From the NCBI RefSeq assembly GCF_009725985.1, contig NZ_RCNR01000013.1:1-64000 (forward strand): a stretch of DNA of 64,000 nt, read 5' to 3'. Each line of letters starts with the position of its first letter. Positions within the stretch are counted from its first letter, which is position 1. Both the position numbers and the translations under genes were made by a program. The notes below the pieces were generated by a model. That model had not been told where the DNA came from, did no database searches, and saw only the letters and a list, made by a program, of their open reading frames with translations. Of this stretch, positions 1-64,000 are shown piece by piece. The stretch comes from Zobellia amurskyensis (GTDB taxonomy: Bacteria; Bacteroidota; Bacteroidia; Flavobacteriales; Flavobacteriaceae).

Positions 1-36
1 AGTTGGAGCTTTTTTGCTTTAACTCAACCGCGATTT

Positions 37-504
37 TTATTTAGTCATGGCATCGGTAACCGTTTTACTGTCCACAATCTGTTCAAACCTGATGATTTTG
101 CTATCCTTTAAAGTCCATAAGTGTGCTACTCGTGCTTCAAATCCTTTGCCTGTTTTTTTATAAACTCCGGTGTAATTACCAATAGCAATGACGGTATCCC
201 CATCAGCTACATATTGTTTTGGGGTAAACTGGTAGTGAATCCATTCAGACCCTAATCTGGAAAATACATTTTTAGTAATCTCTTCTAGTCCTGTATAGGT
301 ACCTGCATATGGAAAACCCTTGGCTTCTGTCCATTGAATATCTTTCGCAACATGCTTGGCTAAATTCTTTCCGTTTTCTTCGGAAGATTTGCCTTCGTAG
401 GTGCTTTTTACGATTTCTAAATTTGTCATTTCATTTTTATTAAAAGAGCAACTTGACAATACCATAAGTATTGCCAAGTAGCCTATTCCTATTGATTTTA
501 CCAT
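37..504 (-). CDS. NTF2-like (SnoaL-type) lipoprotein
   Basis: A 155-residue protein with a lipoprotein signal: a short hydrophobic N-terminus ends in LSSC with the lipid-accepting Cys at residue 19. The rest fits a single small alpha+beta NTF2/SnoaL-like domain, with a helix around residues 28-60 and then strands ending in a HLWTLKD...IIRFEQIVD segment. Members of this fold bind small ligands or act as minor enzymes, and no catalytic residues can be assigned here. It overlaps by 7 bases the end of the upstream metallo-beta-lactamase-fold gene on the same strand, so the two are probably cotranscribed and both exported. The fold assignment is moderate and the function is unknown. Confidence 0.7.
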   Translation of the reverse strand: MVKSIGIGYLAILMVLSSCSFNKNEMTNLEIVKSTYEGKSSEENGKNLAKHVAKDIQWTEAKGFPYAGTYTGLEEITKNVFSRLGSEWIHYQFTPKQYVADGDTVIAIGNYTGVYKKTGKGFEARVAHLWTLKDSKIIRFEQIVDSKTVTDAMTK

Positions 505-1388
505 TTCATTTCGCCTGTATTCACTTTTGCACCAATTTGAAGTGCGGTTTCAAAAGTAGCGTTTGGGTATTCCTTTTTCATCGTGCTGATTAAGTCCTCT
601 GAAGTGGTATTGGTTTTTAAAGCTTCTTCATAGAACGTAATGTAGTCCTTAGTGTGAGCCACAGAGGTTAAGTTAAGTTGCGTATCCTTATTTCCGTGGG
701 CAGGAATAACTACTTTAGGATTTAGACTTTCAATTTTGTTTAGTATGGAAATCCAATCTTTTCTCGCTTCTTTCGTTTGGGCGTCTGCCATCCATACATG
801 AAAAGTATTGGAGAAAATATTGATACCACCAATAACCGCTGCGCTAGAGGGGATGTAAACAAAAGTTCGTTTTGGGAACTCGTCTAAACCAATAATTTCT
901 AGTTTTTCACCTTCTAGATCTAATGCATCTTCTTTAAGAACCTGAGGAAGGATAGCATTGGTGGTAATAGCGTTTCCTAATTTAGCACCCCAAACATCTA
1001 GTTTCTTTTGGGCGGTAGCTTTAATGTGCTCTACGGTTGCGGGAGTTGCAAATACGGTAACCTCTGGGAAGTATTTTTTAAATACTTGTAATCCAAAATA
1101 GAAGTCAGGATCACCATGAGATACATAAATAGTTTTCAGGTTTTTGCCTGATTCTTTTATCTCTTGCGCTACAGTTTCGGCATCTGCCAAAGTAAACTGG
1201 GCATCAATTAAAATGGCATCCTGTTTTCCTGACACCAAAACCGATGCTACACCAAAGCTATTTTCTGATGCATTATAGACTTGTAGGTCAAAATTGTTGG
1301 TTTTAATTGTTCTTGTGTTCTGGGCTTGTACTTCCATATTAAATAAGATTATAGTTGTTAATACTAGTGTTGAAAAAATTGATTTCAT
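498..1388 (-). CDS. Exported metallo-beta-lactamase-fold hydrolase with altered metal motif
   Basis: A 296-residue protein when started at ATG 1388. An in-frame reading continues upstream, but only this ATG places a clean signal peptide (MKSIFSTLVL..., cleaved near VQAQ) at the N-terminus. The fold is that of metallo-beta-lactamase-like hydrolases, with the expected IYVSHG strand-turn at about residue 86 and a late PAHGN motif. The first metal motif is H91-G-D93-P-D95-F instead of HxHxDH, so the second His is Asp and the final His is Phe. This looks like a distinct subfamily rather than a broken gene, because the rest is intact. The substrate is unknown. It overlaps the NTF2-like gene downstream. 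Confidence 0.8.
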   Translation of the reverse strand: MKSIFSTLVLTTIILFNMEVQAQNTRTIKTNNFDLQVYNASENSFGVASVLVSGKQDAILIDAQFTLADAETVAQEIKESGKNLKTIYVSHGDPDFYFGLQVFKKYFPEVTVFATPATVEHIKATAQKKLDVWGAKLGNAITTNAILPQVLKEDALDLEGEKLEIIGLDEFPKRTFVYIPSSAAVIGGINIFSNTFHVWMADAQTKEARKDWISILNKIESLNPKVVIPAHGNKDTQLNLTSVAHTKDYITFYEEALKTNTTSEDLISTMKKEYPNATFETALQIGAKVNTGEMKW

Positions 1389-1474
1389 TTTTACTTGTTT
1401 TAATTTGATGGTACAAAGGTGCGTGCCAATGCCATCCAAAACATTGAACTAGTTCAATAAATGAAACACTAGGA

Positions 1475-2056
1475 TTATTTTGAAGCGGTCTTGCTTCTAA
1501 TCTTACTTAAAAATTCATGGGATATACCTAAGTAGGAAGCTAATTGTAGATTGGTGAGCTTTTGGGCAATTTCCGGGTATTTTTCAATAAAACCTAGATA
1601 ACGGTTGTCCGCAGTCTGGCTAAGATTGGCAATCATTCTTCTTTGTAGCGATACTAATGTTTTCTGGGTCATAACCCGGAATAGTTTCTCTACCTGTGGT
1701 ATTTGTTCATATAGATGTTCCTTATCAGCGTGATCTATGAGTAATACCTCACTATCTTCTAAAGCCTGTATGGTCAAGAACGAAGGGTTTTGGTTTGTAA
1801 AACTATCTATATCGGTTATCCACCAGTCCTTAGTAGCAAAATAAAGCACATGTTCTTTACCATCCTCATCTAAAGTAAATACCCTAAAACAGCCTTTAGT
1901 TACAAAACCTTCAAATTTGCAGACGTCACCTTGGTTTAATAGGTATTGTTTTTTGGCAATAATTTTAGGGTGAAAAGCGTCACAAAAGGTTTGAAGCTCT
2001 TCGTTGTCCAATTTGGCATTTTTTAGAATATTATCTTTTAGGAGTTTTATAGACAT
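1475..2056 (-). CDS. Crp/Fnr-family transcriptional regulator
   Basis: A 193-residue cyclic-nucleotide-binding-domain regulator when started at ATG 2056. The reading frame extends 34 codons further upstream, but that part is hydrophobic and does not match the family, whereas MSIKLLKDNI is a normal start. Residues 20-115 form the double-stranded beta-helix sensor (LLNQGDVCKFEGFVTKGCFR region). A short helical linker follows, then a C-terminal helix-turn-helix (LTNLQLASYLGISHEFLSKI). No Cys cluster for an Fnr iron-sulfur centre is seen, so the ligand is unknown. It lies just upstream of the exported hydrolase on the same strand and may control it. Flavobacteria carry many such regulators. Confidence 0.85.
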   Translation of the reverse strand: MSIKLLKDNILKNAKLDNEELQTFCDAFHPKIIAKKQYLLNQGDVCKFEGFVTKGCFRVFTLDEDGKEHVLYFATKDWWITDIDSFTNQNPSFLTIQALEDSEVLLIDHADKEHLYEQIPQVEKLFRVMTQKTLVSLQRRMIANLSQTADNRYLGFIEKYPEIAQKLTNLQLASYLGISHEFLSKIRSKTASK

Positions 2057-2191
2057 TTTTAGCGCTAACTGAATGTGGATTCCTATACTTTTTAAGGAGG
2101 AAAGTCCTATCAAGGATAAACATAATGATAAAACTGCATTTTTAGAAATGAAACCCACAAAGAAAGGGTAGCGTCTTCTTTATATTGGGGG

Positions 2192-2848
2192 TTATAGTCT
2201 TTTTGTAGCCACGGTTTTGGGATTGACCTTTCTCTTCCAATAAATAATGTAGATAGTTCCAAGAACGGTGGGAAGCGTCCATGCAATGAGATTTCCTATG
2301 CTGAGACCAGCAATTATAAATGCGGTAATTGATGCGATCAAAGCACCAATCATCTTACCGATGTGCGAGATTAACCACCTATTTTTGGTCTTCTGAGGGT
2401 TTTTGTAAAACTGAAAATCTTTAAAAGTTAGGAGAAGCCCAAACCCTCCAAAGAAAACATATAATATACCCATAGTATTAGTATTCAAAAGGGTATTCAA
2501 ACCAATGCCCAGCATTAGTACCGAAAAGAAAAGCATACTCCCTGAAATTACTTTGTCTACTACATCCGCTTCAGTTTTTATTTTGAAAGCCAACGCACGA
2601 TTACCGATTAAAACAAGATATACGGTGAACAAGCCTATTAGCAGTAAGAATAGATTTTCATGATTTGGCATCATGGCTATTGGCATGGAAATTACTGAGC
2701 TACCAATCATACCTATAGAGAATAACTTACCAAATTTCTTATGTAAGGAGCTCCCTTTTTTAACAATAACGCTGCCTATGCCAGTAATCAATCCCACTCC
2801 GCCTAAGAAAGCGTGCAGGTAAATAAAGAAAGTGATAGTTTGTTCCAT
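2192..2848 (-). CDS. Multi-pass membrane protein (DUF2306-like)
   Basis: A 218-residue integral membrane protein with about six or seven hydrophobic segments. The first begins near residue 5 (FFIYLHAFLGGVGLITGIG) and the last (TLPTVLGTIYIIYW) is followed by a basic tail. A SLHKKFGK motif after the first segment and a NRWLISHIGKMIGA motif before the sixth recall the DUF2306-type family, where His residues sit near the membrane face. The molecular role is unknown. It is upstream of the Crp-type regulator on the same strand with a gap of about 135 bases. Confidence 0.6.
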   Translation of the reverse strand: MEQTITFFIYLHAFLGGVGLITGIGSVIVKKGSSLHKKFGKLFSIGMIGSSVISMPIAMMPNHENLFLLLIGLFTVYLVLIGNRALAFKIKTEADVVDKVISGSMLFFSVLMLGIGLNTLLNTNTMGILYVFFGGFGLLLTFKDFQFYKNPQKTKNRWLISHIGKMIGALIASITAFIIAGLSIGNLIAWTLPTVLGTIYIIYWKRKVNPKTVATKRL

Positions 2849-3038
2849 GGTGTTTGTGTTGGTTGCTAGAGTAAACCTCGGACAAAACCATGGTTTTTAA
2901 AAGAGGATGTTTCTGAACTGTAGTAATTAAGGGATGAATTGAAAAAGATTTGGTAATGTCATTTTTGGATGTAAAATGAAATAATTAATCAATTTTCAAC
3001 TTATACTCTGTCTAAGGTGTTTTGAAAGACAATAAACT

Positions 3039-3455
3039 TTAAACTGCTCTCGCAAACGGTGTTCTGTCTGCCGGTAATTCTAATTGCTCCAAGGCAGCAT
3101 TTAAATCTACCAACGAATCTGAATCTATTAGCTGTGTGTTTATGGTCAGTTCTTTCTGACTTGTTTTTAGAATATAATCTCCTGCAAATTTTTTAATTTG
3201 GGTAATTTCATTAAAATTCATCTTTTTAGTCTGAAATAGAAGGTTTTTGGTAATAATATCATCCGCGATAGTCAGGTATTGGTTTTTGTATTCGTAAATA
3301 TAATTGATGGTATAAAAAAAGAATAATACAATGTTGACATAATCCGTCCATCGTCTTTGACTAATAAAAAAGGCGGTCAAAACTACTAGAATTCCCCAAG
3401 CAATAACAATCAAAAGGTTTATTCTTAACCGTTTCTTTTTGTACCGTATTTTCAT
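3039..3455 (-). CDS. Small membrane-anchored protein of unknown function
   Basis: A 138-residue protein with a very basic start (MKIRYKKKRLR), then two closely spaced membrane segments at about residues 12-31 and 38-55. After that comes a soluble strand-rich part of roughly 80 residues (NQYLTIADDIITKNLLF and on) that resembles the small PH-like domains attached to such hairpins. I do not recognise a specific family. It stands alone on the minus strand, with a gap of about 280 bases before the divergent Rrf2 regulator gene. Confidence 0.55.
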   Translation of the reverse strand: MKIRYKKKRLRINLLIVIAWGILVVLTAFFISQRRWTDYVNIVLFFFYTINYIYEYKNQYLTIADDIITKNLLFQTKKMNFNEITQIKKFAGDYILKTSQKELTINTQLIDSDSLVDLNAALEQLELPADRTPFARAV

Positions 3456-3722
3456 TTTCTAGTTTGGTTCTAGTTAATTTTTTATGAGACTAGAAGCTAA
3501 AATAAGTAAAATCTTACAATGTTCAAATTGGCCCAATAACGGAGAGTCTAATACTTTTTTCTATATACCAAGGTACAGATGGCATACTCATGTTCTGTTG
3601 CGGCTTGGGGCTTTTTTTTATTGGTTTAGTAGGCGGGGTGATTAAGAAAGTTGGAGTTGTTGAGCGTAATTTAGATTTTAATGGTACACCTTTTGGGACT
3701 ACATTCCCGTCTCAATTTTTCC

Positions 3723-3730
3723 TATATTTA
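3723..3730 (+). promoter_or_regulatory. Candidate -7 element of the Rrf2 regulator gene
   Basis: TATATTTA matches the Bacteroidota -7 consensus TAnnTTTG except at its last base. It ends 5 bases before the ATG of the Rrf2 regulator, so transcription would begin at or next to the start codon and the mRNA would be leaderless. A TTTG at 3692-3695 is slightly too far upstream to be an ideal -33 partner. Confidence 0.35.
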
Positions 3731-3735
3731 CCCCC

Positions 3736-4146
3736 ATGCTCTCAAAAAAGACAAAATACGGTTTAAAGGCTTTAGCTTACTTGGCTTCACAGAAAGACCA
3801 ACAGCCCGTACAGATTTCTGAAATTGCGAAGGCAGAAAATATCTCACAAAAGTTTTTGGAGAGTATTCTGTTGTCTCTCCGCAAGAGCGGATTTTTAGGT
3901 TCCAAGAAAGGTAAGGGTGGAGGCTATTACTTAATTAAAGACCCAAAAGAGGTTTTAATGACGGATGTCATGCGTATTTTGGAAGGTCCAATAGCTATGG
4001 TTCCTTGTGTAAGTCTCAACTTCTATGAGAAATGTGCGGACTGTCCAGATGAGGCTACTTGTTCCGTAAATAAGCTTATGCTTATGGTGCGCGATGCCAA
4101 TTTAGAGGTGTACCGCAACAATACTCTTGCCGATTTAATAGTCTGA
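3736..4146 (+). CDS. Rrf2-family transcriptional regulator
   Basis: A 136-residue Rrf2-type winged-helix regulator. The DNA-binding part covers residues 1-65 (KYGLKALAYLA, ISEIAKAENISQKFLESIL, then the GGGYYL wing). Four Cys follow, C91, C100, C103 and C109, in a C-x8-C-x2-C-x5-C layout near the place where IscR binds its iron-sulfur cluster, so a redox or cluster sensor is plausible. Some Rrf2 proteins, such as CymR, instead sense cysteine supply through O-acetylserine sulfhydrylase. The gene sits directly before the sulfate-assimilation genes on the same strand, and repeated boxes downstream may be its operators. Its role as the local sulfur regulator is inference. Confidence 0.88.
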   Translation: MLSKKTKYGLKALAYLASQKDQQPVQISEIAKAENISQKFLESILLSLRKSGFLGSKKGKGGGYYLIKDPKEVLMTDVMRILEGPIAMVPCVSLNFYEKCADCPDEATCSVNKLMLMVRDANLEVYRNNTLADLIV

Positions 4147-4209
4147 TTTTCCGATTACCACCTGCATCTGGTGAAAAATCTTCAAAATTTATTGCTATTT
4201 ATTAATAAT

Positions 4210-4232
4210 CTACTAAATCTATAGGATAAAAG
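4210..4232 (+). promoter_or_regulatory. Candidate operator box 1 of the sulfur cluster
   Basis: This stretch begins CTACTAAAT and continues CTATAGGATAAAAG. It matches a second box at 4290-4313 at most positions (CTAyTArAT..ATAGGrTAA), and its CTATAGGA core recurs at 7579 before the sulfite reductase gene. It lies about 45 bases upstream of the -7 element at 4276. Rrf2 binding is inferred from position only. Confidence 0.35.
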
Positions 4233-4275
4233 TAAATTCTTCTGTTTTTAGCCGTCTAACACAATATAAATGTAC

Positions 4276-4283
4276 TACATTTG
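4276..4283 (+). promoter_or_regulatory. -7 promoter element of the cys operon
   Basis: TACATTTG is a perfect match to the Bacteroidota TAnnTTTG element. It lies 43 bases before the start of the DUF2061 gene, so the transcript would start near 4290, inside the second candidate operator box. No strong TTG -33 element is seen at the usual spacing, as expected if an activator helps or the site is weak. Confidence 0.5.
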
Positions 4284-4289
4284 TTTACT

Positions 4290-4313
4290 CTATTAGATTG
4301 ATAGGGTAATTAG
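4290..4313 (+). promoter_or_regulatory. Candidate operator box 2, at the transcription start
   Basis: CTATTAGATTGATAGGGTAA followed by TTAG repeats the pattern of the box at 4210-4232. It begins 7 bases after the TACATTTG promoter element, so it would cover the transcription start of the cys operon. A repressor bound here would block initiation. The Rrf2 protein encoded immediately upstream is the natural candidate binder. Confidence 0.35.
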
Positions 4314-4325
4314 ATTAACACGAAA

Positions 4326-4589
4326 ATGATTGTAGATCAATTGATTTTAGATAAAGCAGCTTCCAAGAAAAAGTTTTCAGAAGATCAAAAATCTGAAAGA
4401 CCAATCCGTAGCATTGCCAAAGCGGTGAGCTGGAGGGTAATTGGTACGTTAGATACGTTAATAGTTTCTTATTTGTTAACTAACGAAGTGGCTATTGCTG
4501 CTTCTATTGCTTCTATAGATTTTGTGACTAAGATGTTTTTATACTTCTTTCACGAGCGTTTATGGAATAAAATTAATTGGGGTAAATAA
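4326..4589 (+). CDS. DUF2061 membrane protein, first gene of the cys operon
   Basis: An 87-residue DUF2061 protein. The family core is clear: SIAKAVSWRVIGTLDTLIVSYLLTNE, a hydrophobic helix, and then a second segment ending in the FFHERLWNKI motif. About 25 charged residues precede the domain. The biochemical function of DUF2061 is not established. It starts the sulfate-assimilation operon, 7 bases before cysH, which suggests a role in sulfate or sulfite handling at the membrane, but this is inference from position. Confidence 0.85.
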   Translation: MIVDQLILDKAASKKKFSEDQKSERPIRSIAKAVSWRVIGTLDTLIVSYLLTNEVAIAASIASIDFVTKMFLYFFHERLWNKINWGK

Positions 4590-4596
4590 ATAGGAT

Positions 4597-5220
4597 ATGA
4601 GTTTTTCAGAAAAAGAAATCCAAAAGCTTAACGAGCGTTTTAAAGAGGCAGACCCTTCTGTAATTATTGATTGGGCTATTGAGAACGCTAAAAACGCGGT
4701 AGTTACTACCAACTTTAGACCGTATGAAGTGGCTATTCTAAATGCAGTGGCCGATGTAAAGAAAGATATCCCGGTAATTTGGTGCGATACAGGTTATAAT
4801 ACACCGAATACGTACAAGCATGCAGAAGAAATTATTGAGAAATTAGGTCTTAATATAGATTTGTATGTACCTAAACAAACTAGTGCACATCGTGATAGTG
4901 TAATGGGGATACCTCAAATAGATGACCCAAAACATGCTGTTTTTACCGAGCAGGTAAAATTAGAGCCTTTTAAAAGAGCAATGGCTGCACACAAGCCAGA
5001 TGTTTGGTTTACTAACCTAAGAAAAGGGCAAACTGCTTTAAGGGATTCATTGGATATTCTTAGTGTAAGCAAAGGCGGTGTTCTTAAGGTTAGCCCATTT
5101 TATCATTGGAGCGATGCTCAACTAGATGCATATTTAGAAGAAAAGCAATTGCCTAACGAGCATAAATACTTTGATCCAACAAAGGTTCTTGAGAATCGTG
5201 AGTGTGGGTTGCATACTTAA
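4597..5220 (+). CDS. cysH: Phosphoadenylyl-sulfate reductase (thioredoxin type)
   Basis: A 207-residue PAPS reductase family enzyme that reduces activated sulfate to sulfite with thioredoxin as donor. It has the nucleotide-binding adenosine alpha-hydrolase fold, with IPVIWCDTGYNTPNTY at about residues 58-73 and an RKGQT segment near residue 143. It ends in ECGLH with catalytic C203. The CC...CxxC cysteines that hold the iron-sulfur cluster of APS reductases are absent, so PAPS rather than APS is the expected substrate. That requires an APS kinase, and none is encoded in this window. It follows the DUF2061 gene by 7 bases and precedes cysD. Confidence 0.93.
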   Translation: MSFSEKEIQKLNERFKEADPSVIIDWAIENAKNAVVTTNFRPYEVAILNAVADVKKDIPVIWCDTGYNTPNTYKHAEEIIEKLGLNIDLYVPKQTSAHRDSVMGIPQIDDPKHAVFTEQVKLEPFKRAMAAHKPDVWFTNLRKGQTALRDSLDILSVSKGGVLKVSPFYHWSDAQLDAYLEEKQLPNEHKYFDPTKVLENRECGLHT

Positions 5221-5292
5221 AAGACATTCCGCTTTAGGCGAAAAAATAATAATCGAAGCATAGCAGTAGCGAAAAAATATATTCAAAAAATT

Positions 5293-6195
5293 ATGAGCCA
5301 AGATACATCACACATCAACGCCTTAGAAAACGAGGCCATCTACATCTTTAGAGAGGTAGCTGCTCAATTTGAGAAACCAGTACTTTTATTTTCCGGCGGA
5401 AAAGATTCTATTACATTGGTACGTTTGGCACAAAAAGCATTTTGGCCAGCTAAGATTCCTTTTCCTTTAATGCATATTGATACAGGTCATAACTTTCCTG
5501 AAACTATTGAATTTAGAGATAGATTGGTAGAGGAGTTGGGTCTTGAGCTTATTGTTAGAAATGTACAGGATTCTATTGACCAAGGTAAGGTTAAAGAGGA
5601 ATCAGGTCGGTACTCAAGTAGAAACTCTTTACAGACTACTACCTTGTTAGATGCCATTGAGGAATTCAAGTTTGACGCTTGTATTGGTGGAGCTCGTAGA
5701 GATGAGGAAAAAGCAAGAGCAAAAGAACGTATTTTTTCTGTGCGTGATGATTTTGGTCAGTGGGATGAGCGTAACCAGCGTCCAGAGCTTTTTGATATGC
5801 TGAACGGTCAGATAGAATTAGGACAGAACGTACGTGTTTTTCCAATTTCAAACTGGACGGAGCTAGATGTTTGGTCTTATATTAAGGAAGAAGAAATTGA
5901 AATACCTTCTATCTATTTTGCACATAAACGTAAAGTATTCTTACGTGATGGTCTGATCTGGTCACATTCTGATTATGTGTACCAAGAAGAAGATGAAGAA
6001 GTTTTAGAACGCATGGTGCGTTTCCGTACGGTAGGTGATATGAGCTGTACAGCAGCCGTTTTTTCCGATGCTACCGATATTGAATCTGTTGTAGAGGAGA
6101 TTCGTGATTCCAGTATTTCTGAAAGAGGAGCCCGTATTGACGATAAAAGGTCAGAAGCGGCAATGGAGAAAAGAAAGCAACAGGGATACTTTTAG
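5293..6195 (+). CDS. cysD: Sulfate adenylyltransferase small subunit
   Basis: A 300-residue ATP sulfurylase subunit that makes adenylyl sulfate from ATP and sulfate, together with the CysN GTPase. The PP-loop SGGKDS is at residues 34-39, followed by PLMHIDTGHNFPET and the GGARRDEEKARAKER segment typical of CysD. The length equals that of the family. It lies between cysH and cysN with short gaps of 72 and 79 bases. Confidence 0.96.
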   Translation: MSQDTSHINALENEAIYIFREVAAQFEKPVLLFSGGKDSITLVRLAQKAFWPAKIPFPLMHIDTGHNFPETIEFRDRLVEELGLELIVRNVQDSIDQGKVKEESGRYSSRNSLQTTTLLDAIEEFKFDACIGGARRDEEKARAKERIFSVRDDFGQWDERNQRPELFDMLNGQIELGQNVRVFPISNWTELDVWSYIKEEEIEIPSIYFAHKRKVFLRDGLIWSHSDYVYQEEDEEVLERMVRFRTVGDMSCTAAVFSDATDIESVVEEIRDSSISERGARIDDKRSEAAMEKRKQQGYF

Positions 6196-6274
6196 AATTC
6201 TCAATAGGGAATTAGTTTAAAAAATTGATTAAAAATGCCAAGAGCATTATGCTCAGGGCCTACAGCCAAAGAAG

Positions 6275-7522
6275 ATGGACGTATTAAAAATAGCAACAGC
6301 AGGTAGTGTAGATGACGGAAAAAGTACCTTGATCGGTAGAATTCTGTACGATACAAAATCATTGACTAGCGATAAGCTAGAAGCCATAGAAAAGACCAGT
6401 AAGAGTAAAGGGTATGATTACCTAGATTTCTCATTGGCTACAGATGGTCTAGTGGCCGAGCGTGAGCAAGGTATTACAATAGATGTGGCACATATCTATT
6501 TTTCAACTGCAAAGAAAAGTTACATCATTGCCGATACCCCCGGCCATGTAGAATACACACGTAACATGGTTACAGGAGCTTCTACATCTCAAGCAGCGAT
6601 TATTTTGATCGATGCTAGAAAAGGAGTTATAGAGCAGACCAACCGTCACTTTTTTATCAATAACCTATTGCGCATCAAAGACGTGGTAGTGGCTATTAAT
6701 AAAATGGACTTGGTTGATTATTCTGAGGAAACTTATAATGCTATTAAAGCCGATTTTGAGGAATTGATGGCAAAAAGAGATTACCAAGATCAGAAGATTA
6801 CTTTCATTCCTGTTAGTGCACTTAAAGGTGATAACGTGGTGAACAAAACCGATAAAATGTCTTGGTATACAGGTCCTACTTTATTAGACCATTTTGAAGC
6901 TTTGGATCGTAAAGATATTTTTAATGTTGGTACACCTCGTTTCCCGGTTCAATATGTAATCCGTCCTAAGACAGATGAGCATCATGATTTTAGAGGTTTT
7001 GCTGGTAAAGTTTACGGTGGCGAATTAAGTGTTGGTGATGAGGTAGTAGCGCTTCCATCGCAGACTAGGTCTAAAATAAAGGATATCTATTTCTACGATA
7101 AAAAATATCAGACGGCTTCAAGAAGGTCATCGGTAACGATAACTTTAGAAGATGAGATCAATATCAGTAGGGGAGATATGTTAGTAAGGGCAGAAGATTT
7201 ACCTACTATCGATAAGCAGTTTACGGCTACTATTTCTTGGATGGATTCAAATAAATTGACTCCCGGTAAGAAATATGTTGTTCAACATGGGGTAAACAAA
7301 GTATTGGCCAAAGTAGATAACATTCACCATAAGATTAATCCTGATTATTCTGGTATTGATACGGATGTAGAAGGGTTGGGTATGAATGATATTGCTCAGG
7401 TAACCTTTAAATTGAACAAGCCAATTTTTTACGACAAATTTAAAGATCACCGTACCAACGGTTCGTTTATCTTAATAGATACACAGACCAACAGTACAGT
7501 AGGAGCGGGCTTCATAAGTTAA
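6275..7522 (+). CDS. cysN: Sulfate adenylyltransferase GTPase subunit
   Basis: A 415-residue EF-Tu-like GTPase that drives ATP sulfurylase. The G motifs are G10-SVDDGKST18, DTPGHVEY and NKMD, followed by two beta-barrel domains. It stops after the barrel, so there is no fused APS kinase (CysC) domain as in NodQ-type fusions, which run to about 630 residues. It pairs with cysD directly upstream. Confidence 0.96.
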   Translation: MDVLKIATAGSVDDGKSTLIGRILYDTKSLTSDKLEAIEKTSKSKGYDYLDFSLATDGLVAEREQGITIDVAHIYFSTAKKSYIIADTPGHVEYTRNMVTGASTSQAAIILIDARKGVIEQTNRHFFINNLLRIKDVVVAINKMDLVDYSEETYNAIKADFEELMAKRDYQDQKITFIPVSALKGDNVVNKTDKMSWYTGPTLLDHFEALDRKDIFNVGTPRFPVQYVIRPKTDEHHDFRGFAGKVYGGELSVGDEVVALPSQTRSKIKDIYFYDKKYQTASRRSSVTITLEDEINISRGDMLVRAEDLPTIDKQFTATISWMDSNKLTPGKKYVVQHGVNKVLAKVDNIHHKINPDYSGIDTDVEGLGMNDIAQVTFKLNKPIFYDKFKDHRTNGSFILIDTQTNSTVGAGFIS

Positions 7523-7578
7523 GAAGTTTGTTGCTAGCCTAAAGGTAAAGAGCGCTGATTCAATTATCTCTATAAACC

Positions 7579-7592
7579 CTATAGGAAAAATA
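7579..7592 (+). promoter_or_regulatory. Third CTATAGGA box, before the sulfite reductase gene
   Basis: CTATAGGAAAAATA shares its core and A-rich tail with the box at 4219-4232 upstream of the cys operon. It lies in the 121-base gap between cysN and the sulfite reductase gene, 52 bases before the next ATG. A short near-match, CCATAGAAAGG, follows at 7610. This would allow the same regulator to act at an internal promoter, although no good TAnnTTTG element is seen here. Confidence 0.3.
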
Positions 7593-7643
7593 TACAATTA
7601 ATAATCTACCCATAGAAAGGTAAGAAGCTAGAAGAGATACAGT

Positions 7644-9734
7644 ATGCAAAGTTTCAGGACAGAAATAGAAAACCCTGTAGTTGAGAAGGATATTTTAGCA
7701 TTAGAAGCTAAAATACGCCAGTTCAAAGAAGGTAATTTAGATGAAGAAAAGTTCCGCAGTTTGCGTTTGGCCAGAGGTGTTTACGGTCAACGTCAGCCTG
7801 GTGTGCAGATGATTCGTATTAAATTGCCTTACGGTAAGGTTACCTCTAAGCAATTAAAGCGTATCAGTGATGTTTCTGATGAGTATTCTAGAGGTAGATT
7901 GCATATTACAACACGTCAAGATATTCAAATACATTATGTAGATCTAGATCGTACGCCAGAGCTTTGGGCGGAGTTGGAGAAAGATGATGTTACTATTCGT
8001 GAAGCGTGTGGTAATACAGTGCGTAACGTAACGGCTAGTGAAACTGCCGGTATAGATGTAGATGAGCCGTTTGATGTTTCGCCGTACGCACATGCTCTTT
8101 TTGAGTATTTCTTGCGTAACCCGATCAGTCAGGAAATGGGCCGTAAGTTTAAGGTTTCTTTTTCTGCCAGTGATGCGGATACAGGTCTTTCGTACATGCA
8201 CGATCTTGGTTTTATTGCTAAAATACAAGACGGTGTAAAAGGTTTTAAAGTGATGTTGGCCGGTGGTCTAGGATCACAACCCCGTCACGCTGAGCTACTT
8301 TTTGAATTCCTTGCAGCAGATCAGATCATTCCTTTAATGGAAGGTGTAGTTCGTGTTTTTGACCGTTACGGTGAAAGAAAAAGTAGGGCCAAGGCTAGAA
8401 TGAAGTTTTTACTAAAAGACATAGGTCTTGACGGTTTTAAACAATTATTGGCCGAAGAGCAGAAAGCAATCCCTGTTCAAACTTATCCAATTGATGCGGA
8501 AGCATATCCAAAAGTTGAGGTAGCCAAAGTTGATGCGCCACAAGTGGAAATTGAAGACAGTGAGGCTTTTGAAATCTGGAAATCTACAAACCTTATCCCT
8601 CAAAAACAGGAAGGATATTCGGCTATTGGTATTAAAGTACTTTTAGGTGATTTCTATACGGATAAAGCAAGGTTGTTGGCAGATTTGGTTGAGCAATACG
8701 CTGCAGGCGAATTAAGATTAAGCTTGCGTCAAAATATATTGATTCCTTACGTAGCCAATGATTTGGTTCCGTTTTTCTATAATGAATTGAAGAAATTAGG
8801 TTTCGTAGAAGCGGGATACAACAAGGCTATAGATATTACAGCTTGTCCCGGTACGGATACTTGTAACTTGGGTATTGCCAGTAGTACTGGTATTGCAGAG
8901 GAATTGGAAAGAATCATGAAGGTGGAATATCCACAGTACATAAGCAATCCTGACGTTGTGATTAAAATTAGTGGGTGTATGAATGCCTGCGGACAGCACA
9001 ACATGGCCAATATTGGTTTTCAAGGAATGAGTGTAAGAACAAAAGATAAGTTAGTAGCACCTGCACTTCAAGTTTTGTTAGGTGGTGGTACTGATGGAAA
9101 CGGTAACGGAAGATTTGCTGATAAGGTGGTGAAAATTCCTTCTAAAAGAGGTCCGGAAGCATTACGATTGATTTTGGATGATTACGACCAAAATGGAAAC
9201 GGAAAGTCGTATGCCGATTATTACGAAGAAAAAGGTCAGATGTATTTCTATGATTTTCTTACACCGCTATCGGATATTGAAAATCTTACTGCAGAAGACT
9301 TTATTGACTGGGGTAATACGGAGCGTTATGAAAAAGCGATCGGTATTGGTGAATGTGCCGGTGTGGTAATTGACCTTATTGCTACGTTGCTTTTTGAAAG
9401 CGAAGAAAAAATACAAAATGCTCAAGAGTCTTTTGATGAAAACAAATGGGCAGCTAGTATCTACCATTCGTATTCTTCAATGGTAAATTCTGCAAAAGCA
9501 ATGTTAACTTCAGAAAAAGCAAAAGTGAACACGCATGCAAGTATCATTAAAGATTTTGATGCAAAATTTGTTGCCTCTGGTAGAATAGATTTAGGTCAAG
9601 GTTTTGAAGAGCTTGTTTTAAAATTGAATAAGAACGAACCAACTGAAGCTTTTGCAAAAAGCTACTTGGAAGATGCCAAAGCATTTTTGAAAGCGGTTGA
9701 AAAGTTCAGACAACAAGAATTGGCAGAAGCGTAA
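7644..9734 (+). CDS. Siroheme-dependent sulfite reductase with C-terminal helical (HEPN-like) extension
   Basis: A 696-residue member of the nitrite/sulfite reductase family, expected to reduce sulfite to sulfide. It has the two repeated ferredoxin-like and siroheme halves. The siroheme/[4Fe-4S] ligands are C401, C407 (CPGTDTC) and C445, C449 (GCMNAC). Its place between cysN and siroheme-making cobA favours sulfite over nitrite as substrate. From about residue 580 it carries an extra helical domain of roughly 110 residues, which resembles HEPN four-helix bundles (AASIYHSYSSMVNSAKAML). That domain lacks a clear Rx4-6H RNase motif, so it is probably structural. The electron donor may be ferredoxin, supplied by the reductase encoded two genes on. 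Confidence 0.92.
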   Translation: MQSFRTEIENPVVEKDILALEAKIRQFKEGNLDEEKFRSLRLARGVYGQRQPGVQMIRIKLPYGKVTSKQLKRISDVSDEYSRGRLHITTRQDIQIHYVDLDRTPELWAELEKDDVTIREACGNTVRNVTASETAGIDVDEPFDVSPYAHALFEYFLRNPISQEMGRKFKVSFSASDADTGLSYMHDLGFIAKIQDGVKGFKVMLAGGLGSQPRHAELLFEFLAADQIIPLMEGVVRVFDRYGERKSRAKARMKFLLKDIGLDGFKQLLAEEQKAIPVQTYPIDAEAYPKVEVAKVDAPQVEIEDSEAFEIWKSTNLIPQKQEGYSAIGIKVLLGDFYTDKARLLADLVEQYAAGELRLSLRQNILIPYVANDLVPFFYNELKKLGFVEAGYNKAIDITACPGTDTCNLGIASSTGIAEELERIMKVEYPQYISNPDVVIKISGCMNACGQHNMANIGFQGMSVRTKDKLVAPALQVLLGGGTDGNGNGRFADKVVKIPSKRGPEALRLILDDYDQNGNGKSYADYYEEKGQMYFYDFLTPLSDIENLTAEDFIDWGNTERYEKAIGIGECAGVVIDLIATLLFESEEKIQNAQESFDENKWAASIYHSYSSMVNSAKAMLTSEKAKVNTHASIIKDFDAKFVASGRIDLGQGFEELVLKLNKNEPTEAFAKSYLEDAKAFLKAVEKFRQQELAEA

Positions 9735-9736
9735 AC

Positions 9737-10531
9737 ATGAAATATTCCAACGAAAATAACAACACTTTGTCCAACGTAGGCGGTCGTTTTACGGTAATTG
9801 GTGCAGGTCCTGGTGATGTTGAGCTTATTACGCTCAAAGCCATCAAGGCATTGGCAAGTGCGGATGTGGTGTTGTACGATGCGTTGGTGTCCGTAGAGTT
9901 GTTGGACTATGCACCCAAAGCCGAACAGATTTTTGTAGGCAAAAGGAAAGGGTGTTATGCGTACCAACAAGAACAGATAAACGAATTGATTGTAAACCGA
10001 GCTAAAAGCAATGCCCATGTGGTACGTTTAAAAGGCGGAGATCCATTTGTATTTGGCCGTGGTGCCGAGGAAATGGAATACGCTGCAGCTCACGGGTTGC
10101 AAGTAGCTATGGTTCCTGGTATATCATCATGCTTGTCGGTTCCGGCATCACAGAATATTCCGGTTACTAAAAGAGGTGCCGCCGAAAGTTTTTGGGTTAT
10201 TACCGGTACAACTAAAGAGCATAGGCTTTCAGGTGATGTGGCTTTAGCTGCCAAGAGTAATGCAACGGTTGTAATTCTTATGGGCATGAGCAAATTATCG
10301 CAAATTGCGGAGTTGTTCAAAGCCGAAGATAAAGCTGAAACTCCAATCGCCATTGTGCAAAATGGGACCAGAAAAGATGAAAAAATTGCGGTAGGTACTA
10401 TTGCTTCCATTCAAGATGAAGTGGAAAAGCAGCAATTGACCAATCCAGCAATAATTATAATAGGCGAAGTAGTAAGGCATAGAGAAACTATCGAAAGCCT
10501 AAAAGAAGAATTTTTAGAAGTAATTAAATAA
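9737..10531 (+). CDS. cobA: Uroporphyrinogen-III C-methyltransferase
   Basis: A 264-residue SUMT that makes precorrin-2 from uroporphyrinogen III and SAM, the first step towards the siroheme needed by the sulfite reductase encoded upstream. Recognisable are the VIGAGPGDVELIT start of the SAM-dependent tetrapyrrole methylase fold, the LKGGDPFVFGRGAEE motif and VPGISS. It starts 2 bases after the sulfite reductase stop. It is the stand-alone form, without the CysG dehydrogenase/ferrochelatase domain, and no separate gene for those steps follows. Confidence 0.95.
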   Translation: MKYSNENNNTLSNVGGRFTVIGAGPGDVELITLKAIKALASADVVLYDALVSVELLDYAPKAEQIFVGKRKGCYAYQQEQINELIVNRAKSNAHVVRLKGGDPFVFGRGAEEMEYAAAHGLQVAMVPGISSCLSVPASQNIPVTKRGAAESFWVITGTTKEHRLSGDVALAAKSNATVVILMGMSKLSQIAELFKAEDKAETPIAIVQNGTRKDEKIAVGTIASIQDEVEKQQLTNPAIIIIGEVVRHRETIESLKEEFLEVIK

Positions 10532-10602
10532 AAGTAATCGGAGCCAAGTAAGGAGTGCAACGTACTTCATACTTTATACTGACTACTCAATACAAATTAG
10601 AA

Positions 10603-11664
10603 ATGATAAAAACAGATATTCTCATCATTGGCGCGGGCCCAACAGGTCTTTTTACAGTATTTGAAGCAGGCTTGTTAAAGTTAAAATGCCATTTGATAGA
10701 TGCATTGCCACAACCAGGTGGTCAGTGTTCGGAAATTTATCCAAAGAAGCCAATCTATGATATCCCGGCTTTCCCGGAAATTCTTGCAGGAGATTTGGTG
10801 ACCAATCTTATGGAGCAAATCAAACCTTTTGAGGCTGGTTACACTATGGGGGAGCGAGCTGAAACTTTGGATAAGCAAGAGGATGGTTCTTTTATCGTAA
10901 CAACTAATAAAGGTACAAAGCATCATGCTCCCGTAGTAGTTATTGCTGGCGGACTTGGTTCTTTCGAACCTAGAAAACCACCTATCGAGAATATTAATGA
11001 TTTCGAAGATAAGGGAGTGGCCTATATGGTTAAAGATCCTGAGGTATATAGAGATAAAAAAGTAGTTATAGCCGGAGGTGGTGATTCTGCTTTGGATTGG
11101 GCTATTTTCTTGGCAGATGTTGCATCGGAGGTATCTTTAGTACACCGTAGAAACGAATTTAGAGGAGCTTTGGATTCTGTTGAAAAAGCAGCGGAATTAG
11201 CAAAAGCAGGGAAAATTAAATTGTTCACGGAAGCAGAGGTTAAAAAATTATATGGCGATGATCATTTAGAAGCTGTTGTTATAAAACATAACGATGCTGA
11301 AAAAGGGGAAAGCTATGTTGAGGTAGATAACTTCATTCCGTTATTCGGTCTTTCTCCAAAATTAGGTCCAATAGGTGATTGGGGTCTGGAGATAGAGCGT
11401 AACGCCATCAAGGTGAACAATGCCAAAGATTACCAGACGAACATACCGGGAGTTTTTGCTATCGGAGATGTAAATACTTACGAAGGTAAATTGAAGTTGA
11501 TTTTATCCGGTTTCCATGAGGCTGCGGTAATGTGTCAGTTTGCTTATCAATTGATAAACCCAGGTAAGAGATATGTTATGAAGTATACCACCGTAGGTGG
11601 GGTAGAAGGGTTTGATGGTAGTAAGAAAGAAGCCAAGAAAGAGGTTGTACAAAGTATCTCGTAA
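10603..11664 (+). CDS. Ferredoxin/flavodoxin--NADP+ reductase, thioredoxin-reductase-like
   Basis: A 353-residue flavoprotein when started at ATG 10603, where the FAD motif GAGPTG falls at residues 10-15. The longer reading from 10555 adds only unrelated residues. A second dinucleotide motif, AGGGDSALD, binds NADPH. The CxxC redox pair of thioredoxin reductase is absent, which marks the TrxR-like ferredoxin reductase class. Position at the end of the sulfate cluster suggests it feeds electrons to sulfite reductase through ferredoxin, an inference from context. It is followed by a terminator. Confidence 0.92.
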   Translation: MIKTDILIIGAGPTGLFTVFEAGLLKLKCHLIDALPQPGGQCSEIYPKKPIYDIPAFPEILAGDLVTNLMEQIKPFEAGYTMGERAETLDKQEDGSFIVTTNKGTKHHAPVVVIAGGLGSFEPRKPPIENINDFEDKGVAYMVKDPEVYRDKKVVIAGGGDSALDWAIFLADVASEVSLVHRRNEFRGALDSVEKAAELAKAGKIKLFTEAEVKKLYGDDHLEAVVIKHNDAEKGESYVEVDNFIPLFGLSPKLGPIGDWGLEIERNAIKVNNAKDYQTNIPGVFAIGDVNTYEGKLKLILSGFHEAAVMCQFAYQLINPGKRYVMKYTTVGGVEGFDGSKKEAKKEVVQSIS

Positions 11665-11690
11665 TTAGCTATTAGTGTATATATTGAAAA

Positions 11691-11726
11691 AGGCCTTCTG
11701 TTATCTCATTTGATGGAAGGCTTTTA
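11691..11726 (+). terminator. Terminator after the sulfate-assimilation genes
   Basis: GCCTTC at 11693-11698 pairs with GAAGGC at 11716-11721 across a 17-base loop, preceded by an A-run and followed by TTTTAT. It closes the cys/sir/cobA/reductase transcript and separates it from the riboswitch-controlled methionine genes. Confidence 0.7.
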
Positions 11727-11817
11727 TCTAGTGTAAAGTTTCAAAAACAACAGTCTTTCTTTGGTTTTGAAGCAGATGTGATGTTACTTTGTAAATCGTT
11801 CATTAAAAATACGTGAC

Positions 11818-11922
11818 TGTTATCAAGAAAGGTGGAGGGAATAGACCCTTTGAAACCTTGGCAACCCTTTTCTTATAAAGAAGGTGCTACATTCTATCCT
11901 AGTATTTGTAGGACAGATAACA
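11818..11922 (+). ncRNA. SAM-I (S-box) riboswitch
   Basis: The SAM-I core is plain: TTATCAAGAAAGGTGGAGGG, then a GACCC...GAAACC stretch and GGCAACC, then GGTGCTAC. P1 is formed by TGTTATC (11818-11824) and GATAACA (11916-11922). The kink-turn side and the SAM-binding core are all present. SAM binding should shut off the downstream methionine synthase and metF genes. Nothing else is seen in the 388-base gap apart from the terminator upstream and a competing hairpin downstream. Confidence 0.93.
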
Positions 11923-11946
11923 AAGAGAGGCAATTTTTGTCTGTCC
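11911..11946 (+). promoter_or_regulatory. Alternative hairpin competing with riboswitch P1
   Basis: GGACAGATAACAAA (11911-11924) can pair with TTTTGTCTGTCC (11935-11946), forming a long stem with one small bulge. The 5' arm contains the 3' strand of the riboswitch P1, so the two structures exclude each other. This is the expected switching part of the expression platform. A clear terminator further downstream is not visible, so the output (termination or translation) is undecided. Confidence 0.55.
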
Positions 11947-12052
11947 TTATTCCTTGACTTGATAGTTATTTCGTAGGTTGTTTTTTTAGAAGGTCTTTCG
12001 GATGTCATATAGTTCGGATACCGTAGTTTATATGCACCCATGATAAAGGAAA

Positions 12053-13063
12053 ATGGAAATGGAGAATATTCAGGAGATATTAAAAGAGCGCATACTGGTA
12101 TTGGATGGTGCCATGGGTACTATGCTACAGCGGTATAAGTTTACCGAAGAGGATTTTAGAGGTGAACGTTTTAAGGATTGGAAACACCCTTTACAGGGTA
12201 ACAATGATTTGTTGTCATTGACCCAGCCAGAAGCTATTGCCGAAGTACACCGTAAATACTTTGCCGCTGGCGCTGATATTGTAGAAACAAATACGTTTTC
12301 TGGTACTACAATCGCTATGGCAGATTACTTTATGGAAGATTTGGTGTACGAGCTCAATTATGAGTCTGCACGGATTGCCAAGCAAGTTGCAGATGAGTTT
12401 ACGGCCAAGGAACCGAACAAGCCAAGATTTGTTGCCGGAAGTATAGGGCCAACGAACAAAACGGCCAGCATGTCTCCAGATGTAAACGATCCAGGATATA
12501 GAGCAGTTTCTTTTGATGAATTACGAATAGCTTATAAGCAACAGGTAGAAGCATTGTTAGACGGTGGTTCGGATATTCTTTTAGTAGAAACTATTTTTGA
12601 TACGCTAAATGCTAAAGCTGCACTTTTTGCCATAGAAGAGGTAAAAGAAGAACGAGGTATTGATGTGCCCATCATGGTCAGCGGTACAATTACAGATGCT
12701 TCGGGTAGGACCCTTTCAGGTCAGACTGCAGAGGCTTTTCTTATTTCCATTTCGCACATCCCTATTTTATCGGTTGGTTTTAATTGTGCGTTAGGAGCGG
12801 ATCAATTGGTACCTCACTTAGAAGTACTGTCCAATAAGACGGATCATGCCGTTTCGGCACATCCAAATGCAGGTTTGCCCAATGCTTTTGGGGAGTATGA
12901 TGAAACACCTGAGCAGATGGCGGAACAAATTAAGGAGTATGTAGAAAAAGGGTTGGTAAACATCGTTGGCGGATGCTGCGGTACTACTCCCGAACATATT
13001 TCGGCAATTGCAGATTTGGTACGTAAATATGATCCAAGGGGCATAATTTCACAAAGTGTTTAG
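12053..13063 (+). CDS. Methionine synthase, homocysteine-binding half (split MetH)
   Basis: A 336-residue homocysteine S-methyltransferase domain equal to the N-terminal module of MetH. Zinc ligands are the Cys of FNCALG and the Cys pair of GGCCGTTP, and DGAMGTMLQ starts the barrel. The rest of MetH is encoded two genes downstream as a separate protein, so the enzyme is split, as is common in Bacteroidota. A start two codons later is equally possible. It is the first gene under the SAM-I riboswitch. Confidence 0.93.
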
Positions 13064-13064
13064 T

Positions 13065-13346
13065 ATGGTCTTAGAGTTGGCTATCTTAAATATAAAAGAA
13101 GGGTTGTCGGTTGAATTCGAAAGTAGTTTTGAAAAAGCATCCTCAATTATAGCTTCAATGAAAGGATATGTGTCTCATGAGCTCAAAAAATGTATTGAAA
13201 TTAAGGGTCAATATGTGCTTTTAGTGAATTGGGAAACCTTGGAAGATCATGAAATCGGATTTAGAAAATCTCCCGAATACCAAGAATGGAAGTCTTTGTT
13301 GCATCATTTTTATAAACCCTTTCCAACAGTTTTGCATTACAGTTAA
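13065..13346 (+). CDS. Antibiotic-biosynthesis-monooxygenase-fold small protein
   Basis: A 93-residue protein from ATG 13065 (a GTG three codons earlier also opens the frame). It has the ABM-type ferredoxin-like fold: strand LELAILNI, a helix, then YVSHELKKCIE, YVLLVNWETLEDHEIGFRKS and a final PFPTVLHYS strand. Such proteins act as cofactor-free oxygenases, haem-binding proteins or unknown dimers. It sits exactly between the two halves of methionine synthase, one base after the first and directly abutting the second. It is therefore cotranscribed and riboswitch-controlled, and a link to methionine or B12 metabolism is inference. Confidence 0.75.
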   Translation: MVLELAILNIKEGLSVEFESSFEKASSIIASMKGYVSHELKKCIEIKGQYVLLVNWETLEDHEIGFRKSPEYQEWKSLLHHFYKPFPTVLHYS

Positions 13347-16052
13347 ATGAGCAGTTCTAAAACAAAATATCTAAAACTATCAGGTCTAGAACCTTTGATA
13401 ATCACCCCTGAAAGCAATTTCGTAAATGTGGGTGAACGTACTAATGTAGCTGGTTCTAAACGTTTTTTGCGTCTTATTAAAGAGCGAAAATTCGAAGAGG
13501 CCTTAGATGTAGCAAGAGATCAGGTTGAGGGGGGTGCACAAATCATCGATATTAATATGGATGATGGTCTGATCGATGGTAAGGAAGCTATGGTCAAGTA
13601 TTTGAATCTTGTCATTGCAGAACCGGATATTGCCAGAGTGCCCATTATGATCGATAGTTCCAAATGGGATATTATTGAAGCAGGTCTCCAAGTGGTTCAG
13701 GGGAAATGCGTTGTAAACTCCATTAGTTTAAAAGAAGGAGAAGAAGAATTTATAAACCATGCCAAATTAGTAAAACGGTATGGTGCAGCGGTTATCGTAA
13801 TGGCTTTTGACGAAGTTGGTCAGGCCGATAATTATGATAGACGAATAGAGATCTCTAAAAGGTCGTATGATATTTTGGTAGACCGAGTTGGTTTTGCGCC
13901 GGAAGACATCATTTTTGATTTAAATATTTTTCCCGTAGCAACGGGTATGGATGAGCATAAGCTTAATGCCATAGATTTTATAAAGGCTACCAAATGGGTG
14001 CGTGAAAATTTACCTCATGCAAGTATTAGTGGCGGGGTAAGTAATGTGTCATTTTCGTTCAGGGGTAACAATCCTGTTCGTGAGGCCATGCACTCTGTGT
14101 TTTTGTACCATGCTATAAAAGCGGGTATGAATATGGGTATTGTTAATCCAACAATGTTGGAGATTTATGATGATATTCCTAAGGATCTCTTAGAACGTGT
14201 AGAAGATGTAATTCTTAACCGTAGGGATGATGCCACAGAAAGACTTCTAGATTTTGCGGAATCCGTTGTGGGTAAGGCCAAGGAAAGTAAAGTAGACCTT
14301 TCATGGCGAGAAGAACCTTTGCAAAACCGAATTACGAGGGCGTTGGTAAAGGGAATAGATCAATATATAGTAGAAGATGTAGAGGAGGCTCGCGTTGCCG
14401 CAGACAAGCCTATTGAGGTTATTGAAGGCAATCTAATGGCCGGTATGAATGTTGTGGGAGACCTTTTTGGAAGTGGGAAAATGTTTTTGCCACAGGTGGT
14501 AAAATCCGCCCGAGTGATGAAAAAGGCAGTTGCTTATCTGTTGCCATATATTGAAGAGGAAAAGTTAAAGAACCCTCAGGAAGGTGATGATAAGGGTAAC
14601 GGTAAAATCCTTATGGCAACTGTAAAAGGTGATGTTCATGATATTGGTAAAAATATAGTGAGTGTTGTATTGGCCTGTAACAATTATGAAATTGTTGATT
14701 TAGGGGTCATGGTGCCACCAGAAAAAATTATAGCGGAAGCCATTGCCCATAATGTAGACGTAATTGGTCTAAGCGGCCTTATTACGCCTTCTTTGGATGA
14801 GATGGTGCATTTGGCAAAGGAAATGGAGCGCAAAAACTTCAAGTTACCTTTGTTAATTGGAGGGGCAACAACTAGTAAGGCTCATACAGCGGTTAAGATA
14901 GATCCGCAGTATAGCGAGGCCGTAGTTCATGTAAACGATGCCTCCAGAGCGGTTACCGTGGTGGGGGATTTATTGCAGAAAGAAACATCGGTAAGTTATA
15001 AAAAAGCCATTAAAGAAGATTATGATGTCTTTAGGGATAAGTTTTTAAGCCGTACCAAAAAGAAAGAATACAAAACTATTGAGGCCGCAAGGGATAACCG
15101 ATTTAAAATTGATTGGGATGCTACTCAAATAGTAAAGCCAAAGCAACTGGGTATTCAGGTTATTGAAGATGTTGATTTGGAGAAATTAGTACCTTTTATA
15201 GATTGGACGCCCTTTTTTAGAAGCTGGGAACTACACGGAAAATACCCGGATATTCTAACGGACGAGGTTGTGGGCGAGCAGGCAACTGAGCTTTTTGCCG
15301 ATGCCCAAAAAATGTTGAATGATATTCTAAAGGGCAAGAAATTAACGGGGAAAGGTATTTTTGGACTCTTCCCGGCAAATACATTGGCCAATCATGATGA
15401 TATTGAAGTAGAGGTAGAAGATGGTCAAGAGGCTAAAAAATATACGTTTAGAACCTTACGTCAGCAATTAAAAAGACGTGAAGGGGTGCCTGATTATGCG
15501 TTGTCCGATTTTATTGCTCCCAAAGAAACGGGAAAAGAAGATTATGTAGGTTGTTTTTGTGTAACCACTGGTTTTGGAACCGATGAATTGGCGGATAAGT
15601 ACCGCGAGAATCTAGACGATTACAACTCCATTTTAGTAAAAGCTTTGAGTGATCGTTTGGCTGAGGCTTTTGCGGAATACTTGCATAAAGAGGTAAGGAT
15701 GGAGCATTGGGGCTATGCTGCTAATGAACATCTTGAAAATGATGAATTAATTGATGAAAAATATAAAGGTATTCGTCCTGCACCAGGCTATCCTGCTTGT
15801 CCTGATCACTTAGAAAAGCTAACGCTATGGGACATGCTTAAAGTAGAGGAGCGAATAGGAGTAAAACTCACGGATAGTTTGGCCATGTGGCCTGCATCAT
15901 CGGTTTCGGGGTATTATTTTGGGAATGAACAAGCTAGATATTTTGGGTTAGGGAAAATAAAAGAAGACCAAGTAGAGGACTTTGCGGAGCGAAAAGGAAT
16001 TCCTCTAGAGAAAGCTACAAAGTGGCTTGCCCCTAATATAGCGGATGATTGA
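13347..16052 (+). CDS. metH: Methionine synthase, folate/B12/activation half (split MetH)
   Basis: A 901-residue protein carrying the remaining MetH modules in order: pterin-binding barrel ([15 protein letters not shown], residues 26-300), the cobalamin cap and Rossmann domain with the B12 lower-ligand His in DVHDIGKN (H431), and the C-terminal SAM-dependent activation domain ([12 protein letters not shown]). It needs the separate homocysteine half encoded upstream. The cofactor is methylcobalamin, the methyl donor is the product of MetF, and SAM reactivates the enzyme. It starts with the base after the stop of the small gene. Confidence 0.95.
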
Positions 16053-16053
16053 T

Positions 16054-16296
16054 ATGAAAAAATACATTGAGGTGCGTATGGGCAGTTTTATGATTAGCCA
16101 CGGTTATGACCAGAATAATAAGGAAATAGAGGAGCGGGTTGTTGTAGATGGTTTTTCTAAAAAGTTGGTAGCTGTAGATCGTATAAAGTCGGTTAGTGAA
16201 AAGTACATTTTGACGGATTACTTGGATGGCAGATGGATTTATTGGGAATACCTAGAAACCTACGACGAGGTGAAGCAAATGCTTACGGACGTATAA
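16054..16296 (+). CDS. Small protein of unknown function in the met operon
   Basis: An 80-residue protein from ATG 16054, 1 base after the metH stop (ATG 16045 would overlap metH by 8 bases). It is acidic to neutral and strand-rich (KYIEVRMGSFMIS, EERVVVDGFSKKLVAVDRI, YILTDYLDGRWIYWEY). No family is recognised. The tight linkage indicates cotranscription with methionine synthase. Confidence 0.55.
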   Translation: MKKYIEVRMGSFMISHGYDQNNKEIEERVVVDGFSKKLVAVDRIKSVSEKYILTDYLDGRWIYWEYLETYDEVKQMLTDV

Positions 16297-16317
16297 TTAT
16301 TTTGAAACAAAAGAAAC

Positions 16318-16392
16318 GCGTTAGGGATAGCAGCGGTATCTTTTTAAGGCCGGTAGGTTTTAAAAAATTTAGCGAATAGCCCGCTCGAACGC
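16318..16392 (+). ncRNA. Candidate structured RNA element before metF
   Basis: Three nested pairings can form: GCGTT (16318-16322) with AACGC (16388-16392), GGG (16324-16326) with CCC (16380-16382), and an inner hairpin TTTTTAA (16341-16347) with TTAAAAA (16360-16366). The conserved-looking blocks GGGATAGCAGCGG and AGCGAATAGCCCG face each other in the internal loop. I believe similar blocks recur in flavobacterial intergenic regions, possibly as the Rfam Flavo-1 motif, but I could not check this. Confidence 0.4.
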
Positions 16393-16440
16393 CATAAAAT
16401 AGAATAAACACTAAATATCCCATTGTAAGGGGCAGTATAG

Positions 16441-17394
16441 ATGAAAATAACGGACCACATTAAAAATGCAAAGGATAAAACTTTATTTTCCTTTGAAATT
16501 ATACCACCGGTAAAAGGGCACCAGATTCAGCAACTTTATGATAACATTGATCCTTTAATGGAGTTTAAACCTCCGTTTATTGATGTTACTACTTCGCGAG
16601 AGGAGTATGTGTATATTGATCGAGACGGTCTGTTGGATAAAAAGCTGACACGTATGCGTCCCGGTACGGTTGGTATTTGTGCGTCAATAAAACACAAATA
16701 TAATGTAGATACCGTGCCACATGTACTTTGTGGTGGTTTTACAAGAGAAGAAACCGAGTACCTGTTAGTGGACTGCCATTATTTGGGAATAGATAATATT
16801 ATGGCCTTGCGTGGTGATGCCATGAAGGATGAGAAATATTTTCAGCCAACAAAAGGTGGGCATACCTATGCGGTAGATTTAGTAAAACAAGTTCATGAGT
16901 TGAACTGTGGGAACTACTTGCATGAAACGGTAGATAGTGACAATTGTGCTAATTTCTGTATTGGGGTTGCGGGATATCCAGAGAAGCATTTGGAAGCCCC
17001 TTCTTTACAATCGGACTTAAAAAGACTAAAGGAAAAAGTAGATGCCGGTGCCGATTATGTGGTTACGCAGATGTTTTTTGATAACCAGAAGTATTTTGAG
17101 TTTGTAGAAGCTGCCAAGAAAATGGGCATTACGATCCCTATTATTCCCGGTATTAAACCTATTGCGGTAAAAAGGCATTTGCAATTGCTGCCACAGGTCT
17201 TTAGAATAGATTTGCCACAGGATTTAATTGATGCTGTTGATGATTGTAAGTCGAATAAAGACGTACGCAAAGTAGGTGTGGAATGGGCCATTCAGCAATC
17301 TAAAGAGTTAAAGGCGGCGGGAGTTCCCGTATTGCATTATTACTCAATGGGTAAGTCCGATAATATCAAGGCCATTGCAGAGCAGATTTTTTAG
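16441..17394 (+). CDS. metF: Methylenetetrahydrofolate reductase
   Basis: A 317-residue MetF, a flavin-dependent barrel enzyme that reduces methylene-THF to methyl-THF, the methyl donor for the MetH encoded upstream. Seen are SFEIIPP near the N-terminus (residues 16-22), DVTTSREE, the ALRGD motif and the TQMFFDN motif. Length is typical. It follows metH by about 390 bases, with a small gene and the folded element between, and probably shares the riboswitch-controlled transcript. Confidence 0.95.
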   Translation: MKITDHIKNAKDKTLFSFEIIPPVKGHQIQQLYDNIDPLMEFKPPFIDVTTSREEYVYIDRDGLLDKKLTRMRPGTVGICASIKHKYNVDTVPHVLCGGFTREETEYLLVDCHYLGIDNIMALRGDAMKDEKYFQPTKGGHTYAVDLVKQVHELNCGNYLHETVDSDNCANFCIGVAGYPEKHLEAPSLQSDLKRLKEKVDAGADYVVTQMFFDNQKYFEFVEAAKKMGITIPIIPGIKPIAVKRHLQLLPQVFRIDLPQDLIDAVDDCKSNKDVRKVGVEWAIQQSKELKAAGVPVLHYYSMGKSDNIKAIAEQIF

Positions 17395-17467
17395 AAATTA
17401 GACCTTTGTAAGAAAATAAGGGCGAACCTTGGGTTTAAAGTTGTGAATAGTATTATTTTTGCGCTCC

Positions 17468-18562
17468 ATGAACCCAAGGGTGTTTTTATTTTTTCTAATG
17501 TGTGTTGGGTATTGCTTTTCGCAAGAGACCGACAGACTTAACAGTTACACGTTTGATGCGAACCAGTTTTACGGTTCCATTATTTTGCACAATCCTGATA
17601 TTTCGCATTTAATTACGGATCATCCCGCAGGTATTATTCTGGCCTACAACAGAAAGACCTATGGTCTAGAAGAATGGCAACAGGCGTATAATTATCCAGA
17701 TTTAGGGGCTTCCTTTATCTACCAAAACACCAACAGTTCGGTTTTAGGTGAGGCTTATGGCGTATATGCACATTTTAACTTCTACTTTTTAAAACGTAAC
17801 CTTCAATTTAGGGTGGCTCAAGGCTTGGCTTATATGACCAACCCTTACGACCGAGAAACCAATTTTAGAAACAATGCCTATGGTACTAAGTTGTTGAGTT
17901 CCAACTACGCCATGATAAATTATCACAAAGAGAATATTTATAAAGGCTTAGGGTTTAAAGCGGGTATTTCTATTATGCACTACTCCAATGCCAACGTAAA
18001 AGCACCTAATACTTCTACCAACACCTTTGCATTTAATGTGGGATTGACGTACACGTTAGAGGGTAAGGATACGGAATATATACGACGAGAAAAGATAAAG
18101 ATTACCGAGCCTATAAAGTATAATCTTGTTTTTAGAACCGGTCTTAATGAAAGTGATAATATTGGCCATGGGCAATATGCCTTCTATACATTTTCCGGTT
18201 ATGCAGATAAGCGTCTGGGTAGAAAAAGTGCCATTCAATTGGGGACAGATGTGTTTTTTAGCAATTTTCTAAAAGAACTGATAGAGTATCAATCCATTGC
18301 GTTTCCTGAAAATAATGTAGCTGCTGATACTGATTTTAAACGAGTGGGCGTCTTTGTAGGGCACGAACTTTTTATAAATAAACTTTCTATAGGAACACAG
18401 TTGGGCTACTACGTGTATTATCCTTTTGATTTTGAGGGAAAGATGTACAACCGGTTTAGTTTGAAACGCTATTTTGGTGAAAAAGTATTTGGGGTTGTAA
18501 GTCTTAAATCTCACGGCGCAGCAGCAGAAGCAGTAGAGTTTGGAATTGGCGTTCGTTTATAA
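17468..18562 (+). CDS. Acyloxyacyl hydrolase / PagL-like outer-membrane beta-barrel
   Basis: A 364-residue exported protein from ATG 17468 (an upstream TTG also opens the frame). The signal peptide [19 protein letters not shown] is followed by many short amphipathic strands ending in an aromatic-rich C-terminus, as in outer-membrane barrels. The [13 protein letters not shown] segment resembles the His/Ser active-site strand of lipid A 3-O-deacylase PagL, a family often annotated acyloxyacyl hydrolase in flavobacteria. Lipid A remodelling is therefore possible but unproven. The protein is longer than PagL, with about 100 extra N-terminal residues. Confidence 0.7.
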
Positions 18563-18575
18563 AGAAGTACAAAAT

Positions 18576-19394
18576 ATGGTAAGAGAATTGAAAAATAGAG
18601 AAAGCAATACCACACCTTTGGGTGGGGATAATTTTTTGCGTGTATCTCATTTTTTTACAATGCTCTGTTGCCTGGTTGTACTGATTTCATGTAATGGCGA
18701 AAATGCCTCGGATTGTTTTCAGAATACGGGTGATACCGTTCGGGAAGAAGTAACAGTTGAGGAGTTTACCAAGATTACGGTTTATGAGAATGTTACCATG
18801 ATTATTAAACAAGGAGAAACCCAAAAAGTTGAAATTGAAACAGGCAGCGTTCTACGAAATGAAGTAACGGCCGAAGTTGAAGATGGGCGTTTACTTTTAC
18901 GCGATACCAATGATTGTAATTATTTTAGGGATTACGGGGTTACTAAAATTTATGTAACCGCACCCAATATTACCGAGATACGAAGTAGCACGGGTTGGAC
19001 TATTTCCAGTGATGGAGTTTTAGCGTATCCGCGGTTGACACTCTTGTCCGAAAGTTTTGCTGATCCAGAAGCCCAAACTACAGATGGGGAGTTTGATTTG
19101 GTAGTGGATACCGAGACTCTAAGTGTGGTGGTAAATGGTATTGCCTATTTTAAATTGAAAGGTGCTACAGAAGATTTAAACCTAACAATAGCTGCGGGCG
19201 ATTCCCGTATTGTAGCATCAGATTTAGTTGCTCAAAGAGTAAACTTAAATCACAGAGGATCTAATGATATGTTCGTTAATCCGCAATTAACAATCAAAGG
19301 TGTAATTCGTGGTGTTGGGGACGTCTTCAGTGCTAACCGGCCTACTGAGGTTGATGTAGAAGAAATATACAAAGGGCGTTTGATTTTTGAATAA
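18576..19394 (+). CDS. Head-GIN (DUF2807) lipoprotein
   Basis: A 272-residue protein from ATG 18576. A start at ATG 18660 would also leave the hydrophobic lipoprotein signal LVVLISC. After the lipid-accepting Cys follow about 20 linker residues and then a repetitive beta-helix-type domain. The [20 protein letters not shown] opening and short alternating strands after it are typical of head-GIN/DUF2807 adhesin-like proteins. The function is unknown, and it is probably anchored in the outer membrane. It starts 14 bases after the stop of the beta-barrel gene. Confidence 0.7.
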
Positions 19395-19428
19395 TTTCTT
19401 CTTTTAGTCCAAAGTTATATTGGCGAAA

Positions 19429-19461
19429 TTGGTATGGGCACAGATGCAATCTGTAACTTTG
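19429..19461 (+). promoter_or_regulatory. Promoter of the serine hydrolase gene
   Basis: TTG at 19429-19431 and a perfect TAACTTTG at 19454-19461 are separated by 22 bases, matching the Bacteroidota sigma factor consensus. Transcription would start near 19468, leaving a leader of about a dozen bases before ATG 19480. Confidence 0.7.
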
Positions 19462-19479
19462 CGCTGACCAAAACCCGAT

Positions 19480-20736
19480 ATGAATCCCATTCTAAAATAT
19501 ATTAAAAACGTATTTGCAAAAAAGCGTATTCTAGGAGATGAACCCTCTTTGAACAACCTGGTTGCGGCCGATATGCTTCTTCAAAATTTGGTCAAAGAAG
19601 GAAAAGTACCGGGTTTGGCTATTACTGTTCTAAAAGATGGGGAGCGTTTTTTTCAAAAAGGATATGGGTTTGCCAATATGGATGACAAAGTTCTCATAAA
19701 TCCAGAAACTTCCGTTTTTAGAATAGCCAGTGTTTCCAAACCTATTTCGGCTACAGCTCTAGCACATATGGTAGCTGAAGGTTTAATTGATATGGATGCT
19801 TCTTTTTACACCTACGTGCCGTATTATCCTAAGAAGAAGTATGACTTTACCATTCGTCAGTTGGCTAGTCATACAGCGGGTATAAGAGGATATAGAGGCA
19901 TTGAGTACGGATTGAACAAACCCTATTCTATAAAAGAAAGTATTGAACTTTTTAAAGATGATGAGCTTCTTTTTGAACCGGGAACGGACTATCTCTACAA
20001 TAGTTTTGATTGGGTCTTGATATCTTTGGCAATGCAGGAAGTAAGTGGAATTCCTTTTGAGGAGTATGTAGAGCAAAAAGTGTTACAGCCATTGGAAATG
20101 GACCATACGTTTTGGCCTGACTATGACTACGCTCAATTGGACCAAAACGAACCTGGCCTTGACTTTGACAATGGGCCTGTTAGCCCGGAGCTTATTGAAA
20201 AATCGGGTCAAATTCAATTCAGTTTTGATGAGCCAAAGGAGCAAGCTCCCCATGAGGAGTTCGATTCTTATGAAAAAAATGTAACGCCAGTTCGAGCACG
20301 GTCAAGAACAAGTGATGTAGTTAAATTTTACTCTAAAAACAGATTAGGATTTAGAGAAGCTATTCCTGTAGATAATTTTTACAAATTAGCGGGGGGAGGT
20401 TTTCTTTCTACAGCGGCAGATGTTGCCAAATTTGGACAAGCCCACCTTGATGAGGAAGTTTTGACCAGTAACCTTGAGGCTGAATTTCTAAGAGCTCAAA
20501 TGGTCAATGGGGTCTCAACCTATTATGGTTTAGGTTGGCAAGTGAGCGAAGATGCAAAAGGAAGGTCTTATTACGGTCATGTAGGCAATGGCGTTGGAGG
20601 CTATTCCAACCTTTTTGTTTATCCGGGGGAGCAAATGGTATTTTCTATTTTAACCAATTGCACGGACCCGAAAATCCAGTCCGAGCTGGATGCTGTTATA
20701 GATAAACTTATTTCTTCTAAGGAGACTATTCAGTAG
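19480..20736 (+). CDS. Beta-lactamase-family serine hydrolase
   Basis: A 418-residue class C beta-lactamase/esterase-fold protein. The SxxK motif is S84-V-S-K87, followed by a YxN-type motif (YLYNS) and a late YGHVGNGVGG loop in the place of the KTG box. There is no signal peptide (the start is MNPILKYIKNVFAKK), so it is probably cytoplasmic or exported in an unusual way. Members hydrolyse esters, D-amino-acid peptides or beta-lactams, and the substrate cannot be told. It is a single gene with its own promoter. Confidence 0.88.
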   Translation: MNPILKYIKNVFAKKRILGDEPSLNNLVAADMLLQNLVKEGKVPGLAITVLKDGERFFQKGYGFANMDDKVLINPETSVFRIASVSKPISATALAHMVAEGLIDMDASFYTYVPYYPKKKYDFTIRQLASHTAGIRGYRGIEYGLNKPYSIKESIELFKDDELLFEPGTDYLYNSFDWVLISLAMQEVSGIPFEEYVEQKVLQPLEMDHTFWPDYDYAQLDQNEPGLDFDNGPVSPELIEKSGQIQFSFDEPKEQAPHEEFDSYEKNVTPVRARSRTSDVVKFYSKNRLGFREAIPVDNFYKLAGGGFLSTAADVAKFGQAHLDEEVLTSNLEAEFLRAQMVNGVSTYYGLGWQVSEDAKGRSYYGHVGNGVGGYSNLFVYPGEQMVFSILTNCTDPKIQSELDAVIDKLISSKETIQ

Positions 20737-20846
20737 TTCCTTACTCAACTTTAATTCAAACACATAAATAATTAATGCATCCGGTTTTCTAAGACTCAGG
20801 CTATTGACTCCTAGATTAGAATCTTCTAGCTTTATAAAAAAAAGTT

Positions 20847-21314
20847 ATGAAAAATTTAAAATTAGTTGTGTTAACGCTTTGGCTTAGTCTTTTTGCGCTG
20901 ACTATGAATGCTCAGGAAATAACATCTTTCTCAGGAATGTGGGGTCCGGAATTTTATCAAGATAAAGATAAACTCACTTGGAAGGAAATCGATAAGATGA
21001 TGTCCGAAAGTCAAGTTGCTCAGGTGAACTGGGAGAAATCTAAAAAACAAATGTTAGGTGGAATGATTGCCGGAGCGGCCAATTTTGGAACGGCCATTTG
21101 GTTCTTGGTTAATGAAAACGACCATAAACCGGTTACGGGACCTGCAATTGCCTTTGCGGGAACCGGACTAATTGGTTCACTTTTCTTTCACCACGCCATG
21201 AAAAACAAAAAGGAAGCAATCTTGAACTATAATGAAAGTCTGGATAATGGAATGTCGTTCCGTATGGTGCCTGCTGTAAACGAAAATGGAGTAGGACTTG
21301 CTTTGAAATTTTAG
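20847..21314 (+). CDS. Exported hypothetical protein
   Basis: A 155-residue protein with a signal peptide (MKNLKLVVLTLWLSLFALTMNAQ). The mature part has two likely membrane-active stretches, LGGMIAGAANFGTAIWFLV and GPAIAFAGTGLIGSLFF, and a short C-terminal strand with MRMVPAV-like character (FRMVPAVNENGVGLALKF), as in small outer-membrane or lipoprotein-like proteins. No family is recognised. A shared terminator separates it from the convergent gldA. Confidence 0.55.
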   Translation: MKNLKLVVLTLWLSLFALTMNAQEITSFSGMWGPEFYQDKDKLTWKEIDKMMSESQVAQVNWEKSKKQMLGGMIAGAANFGTAIWFLVNENDHKPVTGPAIAFAGTGLIGSLFFHHAMKNKKEAILNYNESLDNGMSFRMVPAVNENGVGLALKF

Positions 21315-21335
21315 TTAAGTATAACCGTGTAAAAT

Positions 21336-21371
21336 AATCCGGAATTCAGTTGATGAGTTTCGGATTTTTTA
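21336..21371. terminator. Terminator between convergent genes
   Basis: AATCCGGAA (21336-21344) pairs with TTTCGGATT (21358-21366), with one mismatch. A T-run follows on the plus strand, and an A-rich flank serves the minus strand less well. It ends the small exported-protein gene and may also stop gldA transcription. Confidence 0.65.
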
Positions 21372-21374
21372 TTT

Positions 21375-22271
21375 TTAGTTAGACGTAAGTTCAGTAAACA
21401 AACTCTCCAAATTCTTGTTCTTTCGGCTCAATTGTAATGTTTTGAGCTCGTTATCGTGGGCGAAATCAAAAACGGCCGGGCGCATGTCCTTAGATGTGCT
21501 GAATGTGATTTCATAAATAAAGCCGCCCCTGTTTTTAACATGGGTTACATTAGGTAATTTATTCAAGAAAGCTTCTTCTACTCGGTAATCAAATTCCACT
21601 TCAATAATTTGCTCATCGGCATCGCGTAGCTCGCTAAGTTTTTTATCGGCTACAAGAACCCCTTTATTAATAACTAGAACGCGATCACAGACCGCTTCAA
21701 CCTCTTTCATAATGTGCGTAGAGAGCAGAATGGTTTTCTCTTTCCCTATTTCTTTAATAAGTTTTCTTATTTCCAATAATTGGTTGGGGTCAAGCCCTGT
21801 AGTAGGTTCATCCAAAATGAGGACTTCAGGGTCGTGTAATAGAGCAGCAGCAAGTCCCACACGTTGGCGATAGCCTTTTGAAAGTTGCCCTATTTTTTTA
21901 TGAGCTTCTGGTGTAAGTCCGGTTTGGTCAATGACTTCCGCTATTCTGTCTTTTCTGGTTTTGTAAACGTCGGCATTAAAAGCAAGGTATTCCTTAACAT
22001 ACATGTCTAAGTACAACGGGTTGTGCTCGGGTAGATAACCAATGCTTTTTTGAACGTTTTTCTTTTCACTTTGAACATTAAAAGAATTGACTTTTGCATC
22101 GCCGTCATCAGAGGTGTAATACGTGGTCAATATCTTCATCATGGTAGATTTTCCGGCACCGTTCGGTCCCAAGAAACCAACTATTTCTCCTTTTTTCAGC
22201 TCAAAACTAACGTTGTCCAAGGCTTTTTGATTTCCGAAATTTTTGGTGATGTTACTTACGCTAATAGACAT
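21375..22271 (-). CDS. gldA: Gliding motility ABC transporter ATPase
   Basis: A 298-residue ABC ATPase. Walker A is GPNGAGKST (residues 35-43), the signature is LSKGYRQRV, and Walker B is VLILDEPTTG. A C-terminal extension of about 80 residues (from roughly 215) is typical of GldA. In flavobacteria GldA works with GldF and GldG in gliding and in type IX secretion-dependent adhesin display. As in other genomes, gldF and gldG are not adjacent. The start ATG at 22271 is well placed. Confidence 0.88.
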   Translation of the reverse strand: MSISVSNITKNFGNQKALDNVSFELKKGEIVGFLGPNGAGKSTMMKILTTYYTSDDGDAKVNSFNVQSEKKNVQKSIGYLPEHNPLYLDMYVKEYLAFNADVYKTRKDRIAEVIDQTGLTPEAHKKIGQLSKGYRQRVGLAAALLHDPEVLILDEPTTGLDPNQLLEIRKLIKEIGKEKTILLSTHIMKEVEAVCDRVLVINKGVLVADKKLSELRDADEQIIEVEFDYRVEEAFLNKLPNVTHVKNRGGFIYEITFSTSKDMRPAVFDFAHDNELKTLQLSRKNKNLESLFTELTSN

Positions 22272-22527
22272 AATGGGTAAATAAAATGTTAGGTCTTTCT
22301 CTCTTGGTAGGGGCCTTTTAAAGAGAACTTTTCAAAAGTCTGTTTTATTGCTTTATCAAAAGTAAACAATAAAGTATTATCGTATTTTTTATTAAGCGAA
22401 GCTATACCGTAATAATTCAAAAATGGACCACTGCCTGATTGCGAGATACATATAAAATGGAAAAAAATGTGCTCTATCAGTTTATTTTTAAATATAATTA
22501 TTACTTTAGCCGAAGTTTAAGTGTATT

Positions 22528-22599
22528 ATGACAAAGCAATTCTTTTTCAACGGTTTTTATTTTTACTTCTTTTTTAAGAGAGGTACGGGACTGTTGTAA
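22528..22599 (+). CDS. Phe/Tyr-rich leader peptide of the aromatic operon attenuator
   Basis: An ATG opens a 23-codon peptide reading MTKQFFFNGFYFYFFFKRGT then GLL and stop. Ten of its first 16 residues are Phe (8) or Tyr (2), which is not expected by chance. It ends just before a strong terminator and upstream of prephenate dehydratase. The leader codons overlap the arm ACGGGACT (22585-22592), which can replace the 3' arm of the terminator. This is the layout of ribosome-mediated attenuation: stalling at Phe codons when charged tRNA-Phe is scarce lets the antiterminator form. Nothing else is seen in the rest of the 440-base gap. Confidence 0.88.
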   Translation: MTKQFFFNGFYFYFFFKRGTGLL

Positions 22600-22633
22600 A
22601 ATATTGCATGATATAAACAAATTGAAGTCCCGT
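22585..22633 (+). promoter_or_regulatory. Antiterminator of the phe attenuator
   Basis: ACGGGACT at 22585-22592 is identical to the 3' arm of the terminator and fully complementary to AGTCCCGT at 22626-22633. Pairing of these two segments would prevent the terminator. A ribosome finishing at the stop codon (22597-22599) would mask the first arm and favour termination. One stalled at the early Phe codons (22540-22557) would leave it free. Confidence 0.8.
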
Positions 22634-22652
22634 GAAAAACGGGACTTTTTTT
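22625..22652 (+). terminator. Attenuator terminator before pheA
   Basis: AGTCCCGT (22626-22633), loop GAAAA, then ACGGGACT (22639-22646) and seven Ts: a perfect 8-bp stem with a U-run. It lies between the leader peptide and prephenate dehydratase, 60 bases before the gene. Confidence 0.92.
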
Positions 22653-22712
22653 GTTCAATATCTATCGTGAATTATAAGAAATAATGCTTCCTAAGTCGGA
22701 AGAAAGTCAGTT

Positions 22713-23540
22713 ATGAAACTAAAAATAGCCATTCAGGGAATTAAGGGATCTAACCACCACCAAGTGGCTCGAGAGTATTTTGATGATAATGTAGATTTGG
22801 TAGAATGTTTGTCTTTTGATTTTTTGGTGGACCAACTACTGAAGGGAACGGCAGATATTGGAGTGATGGCCATTGAAAACTCAATTGCTGGATCGATCAT
22901 TCCCAACTATGCGCTCGTTTACCATAAAGATTTACATATTGTTGGGGAGCATTACCTGAATATCCACCATAATTTAATGGTGTTGAAAGGGCAAAAAATC
23001 ACGGATATAGAAGAGGTCAGGTCACACCCTATGGCTTTGTTGCAATGCAAGGAGTTTTTTGGGGATTATCCGCATATAAAAATGGTAGAGGATGTGGATA
23101 CTGCGGAAACGGCAAAGCGCATTCAAGAAGGTCAATTAAAGCATATTGCGGCCATAGCTCCAGAGGTTGCAGCCAGTTTATATGATTTGGACATCGTAGC
23201 GGACAACATACAGACCATTCAAAATAATGCAACCCGTTTTATTATTGTAAAGACAAAAAATAAGGTGCTTCCAAAGGAGGAAATCAATAAGGCCTCGGTA
23301 CGCTTTGTAACGGACCACAAACGTGGTAGTCTTGCGGCTGTGCTTAATGTTATGAGTGATTGTAGGTTGAATTTGACAAAAATTCAATCATTGCCCATAA
23401 TAGAGACCCCTTGGAAATATGCCTTTTTTGTAGATGTAACTTTTACTGATTATAACAATTTTGATAAGGCAAAATCACTGTTGAACATCATGGCTGAAGA
23501 CTTTAAGGTGTTGGGTGAATATAAAAATGCTAGAATATGA
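22713..23540 (+). CDS. pheA: Prephenate dehydratase
   Basis: A 275-residue monofunctional prephenate dehydratase that converts prephenate to phenylpyruvate. It has the periplasmic-binding-like catalytic domain (IQGIKGSNHHQVA, GVMAIENSIAGS, NNATRFIIVKT) and a C-terminal ACT domain from about residue 198 (GSLAAVLNVMSDCRLNLTKI) that normally binds Phe for feedback control. No chorismate mutase domain is fused; that activity is in the fourth gene of the operon. Expression is under the attenuator directly upstream. The gene overlaps the next by 4 bases. Confidence 0.95.
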   Translation: MKLKIAIQGIKGSNHHQVAREYFDDNVDLVECLSFDFLVDQLLKGTADIGVMAIENSIAGSIIPNYALVYHKDLHIVGEHYLNIHHNLMVLKGQKITDIEEVRSHPMALLQCKEFFGDYPHIKMVEDVDTAETAKRIQEGQLKHIAAIAPEVAASLYDLDIVADNIQTIQNNATRFIIVKTKNKVLPKEEINKASVRFVTDHKRGSLAAVLNVMSDCRLNLTKIQSLPIIETPWKYAFFVDVTFTDYNNFDKAKSLLNIMAEDFKVLGEYKNARI

Positions 23541-24682
23541 TACGAACAGCGAACCGTTTACATACAGTAGAAGAATATTACTTCTCTAAGAAGTTGAGAG
23601 AGGTGCGTGGTTTGATTGCTGAAGGAAGGCCTATTATCAATATGGGTATCGGTAGTCCGGACTTAGCTCCATCTGAAGCAATTGTCAAAAGTATCCAAAA
23701 TGCCGTTTTGGATGGTGGTGCACATCAATATCAAAGTTATCAAGGTTTGCCCGAGTTAAGGGAGGCCGTGGCTGACTTCTATAGTCTAAAATTTGGGGTA
23801 ACAGCAGATGCATCTACCGAGATTTTACCTTTAATGGGTTCCAAAGAAGGTATTATGCACATAAGTATGGCCTTTTTGAACGAGGGTGACGTAGCTTTGA
23901 TTCCTAATCCAGGTTACCCAACGTATACATCGGTAACCAAATTAGTAGGGGCAGAGGCAAAATATTATAACCTGACTGCGGAAAGCGGATGGTTTCCGGA
24001 TTTGGAAGAGTTACAAGAACATGATTTATCTAAGGTCAAAATCATGTGGACGAGTTACCCGCACATGCCAACAGGAGCAACGGCAACAAAAGCGCAGTTT
24101 GAAAAGTTGGTTGCTTTTGCCAAAAAGAACGATATTCTTTTAGTAAACGATAATCCGTACAGTTTTGTTCTAAATGATTCACCTACCAGCATTCTGGCAA
24201 TTGATGGCGCAAAAGATGTAGCACTGGAACTGAATTCATTGAGTAAGACCTTTAATATGGCCGGATGGCGTGTAGGTATGGTCTTAGGAAGTGCCGAGCA
24301 TATTAATGCTGTATTAAAAGTAAAAAGCAATATGGATTCCGGTATGTTCTACGGAATTCAAAAAGGAGCCATTGAAGCGTTGAAAAGTGGTCAAGAATGG
24401 TTTGATAAATTGAACGAGGTATATAGCTCAAGAAGAGCTTTAATGCATCAATTGGCGGACAAGTTAAATTGTACGTATGATACTAGCGCCGTAGGTATGT
24501 TCTTGTGGGCAAAATTGCCAGAGGGCAGCAAGCCTGCTGAAGAATTTATAGACGAGGTATTGTATGAAAAGAATCTTTTTATTACCCCGGGAACTATTTT
24601 TGGAAGTAATGGCGAGGGTTATATACGTTTCTCATTATGCGTTACGGAAGATAAAATTAAAGAAGCAATTAGTCGGTTTTAG
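23537..24682 (+). CDS. Class I/II aminotransferase, probably aromatic
   Basis: A 381-residue PLP-dependent fold-type I aminotransferase. The PLP lysine is in NSLSKTFNMAGWRVG and the NPG-like loop is NPGYPTYTSV. It resembles LL-diaminopimelate/aspartate-type aminotransferases, but its position between prephenate dehydratase and dehydrogenase argues that it makes Phe and Tyr from their keto acids. It starts within the last codons of pheA (ATGA overlap), so translation is coupled. Confidence 0.9.
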   Translation: MIRTANRLHTVEEYYFSKKLREVRGLIAEGRPIINMGIGSPDLAPSEAIVKSIQNAVLDGGAHQYQSYQGLPELREAVADFYSLKFGVTADASTEILPLMGSKEGIMHISMAFLNEGDVALIPNPGYPTYTSVTKLVGAEAKYYNLTAESGWFPDLEELQEHDLSKVKIMWTSYPHMPTGATATKAQFEKLVAFAKKNDILLVNDNPYSFVLNDSPTSILAIDGAKDVALELNSLSKTFNMAGWRVGMVLGSAEHINAVLKVKSNMDSGMFYGIQKGAIEALKSGQEWFDKLNEVYSSRRALMHQLADKLNCTYDTSAVGMFLWAKLPEGSKPAEEFIDEVLYEKNLFITPGTIFGSNGEGYIRFSLCVTEDKIKEAISRF

Positions 24683-24705
24683 ACAGACGAATTAGAGTTG
24701 ATAAA

Positions 24706-25566
24706 ATGAACGTTTTTATAGTTGGTGTTGGGTTAATAGGAGGTTCCTTTGCAAAGGACATCAAACGCCTGCGTCCAGAGAGCAAAATATACGGGATAGA
24801 TACAAGTGCATCTCATTTAAAGGAGGCCTTGGATTTGGGTGTAATCGATTTAGAATCGAGTTATGCAGATTTGGCACTTGCCGATATGGTTATCGTGAGT
24901 ATACCCGTAGATGTTATGATTACGGAGCTTCCGAAAATATTGGACGGTGTAAATGATAATTGTGTAGTTTTTGATGGTGGATCTACAAAAAGTTTGATTT
25001 GTAAAACGCTAGATGCACATCCAAAGCGAAGAAATTATTTAGCGGCACACCCAATTGCGGGTACGGAGCATTCGGGGCCATCGGCAGCAATTGAAAATTT
25101 ATATGCCGGTAAGACCAATATTATCTGTGAGGTAGAGAAAACGGCTTTCAAACTTCAAGAAAGGGCTTTAGAGCTGTTTCAAGAGATAGGAATGAGAATT
25201 CGGTATATGAATCCGGATGCGCATGACAAGCACATTGCATACGTGTCGCATTTGTCACATATCAGCTCTTTTATGTTGGGAAAGACCGTAATCGATAAAG
25301 AGAAGAATGAACGTGATATTTTTGACATGGCGGGCAGTGGTTTTGAGAGCACGGTTAGATTGGCCAAGAGTTCACCGGCCATGTGGACGCCCATTTTTGA
25401 ACAGAATAAAGAGAATGTGGTCGAAACTTTGACCGAATATATACAGAACCTTCAGGAGTTTAAACAACTGTTGGAAAAAGGAGATTACACGGGCATTTTT
25501 AACGAAATGAACGACACTAATAAAATAAAGGAAATTTTAAACGGAATACCACTAAACAAGAAGTAA
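24706..25566 (+). CDS. tyrA: Prephenate dehydrogenase
   Basis: A 286-residue enzyme that oxidises prephenate to 4-hydroxyphenylpyruvate. The NAD-binding start is VGVGLIGGSFAKDI, followed by GGSTKS and AAHPIAGTEHSG with its catalytic-type His, then HISSFML and AGSGFESTVRLA. No fused chorismate mutase or ACT domain is present. It follows the aminotransferase by 23 bases and shares one base with the next gene. Confidence 0.93.
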   Translation: MNVFIVGVGLIGGSFAKDIKRLRPESKIYGIDTSASHLKEALDLGVIDLESSYADLALADMVIVSIPVDVMITELPKILDGVNDNCVVFDGGSTKSLICKTLDAHPKRRNYLAAHPIAGTEHSGPSAAIENLYAGKTNIICEVEKTAFKLQERALELFQEIGMRIRYMNPDAHDKHIAYVSHLSHISSFMLGKTVIDKEKNERDIFDMAGSGFESTVRLAKSSPAMWTPIFEQNKENVVETLTEYIQNLQEFKQLLEKGDYTGIFNEMNDTNKIKEILNGIPLNKK

Positions 25567-26648
25567 TGGAGAATTCAAAAGAAATGAGAACATGGTTGGA
25601 TGATATGGGTTTAGACCATCCACTAGTAATAGCAGGGCCATGTAGTGCTGAAACCGAGGAACAAGTGTTGCGTATTGCTCACGAGTTAAAAGATACCGAT
25701 GTAAATTACTACAGAGCAGGTATCTGGAAACCAAGAACACGTCCTGGTATGTTCGAAGGCGTTGGTGCCATAGGCTTGAATTGGTTAAAAAAGGTAAAGG
25801 AAGAGACAGGTCTAAAAACGGCTACAGAAGTTGCCAATAAAGCCCATGTTGATTTGGCTTTGGAGAATGATGTAGACCTTCTTTGGATAGGTGCACGTTC
25901 TACGGTAAGTCCGTTTATCATGCAAGAAATTGCCGATGCTTTAAAAGGAACGGATAAAATTGTTCTTGTAAAGAACCCTGTAAATCCGGATTTGGCTTTA
26001 TGGTTGGGTGGTATCGAAAGATTGCATACAGCTGGTATCAAGAATTTGGGAGCTATTCACAGAGGTTTCTCTACATATGAGAAAACAAAATACAGAAACA
26101 TTCCAGAATGGCAATTGGCTATTGAATTCCAAAACAAATTTCCAGATTTGCCATTGATCAACGATCCATCGCATATTACAGGGAAGCGCGATATGATTTT
26201 TGATGTTTCGCAAACTGCGCTAGATTTAAACTTTGATGGTTTAATGATCGAAACTCATTTTGATCCTGATAACGCTTGGAGTGATGCTGCTCAGCAGGTA
26301 ACACCAGCAAAATTGGTACAGATCATGAGAGATTTGCGTATCAGAAAAGAAACGGATAGCGAAGCGGAATACAATGCTAAATTGAGCAATCTAAGAGCGC
26401 AGATAGATATTCTTGACAATCAGTTGATAGATACTATGGGCAAGCGTATGAAAGTTTCCGATGGTATTGGTGAGCTTAAAAAGCAGAAGAACGTTGCGGT
26501 ATTACAGTCTAATCGTTGGAACCAGATTTTAGGAGCCATGATTTTAGAAGGTGAAACTCGTGGTTTGAGCGAAGAATTCGTACTTAAAATGTTCAAGGCT
26601 ATTCACCAAGAATCTATCAATCATCAAGAGAAGATTGTAAACGGATAG
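25566..26648 (+). CDS. DAHP synthase / chorismate mutase bifunctional enzyme
   Basis: A 360-residue fusion. Residues 1-260 are a DAHP synthase of the KDO8P-synthase-like class (GPCSAE at 24-29, YYRAGIWKPRTRPGMFEGVG, and DPSHITG), which starts the shikimate pathway. Residues about 265-355 are a type II chorismate mutase (LRAQIDILDNQLIDTMGKRM and on), which makes prephenate for the two enzymes encoded upstream. The fusion links the first and the branch-point reactions, and the mutase domain often acts as the feedback sensor. It is last in the operon, followed by a strong terminator. Confidence 0.94.
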   Translation: MENSKEMRTWLDDMGLDHPLVIAGPCSAETEEQVLRIAHELKDTDVNYYRAGIWKPRTRPGMFEGVGAIGLNWLKKVKEETGLKTATEVANKAHVDLALENDVDLLWIGARSTVSPFIMQEIADALKGTDKIVLVKNPVNPDLALWLGGIERLHTAGIKNLGAIHRGFSTYEKTKYRNIPEWQLAIEFQNKFPDLPLINDPSHITGKRDMIFDVSQTALDLNFDGLMIETHFDPDNAWSDAAQQVTPAKLVQIMRDLRIRKETDSEAEYNAKLSNLRAQIDILDNQLIDTMGKRMKVSDGIGELKKQKNVAVLQSNRWNQILGAMILEGETRGLSEEFVLKMFKAIHQESINHQEKIVNG

Positions 26649-26670
26649 TAATAACTATTGGTGTATATAT

Positions 26671-26707
26671 AAAAAAAAACGGCTTGTCGAAAGACAAGCC
26701 GTTTTTG
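26671..26707. terminator. Bidirectional terminator of the aromatic operon
   Basis: ACGGCTTGTC (26679-26688), loop GAAA, GACAAGCCGT (26693-26702): a perfect 10-bp stem. It has a long A-run before and a T-run after, so it serves both the aromatic operon and the convergent minus-strand gene. Confidence 0.92.
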
Positions 26708-26709
26708 TT

Positions 26710-27153
26710 TTAATCTCTTTTGAAAACGTAGCGCGTAATGAAAATTCCTTGGGAATCATTGTCGCCCGCATCAGCTTCTACACCGCTAGTGACAAAAATC
26801 AACTCCCATCCTTCTTTGAGCATATTCGTTAACTTAGATGAGATAACGGCATCGTTTGCTGCTATATTCTGAAAACGTATACCGGCAATATTGTAAAAGT
26901 TGAGTAGTTTGGTCTCTTCAAAATTCTTCACTCTTATAGTACCTCTTTTAGATTTGTTTCTTGAATTGTCATCCTCGGTCTGTTCAGATGTGTATTCTTC
27001 AAAATCCTTGTCTTCTTGTGCATCAATAATTCTTGATCTACCCAATCCGCTAGGTACAATAGATTCAACACTAGTAATTATTTTTATTTCCTGAGCGTTC
27101 ATGTCAAAGGTCATAGCTATCAGAACAAGGGCAATTGGTATTATTTTTTTCAT
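26710..27153 (-). CDS. Exported hypothetical protein
   Basis: A 147-residue protein with a signal peptide (MKKIIPIALVLIAMTFDMNAQ). A charged low-complexity stretch rich in Asp, Glu and Lys follows at about residues 45-70, then a small folded part (FQNIAANDAVISSKLTNMLKEGWELIFVTSGVE) ending in ITRYVFKRD. The GWELIFVTSG pattern recalls the small DUF4177-like domain. The function is unknown. Confidence 0.55.
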   Translation of the reverse strand: MKKIIPIALVLIAMTFDMNAQEIKIITSVESIVPSGLGRSRIIDAQEDKDFEEYTSEQTEDDNSRNKSKRGTIRVKNFEETKLLNFYNIAGIRFQNIAANDAVISSKLTNMLKEGWELIFVTSGVEADAGDNDSQGIFITRYVFKRD

Positions 27154-27331
27154 CGCTTAAATTTTTTAGGTTATGTTTAGTAAAGACAAATAAAAACCTT
27201 TAAAGGTTGCATTTGTGAGTGAAAAATAGAATGGAATTAGGGCATTCTTTTGTGGGAACAACCTTTAAGACAGCCTGTTTTACGCTGATAGTATCAAGTA
27301 AAGTTGTTTCTTTGTAATGAAATTAAAAATA

Positions 27332-28291
27332 ATGAAAGGAACTGTATATAAATCTACCGGAAGTTGGTACACCGTAAAAACGCCAGATGGCGAATTTTAC
27401 GAATGCCGTATAAAAGGTAAATTTAGAATTCAGGGCATAAAAAGCACTAATCCTATTGCGGTGGGGGATGAGGTAGCATTCAAAATTGAACAGTTGGGAG
27501 ATGATACTGTGGGTACCATTCATGGCATTGATGACCGTAAGAACTATATTATTAGGAAATCGGTTAACCTTTCTAAGCAAACGCATATTATTGCGGCCAA
27601 CCTAGATCAGGTTTTTCTTCTGGTGACTTTAAATAACCCAACTACCTACACTATTTTTATAGACCGTTTTTTAGCTACCGCCGAGGCATATGATATTCCT
27701 GCGGTTTTGCTTTTTAATAAAGTAGATAGTTACACTATTGAAGAATTGGCTGAGATTAAATACCTGGCAGAGTTGTACCGAAGAATAGGGTATACCTGTA
27801 TTGGTATTTCCGCTAAGTCAGGTAAAAATGTGGATAAGGTTAAGGAAATGATGATTGGTAAAACCAGTATGTTCGCCGGTCATTCTGGTGCGGGTAAGTC
27901 TACCTTGGTAAATGCACTAGAGCCTAAACTCAATTTAAAAACAACTGAAATTTCTGGACAACATTTGCAAGGGCAACATACCACTACATTTGCCGAAATG
28001 TTCGATTTGGACTTTGGTGCCCGTATCATAGATACTCCCGGTATAAAAGGTTTTGGCATCGTTGATATGGAGAAGGAAGAAATAGGAGATTATTTTCCTG
28101 AATTCTTCAAGCTTAAAGGAAATTGCAAATTCAATAATTGCTTACATCTAGATGAGCCAAAATGTGCGGTAAAGGAAGCGCTGGAAGATCACGATGAAGA
28201 AGTGGCATGGAGCCGTTACCGAAGTTACGTGCAAATGGTAACTGGCGAAGAAGAGAATTACAGGGTTGATATTCATGATGTTAAAAAATAA
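27332..28291 (+). CDS. rsgA: Ribosome small-subunit-dependent GTPase A
   Basis: A circularly permuted GTPase of 319 residues from ATG 27332 (ATG 27317 adds five residues, and the later start matches the usual MKGTVYKSTGSWY N-terminus better). The N-terminal OB domain is followed by NKVD, GHSGAGKST, DTPGIKGFG, and a C-terminal zinc site with the Cys/His of CKFNNCLHLDEPKC. It helps mature the 30S subunit and checks the decoding site. Confidence 0.95.
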   Translation: MKGTVYKSTGSWYTVKTPDGEFYECRIKGKFRIQGIKSTNPIAVGDEVAFKIEQLGDDTVGTIHGIDDRKNYIIRKSVNLSKQTHIIAANLDQVFLLVTLNNPTTYTIFIDRFLATAEAYDIPAVLLFNKVDSYTIEELAEIKYLAELYRRIGYTCIGISAKSGKNVDKVKEMMIGKTSMFAGHSGAGKSTLVNALEPKLNLKTTEISGQHLQGQHTTTFAEMFDLDFGARIIDTPGIKGFGIVDMEKEEIGDYFPEFFKLKGNCKFNNCLHLDEPKCAVKEALEDHDEEVAWSRYRSYVQMVTGEEENYRVDIHDVKK

Positions 28292-28329
28292 AATCTACTA
28301 AAGGAACATCCAATATTACATTAAGTGCA

Positions 28330-28782
28330 ATGCGAGCTATTATTCAGAGAGTTTCTAGAGCCAGTGTAACCGTAGACGGTAAAATAATCTCAGAAATACA
28401 GAAGGGGCTTTTAATTCTCTTGGGCATTGAAGATGCAGATGGTCAAGAAGATATTGAATGGTTATCTCGAAAAATTACAAACCTCAGGATTTTTAATGAT
28501 GCTAACGGTGTCATGAACGAGTCTCTCATAGATGTAAATGGTGATGCTATTGTTGTAAGTCAGTTTACCTTACATGCCGCTACAAAAAAAGGCAACAGAC
28601 CTTCTTATATTAAAGCTTCTAAGCCAGATGTGGCCATTCCGTTATATGAAAAATTTATTGCACAAATTGAACTCGATTTGGGTAAAAAGGTCGGCACGGG
28701 TATTTTTGGCGCCGATATGAAAGTAGATTTGCTAAATGATGGTCCAGTAACCATTGCTATAGATACGAAGAGCAAGGAATAG
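28330..28782 (+). CDS. dtd: D-aminoacyl-tRNA deacylase
   Basis: A 150-residue Dtd enzyme that frees D-amino acids and misloaded glycine from tRNA. It shows MRAIIQRVSRASVTVDG, the active-site VSQFTLHA motif, and the NDGPVTIAID motif near the end. Length is standard. It is 38 bases downstream of rsgA on the same strand. Confidence 0.96.
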   Translation: MRAIIQRVSRASVTVDGKIISEIQKGLLILLGIEDADGQEDIEWLSRKITNLRIFNDANGVMNESLIDVNGDAIVVSQFTLHAATKKGNRPSYIKASKPDVAIPLYEKFIAQIELDLGKKVGTGIFGADMKVDLLNDGPVTIAIDTKSKE

Positions 28783-28862
28783 GTTCTCTTTATCGATTTT
28801 TTTCTTGAATTTGTAAGAAAAATATGTGTTTTGTGCAGAATCTTCAAAGCCAAACACGAGCA

Positions 28863-30773
28863 ATGCGACTATTATTTTTATTCCCGTTACTTCTAGTAAG
28901 TTTCTTTTCTACCGCTCAAGAGCTAAATTATAATGCACTTTTATTAAAAAAAGAACTTACAGAAAATGCAAATGCTGTAGTCCGTTTGGATGAAGTTGAG
29001 ATTGAGGTTCTTTCGCAACAGAAGATGACGGTTAAAACTACACAGGCCGTTACGGTGTTGAATCGTCTTGGGGACCGGCGAGCCAGAACAGGTTTAGGGT
29101 ACGACAGCGATAAAAAAATTAAAAGTATCCAAATTCATGTCTATGACGCCATGGGCAATGAAATTGAGAAAATTAAAAAGAAGGATTTTAAAGATGTTAG
29201 TGCTGCGGATGGTTTTTCGCTATATAATGATTACCGGTACTTATATTATGACTATACGCCCATAAATTACCCGTATACACTAGTTTTTGAACATGAATAC
29301 GAAACACCGGATACGGGTACTATTCCATCATGGTTTTTCTTAAATGGTTTTTTGGTAAGTGTAGAAAAAAGTCGCTATAGCATAACCTATGCAAATGCAA
29401 ATTTGAAGCCTATTATCATCGAGAAAAACTTAGAAAATGTTGATTTTGATATAAAGGAAACAAGCAACTCAATTAGCTATACCGCAAATAGTATTAAAGC
29501 TATGAAACGGGAAAGCATGAGTCCCTCTTTTGATAAAATCTGTCCCAAGTTAATGACCCGGATAAAGAATTTTCATTACAAAGGTTTTGATGCCACTGTA
29601 GATAATTGGAAAGACCTCGGGACTTGGGTGGATGAAAAACTACTATCCGGTAGAGATAAGTTAAGTCAGGAAACTATTGCCAAAGCCAAGTCATTGGTAG
29701 TTGGTGTAGAAGATGACCTGGAAAAAGCGAAAATCATCTATAAGTACGTTCAGGATAATACCAGGTACATTAGTGTGCAAATAGGAATTGGCGGTCTGCA
29801 GCCTATTGCGGCTGTTGAGGTGGACCGCGTAAAGTATGGAGATTGTAAGGGGCTTTCCAACTACGCCAAAGCACTATTAAAAGAAGTAGGTGTTACATCT
29901 TATTATGCAGTTGTGGAAGCTGGAGGCGATAAGGTAGATTTTGAGGATGACTTTGCTGATTTAGCACAAGGTAATCATGTTATTCTGGCCATACCGTATA
30001 ACGATAAGTACTATTGGGTAGACTGCACATCCCAGATTCTTCCATTTGGTTATGTGGGCAGCTTTACGGATGATAGAAAAGTAATGATCGTAAAACCTGA
30101 AGGTGGCGAAATTGTAACGACAACGGCCTACCTTAACGAGAATAATTATCAATCTATTTCATCATCATATGAGCTAAAACCTGATGGCAGCATTACTGGG
30201 GAAACGAAGCTTATGACTAAGGGAAGTAGATATAATAGTCATTTTAGATTAGAGGAAGAAACCGAAGAAGAAATTGTACGGGAAATTAAAAATAGATGGA
30301 GTTCCATAAACAACCTTACTGTTGCCAACTACAATTTTCAAAATAATAAAAGTGAGGTAGTCTTTAATGAAAATATCTCTCTAAGTGCAACGAACTATGC
30401 GTCTTTAAGTGGGGATAGGATTTTGTTTACGGCCAATGCGTTTAATAACCGAAATGTTGTCCCGGACCGTTACCGTAATAGAAAGCTGCCATTTGAAATT
30501 CAACGTGGGTATCTAGATGAGGATGATTCTGTAATTACGCTTCCTGAAGGATACGTGGTAGAGGCGCTGCCTAGCGCTAAGAAAATAGAAAATGAATTTG
30601 GCGTCTATACGGTGAATTTTGAGCACGATGCAGCCCATAATACGGTGAACTACAAACGAAGCTTTTTTCTAAAAAAAGGATTGTATCCAAAGGAAAAATA
30701 TAATGCGTATCGCGACTTTAGAAAAGAAGTTGCCAGTACGGACAACGCACAAATTGTACTCCTTAAAAAATAA
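28863..30773 (+). CDS. DUF3857 and transglutaminase-like exported protein (copy 1)
   Basis: A 636-residue exported protein from ATG 28863, which places the signal peptide MRLLFLFPLLLVSFFSTAQ at the N-terminus. Residues about 40-200 are a DUF3857 beta domain. They are followed by a transglutaminase-like domain with its Cys in VKYGDCKGLSNYAKALL, a His in QGNHVILAIP and an Asp in YWVDCTSQ, so a catalytic triad may be intact. A beta-rich C-terminal domain follows. The function is unknown, and the periplasm or outer-membrane face is expected. A paralogue follows with 31 bases between. Confidence 0.82.
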   Translation: MRLLFLFPLLLVSFFSTAQELNYNALLLKKELTENANAVVRLDEVEIEVLSQQKMTVKTTQAVTVLNRLGDRRARTGLGYDSDKKIKSIQIHVYDAMGNEIEKIKKKDFKDVSAADGFSLYNDYRYLYYDYTPINYPYTLVFEHEYETPDTGTIPSWFFLNGFLVSVEKSRYSITYANANLKPIIIEKNLENVDFDIKETSNSISYTANSIKAMKRESMSPSFDKICPKLMTRIKNFHYKGFDATVDNWKDLGTWVDEKLLSGRDKLSQETIAKAKSLVVGVEDDLEKAKIIYKYVQDNTRYISVQIGIGGLQPIAAVEVDRVKYGDCKGLSNYAKALLKEVGVTSYYAVVEAGGDKVDFEDDFADLAQGNHVILAIPYNDKYYWVDCTSQILPFGYVGSFTDDRKVMIVKPEGGEIVTTTAYLNENNYQSISSSYELKPDGSITGETKLMTKGSRYNSHFRLEEETEEEIVREIKNRWSSINNLTVANYNFQNNKSEVVFNENISLSATNYASLSGDRILFTANAFNNRNVVPDRYRNRKLPFEIQRGYLDEDDSVITLPEGYVVEALPSAKKIENEFGVYTVNFEHDAAHNTVNYKRSFFLKKGLYPKEKYNAYRDFRKEVASTDNAQIVLLKK

Positions 30774-30804
30774 ACCAACCACCTTTCACACAAAAACCGA
30801 TTAT

Positions 30805-32865
30805 ATGATACAGACTAGAACAACCCTTTTGCTATTTCTTTTAACCATGGCGTTTTCAGCAAATGCGCAGAATTTCAAATTCGGAAAAGTTTCCGATGCA
30901 GAGTTAAGTGAAACCTTTAATCCCAATGATTCCTCAGCAGCGGCTACGGTTTTGTACAGAAGTAAGAGTGTTAGGTTTAATTATGCTCAGGGAGCTGGTT
31001 TTACCATTATTACCGATGTTTTTGAACGTATTAAAATATACAATAAAGCTGGGTTCGATTACGCAACCATCTCGCAAATACTGTATAGGAACGATAGTGA
31101 TGCGGAGTCCATTTCAGGGTTAAAAGCATATACTTACAGTTTGGTAAATGGTAAAGTTGAAAAGAGTAAAATGGAGAAATCCGCGGTGTTTACTACTGAG
31201 TTAAGCAAGTATAGAAACGAAGAGAAATTTACCCTTCCGAATATTAAGGAAGGTTCTGTTATCGAGTATGAATATAAAATTATATCTCCTTTTTATTATT
31301 CTATTGATGAAATAGTACTGCAATATGATATCCCTATAAAAAAACAAGAAATAACCATTGCTACTCCGGAGTATTTCAATTTTAAGACAAGTATGAAAGG
31401 GTATTTGGCCGTTACACCCAAGTACGGGGCAAAATCAGGAAATATAAATTTAACAAATAAAAATAGAACTACTGGTGGTGGGTTTGATGTGACATCTACA
31501 AAATATTCAAATCAAAATATTGATTTCAAGATTAATACTACAGACTATAGTATGACCAATGTGCCGGCCTTAAAAGAAGAACCATTCGTAAACGATATGA
31601 ATAATTATAGAAGTTCTGTTGACTATGAACTTCAGTATATAAAATTTCCGCAACAGTTGCAGGAAAATTATGCCACTACTTGGGAGGCTGTAATTAAAAA
31701 AATATATGAGAGCGAGGGCTTTGGTCTACAGTTAAAATCTACTCGATATTTTAAGGAAGACCTTGAAGCTATAAAGAGTAAAACTTCATCTCCGCTTGAA
31801 TTAATAGGAGGCATATTTTTTCACGTGCAAAATCACATGAACTGGAACAACATATATGGCTATTATGTAGATAAGGGTGTAAGAACAGCTTACAAAGAGC
31901 GAACCGGTAATATTGCCGATATTAATCTAATATTAACAGCCATGCTTCAAGAGGCGGGTCTGGATGCTAGTCCGGTGTTAGTAAGTACCAGAAGTCATGG
32001 TGTGCCAATGTTTCCTACTAGGGAAGGTTTTAATTATGTCATTGCGTCTGTGGAAATTGACGGAGAAATGGTGCTATTGGACGCTACTAATAAGTATGCA
32101 AGACCAAATCTTCTGCCAACAAGAACATTAAACTGGTTTGGGAAGAAAATAGAAAAAGATGGGTCTTCGGTTTCCGTAAACCTTTTTCCTAGCCAACTTT
32201 CTGAAGACAAAATACAAATGAGTGTTAAGCTTAATGAAAATGGAAGTTTAAATGGTAAATTAAGGCATACCAACCGTTATTACAATGCTTATTTGTTCAG
32301 AAATAAATATGCTAATAGTAATGAAGAAGACTATTTGGAAAAATTGGAAAACCGTAACAACGGTATGGAAATTTCAAACTACGAAATCAAGAATAAAAAA
32401 GATATAAGTAAACCCGTACAAGAGAGCTATGAGTTTATCTTGGAGAGACAGGCAGATGTTATTGGTGACAAGATTTATTTTTCACCGTTATTTCATCTGG
32501 TAGAGACTGAAAATCCTTTTAAATTGGAAGAGAGGAGATACCCAGTAGATTTTACATTTCCTCAAAGAGATAAATATTTAGTGACCATTACTATTCCGGA
32601 TGACTATGAAGTAATCTCCAAACCTGAGGACATGACCATTGGTCTGATCGATGGTATAGGAACCTTTCAATACAAAATAATGGGTAGCGGGCAGCAGTTA
32701 CAACTTATGGTAGACCTTAAATTAAACCAGCCTATAATAGCGGCTGAACACTATTCCTATTTAAAAGAATTCTTTAAAAATTTAGTTGAAAAACAAACAG
32801 AAAAAGTAGTTTTAGCAAAAATTACTTCCAATGGAACTACAGAAAGCACAGGAAAAGGTAGATAA
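30805..32865 (+). CDS. DUF3857 and transglutaminase-like exported protein (copy 2)
   Basis: A 686-residue paralogue of the preceding gene, from ATG 30805 with the signal peptide MIQTRTTLLLFLLTMAFSANAQ. It has the same order of domains: DUF3857 (about residues 45-230) and a transglutaminase-like core. In the core the Cys position is not found (GNIADINLILTAMLQEAGL replaces GDCKGLSNYAKALL), so this copy is likely non-catalytic. Its C-terminus overlaps the next gene by 35 bases. Confidence 0.8.
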   Translation: MIQTRTTLLLFLLTMAFSANAQNFKFGKVSDAELSETFNPNDSSAAATVLYRSKSVRFNYAQGAGFTIITDVFERIKIYNKAGFDYATISQILYRNDSDAESISGLKAYTYSLVNGKVEKSKMEKSAVFTTELSKYRNEEKFTLPNIKEGSVIEYEYKIISPFYYSIDEIVLQYDIPIKKQEITIATPEYFNFKTSMKGYLAVTPKYGAKSGNINLTNKNRTTGGGFDVTSTKYSNQNIDFKINTTDYSMTNVPALKEEPFVNDMNNYRSSVDYELQYIKFPQQLQENYATTWEAVIKKIYESEGFGLQLKSTRYFKEDLEAIKSKTSSPLELIGGIFFHVQNHMNWNNIYGYYVDKGVRTAYKERTGNIADINLILTAMLQEAGLDASPVLVSTRSHGVPMFPTREGFNYVIASVEIDGEMVLLDATNKYARPNLLPTRTLNWFGKKIEKDGSSVSVNLFPSQLSEDKIQMSVKLNENGSLNGKLRHTNRYYNAYLFRNKYANSNEEDYLEKLENRNNGMEISNYEIKNKKDISKPVQESYEFILERQADVIGDKIYFSPLFHLVETENPFKLEERRYPVDFTFPQRDKYLVTITIPDDYEVISKPEDMTIGLIDGIGTFQYKIMGSGQQLQLMVDLKLNQPIIAAEHYSYLKEFFKNLVEKQTEKVVLAKITSNGTTESTGKGR

Positions 32866-33157
32866 CTGGATCAAGGAGCACGGCGTGCGCTATTTTAACG
32901 AGCTGACCAATATGGCGCAACTTACCGAAGAAGTTGGTGAGGTGGCTCGTATAATAGCCCGTAGGTACGGAGAACAGAGCGAAAAAGAATCGGATAAGAA
33001 CAAGGACCTTGGTGAGGAATTAGCAGATGTTCTCTTCGTGACCCTTTGTTTGGCCAACCAAACCGGTGTTGATCTTCAGGACGCTTTTGACAAAAAACTC
33101 GATTTGAAAACAAAACGAGATCATGACCGTCATCACAATAACGAAAAGCTCAAATAG
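32831..33157 (+). CDS. MazG-like nucleotide pyrophosphohydrolase
   Basis: A 108-residue all-helical protein of the MazG/dUTPase-like group. The metal-binding ligands are EEVGE (about residues 33-37) and the later EELADVLF, matching EExxE...ExxD. Members hydrolyse abnormal or surplus NTPs. The gene begins 35 bases inside the end of the second DUF3857 gene, so translation may be coupled. Confidence 0.85.
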   Translation: MELQKAQEKVDNWIKEHGVRYFNELTNMAQLTEEVGEVARIIARRYGEQSEKESDKNKDLGEELADVLFVTLCLANQTGVDLQDAFDKKLDLKTKRDHDRHHNNEKLK

Positions 33158-33160
33158 TGC

Positions 33161-33168
33161 TATATTTG
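33161..33168 (+). promoter_or_regulatory. -7 element of the aroA promoter
   Basis: TATATTTG is a perfect match to the consensus. It lies 3 bases after the MazG-like gene, and no clear TTG is found at the -33 spacing. The transcript would carry a leader of about 85 bases before the TTG start of aroA at 33261. Two short hairpins can form in it: TACCCT/AGGGTA (33182-33202) and AGATAGA/TCTATCT (33206-33231). Confidence 0.45.
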
Positions 33169-33260
33169 GCAACTTGAATTTTACCCTGTAAATACTAGGG
33201 TAGATAGATAGATTTGGAAGCAAGTCTATCTTGTTTAAGAATCTATTAAAGAGAACAGCT

Positions 33261-34490
33261 TTGAAACTACACCTATCCACTCCGTCAAACAAATTATTGC
33301 AGAATAACATACAGATTACCGGCTCAAAAAGTGAGTCTAACCGATCTCTGTTATTGCAAGCGCTATACCCTAATATTAATATTGAAAACCTTTCTAATTC
33401 GGATGACGCCGAGGTTATGCAAAAAGGGCTCAAAATAGATAATGGAGTAGTAGATATTCATCACGCTGGTACTGCTATGCGCTTTCTTACAGGTTTTTTT
33501 GCTTCTCAGGAAGGCAAGGAAGTGACTCTTACGGGATCGCAACGTATGACCGAAAGACCTGTTAAGGTTCTTGTAGAAGCTTTACAAAATTTAGGAGCGG
33601 AAATTTCGTATGAAAAAAATGAAGGCTATCCGCCAATTCATATTAAGGGGAAAAATATAGAGGAAAACAAAGTGAGTCTTCCGGCAAATATCAGCAGTCA
33701 ATATATATCTTCTTTGTTGTTAATTGCTCCAAGCCTTAAGAATGGATTGGAATTGGAATTAGTGGGGAAAATTACCTCCGTTCCTTATATAAAAATGACA
33801 TTGGCCCTTTTAGCGCAAATAGGGGTAGAAAATACTTTTGAAGGTAATACGATTAAGGTTTCGCCAAAACCAAATGTTGAGAGTACTAATTTGGTCGTAG
33901 AGTCTGATTGGAGTTCTGCTTCCTACTACTACAGTATAGCGGCATTGAGTGAAGTAGGTAGTGAAATTACCTTGTCTGCTTATAAAAGTAACAGCCTACA
34001 GGGAGATAGTGTTCTTCAAGAATTATACACGGAATTTGGTGTGGAAACTCAATTTGAAGGCAATACTGTAGTTCTCAAAAAGGTTGAGAACCCCAAAGAA
34101 CAAAAAGTGCAATTTGATTTGAGTAATGCTCCAGATATTGCTCAAACCATTGCTGTAACTTGTTTTGGTTTAGGCATGGAGTGTCACTTAACAGGCTTGC
34201 ACACACTTAAAATTAAAGAAACCGACCGTTTGGAAGCATTACACACAGAGCTTTCAAAGTTGGGGGCGAACATTACGGTTACCGATAAAGAATTGACATT
34301 AAGTTTATCGGAAGCAATGAATGCAGAGGTTGCTATTGACACCTATAATGATCATAGAATGGCCATGGCATTTGCTCCTTTAGCTATGAAAATACCATTG
34401 TATGTGAATGATGCCGAGGTAGTTTCAAAATCCTACCCTGATTTTTGGAAAGATTTGGAAAAATTAGATTTTCAGGTAAAAACCGTGTAA
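33261..34490 (+). CDS. aroA: 3-phosphoshikimate 1-carboxyvinyltransferase (EPSP synthase)
   Basis: A 409-residue EPSP synthase, the sixth shikimate step. The frame has no early ATG. TTG 33261 gives MKLHLSTPSNKLLQNNIQIT, which fits the family start; a TTG at 33231 would add 10 residues. Active-site motifs are GSKSESNRSLL, HAGTAMRFLTGF, and LKIKETDRLEAL with YNDHRMAMA. It feeds chorismate to the aromatic operon but lies 7 kb away from it. Confidence 0.93.
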   Translation: MKLHLSTPSNKLLQNNIQITGSKSESNRSLLLQALYPNINIENLSNSDDAEVMQKGLKIDNGVVDIHHAGTAMRFLTGFFASQEGKEVTLTGSQRMTERPVKVLVEALQNLGAEISYEKNEGYPPIHIKGKNIEENKVSLPANISSQYISSLLLIAPSLKNGLELELVGKITSVPYIKMTLALLAQIGVENTFEGNTIKVSPKPNVESTNLVVESDWSSASYYYSIAALSEVGSEITLSAYKSNSLQGDSVLQELYTEFGVETQFEGNTVVLKKVENPKEQKVQFDLSNAPDIAQTIAVTCFGLGMECHLTGLHTLKIKETDRLEALHTELSKLGANITVTDKELTLSLSEAMNAEVAIDTYNDHRMAMAFAPLAMKIPLYVNDAEVVSKSYPDFWKDLEKLDFQVKTV

Positions 34491-34598
34491 TTCATTTGTA
34501 GTCAGTTGTTTGTAATTTTGTTTTAAGCGGCAAAATGTATGTTCGGTGGTTAATTGATTTCTGTATTTAGGTAAGAATCAAGATAATCCTTGTTTTAC

Positions 34599-34630
34599 TT
34601 GACAACCCCTATCTGGACATCGTATATTTG
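34599..34630 (+). promoter_or_regulatory. Promoter of queA
   Basis: TTG at 34599-34601 and TATATTTG at 34623-34630, with 21 bases between, match the Bacteroidota consensus at both elements. The leader before ATG 34662 would be about 25 bases. Confidence 0.75.
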
Positions 34631-34661
34631 CAACCGCAAAACTTTTAACAAAATTTCATAG

Positions 34662-35711
34662 ATGAAACTATCGCACTTCCATTTTGAATTACCTGATAAT
34701 TTATTGGCCGAGTATCCTGCAGAGAATAGGGATGAGTCTAAATTGATGGTTATTCACCGTGAAACCGGAAAAATAGAACATAAAATGTTCAAAGACCTTA
34801 TCAATTATTTTGATGAAGGCGATGTAATGGTTTTGAACAATACCAAAGTTTTTCCTGCCCGTCTATACGGAAACAAGGAAAAAACTGGAGCAAGAATTGA
34901 AGTGTTTTTATTGCGTGAATTGAACGAAGAACAACGCCTTTGGGATGTTCTTGTTGATCCAGCCCGTAAAATACGTATCGGTAACAAATTGTATTTTGGT
35001 GATGATGAGACTTTAGTAGCTGAGGTAATTGATAATACTACTTCTAGAGGTAGAACTTTGCGTTTTCTTTACGATGGTTCATATATTGATTTTAGAAGAA
35101 AACTTCGTGATTTAGGTCAGACTCCATTACCCAAATATATAAAAAGAGACGTAGAGCCGGAAGATGAAGAGCGCTACCAAACTATATACGCAAAGCACGA
35201 AGGTGCTGTTGCAGCTCCAACTGCTGGACTTCACTTCTCAAAACACTTGTTAAAGCGTCTTGAGATTAAAGGTGTTGATTTTGCAGAAGTAACACTTCAT
35301 GTTGGTTTGGGTACATTCAACCCTGTTGAGGTAGAAGATTTGTCCAAACATAAAATGGATAGTGAAGAGCTTGTTATAGACGAGAAAGCTACGGAAATAG
35401 TGAATAACGCCAAACTTAAGAAAAAACGTATTTGTGCAGTGGGTACTACGGTAATGCGTGGTCTGGAAAGCGCCGTTTCTTCTCAGCATACGTTGAATAC
35501 GTTTGACGGTTGGACAAATAAGTTTGTCTTTCCTCCGTATGAATTCAGTATCGCTAACTGTATGGTGACTAACTTTCACTTGCCAAAATCAACTTTATTG
35601 ATGATGGTATCTGCTTTTATTGGTCATGATTTAATGAAAAAAGCATACAAGGAAGCCATTTTAGAACAATATAAGTTCTATTCTTATGGTGACGCTATGT
35701 TAATAATATAG
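34662..35711 (+). CDS. queA: tRNA preQ1(34) S-adenosylmethionine ribosyltransferase-isomerase
   Basis: A 349-residue QueA that transfers the ribose of SAM to preQ1 in tRNA to make epoxyqueuosine. Characteristic are the [12 protein letters not shown] segment at about residues 59-70, [25 protein letters not shown] and [16 protein letters not shown]. The gene has its own promoter and terminator. Confidence 0.96.
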
Positions 35712-35743
35712 TTTTTGCCATGCTGGCAAGAGCATAAATTTTT

Positions 35744-35786
35744 AAGCCCTTCTTTATATTCTGTAATAAGTAAAGAAGGGTTTTTT
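35744..35786 (+). terminator. Terminator after queA
   Basis: CCCTTCTTTA pairs with TAAAGAAGGG (ending at 35780) and is followed by six Ts. The loop is about 14 bases. It lies 13 bases before the GTG start of rlmN. Confidence 0.85.
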
Positions 35787-35798
35787 AGCTTCTAAAAT

Positions 35799-36839
35799 GT
35801 GAAGACACAAAAAAAAGATATACGGGCACTTACTAAAGAACAACTGCGAGATTTTTTTGTTTCCAATGGAGATAAAGCTTTTCGGGGTAACCAGGTGTAT
35901 GAATGGCTATGGCAAAAAGCGGCCCATTCTTTTGAAGGAATGACCAATGTTTCAAAGGAAACTAGGGATATGCTCGAAGCCAATTTTGTGATCAACCACA
36001 TTAAGGTAGACCAAATGCAACGTAGTAGTGACGGTACCATAAAAAATGCCGTAAGATTACATGATGATTTAGTGGTGGAATCTGTACTTATTCCTACTAA
36101 AACCAGAACTACGGCCTGTGTTTCAAGTCAAGTGGGGTGCAGTTTAGATTGTAGATTTTGTGCTACTTCGCGCCTTAAACGTATGCGTAATTTAAATCCT
36201 GATGAAATTTACGATCAGGTAGTCGCTATAGACAATGAAAGTCGTCTGTATTTTGATAAGCCTTTGAGCAACATTGTTTTTATGGGTATGGGTGAGCCGC
36301 TCATGAACTATAATAATGTATTGAAGGCCATAGACAAGATTACTTCTCCGGAAGGCTTGGGAATGTCTCCTAAACGTATTACGGTTTCTACATCTGGTGT
36401 GCCTAAGATGATACGTAAAATGGCAGATGATGAAGTGAAGTTTAAACTAGCAGTTTCTTTACACTCGGCTATTGATGATATACGCACCTCTATAATGCCT
36501 TTTAATGCCACTTTTACTTTAGCTGACCTTCGGGAAGCGTTAGAGTATTGGTATGCTAAGACAAAAAGTAGAATCACTTATGAGTATGTTGTTTGGGAGG
36601 GAATCAATGATTCTCAAACAGATGTAGACGCCTTGGTGAACTTCTGCAAATTTGCACCTTCTAAGGTAAATCTTATAGAGTACAACCCCATTGATGATGG
36701 GGAATTTCAACAGGCGTCAAATAGTGCAATAGATATGTACGTTAATACCTTGGAAAGAAATGGTATTGTGGTAACCGTTCGTAGGTCGCGGGGTAAGGAT
36801 ATTGATGCAGCTTGTGGTCAATTGGCTAATAAACAATAA
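35799..36839 (+). CDS. rlmN: 23S rRNA (adenine-C2) methyltransferase RlmN
   Basis: A 346-residue radical-SAM enzyme that methylates A2503 of 23S rRNA and A37 of some tRNAs. The cluster ligands are C114, C118 and C121 (CSLDCRFC). The methyl-transfer Cys pair is C107 and C339. An in-frame stop lies two codons upstream, and the overlapping ATG at 35797 is out of frame and stops at once, so GTG 35799 is the start. It follows the queA terminator. Confidence 0.95.
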   Translation: MKTQKKDIRALTKEQLRDFFVSNGDKAFRGNQVYEWLWQKAAHSFEGMTNVSKETRDMLEANFVINHIKVDQMQRSSDGTIKNAVRLHDDLVVESVLIPTKTRTTACVSSQVGCSLDCRFCATSRLKRMRNLNPDEIYDQVVAIDNESRLYFDKPLSNIVFMGMGEPLMNYNNVLKAIDKITSPEGLGMSPKRITVSTSGVPKMIRKMADDEVKFKLAVSLHSAIDDIRTSIMPFNATFTLADLREALEYWYAKTKSRITYEYVVWEGINDSQTDVDALVNFCKFAPSKVNLIEYNPIDDGEFQQASNSAIDMYVNTLERNGIVVTVRRSRGKDIDAACGQLANKQ

Positions 36840-37020
36840 GAACCTTAAGGTTTTGTTTTACTCCTAGGCTAACTTAAATCTTGTGCTTTTCTTTAGCTGA
36901 AATTCTTAATAAAGATATCTTTTGTACTTTTTGTGATTACTGGTCCAACCATACAATCTACTCTTTTCTTTTTTCCTAAATTTATGCGCTAAAGCAGGTA
37001 GCAAGCAAAAATCAATTTTT

Positions 37021-37998
37021 TTGAAAATAGTAGCGCAAATAAAGGAGCCCGTAAACCAAGAGATGGAACTTTTTGAGACAAAGTTCCGTGAGGCTATGTC
37101 TTCAAAAGTGGCGCTACTAAATCGTATTACGTATTATATTGTCAATAGAAAAGGCAAGCAAATGCGGCCTATGTTCGTGTTTCTAACGGCTAAAATGCTT
37201 AATAATGGCACAGTAAACGAACGTACGTATCGTGGAGCATCAGTAATAGAGTTGATTCACACGGCCACCTTAGTTCATGATGATGTTGTTGATGAAAGTA
37301 ATAAGCGTAGAGGCTTTTTCTCTATAAATGCCCTGTGGAAAAATAAGATTGCCGTTTTGGTCGGTGATTATCTGTTGTCAAAAGGGTTGTTGCTATCTAT
37401 AGATAACGAAGATTTTGATCTCTTAAAGATCATCTCCGTGGCAGTACGTGAAATGAGTGAGGGCGAACTGCTGCAAATAGAGAAAGCAAGACGTTTAGAT
37501 ATTACAGAAGATGTTTATTACAATATCATTCGTCAAAAAACAGCAACCTTAATCGCGGCTTGTTGTAGTTTGGGAGCTTGCTCGGTTCAACCGGAATCAC
37601 CGGATGTGGAAACCTTTAGAAAGTTTGGTGAACTGTGTGGTATGGCTTTTCAAATAAAGGATGACCTTTTTGATTATGGTGAAGATAAAATAGGTAAACC
37701 CACTGGAATAGATATTAAAGAGCAAAAAATGACCTTGCCTTTAATTTACACACTCAACACGTGTTCCAAATCGGATAAAAAGTGGCTTATCAATTCGGTT
37801 AAAAATCATAATAAGGATAAGAAGCGTGTAAAGGAGGTAATTGCTTTTGTAAGGAATAATGGTGGTTTGGACTATGCAGTGAAAAAAATGCTACACTTTA
37901 AAGAAGAGGCTTTAAAAATACTAGCGACATATCCTGAGTCTACTTATAGAGACTCTTTAGAGTTGATGGTAAACTACGTGGTGGACCGAAAAAAATAA
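37021..37998 (+). CDS. Polyprenyl diphosphate synthase
   Basis: A 325-residue trans-prenyltransferase, probably the long-chain enzyme for the menaquinone side chain. The first Asp-rich motif is D87-D-V-V-D91 in LVHDDVVDE and the second is FQIKDDLFDYG. The frame starts with TTG (37021), giving MKIVAQIKEPVNQEMELFE, the usual start of this family in flavobacteria. A TAAATTTA -7-like element is at 36977. Chain length cannot be fixed from sequence alone. Confidence 0.93.
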   Translation: MKIVAQIKEPVNQEMELFETKFREAMSSKVALLNRITYYIVNRKGKQMRPMFVFLTAKMLNNGTVNERTYRGASVIELIHTATLVHDDVVDESNKRRGFFSINALWKNKIAVLVGDYLLSKGLLLSIDNEDFDLLKIISVAVREMSEGELLQIEKARRLDITEDVYYNIIRQKTATLIAACCSLGACSVQPESPDVETFRKFGELCGMAFQIKDDLFDYGEDKIGKPTGIDIKEQKMTLPLIYTLNTCSKSDKKWLINSVKNHNKDKKRVKEVIAFVRNNGGLDYAVKKMLHFKEEALKILATYPESTYRDSLELMVNYVVDRKK

Positions 37999-38035
37999 TC
38001 TCCCTAAAGAATAGCTGCTGCTTTTTTATCAATAC

Positions 38036-38082
38036 AAAAAAACCTTCGTAAGACTACCGTGATATTGGCAATTTTACGAAGG
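38036..38082 (-). terminator. Terminator of the SIMPL-domain gene
   Basis: Read on the minus strand, CCTTCGTAA (38082-38074) pairs with TTACGAAGG (38051-38043) and is followed by a run of seven Ts (38042-38036). It lies 28 bases after the stop of the minus-strand gene and may also stop the convergent transcript. Confidence 0.75.
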
Positions 38083-38109
38083 CGAACTCTTCTAACGAAG
38101 TATTTTCTT

Positions 38110-38718
38110 TTACAATAACTCAAAGGAAACAGAAAGATGATATGTTTTTTTCTGCTCTGTGTTTCCGTAATACATAGATTCCACTATTTTCTTCATGTTC
38201 GTATCGTTAATGTATATAGCTTTTCCAATCTTTCTTCCAATTTTTTGAGCAATAGCTGTTGCTTTGCTCTTAGCATCGTCAAAAGCAAGTTTTGCGTATT
38301 CAGCCATTTGTTCACTGCTTAGTTCCGCTTCTAGGTTGGTATCTGACCGTGTAACTCCAATAGCTTTTACGTTCAGGAATTTCTGCATTTCCTCTAAGGA
38401 TTTTGTTTTAAATTCAAACACTGTACCTTCTTTCTCGTAACCCAAAAGAGCGTAATATAGAGGGGCTTCTTTCAACATGCTTTCAGTTATACCGACTTTG
38501 GCCAATTTTTCCATATATCCAGATTTAACCTCTTCAAGGTTCATGGTCTGTGCATCATAATATACATTGTTTAGGCTAACGATCATTTTGCTTGAGTATT
38601 CGGGTGAGATACTATAATCATACGAGCCGTTAACGTTAATGTTGTTTTGAAAGTTGTTTTGTGCGAAAGTCATAAATGAAAAGGTTAGTAGTAAGATGCT
38701 TGATATTAATTTTTTCAT
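38110..38718 (-). CDS. Exported SIMPL (DUF541)-domain protein
   Basis: A 202-residue protein with a signal peptide (MKKLISSILLLTFSFMTFAQ) and a small DUF541-like domain. The family's typical segment AFDDAKSKATAIAQKIGRKIG is near residue 147, followed by a strand at the C-terminus. It is a periplasmic or outer-membrane-associated protein with unclear function. Confidence 0.75.
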   Translation of the reverse strand: MKKLISSILLLTFSFMTFAQNNFQNNINVNGSYDYSISPEYSSKMIVSLNNVYYDAQTMNLEEVKSGYMEKLAKVGITESMLKEAPLYYALLGYEKEGTVFEFKTKSLEEMQKFLNVKAIGVTRSDTNLEAELSSEQMAEYAKLAFDDAKSKATAIAQKIGRKIGKAIYINDTNMKKIVESMYYGNTEQKKTYHLSVSFELL

Positions 38719-38775
38719 GATATTATTTTAAGAAGTGATTGTGTTGAATGATTAACGATGTTTATGGGTAGAAAC

Positions 38776-39201
38776 TTATACAACCGAATATAAAAATGAT
38801 GCAACTATCATCCAGCTTCCTACGGCAATACCCACAATCCCTAATCTACCTTGCTTAGGCGCTATTTTGGCGCGTAGCTCTTCTGCCTTAATACGAGCAG
38901 CTTCACTATTGGATAAGAATAATTTGTTAATTAAGCCTGATCCCAGCATGAAACCAAGTCCTGCTGAAACAACATTGCCGATCAAAAAGGTGGCCCACCA
39001 AATAGGGGAGGTGCTTAACCATCCTAAGTTTAGGATAGCCGTTATGACTCCCCAGACACCCCAAAAGCAGAATATTATTCCAATCCATCCTTGGTAGGGT
39101 TCTACTTTTTCTAGAAGTTCTTTCGCGTTTGGTTTTTTTGATAGCAATAAAGATGGTACGGCTACAATACTTAATAATACTAATGCAATTCCCCAGATCA
39201 T
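38776..39201 (-). CDS. Membrane protein of unknown function
   Basis: A 141-residue protein with about four hydrophobic segments: residues 2-18 ([17 protein letters not shown]), about 35-58 ([19 protein letters not shown]), about 69-90 with Gly-rich [11 protein letters not shown], and the end ([16 protein letters not shown]). It probably packs as a small bundle in the inner membrane. No recognised family. A 7-bp inverted repeat (39263-39284) lies upstream of its start. Confidence 0.55.
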
Positions 39202-39262
39202 AATTTTGTTTTTTAGGTTTGTAATAGGGTTAAAATTCTATAGGGCAAAGTTGGGTTAATGA

Positions 39263-39284
39263 GTCAAGGTGCAATTCCCTTGAC
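39263..39284. repeat. 7-bp inverted repeat upstream of a membrane-protein gene
   Basis: GTCAAGG (39263-39269) and CCTTGAC (39278-39284) are separated by 8 bases. There is no T-run on either side. The spacing would suit a dimeric regulator site or a leader hairpin of the minus-strand gene. Nothing else is recognised in this 211-base gap. Confidence 0.4.
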
Positions 39285-39412
39285 CTAGCTATAATGATAT
39301 CCCTGAAAAAATGGGTGACAAGATTGCAATGTTGTTTAATACAGCTTAAATTCATGTTGATTGAGCAATAGCTTAACAGGGATAAATATTAGTTTTAGGC
39401 AAAATTTCTAAT

Positions 39413-40684
39413 ATGAAAAAAACGCTTTTACTTTTATTAGTTTGTACTTCTTTTATTGCTTGTAAAGAAAAAATGAAGGTTTCAAAGGAGGAAAAAAAAG
39501 ACTGGGCAAATAGTGGCGCTACAACAGTTGAAACAGCTATAGGTCCTTTAGAATTGGTGGCACCTTTTTCATCTAAATCAGTAACGAAGGAGAGCAAGGT
39601 TATAGGTTGGCCAGATGATAAAACACCGGTTGCACCAGAAGGTTTTGAGGTAACGAGGTTTGCAGATGATTTGAAACATCCGCGATGGACGTACATTGCT
39701 CCTAACAAAGATATATTTGTGGCGGAATCGAATACAAAGAACAGTGCCAATCAAATTACGCTACTAAGAGATTCTGATGAAGATGGTATAGTTGATAATC
39801 GCTATATTTTTAGAGAGGGATTGAACCAGAACTTCGGTATGCTGGTAATTGGTGATTTTTTCTACATCGCAAATACGGATGGCCTGTATCGTTATCCATA
39901 TAAGGAGGGGCAAACAAAACTTGAAGGAGATGGAGAGAAAATAGTGGAACTTTCCGCAAGTGGCTATAATAATCACTGGACGCGTAACATTATTACTAAT
40001 AAAGAACGCGATAAAATTTATATTTCTGTTGGCTCGGCCAGTAACGTGGGAGAACAAGGAATGGAGAAAGAAGAACGACGAGCTAATATTCTTGAGGTCA
40101 ATTTAGACGGCACAGGAGAAATCGTTTATGCAGATGGATTACGGAATCCCGTTGGTATGGATTGGAACCCGGTAACAGGGGAATTATGGACAGCGGTAAA
40201 CGAGCGGGACAAAATAGGGGATAACCTAGTGCCGGATTATGTTACGAGTGTTAAGGAAGGTGGTTGGTATGGTTGGCCTTATAGTTATTATGGCAGTATA
40301 AATGACCCGCGATGGGAAGATGACCCACATCAAGATTTGGTAGATAAGGCAATTGTGCCCGATGTTCCTGTGGGGAATCATACGGCTTCTTTAGGTTTCA
40401 CATTTTATACGGCAGATGAGTTTCCTGAGAAATATAAAAATGGGGCTTTTGTAGGTCAGCATGGGTCTTGGAACAGAGCTGTGTTTTCTGGTTATAAGGT
40501 GGTTTTTGTACCTTTTGTTGATGGTAAGCCTCAAGCGCCAAAAGATTTTCTTACTGGTTTTATTGCAGATGAGGAAGCTGGTGAAGTGTATGGAAGACCT
40601 GTTTGTGTAACGGTCGCTACAGATGGTTCTCTTTTAGTGAATGATGATGATAGCGGGATTATATGGAGAATTAAAGCTAATTAG
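39413..40684 (+). CDS. PQQ-dependent sugar dehydrogenase-like lipoprotein
   Basis: A 423-residue lipoprotein (MKKTLLLLLVCTSFIAC, Cys at residue 17) with a six-bladed beta-propeller of the glucose/sorbosone dehydrogenase family. The blades show LRNPVGMDWNPVTGELWTAVNERDKIGDN and GAFVGQHGSWNR. PQQ as cofactor is assumed from the family; the ligands cannot be checked here. It is probably periplasmic or surface-exposed and oxidises sugars. It ends at a terminator-like hairpin within 30 bases. Confidence 0.82.
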   Translation: MKKTLLLLLVCTSFIACKEKMKVSKEEKKDWANSGATTVETAIGPLELVAPFSSKSVTKESKVIGWPDDKTPVAPEGFEVTRFADDLKHPRWTYIAPNKDIFVAESNTKNSANQITLLRDSDEDGIVDNRYIFREGLNQNFGMLVIGDFFYIANTDGLYRYPYKEGQTKLEGDGEKIVELSASGYNNHWTRNIITNKERDKIYISVGSASNVGEQGMEKEERRANILEVNLDGTGEIVYADGLRNPVGMDWNPVTGELWTAVNERDKIGDNLVPDYVTSVKEGGWYGWPYSYYGSINDPRWEDDPHQDLVDKAIVPDVPVGNHTASLGFTFYTADEFPEKYKNGAFVGQHGSWNRAVFSGYKVVFVPFVDGKPQAPKDFLTGFIADEEAGEVYGRPVCVTVATDGSLLVNDDDSGIIWRIKAN

Positions 40685-40708
40685 AGTAATCCTAATTTTT
40701 AAATGGAA

Positions 40709-40742
40709 AATAGTGTCTTATCTTTAGACACTATTTTATTTT
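40709..40742 (+). terminator. Terminator after the sugar dehydrogenase gene
   Basis: AATAGTGTC (40709-40717) pairs perfectly with GACACTATT (40727-40735) across a 9-base loop, and a T-rich tail TTATTTTC follows. It occupies the region of an in-frame ATG at 40703, so that ATG is not the start of dnaG. Confidence 0.75.
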
Positions 40743-40750
40743 CAACTGCT

Positions 40751-42724
40751 TTGATTTCAAAAAATACAATTGATAAAGTTTACGAGACCGCCCGTTTAGA
40801 GGAGGTTATTGGTGATTTTGTACAGTTAAAAAAGTCTGGATCTAATTTTAAGGGTCTCAGTCCTTTTTCAGACGAAAGAACACCCAGTTTCATGGTGTCT
40901 CCGGTGAAACAGATTTGGAAAGATTTCAGTAGTGGAAAGGGAGGTAATGTGGTAGCTTTTTTAATGGAGCATGAGCATTTTACGTATCCTGAAGCCATAA
41001 AGTATTTGGCAAAGAAGTATAATATTGAAATAGAGGAGACCGAGCGGACTGACGAGCAAAAACAGGAAGCGGACGAACGTGAAAGTATGTACCTGGTCTC
41101 AGAGTTTGCCCAGAAGCACTTTGCGCAAATGCTTTGGGATACAGAACTAGGTAAGGCCATTGGGTTAAGTTATTTTAAGGAAAGGGGCTTTACCGAAGAA
41201 ACTATAAAACAATTTAATCTCGGGTATTGTCTTGATCAGTGGGATGGTTTTACAAAGGCCGCGTTCGATGAAGGATATAAATTAAAGTATTTAGAGCAGA
41301 CGGGGCTTACCATTGTAAAACAGGATTCACAAAACCCCAACAACCCCAAAACATTTGATCGTTTTAAAGGAAGAGTAATGTTTCCTATACACTCTATGAG
41401 CGGTAGGGTGCTAGGTTTTGGAGGTCGTATTTTGGGCAATGATAAAAAGGCTGCTAAATACTTGAATTCTCCTGAAAGCGATATTTACCACAAAAGTAAA
41501 GTGCTCTACGGGATTTATCACGCCAAACAATCTATTGCCAAAGAGGATAACTGCTATTTGGTAGAAGGGTATACAGATGTTATTCAATTTTATCAGCGCG
41601 GGATTCATAATGTGGTATCGTCAAGTGGTACGGCACTGACACCGGAACAGATACGTTTGGTCAATAGGTTGACGAAAAATATCACGGTCCTTTTTGATGG
41701 AGATGCAGCCGGTTTAAGAGCGTCTTTGCGTGGTATCGATTTAATTTTGGAGCAAGGTATGAACGTTAAGGTCTGTACTTTCCCTGAAGGGGAAGATCCG
41801 GATAGTTTTGCCAAGAATAATGCGTTAGAAGATGTACAGCTCTATCTAGAGGAGAAATCACAGGATTTTATACAGTTTAAAGCAGGGCTTTTGGCGCAAG
41901 AAGCAGCCAATGATCCCATAAAGAGAGCAGATACGGTTAGGGATATCATACAAAGTATTTCTAAAATACCGGATGCTATTAAGCGCGAAATTTACATTCA
42001 GGAATGCGCTAACATCATGAAAGTTTCAGAAGGTGTTCTGTTTACCACATTGGCGCAAATGGGTAAAAAAGGGTCTTCTGATGCTCCTAAAAAGCAGGAG
42101 CAAAAAGCTTTTGATGTAGTTAAGAATGAAGTTCCCCAAGAGAAAGTAGACGTCCAATATTTGTTAGAGCGAAAAATAATAGAGCTTTTATTGTTGTACG
42201 GAGATGAAAAACAGGAGTTCGAAGATTTAGTGCTCAAAGAAAGTGAATCCGGGGATTTAGTCCTGGAACCTGAATCTATAGAGGCAAAGGTGTACGAGAA
42301 GATATTTTTGGATTTACAGGATGATGAGATTGAATTGGCCAATGAGCAGTTCCGTAAAATTTACTACAAACTTATTGAAGCATTGAACCAAGATGAGGAC
42401 TTTACCATTAGTGTATTTTTAAGTGGTCTTGATCAGCAATTGGTGTCAGAAGTATCTTCAATTTTAATGGAGGAGGAAAAATATACTTTACACAGTTGGG
42501 AAAGAAAGGACATTTATCCGAAAGCTAAGAAAGTAGGGGTGGCTCAACTTGTAAGTGAAACCATTTTAACTTTACGGTGCTTTCTAATTAAGAAACGGAT
42601 GACCGCTTTGCAGGATAACACCAAGGAAAGTCAGCAAGATCATAGGGAAACTCTTGAGGAAATCATGAATTATTTACAGCTGAATAAATTACTCAACAAG
42701 AAGCTTAATAGGGTGTTTTCTTAA
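40751..42724 (+). CDS. dnaG: DNA primase without zinc-binding residues
   Basis: A 657-residue primase when started at TTG 40751 (MISKNTIDKVYETARLEEVI, the normal N-terminus). Order: CHC2-like domain (residues 1-95), the Toprim core (VEGYTDVIQFYQRG, DGDAAG), and a C-terminal helicase-binding region. The zinc-ribbon positions are altered: GLSPFS for GLCPFH (S37, S40) and DFSSGKGG for HCFGCGKGG (D58, S61), so no zinc can be bound. The rest of the domain is conserved. I recall this being usual in flavobacteria. It makes RNA primers for replication. Confidence 0.93.
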   Translation: MISKNTIDKVYETARLEEVIGDFVQLKKSGSNFKGLSPFSDERTPSFMVSPVKQIWKDFSSGKGGNVVAFLMEHEHFTYPEAIKYLAKKYNIEIEETERTDEQKQEADERESMYLVSEFAQKHFAQMLWDTELGKAIGLSYFKERGFTEETIKQFNLGYCLDQWDGFTKAAFDEGYKLKYLEQTGLTIVKQDSQNPNNPKTFDRFKGRVMFPIHSMSGRVLGFGGRILGNDKKAAKYLNSPESDIYHKSKVLYGIYHAKQSIAKEDNCYLVEGYTDVIQFYQRGIHNVVSSSGTALTPEQIRLVNRLTKNITVLFDGDAAGLRASLRGIDLILEQGMNVKVCTFPEGEDPDSFAKNNALEDVQLYLEEKSQDFIQFKAGLLAQEAANDPIKRADTVRDIIQSISKIPDAIKREIYIQECANIMKVSEGVLFTTLAQMGKKGSSDAPKKQEQKAFDVVKNEVPQEKVDVQYLLERKIIELLLLYGDEKQEFEDLVLKESESGDLVLEPESIEAKVYEKIFLDLQDDEIELANEQFRKIYYKLIEALNQDEDFTISVFLSGLDQQLVSEVSSILMEEEKYTLHSWERKDIYPKAKKVGVAQLVSETILTLRCFLIKKRMTALQDNTKESQQDHRETLEEIMNYLQLNKLLNKKLNRVFS

Positions 42725-42766
42725 TTGCTCTACCGGGAGAAAGTAGGATTCTTAAATGTTAGGCAT

Positions 42767-42796
42767 AAAAAAAACCCCAACGAAAACATCAGGGTC
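42767..42796 (-). terminator. Terminator of the response regulator gene
   Basis: Read on the minus strand, ACCCTGATG (42795-42787), loop TTTT and CGTTGGGGT (42782-42774) form a 9-bp stem with several G-U pairs, then a T-run of eight bases. It lies about 25 bases after the stop. Confidence 0.7.
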
Positions 42797-42821
42797 TATG
42801 CGTGCTACGAAAATTTACTTT

Positions 42822-43451
42822 CTAGTAAAGTTCTAGTGCTTTTGCTTGTTGCAAAAGGTCCACCATGTTGTCTACGTTTAATTTTTTCATCAAACGAGCT
42901 TTGTAGGTGCTCACCGTTTTTTCGTTTAAGTTCAAGCCGATGGCTACATCTTTGTTACGCTTACCGCTGGCCAATAATTTAAGTACCTCAACTTCACGAG
43001 TAGAAAGTTTTCTAAAAAACCTTCTTGGTTTCTGGGTACCTTCATCAAAGGCTAAACGTTGCGCAAGCTCATTTGTAATGAACATGTTGCCTTCGCTTAC
43101 TTTTTTTACTGCTGTTATGATGTAGTCTATGTCTGAGGCTTTTGAAAGATATCCAAAGGCACCTGCGCGAATAGTACTTAATGCATATACGTCTTCAGAT
43201 TGACCGCTATACATTAATACTCTTACACTTGGGTGTTCTTTTTTGATTTTTCGCAGCGTGGCAATTCCGTTAATTTCCGGAATGTCCATCTCCAGCATTA
43301 CTACATCAGGATTTGATTTCTCCAATTTTTCGAAGAGCTCAGAAGTAGTGGATACCGCTCCCACTATTTCAAATCCATTAGCAGATTCAAGAACATTAGT
43401 CACTCCCATTCTAATAATGGGATGGTTGTCTGCAATTAATACTTTAATCAT
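42822..43451 (-). CDS. LuxR-type response regulator with Glu at the phosphoacceptor site
   Basis: A 209-residue two-domain regulator: receiver (residues 1-120) and LuxR/NarL-type helix-turn-helix (about 145-205, LSTREVEVLKLLASGKRNKDVAIGL and on). The phosphoacceptor Asp is Glu here: the strand reads PDVVMLEMDIP, with E54 where NarL-type proteins have Asp. The codon is GAG at 43290-43292. The other acidic residue (D8) and the K in the LSKAS loop remain. Glu may mimic the phosphorylated state, so the protein may be always active or use another signal. No histidine kinase lies nearby. Confidence 0.9.
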   Translation of the reverse strand: MIKVLIADNHPIIRMGVTNVLESANGFEIVGAVSTTSELFEKLEKSNPDVVMLEMDIPEINGIATLRKIKKEHPSVRVLMYSGQSEDVYALSTIRAGAFGYLSKASDIDYIITAVKKVSEGNMFITNELAQRLAFDEGTQKPRRFFRKLSTREVEVLKLLASGKRNKDVAIGLNLNEKTVSTYKARLMKKLNVDNMVDLLQQAKALELY

Positions 43452-43618
43452 GTTGATAGTTTTAATCTAGATATAAACGTTCCAAGTACGTCTAAAATAC
43501 TGACATGCAATGTAAGGTTTAAATATCTAATTACTTAAACAAAATTGGTGTTTTTTTCATAAAAATAGCCTGTTTTATGAATTTATTCGATTAGATTACC
43601 GTATTTGCGGATATATTG

Positions 43619-44407
43619 CTAAAATAGGCTGTGCGGAATTTCGCAAACAGGTATCGGATTCATCTTGTGCTTGTTAGCTGAATTGAGTTTCATGTATATT
43701 AAGAATACTTCCTTCTCTCTGCCAGTAAAATCTTTCTCGTTTTTTCCTTCATCCTGCATTTTCATAGCCCATTCTAGCTCTGGATAGCTAGCGCCTATTT
43801 GGTCTTCATCGGTTCTGTCATCTCCCCAAAGACCGTCAGTAGGGGCTGCTTTTTGAATGTCGGTATTGATATTCAGATATTTGGCTATTTCGTAAACTTG
43901 GGTCTTTAAAAGGTCTGCAATGGGGCTTAAGTCTACTCCTCCGTCACCATATTTGGTGTAAAATCCTACACCAAAGTCTTCCACCTTGTTTCCTGTCCCC
44001 GCAACTAAATAACCTTCTAGTGCAGCAAAATAGTAAAGTGTGGTCATTCGTAACCTTGCCCTTGTGTTTGCTAATGACATAAAACGGTCTTCTTCATTCT
44101 CTACTTTTGGAAGGGAAGCTACAAGACTGTCAAAAACAGGGGTAAGATTAACCGGTTGTCTTTTTACTTGGTCAAAATTGGCTTGAAGCCAGTCAATATG
44201 CCTTGAAGCACGGGACGCTTGGGTTTCTGCTTGATGTATGGGCATTTCCAAGCACATAAGCTCAAGACCGGTTCTTGCACAGAGTGTAGAGGTAACCGCA
44301 GAGTCTATTCCTCCTGATATTCCTATGACAAAACCTTTCATATTTGCATTTACTGCATATTCCTTTAACCAGTGTACTATGTAATCTACTACCTTTTCTG
44401 TCTGCAT
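43619..44407 (-). CDS. nadE: Ammonia-dependent NAD+ synthase
   Basis: A 262-residue NAD synthase that amidates deamido-NAD. The ATP PP-loop is S31-GGIDS36, followed by FGVGFYTKYGDGGVDLSPIADL. The glutaminase domain is missing, so ammonia is the nitrogen donor. It is divergent from gldB, a linkage also found in other flavobacteria. Confidence 0.94.
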   Translation of the reverse strand: MQTEKVVDYIVHWLKEYAVNANMKGFVIGISGGIDSAVTSTLCARTGLELMCLEMPIHQAETQASRASRHIDWLQANFDQVKRQPVNLTPVFDSLVASLPKVENEEDRFMSLANTRARLRMTTLYYFAALEGYLVAGTGNKVEDFGVGFYTKYGDGGVDLSPIADLLKTQVYEIAKYLNINTDIQKAAPTDGLWGDDRTDEDQIGASYPELEWAMKMQDEGKNEKDFTGREKEVFLIYMKLNSANKHKMNPIPVCEIPHSLF

Positions 44408-44433
44408 AGGATGTTCATTATGTCTAGATCGAC

Positions 44434-44441
44434 TAACTTTG
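44434..44441 (+). promoter_or_regulatory. -7 element of the gldB-gldC promoter
   Basis: TAACTTTG matches the consensus exactly. It is in the gap between the divergent nadE and gldB genes, 37 bases before ATG 44479. No strong TTG is seen at the -33 spacing. Confidence 0.55.
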
Positions 44442-44478
44442 TGAGCTTAAAAATAATGCCTTGCAGTTAAATATTGAA

Positions 44479-45462
44479 ATGTATCGGAAATTACTTTGCA
44501 ATTATATCCCTGTTTTTGCCATTTTTATAATTTCAGTCCTGTTTTTAGGATGTAATGAGGGGCCAAAGGTCTCCGAAGAGGTCAAGAAAATAAATATTGA
44601 TTTACAAGTTGATAGATTCGATAAGGAGTTTGCGGCGGCAACACCCGAAAATCTATCGGTTTTAAAGAAAAAATATCCATATCTATTTCCAGAAAGATAT
44701 GCAGATAGTGTTTGGGTGGCTAAAATGAAAGATACCATACAGGTAGAGTTGTTATCTGAAGTAGAAAAAACATTTTCAAATTTTTCTAATCAAGAACAGT
44801 CTCTTGAGCTTCTGTTCCAACACATCAAATACTATTTTCCAAATTTTGAAACTCCCAAAGTGGTAACTGTAACTTCAGATGTGGATTATAGCAATCGTGT
44901 TATTTTAACGGATACGTTATTGCTAATTGGACTGGATAATTACTTAGGGCCTGAACATCGGTTTTATCGTGATATCCAAAATTATATAAGCGCGGATTTG
45001 GATAGTCAGTACTTGGCTGTAGATGTTGCTAGTGCCTTTGCTAAAAAGGTAGTGCCTAGACCTCAGGAACGTACATTTTTAGCCCAACTTATTTATTACG
45101 GCAAAGAACTGTATTTAAAAGATAGGTTGCTGCCGTTGGAGACGGATGCTCAAAAAGTAAACTATACGGAAGAGCAATTGTTGTGGTCTGAGGCTAATGA
45201 GCAAGCTATTTGGCGTAATTTTATTGAGAATGAGTACCTATATAGTACAGATAATACCTTGGCAAGACGCTTTTTGGATCCAGCACCGTTCTCCAAGTTC
45301 GGATTGGAGTTGGACAATGAATCTCCTGGCCGTGTAGGCCGTTATATTGGATGGCAGATCGTAAAGGCTTTTATGGATAAGAATGAGGTAACGTTACAGC
45401 AATTGCTGAGCTTGCCAGCAGAAGAAATATTTAAAAAATCAAATTACAAACCAAGAAAATAA
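44479..45462 (+). CDS. gldB: Gliding motility lipoprotein GldB
   Basis: A 327-residue lipoprotein from ATG 44479 (an upstream in-frame TTG is unlikely). The signal ends in VLFLGC and the mature part begins with a DLQVDRFDKEFA segment. GldB is needed for gliding motility and adhesin export in flavobacteria, though its biochemistry is unknown. gldC follows after one base, so the two are cotranscribed. Confidence 0.9.
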   Translation: MYRKLLCNYIPVFAIFIISVLFLGCNEGPKVSEEVKKINIDLQVDRFDKEFAAATPENLSVLKKKYPYLFPERYADSVWVAKMKDTIQVELLSEVEKTFSNFSNQEQSLELLFQHIKYYFPNFETPKVVTVTSDVDYSNRVILTDTLLLIGLDNYLGPEHRFYRDIQNYISADLDSQYLAVDVASAFAKKVVPRPQERTFLAQLIYYGKELYLKDRLLPLETDAQKVNYTEEQLLWSEANEQAIWRNFIENEYLYSTDNTLARRFLDPAPFSKFGLELDNESPGRVGRYIGWQIVKAFMDKNEVTLQQLLSLPAEEIFKKSNYKPRK

Positions 45463-45463
45463 T

Positions 45464-45796
45464 ATGGCAAATCTTCATACTTCAGAAATAACATTAAGAG
45501 TAGGTTTAGATGAAAACCAAGTGCCTGAGGAGTTAACGTGGTCCGCACAAGATGGTGGTGTAGAAAATGAAAAGGCAAAAGCGATGCTTTTATCTGTGTG
45601 GGACAGTAAGAATCAAGAGTCGCTTAAAATTGACCTTTGGACAAAAGATATGCCTGTTGATGAGATGAAAATATTCTTTCATCAGACTTTGGTTTCTTTG
45701 TCCGATACGTTCATGAAAGCTACTCAAGATGAAAAAATGACAGCTACCATGAAAGACTTCTGTGCCTATTTTGCTGAAAAACTTGATTTGAAATAA
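45464..45796 (+). CDS. gldC: Gliding motility protein GldC
   Basis: A 110-residue soluble protein without a signal peptide (MANLHTSEITLRVGLDENQV). It matches GldC, which aids gliding together with GldB. It lies one base after gldB and 8 bases before the convergent pirin gene. Confidence 0.9.
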   Translation: MANLHTSEITLRVGLDENQVPEELTWSAQDGGVENEKAKAMLLSVWDSKNQESLKIDLWTKDMPVDEMKIFFHQTLVSLSDTFMKATQDEKMTATMKDFCAYFAEKLDLK

Positions 45797-45804
45797 GATA
45801 GTGG

Positions 45805-46518
45805 TTAATTGGCCATGGGTACTTCCATCAAAAGAATTTTTGAGTTTTCGTTATAAATGAAATCTATTTTTCCTGTTTCTTGAATACCAAGGCCATCTCT
45901 TTTTTCTAGCGTAATGCCGTTCACAGTACATTTTCCTTCTAAAAGGAAAATATAAAGGCCATTGGTGGAATCCTTTAAGGAGTACGTATTTGTTTCTCCT
46001 TTATTAAATTCCCCAAAATGAAACCAAGCGTTTTGATGAATCCAAATACCGTCATCATCGGGGTTAGGAGATACAATTTGTTGTAAGCGGTTTTTTAAAC
46101 TGTCTGGAGCCAATGTAATTTGATCATAACGAGGAGAGACGTTAACCTTATTGGGGAGAATCCAAATCTGTAGGAACTTTACCTGTTGGTCATGGCTTTT
46201 ATTCTTTTCGCTGTGTTGTATTCCGGACCCGGCACTCATAGCTTGTATGTCTCCTTGACGTATGATTGTGGTGTTCCCCATATCGTCTTTATGCTCTAGG
46301 TCACCTTCTAAGGGAATGGAGATAATTTCCATATTGCTATGCCCATGAGTTCCAAAACCCATTCCTGCGGCTACTTCGTCATCGTTTAAGACTCGTAATA
46401 CCCCAAAACTCATCCGTTCTGGGTTGTGATAACTGCCAAAGCTAAAGGTGTGATAGCTGTTAAGCCAGCCGTGGTTGGCATGGCCTCTGGTGTTTGCTTT
46501 GTGGAATGTGCTTTTCAT
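45805..46518 (-). CDS. Pirin-family cupin protein
   Basis: A 237-residue two-cupin protein. The metal ligands are in the N-terminal cupin: GFGTHGHSNMEI and LEHKD, then SAGSGIQHSEKN. Pirins are nuclear co-regulators in eukaryotes, and in bacteria some act as quercetinases or bind metabolic enzymes. The function is unclear here. It stands convergent to gldC. Confidence 0.88.
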   Translation of the reverse strand: MKSTFHKANTRGHANHGWLNSYHTFSFGSYHNPERMSFGVLRVLNDDEVAAGMGFGTHGHSNMEIISIPLEGDLEHKDDMGNTTIIRQGDIQAMSAGSGIQHSEKNKSHDQQVKFLQIWILPNKVNVSPRYDQITLAPDSLKNRLQQIVSPNPDDDGIWIHQNAWFHFGEFNKGETNTYSLKDSTNGLYIFLLEGKCTVNGITLEKRDGLGIQETGKIDFIYNENSKILLMEVPMAN

Positions 46519-46537
46519 ACCTTAGTTTTATAATTAA

Positions 46538-48151
46538 TTATTCCATGGAAACTGTAAATGGCCATCCTTCAAATTGTTGGGCATCCGGTTGGGTAACATC
46601 AACGTATCTGGGCCAGCATTCAAAAGTTGTAGTTTTTTCTTTTTTGTTAAAACGAATAAGGCCGTAGCCACCTCCTTTTGAGCTGCTTTCGGGGTTTACA
46701 TAGGCCATCATACTTATTTTGTTGTTGAACCCGTCTAAATAATCTCCTGTCCAAGGTAATGAGGTGTTGGGGTTTGGATTTGCTCCCGCTTTTTCATCTT
46801 CTGGCCACCACCAGCGGCTGTAGTAATCGTTTACGATGGCGGGAACCACAAAAGACCATGGTCCGTCTCCAAATTCATTAATGCCTTGTTTGATTATGGT
46901 AGCCAAATGTTGGTCTCCGGCAATGTGTACGGCATTAGCATTTTTTATAAGTTGTAGCGCTTTGTTCCTTCCGGTTTGCGGCCATCCGTTACTATCTAAA
47001 TCAGCATGGAGCCTGTTGTCAAAAGAACCGTGAATATGTGCGCCTCCGCAGAAGCCTGTTTGGGATAAAACTACTTTAAGAGTTCCGGTATTTGTAGTTC
47101 CCCAGTCTTCCAGGAATTTTAGTTGGCGATCACCCAGTAATTTTAGATTGGGTAAATCTATAGATGCGGGGTCATATTCTGGGTTGCGAATATGGTCGGG
47201 TCTTGGCCCTTGTTGCGGTATTTTTCCGTTGGGTCCGGATTTAAATTTTCTATCTTCCAGTATGGCAAAATCTATTCCGCCAAGCGGTAGATTGGTATAA
47301 TAAACACCAATACCTTGCTCCACCGGAGTTGGGTCGTATGGGTCGGGTAGGTGAGCGGTTTGACAACGTTCTACCATTTTCACGTATTCATGATGATAAG
47401 TGTAACCGCCATCATTAGAGCCTTTTACTAAAGATATTTTTCCGTTTTCTCCCCAAAGATTTCCTTGGCCTATATCATGGTCGTCTGGAATGCTAATAGC
47501 AGGGCGATTACGAAAGGTTTCTTTAAACTGAAGACCGAACTTCAGCCAAGCTGCTGTATGCTCAGTATGGTCATATGACTGGTCTCCTGCAAAAAATATC
47601 AAATCTGGATTTTGATGATTAATGTTTCGGACATAATTTTCTCTCATGCCTCGGTCTTGGTTTGAGTTGCATGATAGGGCTGCAAGAACAATTTCCTCCT
47701 TGTTTTTAGGGTCGCTTCGGATGAGGCCTTCAAAAAAGGCATTTTTGCCATGTCTAATTCGGTACTTTACATCTTTGGTGTCGCTCCATTTCTCCACGCG
47801 AAATAGCGCGGACCATCCTAAATCGTTTATTTCTTGTTTTTGAATTTCCTTCCAAGAGCCGTCATTGTAAATTTCAAGTCTGACCTCGCGTGTTTCTTTG
47901 GGGTAAAGAGGGTAGAGCTGTGCACTAAGTTTTAAGGTTTTATTTGAAACGGTATAAATGCCAAAAGCCACAACGCTGTCACGGTCTACTTTAAGGTTAA
48001 TGATAGGGTTGTCATCGCGGTTCCACCAATCGTTTATAGCTAATTTGTCAACATTGTCAAAAGGTGCAATTATGGGAGGTGTCTGGTCTTGGGCCTTTGT
48101 AAGGTTAAAGACTAAGCAAACAAAAAATAAAGAAAGGAAGCTCTTTTTCAT
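46538..48151 (-). CDS. PhoD-like metallophosphatase, exported
   Basis: A 537-residue protein with a signal peptide (MKKSFLSLFFVCLVFNLTKAQ), an N-terminal beta domain of about 140 residues, then a calcineurin-like/PhoD catalytic domain. Motifs: AALSCNSNQD, FAGDQSYDHTEH, PDDHDIGQGNLWG and HIAGDQHLATI, with the usual metal-binding Asp and His. It is likely a phosphodiesterase or phosphatase of the periplasm or cell surface. It lies 26 bases downstream of a metallo-beta-lactamase gene on the same strand. Confidence 0.88.
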   Translation of the reverse strand: MKKSFLSLFFVCLVFNLTKAQDQTPPIIAPFDNVDKLAINDWWNRDDNPIINLKVDRDSVVAFGIYTVSNKTLKLSAQLYPLYPKETREVRLEIYNDGSWKEIQKQEINDLGWSALFRVEKWSDTKDVKYRIRHGKNAFFEGLIRSDPKNKEEIVLAALSCNSNQDRGMRENYVRNINHQNPDLIFFAGDQSYDHTEHTAAWLKFGLQFKETFRNRPAISIPDDHDIGQGNLWGENGKISLVKGSNDGGYTYHHEYVKMVERCQTAHLPDPYDPTPVEQGIGVYYTNLPLGGIDFAILEDRKFKSGPNGKIPQQGPRPDHIRNPEYDPASIDLPNLKLLGDRQLKFLEDWGTTNTGTLKVVLSQTGFCGGAHIHGSFDNRLHADLDSNGWPQTGRNKALQLIKNANAVHIAGDQHLATIIKQGINEFGDGPWSFVVPAIVNDYYSRWWWPEDEKAGANPNPNTSLPWTGDYLDGFNNKISMMAYVNPESSSKGGGYGLIRFNKKEKTTTFECWPRYVDVTQPDAQQFEGWPFTVSME

Positions 48152-48177
48152 AATCGGTAAGGTTTTGTGGTTGGCTT

Positions 48178-48942
48178 TTATTCTGTTTTGAATAGTGAGA
48201 TGGTATAGTCTAATAGTTCGCTGCCTCCATAATCACCATGCCCGGGAATAACAATTTTAAGGTCTGGGTATGTTGTCTTTATTTCTTCAATGGTTGGACT
48301 CCATTGTTCAATATTTGCATCGCCTAAATATCCTTTTGTGGCATTGATAGATTTAACGGGGCAACCGCCAAAAAGAAGGTGTTCACTTGGTATATAACTC
48401 ACAATATTGTCTTTGGTATGTGCTTCTCCAAAATAGCGGTTAATTATTTTTTGATTTCCTAGTTTGAGTTCGTTTCTAGTATCAAAACCTATTTGCGGAA
48501 CCGGATTCCCTTCTTTTTTTGCGAGTTCAATGGTTTGTTTGTTTGCGTAAGACGGAATATTTAATTGATGAAACGCTTCAACGCCACCTAGGCAGTCGTC
48601 ATGAAAATGGTTTACTACCACTGCTTTTATCTTATGTTCTTTAGTTTTGGTTATCCATTGAATCAGTTCTTTTGATGTATCAATATCCACAGGCGTATCA
48701 AAAACAACCGCTTCCCCTTCGTTCATATAAATTAGGCCATTACATGCAACCTTGCCAAAGTCTTCGGTGGACAAGTATGAAATATGAATGAAACTATTTT
48801 TAGAGACGGGTACGATTTTTAAAGTTTCACTACTGTAAGTTACTTCTGTTTTCTGTGACTTACAGCTTAGGAGAACGAAAGTCAAGAATAGAAAAGCAAG
48901 AGGCGTTTTAAAGGGCATTCGTTTTGTTCTTTTAAGTTTCAT
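48178..48942 (-). CDS. Subclass B1 metallo-beta-lactamase, lipoprotein
   Basis: A 254-residue protein with a lipoprotein signal (TFVLLSC). All B1 zinc ligands are present: H112, H114, D116 (HFHDDC), H175 (GEAHTKDN), C194 (FGGC), H235 (PGHG). K197, three after the Cys, matches the substrate-binding Lys of B1 enzymes. This should be a true zinc beta-lactamase, as found intrinsically in many Flavobacteriaceae. Activity cannot be proven from sequence. It is divergent from the small gene at 48968 and lies beside a PhoD-type gene, not a mobile element. Confidence 0.88.
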   Translation of the reverse strand: MKLKRTKRMPFKTPLAFLFLTFVLLSCKSQKTEVTYSSETLKIVPVSKNSFIHISYLSTEDFGKVACNGLIYMNEGEAVVFDTPVDIDTSKELIQWITKTKEHKIKAVVVNHFHDDCLGGVEAFHQLNIPSYANKQTIELAKKEGNPVPQIGFDTRNELKLGNQKIINRYFGEAHTKDNIVSYIPSEHLLFGGCPVKSINATKGYLGDANIEQWSPTIEEIKTTYPDLKIVIPGHGDYGGSELLDYTISLFKTE

Positions 48943-48957
48943 AAATATATAGTTTTA
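48924..48957 (+). promoter_or_regulatory. Candidate promoter of the small CxxC-protein gene
   Basis: TTG at 48924-48926 and TAGTTTTA at 48950-48957 are separated by 23 bases, and the -7 element has one mismatch. It would start a transcript a few bases before ATG 48968. It overlaps the first codons of the divergent beta-lactamase gene. Confidence 0.35.
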
Positions 48958-48967
48958 CCTTGCAATA

Positions 48968-49348
48968 ATGAAAGATTCAAATATTCAAAAACTGATTTTT
49001 ATTTATAATGCCGATTCCGGTTTGAAAAACTCATTGATAGATAGTGCGCACAAAATTTTGAGCCCTAGTACTTATGATTGCAATTTATGTGATATAACTT
49101 TTGGAGTGTTTACTGAGAATAAGATATGGAAGAAATTCAGGGAAGAGACTGATCTAGAAATGGAGTTTCTTCACAAAAATGAATACAAGACGCAATACGC
49201 TTCTAAATTTGGGAGTAAGTTTACTTTTCCTGTGATATTGGCCCAAGTAAATAATGATTTACAAGTTTTTTTGGGTACAGATGAAATGAATGATCTTGAA
49301 AATGCGGAATCACTTATGAAAATCATTCAAGAAAGAGCTAAAGCTTAA
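48968..49348 (+). CDS. Conserved-looking protein with a CxxC motif
   Basis: A 126-residue soluble protein without a signal peptide. It opens IQKLIFIYNADSGLKNSLID and has C38-NL-C41 in TYDCNLCDITFG, so it may have a redox pair or bind a metal. The C-terminus has a VNNDLQVFLGTDEMNDL segment. I do not know the family. Its last 4 bases overlap those of the convergent engB. Confidence 0.6.
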   Translation: MKDSNIQKLIFIYNADSGLKNSLIDSAHKILSPSTYDCNLCDITFGVFTENKIWKKFREETDLEMEFLHKNEYKTQYASKFGSKFTFPVILAQVNNDLQVFLGTDEMNDLENAESLMKIIQERAKA

Positions 49349-49962
49349 GCCTTGGTAGCTTTAAAAAAGTCTGTATTAATGTTGTCTATGAAATTTAATA
49401 CATCGTCACGACCATAGCCTTTTGATGAAGAGGTGATAAAGTAAGAAGGGGCTTCTTCCCAAACGCCATTCAGTAATTCGGCAATGTATTTATTTACATT
49501 TTCTTCTATAGCGGCAGGTTTCAATTTATCGGCCTTTGTAAAAATAATAGAGAACGGAATGTTGTTTTCGCCCATCCATTCCATAAACTCCATGTCTATT
49601 TTTTGAGGTTCGTGGCGTATATCGACTAAAACAAAGGCGCAAACCAATTGCTCACGTTTCAGAAAGTAGTCGGTTATGTACTTCTGAAAAGTGTTTTTAC
49701 TTTTTTTGGAAACTCGGGCATACCCATAACCCGGTAAATCTACCAAAAACCAATTTTCATTAATTTTAAAATGATTGATCAGTTGTGTTTTTCCTGGACG
49801 TCCAGAGGTCTTTGCAAGACTCTTTCTTTCGGTAAGGCTATTGATCAGTGAAGATTTGCCAACGTTTGACCTACCAATAAAAGCATATTCAGGTAGAGGT
49901 TCGTTGGGGCATCTTGCCACATCGGTATTACTGATTATAAAATTTGCCGATTTTATGTGCAC
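49345..49962 (-). CDS. engB: Ribosome biogenesis GTPase EngB (YsxC)
   Basis: A 205-residue Era-like GTPase, starting at GTG 49962 (MHIKSANFIISNTDV). G1 is GRSNVGKSSL, followed by DLPGYGYARV and FTKADKL. It assists assembly of the 50S subunit. Neighbours are an alpha/beta hydrolase upstream and the small CxxC gene convergent with it. Confidence 0.95.
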   Translation of the reverse strand: MHIKSANFIISNTDVARCPNEPLPEYAFIGRSNVGKSSLINSLTERKSLAKTSGRPGKTQLINHFKINENWFLVDLPGYGYARVSKKSKNTFQKYITDYFLKREQLVCAFVLVDIRHEPQKIDMEFMEWMGENNIPFSIIFTKADKLKPAAIEENVNKYIAELLNGVWEEAPSYFITSSSKGYGRDDVLNFIDNINTDFFKATKA

Positions 49963-50000
49963 CTTGTAAATTTATTTTGTGAATCTTGTACTAGTTGTGT

Positions 50001-50765
50001 TTAAAAACCGCGTTGTGTTAACCAGCCGTCTAAAATTTCGTTGAACTTGTCCGGGTTTTCCATCATAGGGGCATGACCACATTTTTCAATCCAAAACAAA
50101 TCGGAATCGGGTAATAGTTCATGAAATAAGTCCGCTACATCAGGTGGTGTTACACCATCGTTCTCGCCCCAAATAATACAAGTGGGCGTTTCCATTTTAG
50201 GTAGGTCATTGGCCATATTATGACGAATGGCACTTTTGGCGATGGCCAAAGTCTTTAACGTCTTCATACGGTCGTTTACCGTTGCAAACACTTCGTCTAC
50301 AATTTCCTTAGTGGCAATAGCGGGATCGTAAAAAACGTCTTGGGCTTTTTTCTTTATAAACTCGTAATCGCCACGTCTTGGGTATCCGTCACCCATTGCG
50401 CTTTCATACAATCCAGAGCTTCCGGTTATAATTAGGGCCTTTACCATTTTAGGGTAGAGCTTGGTGTGTAGGAGACCAATATGCCCGCCAAGAGAATTGC
50501 CTAAGAGTATAACATTGTCCAATCCTTTAAACTCAATGAATTTGGCCAAGAACTTCGCAAACTGCTTCACGTTTGTCTTGAGCATTGGCATGTCGTAAAT
50601 AGGTAGTTCTGGAATAAGTATCTTATAGCCCTTTTTGGGGAAATATTCAGTTACACCTTGAAAGTTGCTTAGTCCTCCCATAAGACCGTGTAAAATAATG
50701 ATAGGTGTACCTTCTCCTATCTCTATGTACCGGAATTTCCCTTCCTTAATTAATTTTTCTTCCAT
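50001..50765 (-). CDS. Alpha/beta hydrolase
   Basis: A 254-residue soluble alpha/beta hydrolase. The oxyanion HG motif is ILHGLMGG, the nucleophile elbow is GNSLGG (S91), the acid is in WGENDGVTPP, and the His in EKCGHAPMMENP. The substrate is unknown. It is divergent from mraZ, which begins 254 bases away. Confidence 0.88.
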   Translation of the reverse strand: MEEKLIKEGKFRYIEIGEGTPIIILHGLMGGLSNFQGVTEYFPKKGYKILIPELPIYDMPMLKTNVKQFAKFLAKFIEFKGLDNVILLGNSLGGHIGLLHTKLYPKMVKALIITGSSGLYESAMGDGYPRRGDYEFIKKKAQDVFYDPAIATKEIVDEVFATVNDRMKTLKTLAIAKSAIRHNMANDLPKMETPTCIIWGENDGVTPPDVADLFHELLPDSDLFWIEKCGHAPMMENPDKFNEILDGWLTQRGF

Positions 50766-50945
50766 TCAAGATCCTTCTTGGTCTGTAAGTCAAAGATAGG
50801 CATTATCCTATAATGACATTTATACAAGTATAGTTCAATAAAGCGAGAATTGACCATTATTTTTTATTCGCTATTGAAAAACACACTTTTTTTAGGAGCA
50901 AACTTAACCACAATTTATGCCCAAAAGCCACTAGTTATTAACAAA

Positions 50946-50970
50946 GTGGTAATTAGTGGTAAAATGTGGT
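50946..50970 (+). promoter_or_regulatory. MraZ operator: three GTGGT repeats in 10-bp phase
   Basis: GTGGT occurs at 50946, 50956 and 50966, exactly one helical turn apart, with A/T-only spacers. They cover the -33 region of the promoter TAATTTTG at 50982. In other bacteria MraZ binds TGGG-type pentamers with 5-base spacers in front of its own gene, so this looks like the Bacteroidota version of that operator. A weaker GTG follows at 50979. Confidence 0.7.
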
Positions 50971-50981
50971 AATAAAATGTG

Positions 50982-50989
50982 TAATTTTG
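50982..50989 (+). promoter_or_regulatory. -7 element of the mraZ (dcw) promoter
   Basis: TAATTTTG is a perfect TAnnTTTG. It lies 12 bases after the third GTGGT repeat and 31 bases before the GTG start of mraZ. The transcript would begin near 50996 and run into the whole division cluster. Confidence 0.65.
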
Positions 50990-51019
50990 AGTTATAGTAT
51001 TGTAAAACAGCTTTTTTAA

Positions 51020-51493
51020 GTGATCAATTTCATTGGAACATACGATTGTAAGGCCGATGCCAAAGGTAGGGTAATGATACCAGTTGCCCTAAAAAATCAG
51101 ATGGCTCCTATTCTAAATCAGAGTTTTGTGATCAAAAGGTCTGTTTTTCAGCCTTGTTTGGAGCTGTATCCAATGGAGGAATGGAATCTTCTTATGGAGA
51201 AGATGAACAAGAAAAATCGTTTCAAGAAAAAGAACAATGACTTTATACGCCGCTTTTCTGCTGGGGTCAAAGTTATTGAGATTGATGGAACGGGTAGAAT
51301 GTTGATACCAAAGAATTTGGTGGAGATAGCGAATATATCAAAAGAGGTGGTGTTGAGCTCGGCAATCAACATTATTGAGATTTGGGACAAGGAAAGTTAC
51401 GAAAAAGTATTAGAAGAAACCGCAGAGGATTTTGCCGAATTGGCAGAAGAGGTGATGGGGGATGACGGAGATGACGAAAGCTATGTATCATAA
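51020..51493 (+). CDS. mraZ: Transcriptional regulator MraZ
   Basis: A 157-residue protein with two SpoVT/AbrB-like half domains (residues 1-50, GTYDCKADAKGRVMIP, and 80-130, EIDGTGRMLIPKNLVE). It starts at GTG 51020. MraZ is a repressor of the dcw cluster and an oligomeric DNA-binding ring. An acidic tail of about 20 residues (AEEVMGDDGDDESYVS) follows the usual end. It is the first gene of the cluster and overlaps rsmH by 32 bases. Confidence 0.94.
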   Translation: MINFIGTYDCKADAKGRVMIPVALKNQMAPILNQSFVIKRSVFQPCLELYPMEEWNLLMEKMNKKNRFKKKNNDFIRRFSAGVKVIEIDGTGRMLIPKNLVEIANISKEVVLSSAINIIEIWDKESYEKVLEETAEDFAELAEEVMGDDGDDESYVS

Positions 51494-52376
51494 TCCAGTT
51501 TTGTTAGAGGAGTCGGTAAACGGGCTCAATATAAAAGAAGACGGCGTGTATGTTGATGTCACTTTTGGTGGCGGCGGACATTCTAAGCAAATATTGAAGC
51601 AATTGGGAAGTGACGGGAAACTGTTCGCTTTTGATCAAGATGAAGACGCGCTTGCAAATGCTTTGGGGGATCCCAGGTTTACACTGATTAATGAGAATTT
51701 TAGGTTCATTAGACAGTTTTTGAAGTTCTATGGCATTCGGAAAGTAGATGGGATTTTGGCGGATTTTGGTGTTTCGTCACATCAGTTCGATAAAGCGGAG
51801 CGAGGGTTTTCCACCCGTTTTGATGCTGATTTGGATATGCGTATGAGTAAGAGAAATCTCTTATCTGCGTATGATGTGGTCAATACTTATGATTATGACG
51901 ATTTAAGAAAAGTTCTTTTTCAGTATGGCGATTTGAGAAATGCGAATGCCATGGCAAAAACTATTTTGGCAAAGCGTGAAGAAGAGCCGATCAAGACTAC
52001 TGAAAGATTAAAGGAGGTATTGCGGTCGTTTTTGCCCAATGCTAAAGAACATAAAATATTGGCTCAGATTTATCAGGCCATTCGTATTGAGGTAAATCAA
52101 GAGATTGCGGTAATAGAGGAATTTTTATTGCAAACTCCAGAGTTGTTGGATGTAGGTGGGCGGTTGAGCATAATAAGCTATCACTCTTTGGAGGATCGCT
52201 TGGTAAAGCGCTTTATACGAGAAGGACAGTTTCAAGGTGAGGCGCCAAAGGATTTTTATGGAAATATAGATGTTCCGTTTAAGAAAGTAGGTCCATTGGT
52301 AGTTCCATTTAGGGAAGAAATTTCAAAAAATAATCGCGCTCGCAGTGCTAAATTAAGAATTGCGGAACGCATATAA
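51462..52376 (+). CDS. rsmH: 16S rRNA (cytosine1402-N4)-methyltransferase
   Basis: A 304-residue MraW/RsmH enzyme (YHNPVLLEESV, DVTFGGGGHSKQIL, ADFGVSSHQFD, SYHSLEDRLVK). The start is uncertain: ATG 51462, 51471 or 51483. The later ones match the usual MYHNPVLL start better. It always sits next to mraZ in bacterial genomes. Confidence 0.95.
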   Translation: MTEMTKAMYHNPVLLEESVNGLNIKEDGVYVDVTFGGGGHSKQILKQLGSDGKLFAFDQDEDALANALGDPRFTLINENFRFIRQFLKFYGIRKVDGILADFGVSSHQFDKAERGFSTRFDADLDMRMSKRNLLSAYDVVNTYDYDDLRKVLFQYGDLRNANAMAKTILAKREEEPIKTTERLKEVLRSFLPNAKEHKILAQIYQAIRIEVNQEIAVIEEFLLQTPELLDVGGRLSIISYHSLEDRLVKRFIREGQFQGEAPKDFYGNIDVPFKKVGPLVVPFREEISKNNRARSAKLRIAERI

Positions 52377-52414
52377 AAAGTATAGTAAGAGAATTGAAAG
52401 GGGAGAAGAGAAAT

Positions 52415-52741
52415 ATGAAAAAAGGTTTGTTGAACATATTAAAAGGTAGGTTTTTAGTGAGTGATGATGCTCCTAAAAACTGGTTGTTCATCATTTTTAC
52501 CTCTTTCTTGGCAACGGTTATGATCGGTAGTTCGCATAGTGCGGATAGAAAGGTACACCAAATAGCGGCTCTTAATGAAGAGGTGAAAGAACTTCGTAAT
52601 GAATTTGTAGATGCGCGTTCAGATGTGCAACAGTTAAAGCTGGAGTCTACCGTAATGAATATTGTTGCAGAAAAAGGGTTGTTTCCTTCGCAGGTGCCGC
52701 CTAAGCAAATAAAAGTTAAATCGAATAAGAAAGAAGAATAG
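52415..52741 (+). CDS. ftsL: FtsL-like cell division protein
   Basis: A 108-residue bitopic protein from ATG 52415, preceded by a purine-rich GGGGAGAAGAG. The layout is a short basic cytoplasmic tail, one membrane segment (NWLFIIFTSFLATVMIG) and a periplasmic coiled coil (HQIAALNEEVKELRNEFVDA), the pattern of FtsL. Its position between rsmH and ftsI supports this. Sequence similarity alone is weak, as is normal for FtsL. Its stop TAG shares a base with the GTG of the next gene. Confidence 0.8.
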   Translation: MKKGLLNILKGRFLVSDDAPKNWLFIIFTSFLATVMIGSSHSADRKVHQIAALNEEVKELRNEFVDARSDVQQLKLESTVMNIVAEKGLFPSQVPPKQIKVKSNKKEE

Positions 52742-54747
52742 TGGCCGTAACCGAAAAAAGCATATTGACCCGGTTGTACGTTGTAACAGCGTTCATGTTC
52801 CTGTTCGCTATCGCGGTACTGTTTAAATTGGTGAATATCCAGTTTGTGCAGGGCGATAAGTACAAGGCCTTGGCTATGGAGCGCACTGAGAAGATGTTCA
52901 CTATAGCGCCTAATCGTGGTAATCTTTATTCAGATGATGGTAGTCTTTTGGCAACATCGGTATCTCGCTATACAATTCGTTTTGATGCGGTTACGGTAAG
53001 TGATGAGAATTTTAGAGAGAATATTGTGCCTCTGTCCAATTCTTTGTCAAAAATGTTGGGAAAACCATCTTCTCATTATCAGAAATTGTTGCGGAAGGCT
53101 AAAGTGAATAAAAACAGATATGCGCTTATCGCAAGAAATCTGGATTATTCCGAATATATAACGGTTAAGGATTTTCCGCTATTCAATAAAGGTCCGTACA
53201 AGGGTGGATTGATCATTGAGCAGAAGACCGTAAGGGAACATCCGTTGGGTAAAATTGCCGAACGTAGTGTAGGCTATGAAAATGTAGATGATGAAGGGTA
53301 TTATTCTGGCGTGGGCCTGGAAAGGGCTTATGGGGAGTATTTAAGAGGAGTTCAAGGAAAAAGATTAAAGCAAAAGATTGCCAAAGGCCAGTGGAAGCCA
53401 ATCGGGTGGGAGAATATCGTAGAGCCTAAAGATGGGTATGATTTGGTGTCTACCATCGATATTAATATTCAAGATATCGCCCACCACGCTTTGCTGGGGC
53501 AATTAGAGCATTATAAGGCGGATCACGGTTGTGTTATTGTTATGGAAACCGAGACCGGAGAGGTGAAAGCCATATCAAACTTGGGTAGAACGGAGGCTGG
53601 TAAATACTATGAGCGTTTGAACTATGCTATTGGGGAATCTAGCGAGCCTGGGTCTACATTTAAACTTATGTCATTGGTTGCGGCTCTTGAGGATAAAGTA
53701 ATTGATACCAGTACGGTGATCGATACGGAAAAGGGAAGATGGAAGATTTATGATAGGATTGTAAAGGATTCTAAATGGGGTGGTTATGGAAAAATTTCTG
53801 CTGGTCATGCTTTTGAGGTTTCGTCCAACACGGCATTTGCAAAAATGATTCACAATAATTACAAGAACGATCCTGAAAAGTACGTCAACCGTTTAATGCG
53901 TATGAACCTTAATAAAAAGCTTGATTTGCCTATAAAGGGCGAGGGAGAGCCTGTTATCAGGTTTCCTGGAGATAAGGGTTGGTCCGGTATTTCTTTAGCA
54001 TGGATGTCTCATGGGTATGAAGTTTCTATGACGCCTTTGCAAGTATTAACCTTTTATAATGCTATAGCCAATGATGGTGAAATGGTAAAACCAAGGTTGA
54101 TCAAAGAAGTAAAGGAGTGGGATCAAACGATTCAAAAGTTTGATAAAGAAGTTATTAATGAAGCGGTTTGTTCTAAAGAAACTGCGGCAAAGGTTCAAGA
54201 GTTGTTGAAAAATGTAGTGGAAAAGAAATACGGTACAGGTCATGGATTGTATTCCCCTAATTTTTCAATGGCAGGTAAAACGGGAACGGCACAAAAGAAC
54301 TATGTATCTAAGGATCCGGATAAGCTGAAATATATATCCTCTTTCGCGGGATATTTTCCAGCGGAAAATCCAAAGTACTCTTGCATAGTAGTAATTCACG
54401 AGCCTGATAAGAGTGTGGGTTATTATGGTGCGGATGTGTCTGGGCCGGTATTTAAATCAGTTGCTCAGAAGGTATACGCTACTTCGCCATTAGTGGATGA
54501 GGTAGATATGGAAAAGATGAAAGATCAACGATTGGATAAATCGTATCAAAGATATTACGCCGAAGCACAAAAGAACTATAAGCAAGTGCCCAATGTAAAG
54601 GGTATGAGCGGTATGGATGCTATTTCAATTTTGGAAAACCTTGGGATAGAAGTAGAGGTAAGGGGTAATGGAAAAGTAAAAAGACAGTCTGTTTCACAGG
54701 GAACGAATATCAAGGATACCAAAAAAATTACGCTAGAGCTATCGTGA
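52741..54747 (+). CDS. ftsI: Septal peptidoglycan transpeptidase with PASTA domain
   Basis: A 668-residue class B penicillin-binding protein starting at GTG 52741. One membrane segment (residues 15-32) is followed by the dimerisation region and the transpeptidase domain with S305-T-F-K308, S361-S-N363 and K513-T-G515. The last 60 residues form a PASTA-type domain (QVPNVKGMSGMDAISILENL). It cross-links septal peptidoglycan with FtsW. It overlaps ftsL by one base and murE by four. Confidence 0.94.
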   Translation: MAVTEKSILTRLYVVTAFMFLFAIAVLFKLVNIQFVQGDKYKALAMERTEKMFTIAPNRGNLYSDDGSLLATSVSRYTIRFDAVTVSDENFRENIVPLSNSLSKMLGKPSSHYQKLLRKAKVNKNRYALIARNLDYSEYITVKDFPLFNKGPYKGGLIIEQKTVREHPLGKIAERSVGYENVDDEGYYSGVGLERAYGEYLRGVQGKRLKQKIAKGQWKPIGWENIVEPKDGYDLVSTIDINIQDIAHHALLGQLEHYKADHGCVIVMETETGEVKAISNLGRTEAGKYYERLNYAIGESSEPGSTFKLMSLVAALEDKVIDTSTVIDTEKGRWKIYDRIVKDSKWGGYGKISAGHAFEVSSNTAFAKMIHNNYKNDPEKYVNRLMRMNLNKKLDLPIKGEGEPVIRFPGDKGWSGISLAWMSHGYEVSMTPLQVLTFYNAIANDGEMVKPRLIKEVKEWDQTIQKFDKEVINEAVCSKETAAKVQELLKNVVEKKYGTGHGLYSPNFSMAGKTGTAQKNYVSKDPDKLKYISSFAGYFPAENPKYSCIVVIHEPDKSVGYYGADVSGPVFKSVAQKVYATSPLVDEVDMEKMKDQRLDKSYQRYYAEAQKNYKQVPNVKGMSGMDAISILENLGIEVEVRGNGKVKRQSVSQGTNIKDTKKITLELS

Positions 54748-56207
54748 AGTTGTTAAAAGACATATTGTTCGGGGCAAGCCTGACCGATGTAATCGGTTCT
54801 ACCAATGTATTGGTGAATGCTATCTGTTTTGATTCTAGAAAGGTTAAAATGGACGATGTTTTTGTGGCTATAAAGGGCACGGTAACGGATGGGCATTTGT
54901 ACATAGCAAAGGCAATTGACCTTGGAGCAAAAGCTATTGTGTGTGAAACATTACCTGATCAAACAGTAGATGGTGTTACTTATGTAGAGGTGAAAGATGG
55001 TAACACGGCATTGGCTATGATGGCATCTAATTTTTATGGAAACCCGTCCAAGAATTTAAAATTGGTAGGTGTAACGGGTACAAATGGTAAAACTACTATT
55101 TCCAGTCTGTTGTACCAGTTGTTTAAAAAAGCAGGTTACAAGGTGGGTCTTTTATCAACCATCAAAATAATGGTGGATGAAGAAGTTTATGCCACAAGCC
55201 ATACTACTCCTGATGCATTGACAATAAATGAGCACCTGTACCTAATGAACGAGGCTGGTGTGGAGTTTTGTTTTATGGAGGTGAGTTCACATGGTATCCA
55301 TCAAAAAAGAACACAAGGATTGGTCTTTGAAGGGGCTATTTTTACGAATCTTTCCCATGACCATTTAGATTATCATAAAACCTTTGCCGAATATAGGGAT
55401 ACTAAGAAAATTCTCTTTGATCAATTGCCGAAAAGTGCTTTTGCTATTTCCAATATTGATGATAAGAACGGGGCTGTCATGCTTCAGAATACAAAAGCAA
55501 AGAAATATACCTACGCGCTAAGAACTTATGCGGATTATCGCGCGCAAGTATTGGAGAGCCAGTTTAATGGTACGCTCTTAAAAATAAACGAGCATGAATT
55601 ATGGTCTAGATTAATAGGTCATTTTAATGCCTATAACATGTTGGCCATCTTCTCTACCGCGGATTTATTGGGAATGGAAACATTGGAAACATTAAGGTTG
55701 CTAAGCGAGCTAGATAATGTAGACGGTCGTTTTCAATATTTTATATCGAGTAAAAAGATTACTGCCATAGTTGATTATGCCCATACGCCGGACGCGCTAA
55801 AAAATGTGTTGGAAACAATCAGCACTTTGAGAACTGGAAATGAAAACGTCATCACCGTTGTGGGGTGTGGTGGCGATAGAGACAGATCAAAGCGTCCGGT
55901 AATGGGTCATATTGCTTCGGCAATGAGCAACAAGGCAATTTTCACTTCGGACAACCCAAGGAGTGAATCGCCATCTTCCATAATTGAAGCTATGGAAGAA
56001 GGGGTGGAGCCACAGAATGTAAAGAAAATCCTCTCCATAGAAAATAGGGAGCAGGCTATAAAAACGGCATGCCAATTGGCTAATGCCGATGATATTATAC
56101 TCATTGCGGGTAAAGGTCATGAGACCTATCAAGAAACCAACGGAAAACGTATTCACTTTGATGATTTTGAAATGGTCAAAGACGTTCTCAAGAGCTTGGA
56201 TAAATAA
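54744..56207 (+). CDS. murE: UDP-MurNAc-L-Ala-D-Glu:meso-diaminopimelate ligase
   Basis: A 487-residue Mur ligase. It starts at GTG 54744 within the end of ftsI. The ATP motif is G112-TNGKT117, and the amino-acid selection motif is D403-N-P-R406, which in this family selects meso-diaminopimelate rather than lysine. It adds the third residue of the stem peptide. No murF follows. Confidence 0.96.
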   Translation: MKLLKDILFGASLTDVIGSTNVLVNAICFDSRKVKMDDVFVAIKGTVTDGHLYIAKAIDLGAKAIVCETLPDQTVDGVTYVEVKDGNTALAMMASNFYGNPSKNLKLVGVTGTNGKTTISSLLYQLFKKAGYKVGLLSTIKIMVDEEVYATSHTTPDALTINEHLYLMNEAGVEFCFMEVSSHGIHQKRTQGLVFEGAIFTNLSHDHLDYHKTFAEYRDTKKILFDQLPKSAFAISNIDDKNGAVMLQNTKAKKYTYALRTYADYRAQVLESQFNGTLLKINEHELWSRLIGHFNAYNMLAIFSTADLLGMETLETLRLLSELDNVDGRFQYFISSKKITAIVDYAHTPDALKNVLETISTLRTGNENVITVVGCGGDRDRSKRPVMGHIASAMSNKAIFTSDNPRSESPSSIIEAMEEGVEPQNVKKILSIENREQAIKTACQLANADDIILIAGKGHETYQETNGKRIHFDDFEMVKDVLKSLDK

Positions 56208-56244
56208 CGAAGACCAAATAAGTAAAAGACTAGAAGCTTAAAAG

Positions 56245-57465
56245 ATGCTATACTACCTATTCGAATATTTAGAAAAACAATACCAGTTGCCAGGGGCGAG
56301 CTTGTTTCAGTTCACCACCTTTAGGGCGGCTATGGCTATTTTATTTTCGCTAATAATCGCTACGGTATACGGGAAGCGTGTTATTCTTTTTCTTCAAAAG
56401 AAGCAAATAGGGGAGAGCGTTAGGGACCTTGGTCTTGATGGGCAAAAACAAAAGGCGGGAACTCCAACTATGGGAGGACTCATCATTATCATGTCCACTT
56501 TAATTCCGGTACTCCTGTTTGCCAAGCTGGATAATATATACATCATCTTATTGATTGTCACCACGCTTTGGATGGGTTTTATTGGCTTTGCCGATGATTA
56601 TATTAAAGTGTTCAAAAAAGACAAAGACGGACTTAAAGGTAGGTTTAAGGTTTTGGGGCAAGTTGTATTGGGTCTTGGTGTTGGGGCAACGCTATATTTT
56701 CACCCTGGGGTAACCATGAGGGAGGATTCCAGTACAATGATTACGGAGCAACTTCAAGTACGTGATGTCATGGGGAAAGAAATTCAGTCTGTAAGGACTA
56801 CGGTTCCTTTTTTCAAGAACAATGAGTTGGATTATAGCGATTTTATCGGCTGGGCCGGAGAAAGTGCAAGAGATTATGCTTGGTTAATATTCATTCCTAT
56901 CGTCATACTAATTGTAACAGCGGTGTCCAATGGGGCCAATCTTACTGACGGTATTGATGGGCTGGCAGCGGGTACATCGGCCATAATTGTGTTTACACTT
57001 GGCATATTTGCATGGGTGTCCGGTAACGTCATTTTTTCCAATTATCTAGATATTATGTTTATACCCAATTCGGGAGAATTGGTGGTCTTTATAACCGCAT
57101 TTGTGGGTGCACTGGTGGGGTTCCTTTGGTACAATGCCTTTCCTGCACAGGTGTTTATGGGAGATACCGGTAGTTTAACTATAGGAGGAATCATTGCTGT
57201 AATTGCCATCATCATTAGAAAAGAATTACTGATTCCCATTTTATGCGGAATCTTCTTTGCCGAGTCTTTATCGGTTATGATACAGGTGGGTTATTTCAAG
57301 TATACCAAAAAGAAATTTGGAGAGGGAAGACGTGTTTTTCTAATGTCGCCCATCCATCACCATTACCAAGTAAAAGGGTATCATGAAAGTAAGATTGTAA
57401 CCCGCTTTTGGATTGTAGGTATTTTACTGGCCATTATTACCATCGTTACCCTGAAAGTAAGATAA
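56245..57465 (+). CDS. mraY: Phospho-MurNAc-pentapeptide transferase
   Basis: A 406-residue integral membrane enzyme with about 10 hydrophobic segments. Family motifs: [17 protein letters not shown] (catalytic Asp pair), [15 protein letters not shown] and MGDTGSL, and the HHHY cluster near the C-terminus. It makes lipid I. An insertion of about 40 residues after FADDY...LYFHPGV is periplasmic or cytoplasmic loop material and typical of Bacteroidota. It follows murE by 37 bases. Confidence 0.96.
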
Positions 57466-57466
57466 G

Positions 57467-58801
57467 ATGAAAAGGTTGGTGATTTTAGGAGGAGGCGAAA
57501 GTGGAGTAGGTACCGCCATCTTAGGGAAAAAACAAGGATACGAAGTTTTTGTATCCGATAAAGGAAAAATTAAAGAGAAATATAGAAACGTTCTTGAACA
57601 TTTTGATATTGATTGGGAAGCTGAAAGGCACACCGAAGCAAAAATTCTAAATGCCGATTTGGTAATGAAGAGCCCGGGTATACCGGATATGGTTCCATTG
57701 GTAAAAGCATTACGGGAAAAAGGTATTCCGGTTATTTCAGAGATTGAGTTTGCATCAAAATATACAGATGCCACTTTAATCGGAATTACCGGCAGCAACG
57801 GTAAGACCACCACAACTATGTTAACGAATCACCTTTTAAAGGAAGGTGGGGCAAATGTAGGTATGGCAGGTAATATTGGTGACAGTTATGCCAAAATGGT
57901 AGCGGAGAACAATTTTGATTTTTATGTTCTTGAAATCAGTAGTTTTCAGTTGGATGGTATAGTGGGTTTTAAGCCGCATATCGCCATTCTAACGAACATT
58001 ACTCCGGACCATTTAGATCGATACGATTATAAATTTGAAAATTATGTCGCTTCAAAATTCCGCATAGCGCAGAACCAGACCGAAGACGATTTTTTAATAT
58101 ACGACGCAGACGATCCTGTGATCGTTGAGTGGCTTGAAAAGCACCCCGTTAAATCAAAACTGCTCCCTTTTTCCATTGCGCGAGAACTGGACGAAGGAGC
58201 TTATTTAAAGAACAACAACATAATACTGAACTCAACTAACGAGACACTGAAAATGACAAAAGAGACATTAGCACTAGAAGGAAAACACAACTTAAAAAAC
58301 AGTATGGCGGCAATGACTGCGGCAAAATTAGTAGGTATACGAAAAGCATCGATCCGTGAGAGTATCGCTAATTTTCAAGGAGCGCCCCATCGTCTTGAAA
58401 ACGTATTGAAAATACACCATGTACAATACATAAACGATTCTAAGGCAACGAACGTAAACTCTGTGTTCTATGCATTAGATAGCGTTAAAACACCTATTGT
58501 GTGGATTGTTGGTGGACAGGACAAAGGCAACGATTACAAAGAATTAATGCCATTGGTACGTGAAAAAGTAAAAGCTATAGTATGTCTAGGTTTGGATAAT
58601 GAGAAAATTAAAGACGCCTTTGGTAACGTTGTGGACCTTATGGTAGAAACTTTTGCCATGGAAGAAGCAGTGAAGGTTGCTTACAAAATAGCAGAACGTG
58701 GAGATACGGTATTGTTGTCTCCTGCCTGTGCCAGTTTTGATTTGTTTCAAAACTATGAAGACCGTGGAGATCAGTTTAAAGCAGCGGTAAAAACATTATA
58801 A
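57467..58801 (+). CDS. murD: UDP-N-acetylmuramoyl-L-alanine--D-glutamate ligase
   Basis: A 444-residue Mur ligase that adds D-Glu. Motifs: GGGESGVG at the start, GITGSNGKTTT, NITPDHLDRYD, NDSKATNVNS (substrate site) and LLSPACASFDLF. It starts one base after the mraY stop. Confidence 0.96.
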   Translation: MKRLVILGGGESGVGTAILGKKQGYEVFVSDKGKIKEKYRNVLEHFDIDWEAERHTEAKILNADLVMKSPGIPDMVPLVKALREKGIPVISEIEFASKYTDATLIGITGSNGKTTTTMLTNHLLKEGGANVGMAGNIGDSYAKMVAENNFDFYVLEISSFQLDGIVGFKPHIAILTNITPDHLDRYDYKFENYVASKFRIAQNQTEDDFLIYDADDPVIVEWLEKHPVKSKLLPFSIARELDEGAYLKNNNIILNSTNETLKMTKETLALEGKHNLKNSMAAMTAAKLVGIRKASIRESIANFQGAPHRLENVLKIHHVQYINDSKATNVNSVFYALDSVKTPIVWIVGGQDKGNDYKELMPLVREKVKAIVCLGLDNEKIKDAFGNVVDLMVETFAMEEAVKVAYKIAERGDTVLLSPACASFDLFQNYEDRGDQFKAAVKTL

Positions 58802-58814
58802 ATACGAGTAATAA

Positions 58815-60014
58815 GTGAACGCATTTTTTCAAAAAATAAAAGGAGATAAAGCTATTTGGGCCGTTGCGGCCCTTTTGGGCTTGTTTTCGTTTTTGCCAGT
58901 ATATAGTGCCAGTAGTAACTTGGTCTATGTAGTGGGGAACGGAACTACTTTTGGGTATTTGGTAAAACATGCATTGCTATTGTCTTTGGGTTTTGGTATT
59001 ATATTTGGAATACACCGTATTCCTTCACATTTCTTTAAGGGTCTATCACTTATTGCAATGCCTATAGTGTTGGTTTTGTTAGTTTTTACCCTAGCTCAGG
59101 GTACAACTATAGATGGTGCCAATGCTAGTAGGTGGATCAGTGTGCCGCTAGTTGGTATCTCGTTTCAAACATCCAACCTGGCTGCTGTTGTGCTAATGAT
59201 ATATGTGGCAAGGTATCTCAGTAAGATTCGTCTTAAAGAAGTGAAATTTAAGGAGAGTATTTTGCCATTGTGGATTCCCGTTTTTCTAACGGTAGCCCTC
59301 ATTTTACCGGCAAACTTTTCTACCGCGGCCATTATATTTTCCATGGTACTTTTGTTATGCTTTTTAGGAGGTTATCCACTTAAGTATTTAATGGGGATAA
59401 TAGGTGCAAGTGTGTTGAGTCTTGCATTTTTTATACTAACGGCCAAGGCTATTCCGGGGTTGTTTCCCAATCGTGTAGATACGTGGATAAGTAGGGTAGA
59501 GAATTTTGCCGATTCAGAAGATACTGAAGCAGATTATCAAATCGAACGTGCAAAGATTGCTATTGCTACAGGTGGTATTGTAGGTAAAGGAGCTGGGAAA
59601 AGTATTCAAAAGAACTTTTTGCCGCAGAGTTCATCAGATTTTATATATGCCATAATCGTAGAAGAATATGGTCTGGTGGGTGGTTTTGCACTCATGTTCT
59701 TTTACATGTTTTTGTTGTTTAGAATTGTAGTGGTGGCCAATGGTAGTAGTTCAATATTTGGAAAACTTGTAGCCCTCGGGGTGGGGCTTCCTATCGTTTT
59801 TCAGGCTTTGATCAATATGGCCGTAGCGGTAGAGCTTTTTCCCGTTACAGGACAGACCCTACCGTTGATAAGTAGTGGGGGTACTAGTAGTTGGATGACC
59901 TGTTTGGCTATTGGTATTATTTTGAGTGTGAGTAATAAAAATTCAAATGCGGAAAAACCTTCCGCAGATATAGATGAAACGAATCCTTTAGAAGTACTAA
60001 GTGGGCAATTATAA
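58815..60014 (+). CDS. ftsW: Septal peptidoglycan polymerase FtsW
   Basis: A 399-residue SEDS-family membrane protein with about ten membrane segments, starting at GTG 58815. It ends with [20 protein letters not shown], the family's conserved last helix. The catalytic-type Asp/Glu stretch is near [13 protein letters not shown]. Position in the dcw cluster distinguishes it from RodA. It polymerises glycan strands with FtsI. It overlaps murG by 14 bases. Confidence 0.93.
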
Positions 60015-61104
60015 ATTCATACTATCCGGTGGTGGAACAGGTGGGCACATTTACCCAGCAATCGCCATTGCGAACGAATTAAAGAGGAGGCATCCGGACG
60101 CGCAATTTTTATTTGTGGGCGCTAAGGACCGAATGGAGATGGAAAAAGTGCCTCAAGCTGGTTACGAAATTGAAGGGTTATGGATTAGTGGGTTACAACG
60201 GAAACTGACCCTTAAAAATTTAATGTTTCCATTTAAAGTGATAAGTAGTTTGATGAAATCCGGTAAGATAGTACGAAGGTTCAAGCCCGATGCCGTTATT
60301 GGCACAGGAGGCTTTGCTAGTGGTCCTATGTTGCGTGTGGCTTCTGGAAAAGGTGTGCCATGTGTATTGCAGGAGCAAAATTCGTACGCGGGTATAACCA
60401 ATAAACTATTGAAAGATAAAGTGGCTAAAATTTGTGTGGCCTATGATGAAATGGATCGGTTTTTTCCGAAACATAAAATTGTAAAGACAGGAAATCCCGT
60501 TCGTGGAGATTTAGTTGAAATGACAGCCGATAAGAATGAAGCGTTGGATTTCTTTGGATTAAAAACAGGAGTGCCTACACTATTGGTTTTAGGAGGGAGT
60601 CTTGGGGCAAGAAGAATCAACCAATTGATAGCTGATAACCTTGATTTTTTTCAAAAAACAGGCGTACAGCTTATCTGGCAGTGTGGTAAACTGTATATAG
60701 ATGAGTATGCTAAGTATAATTCGGATACGGTTAAGGTGCTTGATTTTATGAACCGGATGGATTATGCCTATGCGGCATCCGATACGATTATATCACGTGC
60801 CGGTGCAGGTTCGGTTTCGGAACTGTGTATTGTGGGGAAACCGGTAATATTTGTTCCTTCTCCCAATGTGGCAGAGGATCATCAAACAAAAAATGCTCGT
60901 GCTCTGGCTAATGAGGATGCAGCAATATTATTGAAAGAAAGTGAGTTGGATGCGAAGTTTGAAAAAGTGTTTACAGATCTTTTTCAAGATAAGGAAATGC
61001 AAAAGAGCCTAGCTGAAAATATAAAAAAGTTGGCGTTACCTAATGCAACAAAAGATATCGTGGACGAAATAGAAAAACTAATTGGGAATGCCACCAGTAA
61101 ATAA
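60001..61104 (+). CDS. murG: UDP-GlcNAc--lipid I N-acetylglucosaminyltransferase
   Basis: A 367-residue GT28 glycosyltransferase that makes lipid II. It starts at GTG 60001 inside the end of ftsW. Motifs: [13 protein letters not shown] at 10-22, [10 protein letters not shown] and [17 protein letters not shown]. Length is usual. Confidence 0.96.
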
Positions 61105-61124
61105 AGGCATGAGAATTGAAAGAA

Positions 61125-62477
61125 ATGGACTTAAAACAGATACATAACGTATATTTTATTGGCATCGGAGGTATTGGTATGTCTGCTTTGGCGCGTTATT
61201 TTAAGTTTATTGGGAAGAACGTTGCAGGTTACGATAAAACTCAAACACCACTTACGGAAGAGCTTTCAAATCTAGATATAGATATTCATTACCAAGATGA
61301 TATTAGTGTAGTTACGGACCGGTTCAAAAAGAAAGAAAACACGCTTGTAGTTTATACACCTGCAGTTTCTGTTGAACATACGGAGTATCAATATTTCCTG
61401 ACTAATGGTTTTGAGATAAAAAAACGTTCCGAAGTTTTAGGGTTGATTACCAAAGGAAGCTTCTGCTTGGCGGTTGCGGGTACACATGGTAAAACCACTA
61501 CTACAAGTATTTTAGCGCATTTGTTAAAAGAAACAGGAGTAAGTTTTACTGGTTTTTTAGGTGGAATTTCGGAAGATTTCAACAGCAATTTTGTTTTTGA
61601 GGGCACTGATTATTCTGTTGTAGAGGCAGATGAGTTTGATAGGTCTTTTTTAAGGTTGTTTCCTAATGTGGCTTGCATCACATCAATGGATGCTGATCAT
61701 TTGGATATTTATGGTAACCCAGAAGAATTGCAAAAATCGTTTGTGGAATTTGCCAATAGGTTGGCTCCAAATGGAGCGCTTTTTGTGAGAAAGGGTCTGC
61801 CTCTAAAAGGTCTTACCTATGGAATAGATGATGACGCGGATTACTGTATTACCAACCTGAAAATCGAGAACGGAAGCTATATTTTTGATTTGAGAACTCC
61901 GGACACTACACTGGTGGATGTGAAGTTCAACAAGCCAGGAAGGCATAATTTGTTGAATGGACTGGTAGCTTTTGCTATGGCATTGCATACCGGTGTACCT
62001 GCAGAGAAATTGGCAAATGCACTGGCATCATTTAAAGGTGTGCAAAGACGATTTTCATATAAAATTAATACAGGAGATTTTGTTTTTATAGATGATTATG
62101 CGCATCATCCTACAGAGATAAATGCAGTTTATGATGCGGTAACGGAAATGCATCCAAATAAAAAAACATTGGCAATTTTTCAACCCCATCTTTTCTCGAG
62201 AACAAGAGATTTTGCGGATGAATTTGCGAAAAGCCTTTCAAAGTTTGATAGTGTTTTGTTGTTGGATATCTATCCTGCAAGAGAAAAACCTATAGAAGGA
62301 ATAACTTCGGAATGGTTGTTGGAGAAAATGAAAGGTACCCAAGTAAAAACAATTCAGAAATCCAAATTAATAAATGAAATAAAAGAACAAAATCCGCAAG
62401 TACTTATCACTATGGGTGCAGGAGATATAGGTTTGGAAGTAAGTAAGATTACAAAAGAATTACAAGATGCGTATTAA
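61125..62477 (+). CDS. murC: UDP-N-acetylmuramate--L-alanine ligase
   Basis: A 450-residue Mur ligase that starts the stem peptide, read from ATG 61125 (an upstream TTG would add three residues). It shows VYFIGIGGIGMSALA, AGTHGKTTTTS, VVEADEFDRSF and DDYAHHPTEI. It overlaps ftsQ by 11 bases. Confidence 0.96.
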   Translation: MDLKQIHNVYFIGIGGIGMSALARYFKFIGKNVAGYDKTQTPLTEELSNLDIDIHYQDDISVVTDRFKKKENTLVVYTPAVSVEHTEYQYFLTNGFEIKKRSEVLGLITKGSFCLAVAGTHGKTTTTSILAHLLKETGVSFTGFLGGISEDFNSNFVFEGTDYSVVEADEFDRSFLRLFPNVACITSMDADHLDIYGNPEELQKSFVEFANRLAPNGALFVRKGLPLKGLTYGIDDDADYCITNLKIENGSYIFDLRTPDTTLVDVKFNKPGRHNLLNGLVAFAMALHTGVPAEKLANALASFKGVQRRFSYKINTGDFVFIDDYAHHPTEINAVYDAVTEMHPNKKTLAIFQPHLFSRTRDFADEFAKSLSKFDSVLLLDIYPAREKPIEGITSEWLLEKMKGTQVKTIQKSKLINEIKEQNPQVLITMGAGDIGLEVSKITKELQDAY

Positions 62478-63186
62478 TTATAACTACATAAAGTTGTTAG
62501 CTTCAGTCGTTGTAATAACGGGGCTTTACGCGTTTTCTAACCAAAGAAGTGCTCAGAAAAACGTAAAGGGTATTGCGATTGAATTCGTCGAAAATCAAAA
62601 TTTATTCATCACCGAAGGTTCGGTTAATAAATTGTTAATACAAAAATTCGGTAGTCTTGAAAACGTGCCCAAAGAAAAATTAGCTTTGAATACCATCGAG
62701 AAGGCCATTGAGGCCAACAAAATGGTAAAAAGTGCCCAAGTTTATCTTACAGTAAGCGGTGAATTAGCGTCGAAGATTATTCAACGCACACCAATCGGAC
62801 GTATAGAAGGGGATTCAAAATTTTATCTTGATGAGGACGGAAAGAGAATGCCGTTGTCAAATAGCTATTCAGCACGCGTGCCTATAATTACAGGCCGGAT
62901 AACGGATGAAGGCTTAGCGGATGTCTATAAAATTTTGAACTATATCAATACAGACGATTTTCTAAAGAAGAACATCATTGGGTTACATATCGAAAATGAA
63001 GAGAAATACCAGCTTCGTTTTCGAACCGAAGAGTTTGTTGTCAATTTGGGAGATGTAGACAGATTGAAAGAAAAGTTTAGCAATTTCAAGGCATTTTATG
63101 CCAAAGCAAATAAAGACAAAACTCTGCAGAACTATGATGTTGTTAGTTTAGAGTTTAACAATCAAGTAGTGTGCACCAAAATATAA
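62467..63186 (+). CDS. ftsQ: FtsQ/DivIB-like cell division protein
   Basis: A 239-residue bitopic protein: a short cytoplasmic tail, one membrane segment (LLASVVVITGLYAFS, residues 9-23), a POTRA-like domain (GIAIEFVENQNLFITEGSVNKLL) and a beta domain (VKSAQVYLTVSGELASKI...IQRTPIGRI) with a final strand. Position between murC and ftsA supports FtsQ. It links the divisome proteins. Confidence 0.88.
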   Translation: MRINYNYIKLLASVVVITGLYAFSNQRSAQKNVKGIAIEFVENQNLFITEGSVNKLLIQKFGSLENVPKEKLALNTIEKAIEANKMVKSAQVYLTVSGELASKIIQRTPIGRIEGDSKFYLDEDGKRMPLSNSYSARVPIITGRITDEGLADVYKILNYINTDDFLKKNIIGLHIENEEKYQLRFRTEEFVVNLGDVDRLKEKFSNFKAFYAKANKDKTLQNYDVVSLEFNNQVVCTKI

Positions 63187-63189
63187 GTT

Positions 63190-64000
63190 ATGGAAGTAGG
63201 TAATTTTTCGGTAGGATTGGACATTGGAACAACCAAGATTGTTGCCATAATCGGTAAGAAAAACGAGTATGGTAAAATTGAGGTTCTGGGCATCGGTAAA
63301 TCTAAAAGTTTAGGGGTGCACCGTGGTGTTGTTAATAACATTACGCAGACCATACAGTCCATACAACAGGCAGTAGAAGAGGCGGAAGTCAATTCGGGAT
63401 TGAAAATCGGGTCTGTTGTAGTTGGCATAGCGGGTCAGCATATTAGAAGTCTGCACCATAGCGATTATATCACTAGGCCGGATTCTGAAGAGGTTATCAA
63501 TGATGATGATTTAGATAAGCTTTGTAACCAGGTCTATAAATTGGTGATGTTACCGGGTGAGGAAATCATTCATGTGCTTCCACAGGAATATAAAGTGGAT
63601 GGACAGGCAGAGATCAAAGAGCCGATCGGCATGTACGGTGGTCGTTTAGAAGCTAACTTTCATGTGGTTGTAGGACAGGTTTCCTCAATCAAAAATGTGG
63701 GCAGGTGTATCAAAAGCGCAGGTCTGGATTTAGGAAATATAACATTGGAGCCCTTGGCTTCTTCAGATGCCGTTTTGAGCAAAGAAGAGAAAGAGGCCGG
63801 TGTGGCATTGATCGATATAGGTGGTGGTACAACGGATTTGGCTATTTTTAAAGATGGTATTATCCGGCACACTGCAGTAATTCCTTTTGGAGGCGGTGTA
63901 ATTACCGAAGATATCAAAGAAGGATGCTCTATTATCGAAAAACAAGCAGAACTTTTAAAGGTAAGGTTCGGTTCGGCTTGGCCAGGTGAAAATAAGGATA
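63190..64000 (+). CDS. ftsA: Cell division protein FtsA, truncated by window end
   Basis: The first 270 codons of FtsA, open to the edge of the window. An actin-like ATPase: SVGLDIGTTKIVAIIG (residues 7-22), GIAGQHIRS, and the phosphate-2 motif LIDIGGGTTDLAIF. It anchors FtsZ to the membrane by a C-terminal helix that lies outside the window. It starts 3 bases after the ftsQ stop. The downstream gene would normally be ftsZ. Confidence 0.95.
   Translation, partial: MEVGNFSVGLDIGTTKIVAIIGKKNEYGKIEVLGIGKSKSLGVHRGVVNNITQTIQSIQQAVEEAEVNSGLKIGSVVVGIAGQHIRSLHHSDYITRPDSEEVINDDDLDKLCNQVYKLVMLPGEEIIHVLPQEYKVDGQAEIKEPIGMYGGRLEANFHVVVGQVSSIKNVGRCIKSAGLDLGNITLEPLASSDAVLSKEEKEAGVALIDIGGGTTDLAIFKDGIIRHTAVIPFGGGVITEDIKEGCSIIEKQAELLKVRFGSAWPGENKD

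Follow-up and report, generated by a model that had tools for sequence, protein, structure and literature searches.

A predicted ribosome-mediated attenuator with a Phe/Tyr-rich leader peptide ahead of the pheA genes of Zobellia amurskyensis and its relatives

The region ahead of pheA in Zobellia amurskyensis is very probably a classical ribosome-mediated transcription attenuator. It would control the genes for pheA, an aminotransferase, tyrA, and a DAHP synthase/chorismate mutase, and would be set by charged tRNA-Phe and tRNA-Tyr, joined in most relatives by tRNA-Trp. The reading is drawn from sequence comparison and RNA folding. In the following, the window is the whole stretch of DNA that was analyzed (64,000 nucleotides). 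Its relevant features are:

22502..22509, + strand: promoter -7-like motif TACTTTAG (Bacteroidota TAnnTTTG type), first base 26 nt 5' of the leader ATG
22528..22599, + strand: leader peptide ORF MTKQFFFNGFYFYFFFKRGTGLL with its stop codon, read directly; non-synonymous/synonymous ratio 0.17 of that expected among 92 leaders
22548..22557, + strand: arm 1 (CAACGGUUUU), pairs with 22587-22596 and shields arm 2 when there is no ribosome (RNA fold)
22585..22592, + strand: arm 2, 5' half of the antiterminator, ACGGGACT; codons 20-22, starting 9 nt past the last Phe codon
22624..22633, + strand: arm 3 (GAAGTCCCGT), 5' arm of the terminator and 3' half of the antiterminator (hairpin, RNA fold)
22639..22652, + strand: arm 4 of the intrinsic terminator (ACGGGACTTT) with the T tract; hairpin of -15.9 kcal/mol
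22713..23540, + strand: pheA, prephenate dehydratase, the first structural gene (PF00800, 194 bits)
23537..24682, + strand: aminotransferase class I/II, overlapping the end of pheA by 4 bases (PF00155, 209 bits)
24706..25566, + strand: tyrA, prephenate dehydrogenase (NF006307, 391 bits; cut-off 295)
25566..26648, + strand: DAHP synthase-chorismate mutase fusion (PF00793, 130 bits; PF01817, 74 bits)

The leader ORF, read directly, starts with ATG at 22528, comprises 23 codons, and ends with TAA at 22597-22599. With eight Phe and two Tyr codons among the 23, it abounds in codons for the amino acids made by the operon. The first-pass annotation had described a leader with these eight Phe and two Tyr, and its sequence agrees with ours to the base; only its addition of a GLL to the peptide did not stand, as the GLL codons are the end of the same ORF and not a separate element. 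Among the leaders of the family set (n = 177), Phe occurs 5.9 times and Tyr 3.4 times on average, and aromatic residues make up a mean of 42% of the peptide. Tyr is present in all 177 and Trp in 117. The Tyr and Trp codons match an operon that serves Tyr synthesis too and opens the common pathway: all three aromatic amino acids depend on the DAHP synthase step, which is encoded last in the pheA gene run. The four genes of this run would be co-transcribed. A relative of the aminotransferase was found in the flank of 131 of 137 loci, and the PheA of the window is 92-94% identical to PheA on Zobellia contigs.

Transcription would start just 5' of the leader. We take TAnnTTTG to be the promoter -7 consensus of the Bacteroidota, and on this basis TACTTTAG is called promoter-like. 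The motif TAnnTT[TA]G lies at most 60 nt 5' of the leader ATG in 163 of the 177 family-set leaders and in 16 of the 26 leaders from a draw across the phylum, compared with 8 of 203 in a control interval lying further upstream.

The core of the terminator is formed by AGTCCCGT at 22626-22633 and ACGGGACT at 22639-22646, both read directly. The full stem has 10 pairs (22624-22633 with 22639-22648), and in the seven-T run at 22646-22652 the first T doubles as the last base of the 3' arm of this core. A terminator with seven Ts ahead of pheA had been proposed, and so had an arm at 22585-22592 as an exact copy of the terminator 3' arm; the former is seen in the sequence, and the latter is correct to the base over all eight positions (22639-22646). 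An intrinsic terminator lies between leader and first structural gene in the relatives as well. When the leader is folded alone (22528-22609), it reaches -21.4 kcal/mol, with 22548-22557 paired to 22587-22596 so that arm 2 is hidden; for leader through terminator, the value is -41.5 (z -6.6). In the window, the pairing of arms 2 and 3 (-13.8 kcal/mol) is weaker than that of arms 3 and 4 (-15.9 kcal/mol, both by RNA fold), so antitermination must be kinetic. The same holds for known attenuators, in which 2:3 is weaker than 3:4 and antitermination is kinetic. Under the criteria of one scan, neither strand of the 64-kb window contains a second arrangement of this kind.

The predicted mechanism is as follows. 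A ribosome would trail RNA polymerase into the leader and translate it. When Phe- or Tyr-tRNA is scarce, as on starvation, the ribosome would stall in codons 5-16, with its leading edge at or before arm 2. Arm 2, thus free, would pair with arm 3, no terminator would form, and the operon would be read. When both tRNAs are plentiful, the ribosome would reach the stop codon and cover arm 2, so that the 3:4 terminator forms and transcription halts. With no ribosome on the leader, arm 1 would hold arm 2, and the terminator would form as well.

Conservation was assessed on pheA upstream regions from the best 80 of 221 matching contigs and from 110 genomes of the same family, including the window's own; 20 more distant same-family matches were then added, and some genomes were sampled twice. 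The family search gave 178 genomes with a match, of which 130 were examined. The loose detector asked for an ATG ORF with Phe/Tyr plus a terminator. The strict detector required an ATG ORF with six or more Phe or Tyr making up 30% or more of it, together with a terminator; arm 2 had to match over 6 bp or more, including four or more G-C pairs. Shuffle controls were run on the stricter forms, while the count of 209 out of 210 given below and the counts for the phylum draw refer to the loose detector.

The loose detector was positive in 188 of the 190 upstream regions of the first set and in 19 of the 20 more distant ones. Both misses that were counted after inspection have the device by eye. 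In one (L183), leader and terminator fall outside the detector limits; in the other (L163), inserted repeats place the leader further upstream (L246). In this family member, the stretch from the attenuator terminator to pheA contains repeated GC-rich hairpins whose flanks are conserved. Leader and terminator thus occur in 209 of 210 family upstream regions, the sole locus without a leader within 600 nt of pheA being L250. Nine more family genomes from the phylum draw were all positive with the loose detector. Among 183 distinct family upstream regions, the strict detector found 164, and the form with ORF and terminator, leaving out arm 2, found 178; neither form was found in any of 915 dinucleotide shuffles. 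These counts are not independent events because the sequences are related.

The peptide itself is under purifying selection. In codons 2-19 of 92 related leaders with 23 codons, the ratio of non-synonymous to synonymous differences is 0.88, compared with 5.11 expected at equal rates, i.e., a ratio of 0.17; the differences are pairwise single-base codon differences, which are not independent, and the expectation is a simple equal-rates one without a rate model.

Arm 2 tracks the arm of the terminator with which it would pair. For a swap test, 203 leaders were kept (19 uncalled and 15 duplicates were dropped), and arms were exchanged only where at least two of seven positions differed between them. 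Pairing with the own arm beats pairing with swapped arms in 184 of the 203 (mean score 9.96 vs 7.04), and arm 2 pairs better with its own arm 3 than shuffled windows do in 201. At least six contiguous pairs between arm 2 and arm 3 are present in 166 leaders, and the best contiguous match is merely 3-4 bp in 12. We found 16 different all-Watson-Crick strings of 6 bp or more, several of them nested in one another, among them CGGGAC:GTCCCG, CGAGAC:GTCTCG, CAGGAC:GTCCTG, CGAGGC:GCCTCG, GCCGGG:CCCGGC, and AGGCGGG:CCCGCCT.

Within tail types, arm 2 is nearly invariant. For tail type A (n = 109), pairing was 0.894 compared with 0.876, and none of the 1000 shuffles within the type reached it, although the margin was small. 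For tail type B (n = 47), pairing with frame-fixed anchors was not above shuffles (284 of 1000 reached it). This frame-anchored count dropped 49 sequences with other tails, 19 uncalled ones, and 13 duplicates, and some terminators were anchored two bases off in it because their outer pair is G-U. As the excess within types is small (A) or non-significant (B), the covariation is mostly between lineages. Type B and the leaders with 3-4 bp matches aside, an alternative antiterminator using the 5' arm of the terminator is maintained. The first-pass annotation had read the locus as attenuation and had named the lack of a conserved peptide, or of compensating changes in the arms, as comparative grounds against it. 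Neither came true. A Phe/Tyr-rich peptide with its terminator is conserved across relatives, the arms covary, mainly between lineages, and the reading holds computationally. Additions to that annotation are the protecting 1:2 stem, the codon ruler (the spacing between aromatic codons and arm 2), the Trp codons of most relatives, and the earlier publication on F. psychrophilum.

The protecting stem between arms 1 and 2 was examined by folding and synonymous codon resampling, in two forms: either the arm-2 codons were varied too, or every codon touching arm 2 was held fixed. In the first form, the leader was more stable than its resampled versions in 156 of 163 family-set cases (mean Z -1.61) and in 21 of 24 of the phylum draw, with a Z of -2.4 for the window. 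With the arm-2 codons fixed, the values were 155 of 163 (mean Z -1.47), 20 of 24, and -1.84, respectively. A protecting 1:2 stem is thus favored even when the codons of arm 2 cannot vary.

The distance between the aromatic codons and arm 2 is also kept. In 178 of 203 leaders, arm 2 begins 9-11 nt past the point where the aromatic codon run ends, compared with 151 of 2030 shuffled windows. In the phylum draw (n = 26), the spacing varies more (from 6 to 18 nt, with 11 of 26 at 9-11 nt), and nine of these 26 sequences, which also enter the swap and composition statistics, belong to the window's own family. In E. coli, the leading edge of the ribosome is found 12 nt downstream of the A-site codon's first base. 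If such a footprint is assumed for the 1839 aromatic codons of 187 distinct peptides, a ribosome stalled at 1689 of them would leave arm 2 wholly free, at 58 it would mask arm 2 partly, and at 92 it would block it; in the window, nine of the ten aromatic codons leave arm 2 free and the tenth covers its first base. With the same footprint, a ribosome at the stop codon covers arm 2 in 162 of 187 leaders, as had been claimed for the window. Hence, given an E. coli-like footprint, arm 2 would be free during a stall at the aromatic codons and covered once a ribosome has reached the stop codon.

Two other operons of this genome have leaders of their own. The hisG gene is preceded by the His leader MKNRTTHHHIHTHAQAR (HHHIHTH) and a terminator (locus L239, minus strand, ~2270-2160), and no Rfam family reached its cut-off at this leader. 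A trpE-like gene, which scores 440.7 bits and thus below the model cut-off of 517.7, is preceded by MNRNNTNTWWWNNSRQIS and a terminator (locus L242, 1310-1440). This leader contains WWW, three consecutive Trp codons, and matches Rfam Bacteroid-trp with 51.8 bits (cut-off 49). For both leaders, the detector found no convincing arm 2, the best having only 2-3 G-C pairs. Of two ilvD matches, one (L240) has no terminator in 1.5 kb upstream, and the other (L241) has a distant terminator only and no leader.

These leaders bear on the alternative that the element chiefly senses a general slow-down of translation, e.g., by growth rate or antibiotics, instead of aromatic aminoacyl-tRNA. Any stall before arm 2 would indeed antiterminate. 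We consider this very improbable in view of the share of aromatic residues in the family-set leaders and of the cognate codons which the other two leaders carry for their own operons.

The leader peptide might also act in trans, besides or instead of attenuation in cis. There is a reported precedent in peTrpL of Sinorhizobium (excerpts of PMC7298713), and conservation extends partly beyond the Phe/Tyr codons into the tail KRGTGLL. This tail, however, encodes arm 2, and its residues vary by lineage (GLL, NEALYV, and others) although the RNA arm persists. Such a pattern fits selection on RNA pairing rather than on the function of the peptide. We regard a role in trans as very improbable.

Still less credible is another sensor, a small molecule or an RNA-binding protein, that works the terminator with no part for the ORF. 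Riboswitches and protein-bound attenuators share the output of a terminator and an alternative pairing, but the ORF is enriched in precisely those amino acids that the operon makes, and conservation sits in it: among 70 related leaders, the mean top-base frequency is 0.87 in the ORF, 0.66 before it, 0.64 in the gap, and 0.45 past the terminator. T-box and other riboswitch families were rejected as candidates, since no Rfam family reached its cut-off at the locus. The only riboswitch in the window to do so is a SAM riboswitch elsewhere (RF00162, 11817-11923, plus strand, 79.5 bits), ahead of the ORFs 13347-16052 and 16441-17394, which we take to be methionine-cycle genes.

We give next to no weight to an ordinary terminator with a Phe-rich ORF as by-product of the T-rich DNA before it, a reading already refuted if the conservation counts stand. 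TTT and TTC codons easily arise in AT-rich DNA, and further terminator-like hairpins lie near the leader. Yet no shuffle gave the arrangement, purifying selection acts on the peptide, and most relatives keep the codon ruler unchanged. The nearest gene upstream, gldA (TIGR03522), points away on the minus strand, and the nearest same-strand gene, which ends at 21314, has its own terminator-like hairpin (21336-21366).

The attenuator was also sought beyond the family. The phylum draw comprised 158 genomes; a PheA match was present in 122 that lie outside the family, and 34 of these were examined. Among all 21 with a PheA match of at least 200 bits, the loose detector was positive in 17, and one more (L218, with a GTG start) is clear by eye. 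In L204 and L205, the apparent end of another gene lies directly 5' of pheA. L225 has a pair of short Phe/Tyr-rich ORFs ahead of pheA, the first at about -315 and the second closer to the gene, possibly a double leader, with no terminator called. The strict detector was positive in 13 of the 34. With PheA matches below 165 bits (13 of 101 examined), a leader was found in none of the 13, two of which (L227 and L228) start inside longer fused frames and are uninformative.

Four of the 18 leader loci (L211, L212, L217, and L224) lie in genomes that do not belong to the class. The strict detector was positive in just one of them, L217, and in L211 and L224 the arm-2 match is no longer than 4 bp. 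L235 and L230, which belong to the same families as L217 and L224 and have a weaker PheA match only, are without a leader. As the leader is present with a strong pheA match and absent with a weaker one, it may travel with the gene, and these loci hint at a possible transfer of gene plus switch outside the class. We see about even chances that this attenuator is ancestral and controls the Bacteroidia-type aromatic operon led by pheA throughout the class, summing Phe, Tyr, and often Trp via one codon run that ends one ribosome half-length before arm 2, and that it moved with the gene into other classes of the phylum.

The trp and his attenuators of Proteobacteria and Actinobacteria follow the same four-arm logic (1:2, 2:3, and 3:4), with cognate codons before arm 2. 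The element of the window differs in lying in another phylum, where initiation led by a Shine-Dalgarno sequence is not the rule. A further close counterpart is the enterobacterial pheL (RF01859, Phe_leader), in which a Phe-rich peptide, a protecting stem, an antiterminator, and a terminator likewise stand before prephenate dehydratase. Phylum, operon, and sequence are different, the family leaders all contain Tyr and mostly Trp, and membership in RF01859 was rejected at 32.8 bits, below the curated cut-off of 55. Bacteroid-trp (RF01692) shares the phylum and the type of mechanism but is a tryptophan leader; it gave no match at 22400-22760 even up to an E value of 10 (curated cut-off 49 bits). 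Excerpts of Weinberg et al. (2010; PMC2864571) include this Bacteroid-trp leader.

For F. psychrophilum, a 2021 paper (PMC9723704) reports, in the parts consulted, strong clues that amino-acid operons are preceded by leader-peptide attenuators. It also describes a structured 5' element ahead of pheA which is found in other Flavobacteriaceae genera and has no Rfam hits. This is very probably the same element as the leader described here. In the main-text parts consulted, the pheA element appears without peptide, arms, or ruler and is not itself called a leader-peptide case. Leader-like short ORFs are mentioned in Bacteroides (excerpts of PMC7366714), and a 2010 article gives leader-peptide systems as shown solely in Proteobacteria and Actinobacteria, as then known (excerpts of PMC2965389). 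In the excerpts of a work on his genes in Bacteroidota, attenuation comes up only in the introduction (PMC8305728); Lopatovskaya et al. (2010) is cited in the excerpted part of PMC4833913. Among the open-licence PMC papers listed, taken without supplements, we found none giving this peptide or its arms and no experimental attenuator case in the phylum. The kind of switch is thus already known and hinted at in one paper, and the novelty is modest. New here are the peptide, the arms, the codon ruler, the class-wide spread, and the four genomes outside the class with a leader.

For the phylum, this is a precise, conserved, and easily tested attenuator, which supplies the arms and the codons to mutate. 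It predicts that this operon, as a supplier of all three pathways, responds jointly to Phe, Tyr, and Trp, and that transcription and translation are closely coupled in the family. If the attenuator is indeed the class-wide control, leading ribosomes keep close to RNA polymerase in a phylum from which Shine-Dalgarno initiation is mostly absent, and the leaders would be natural rulers for the footprint of the flavobacterial ribosome.
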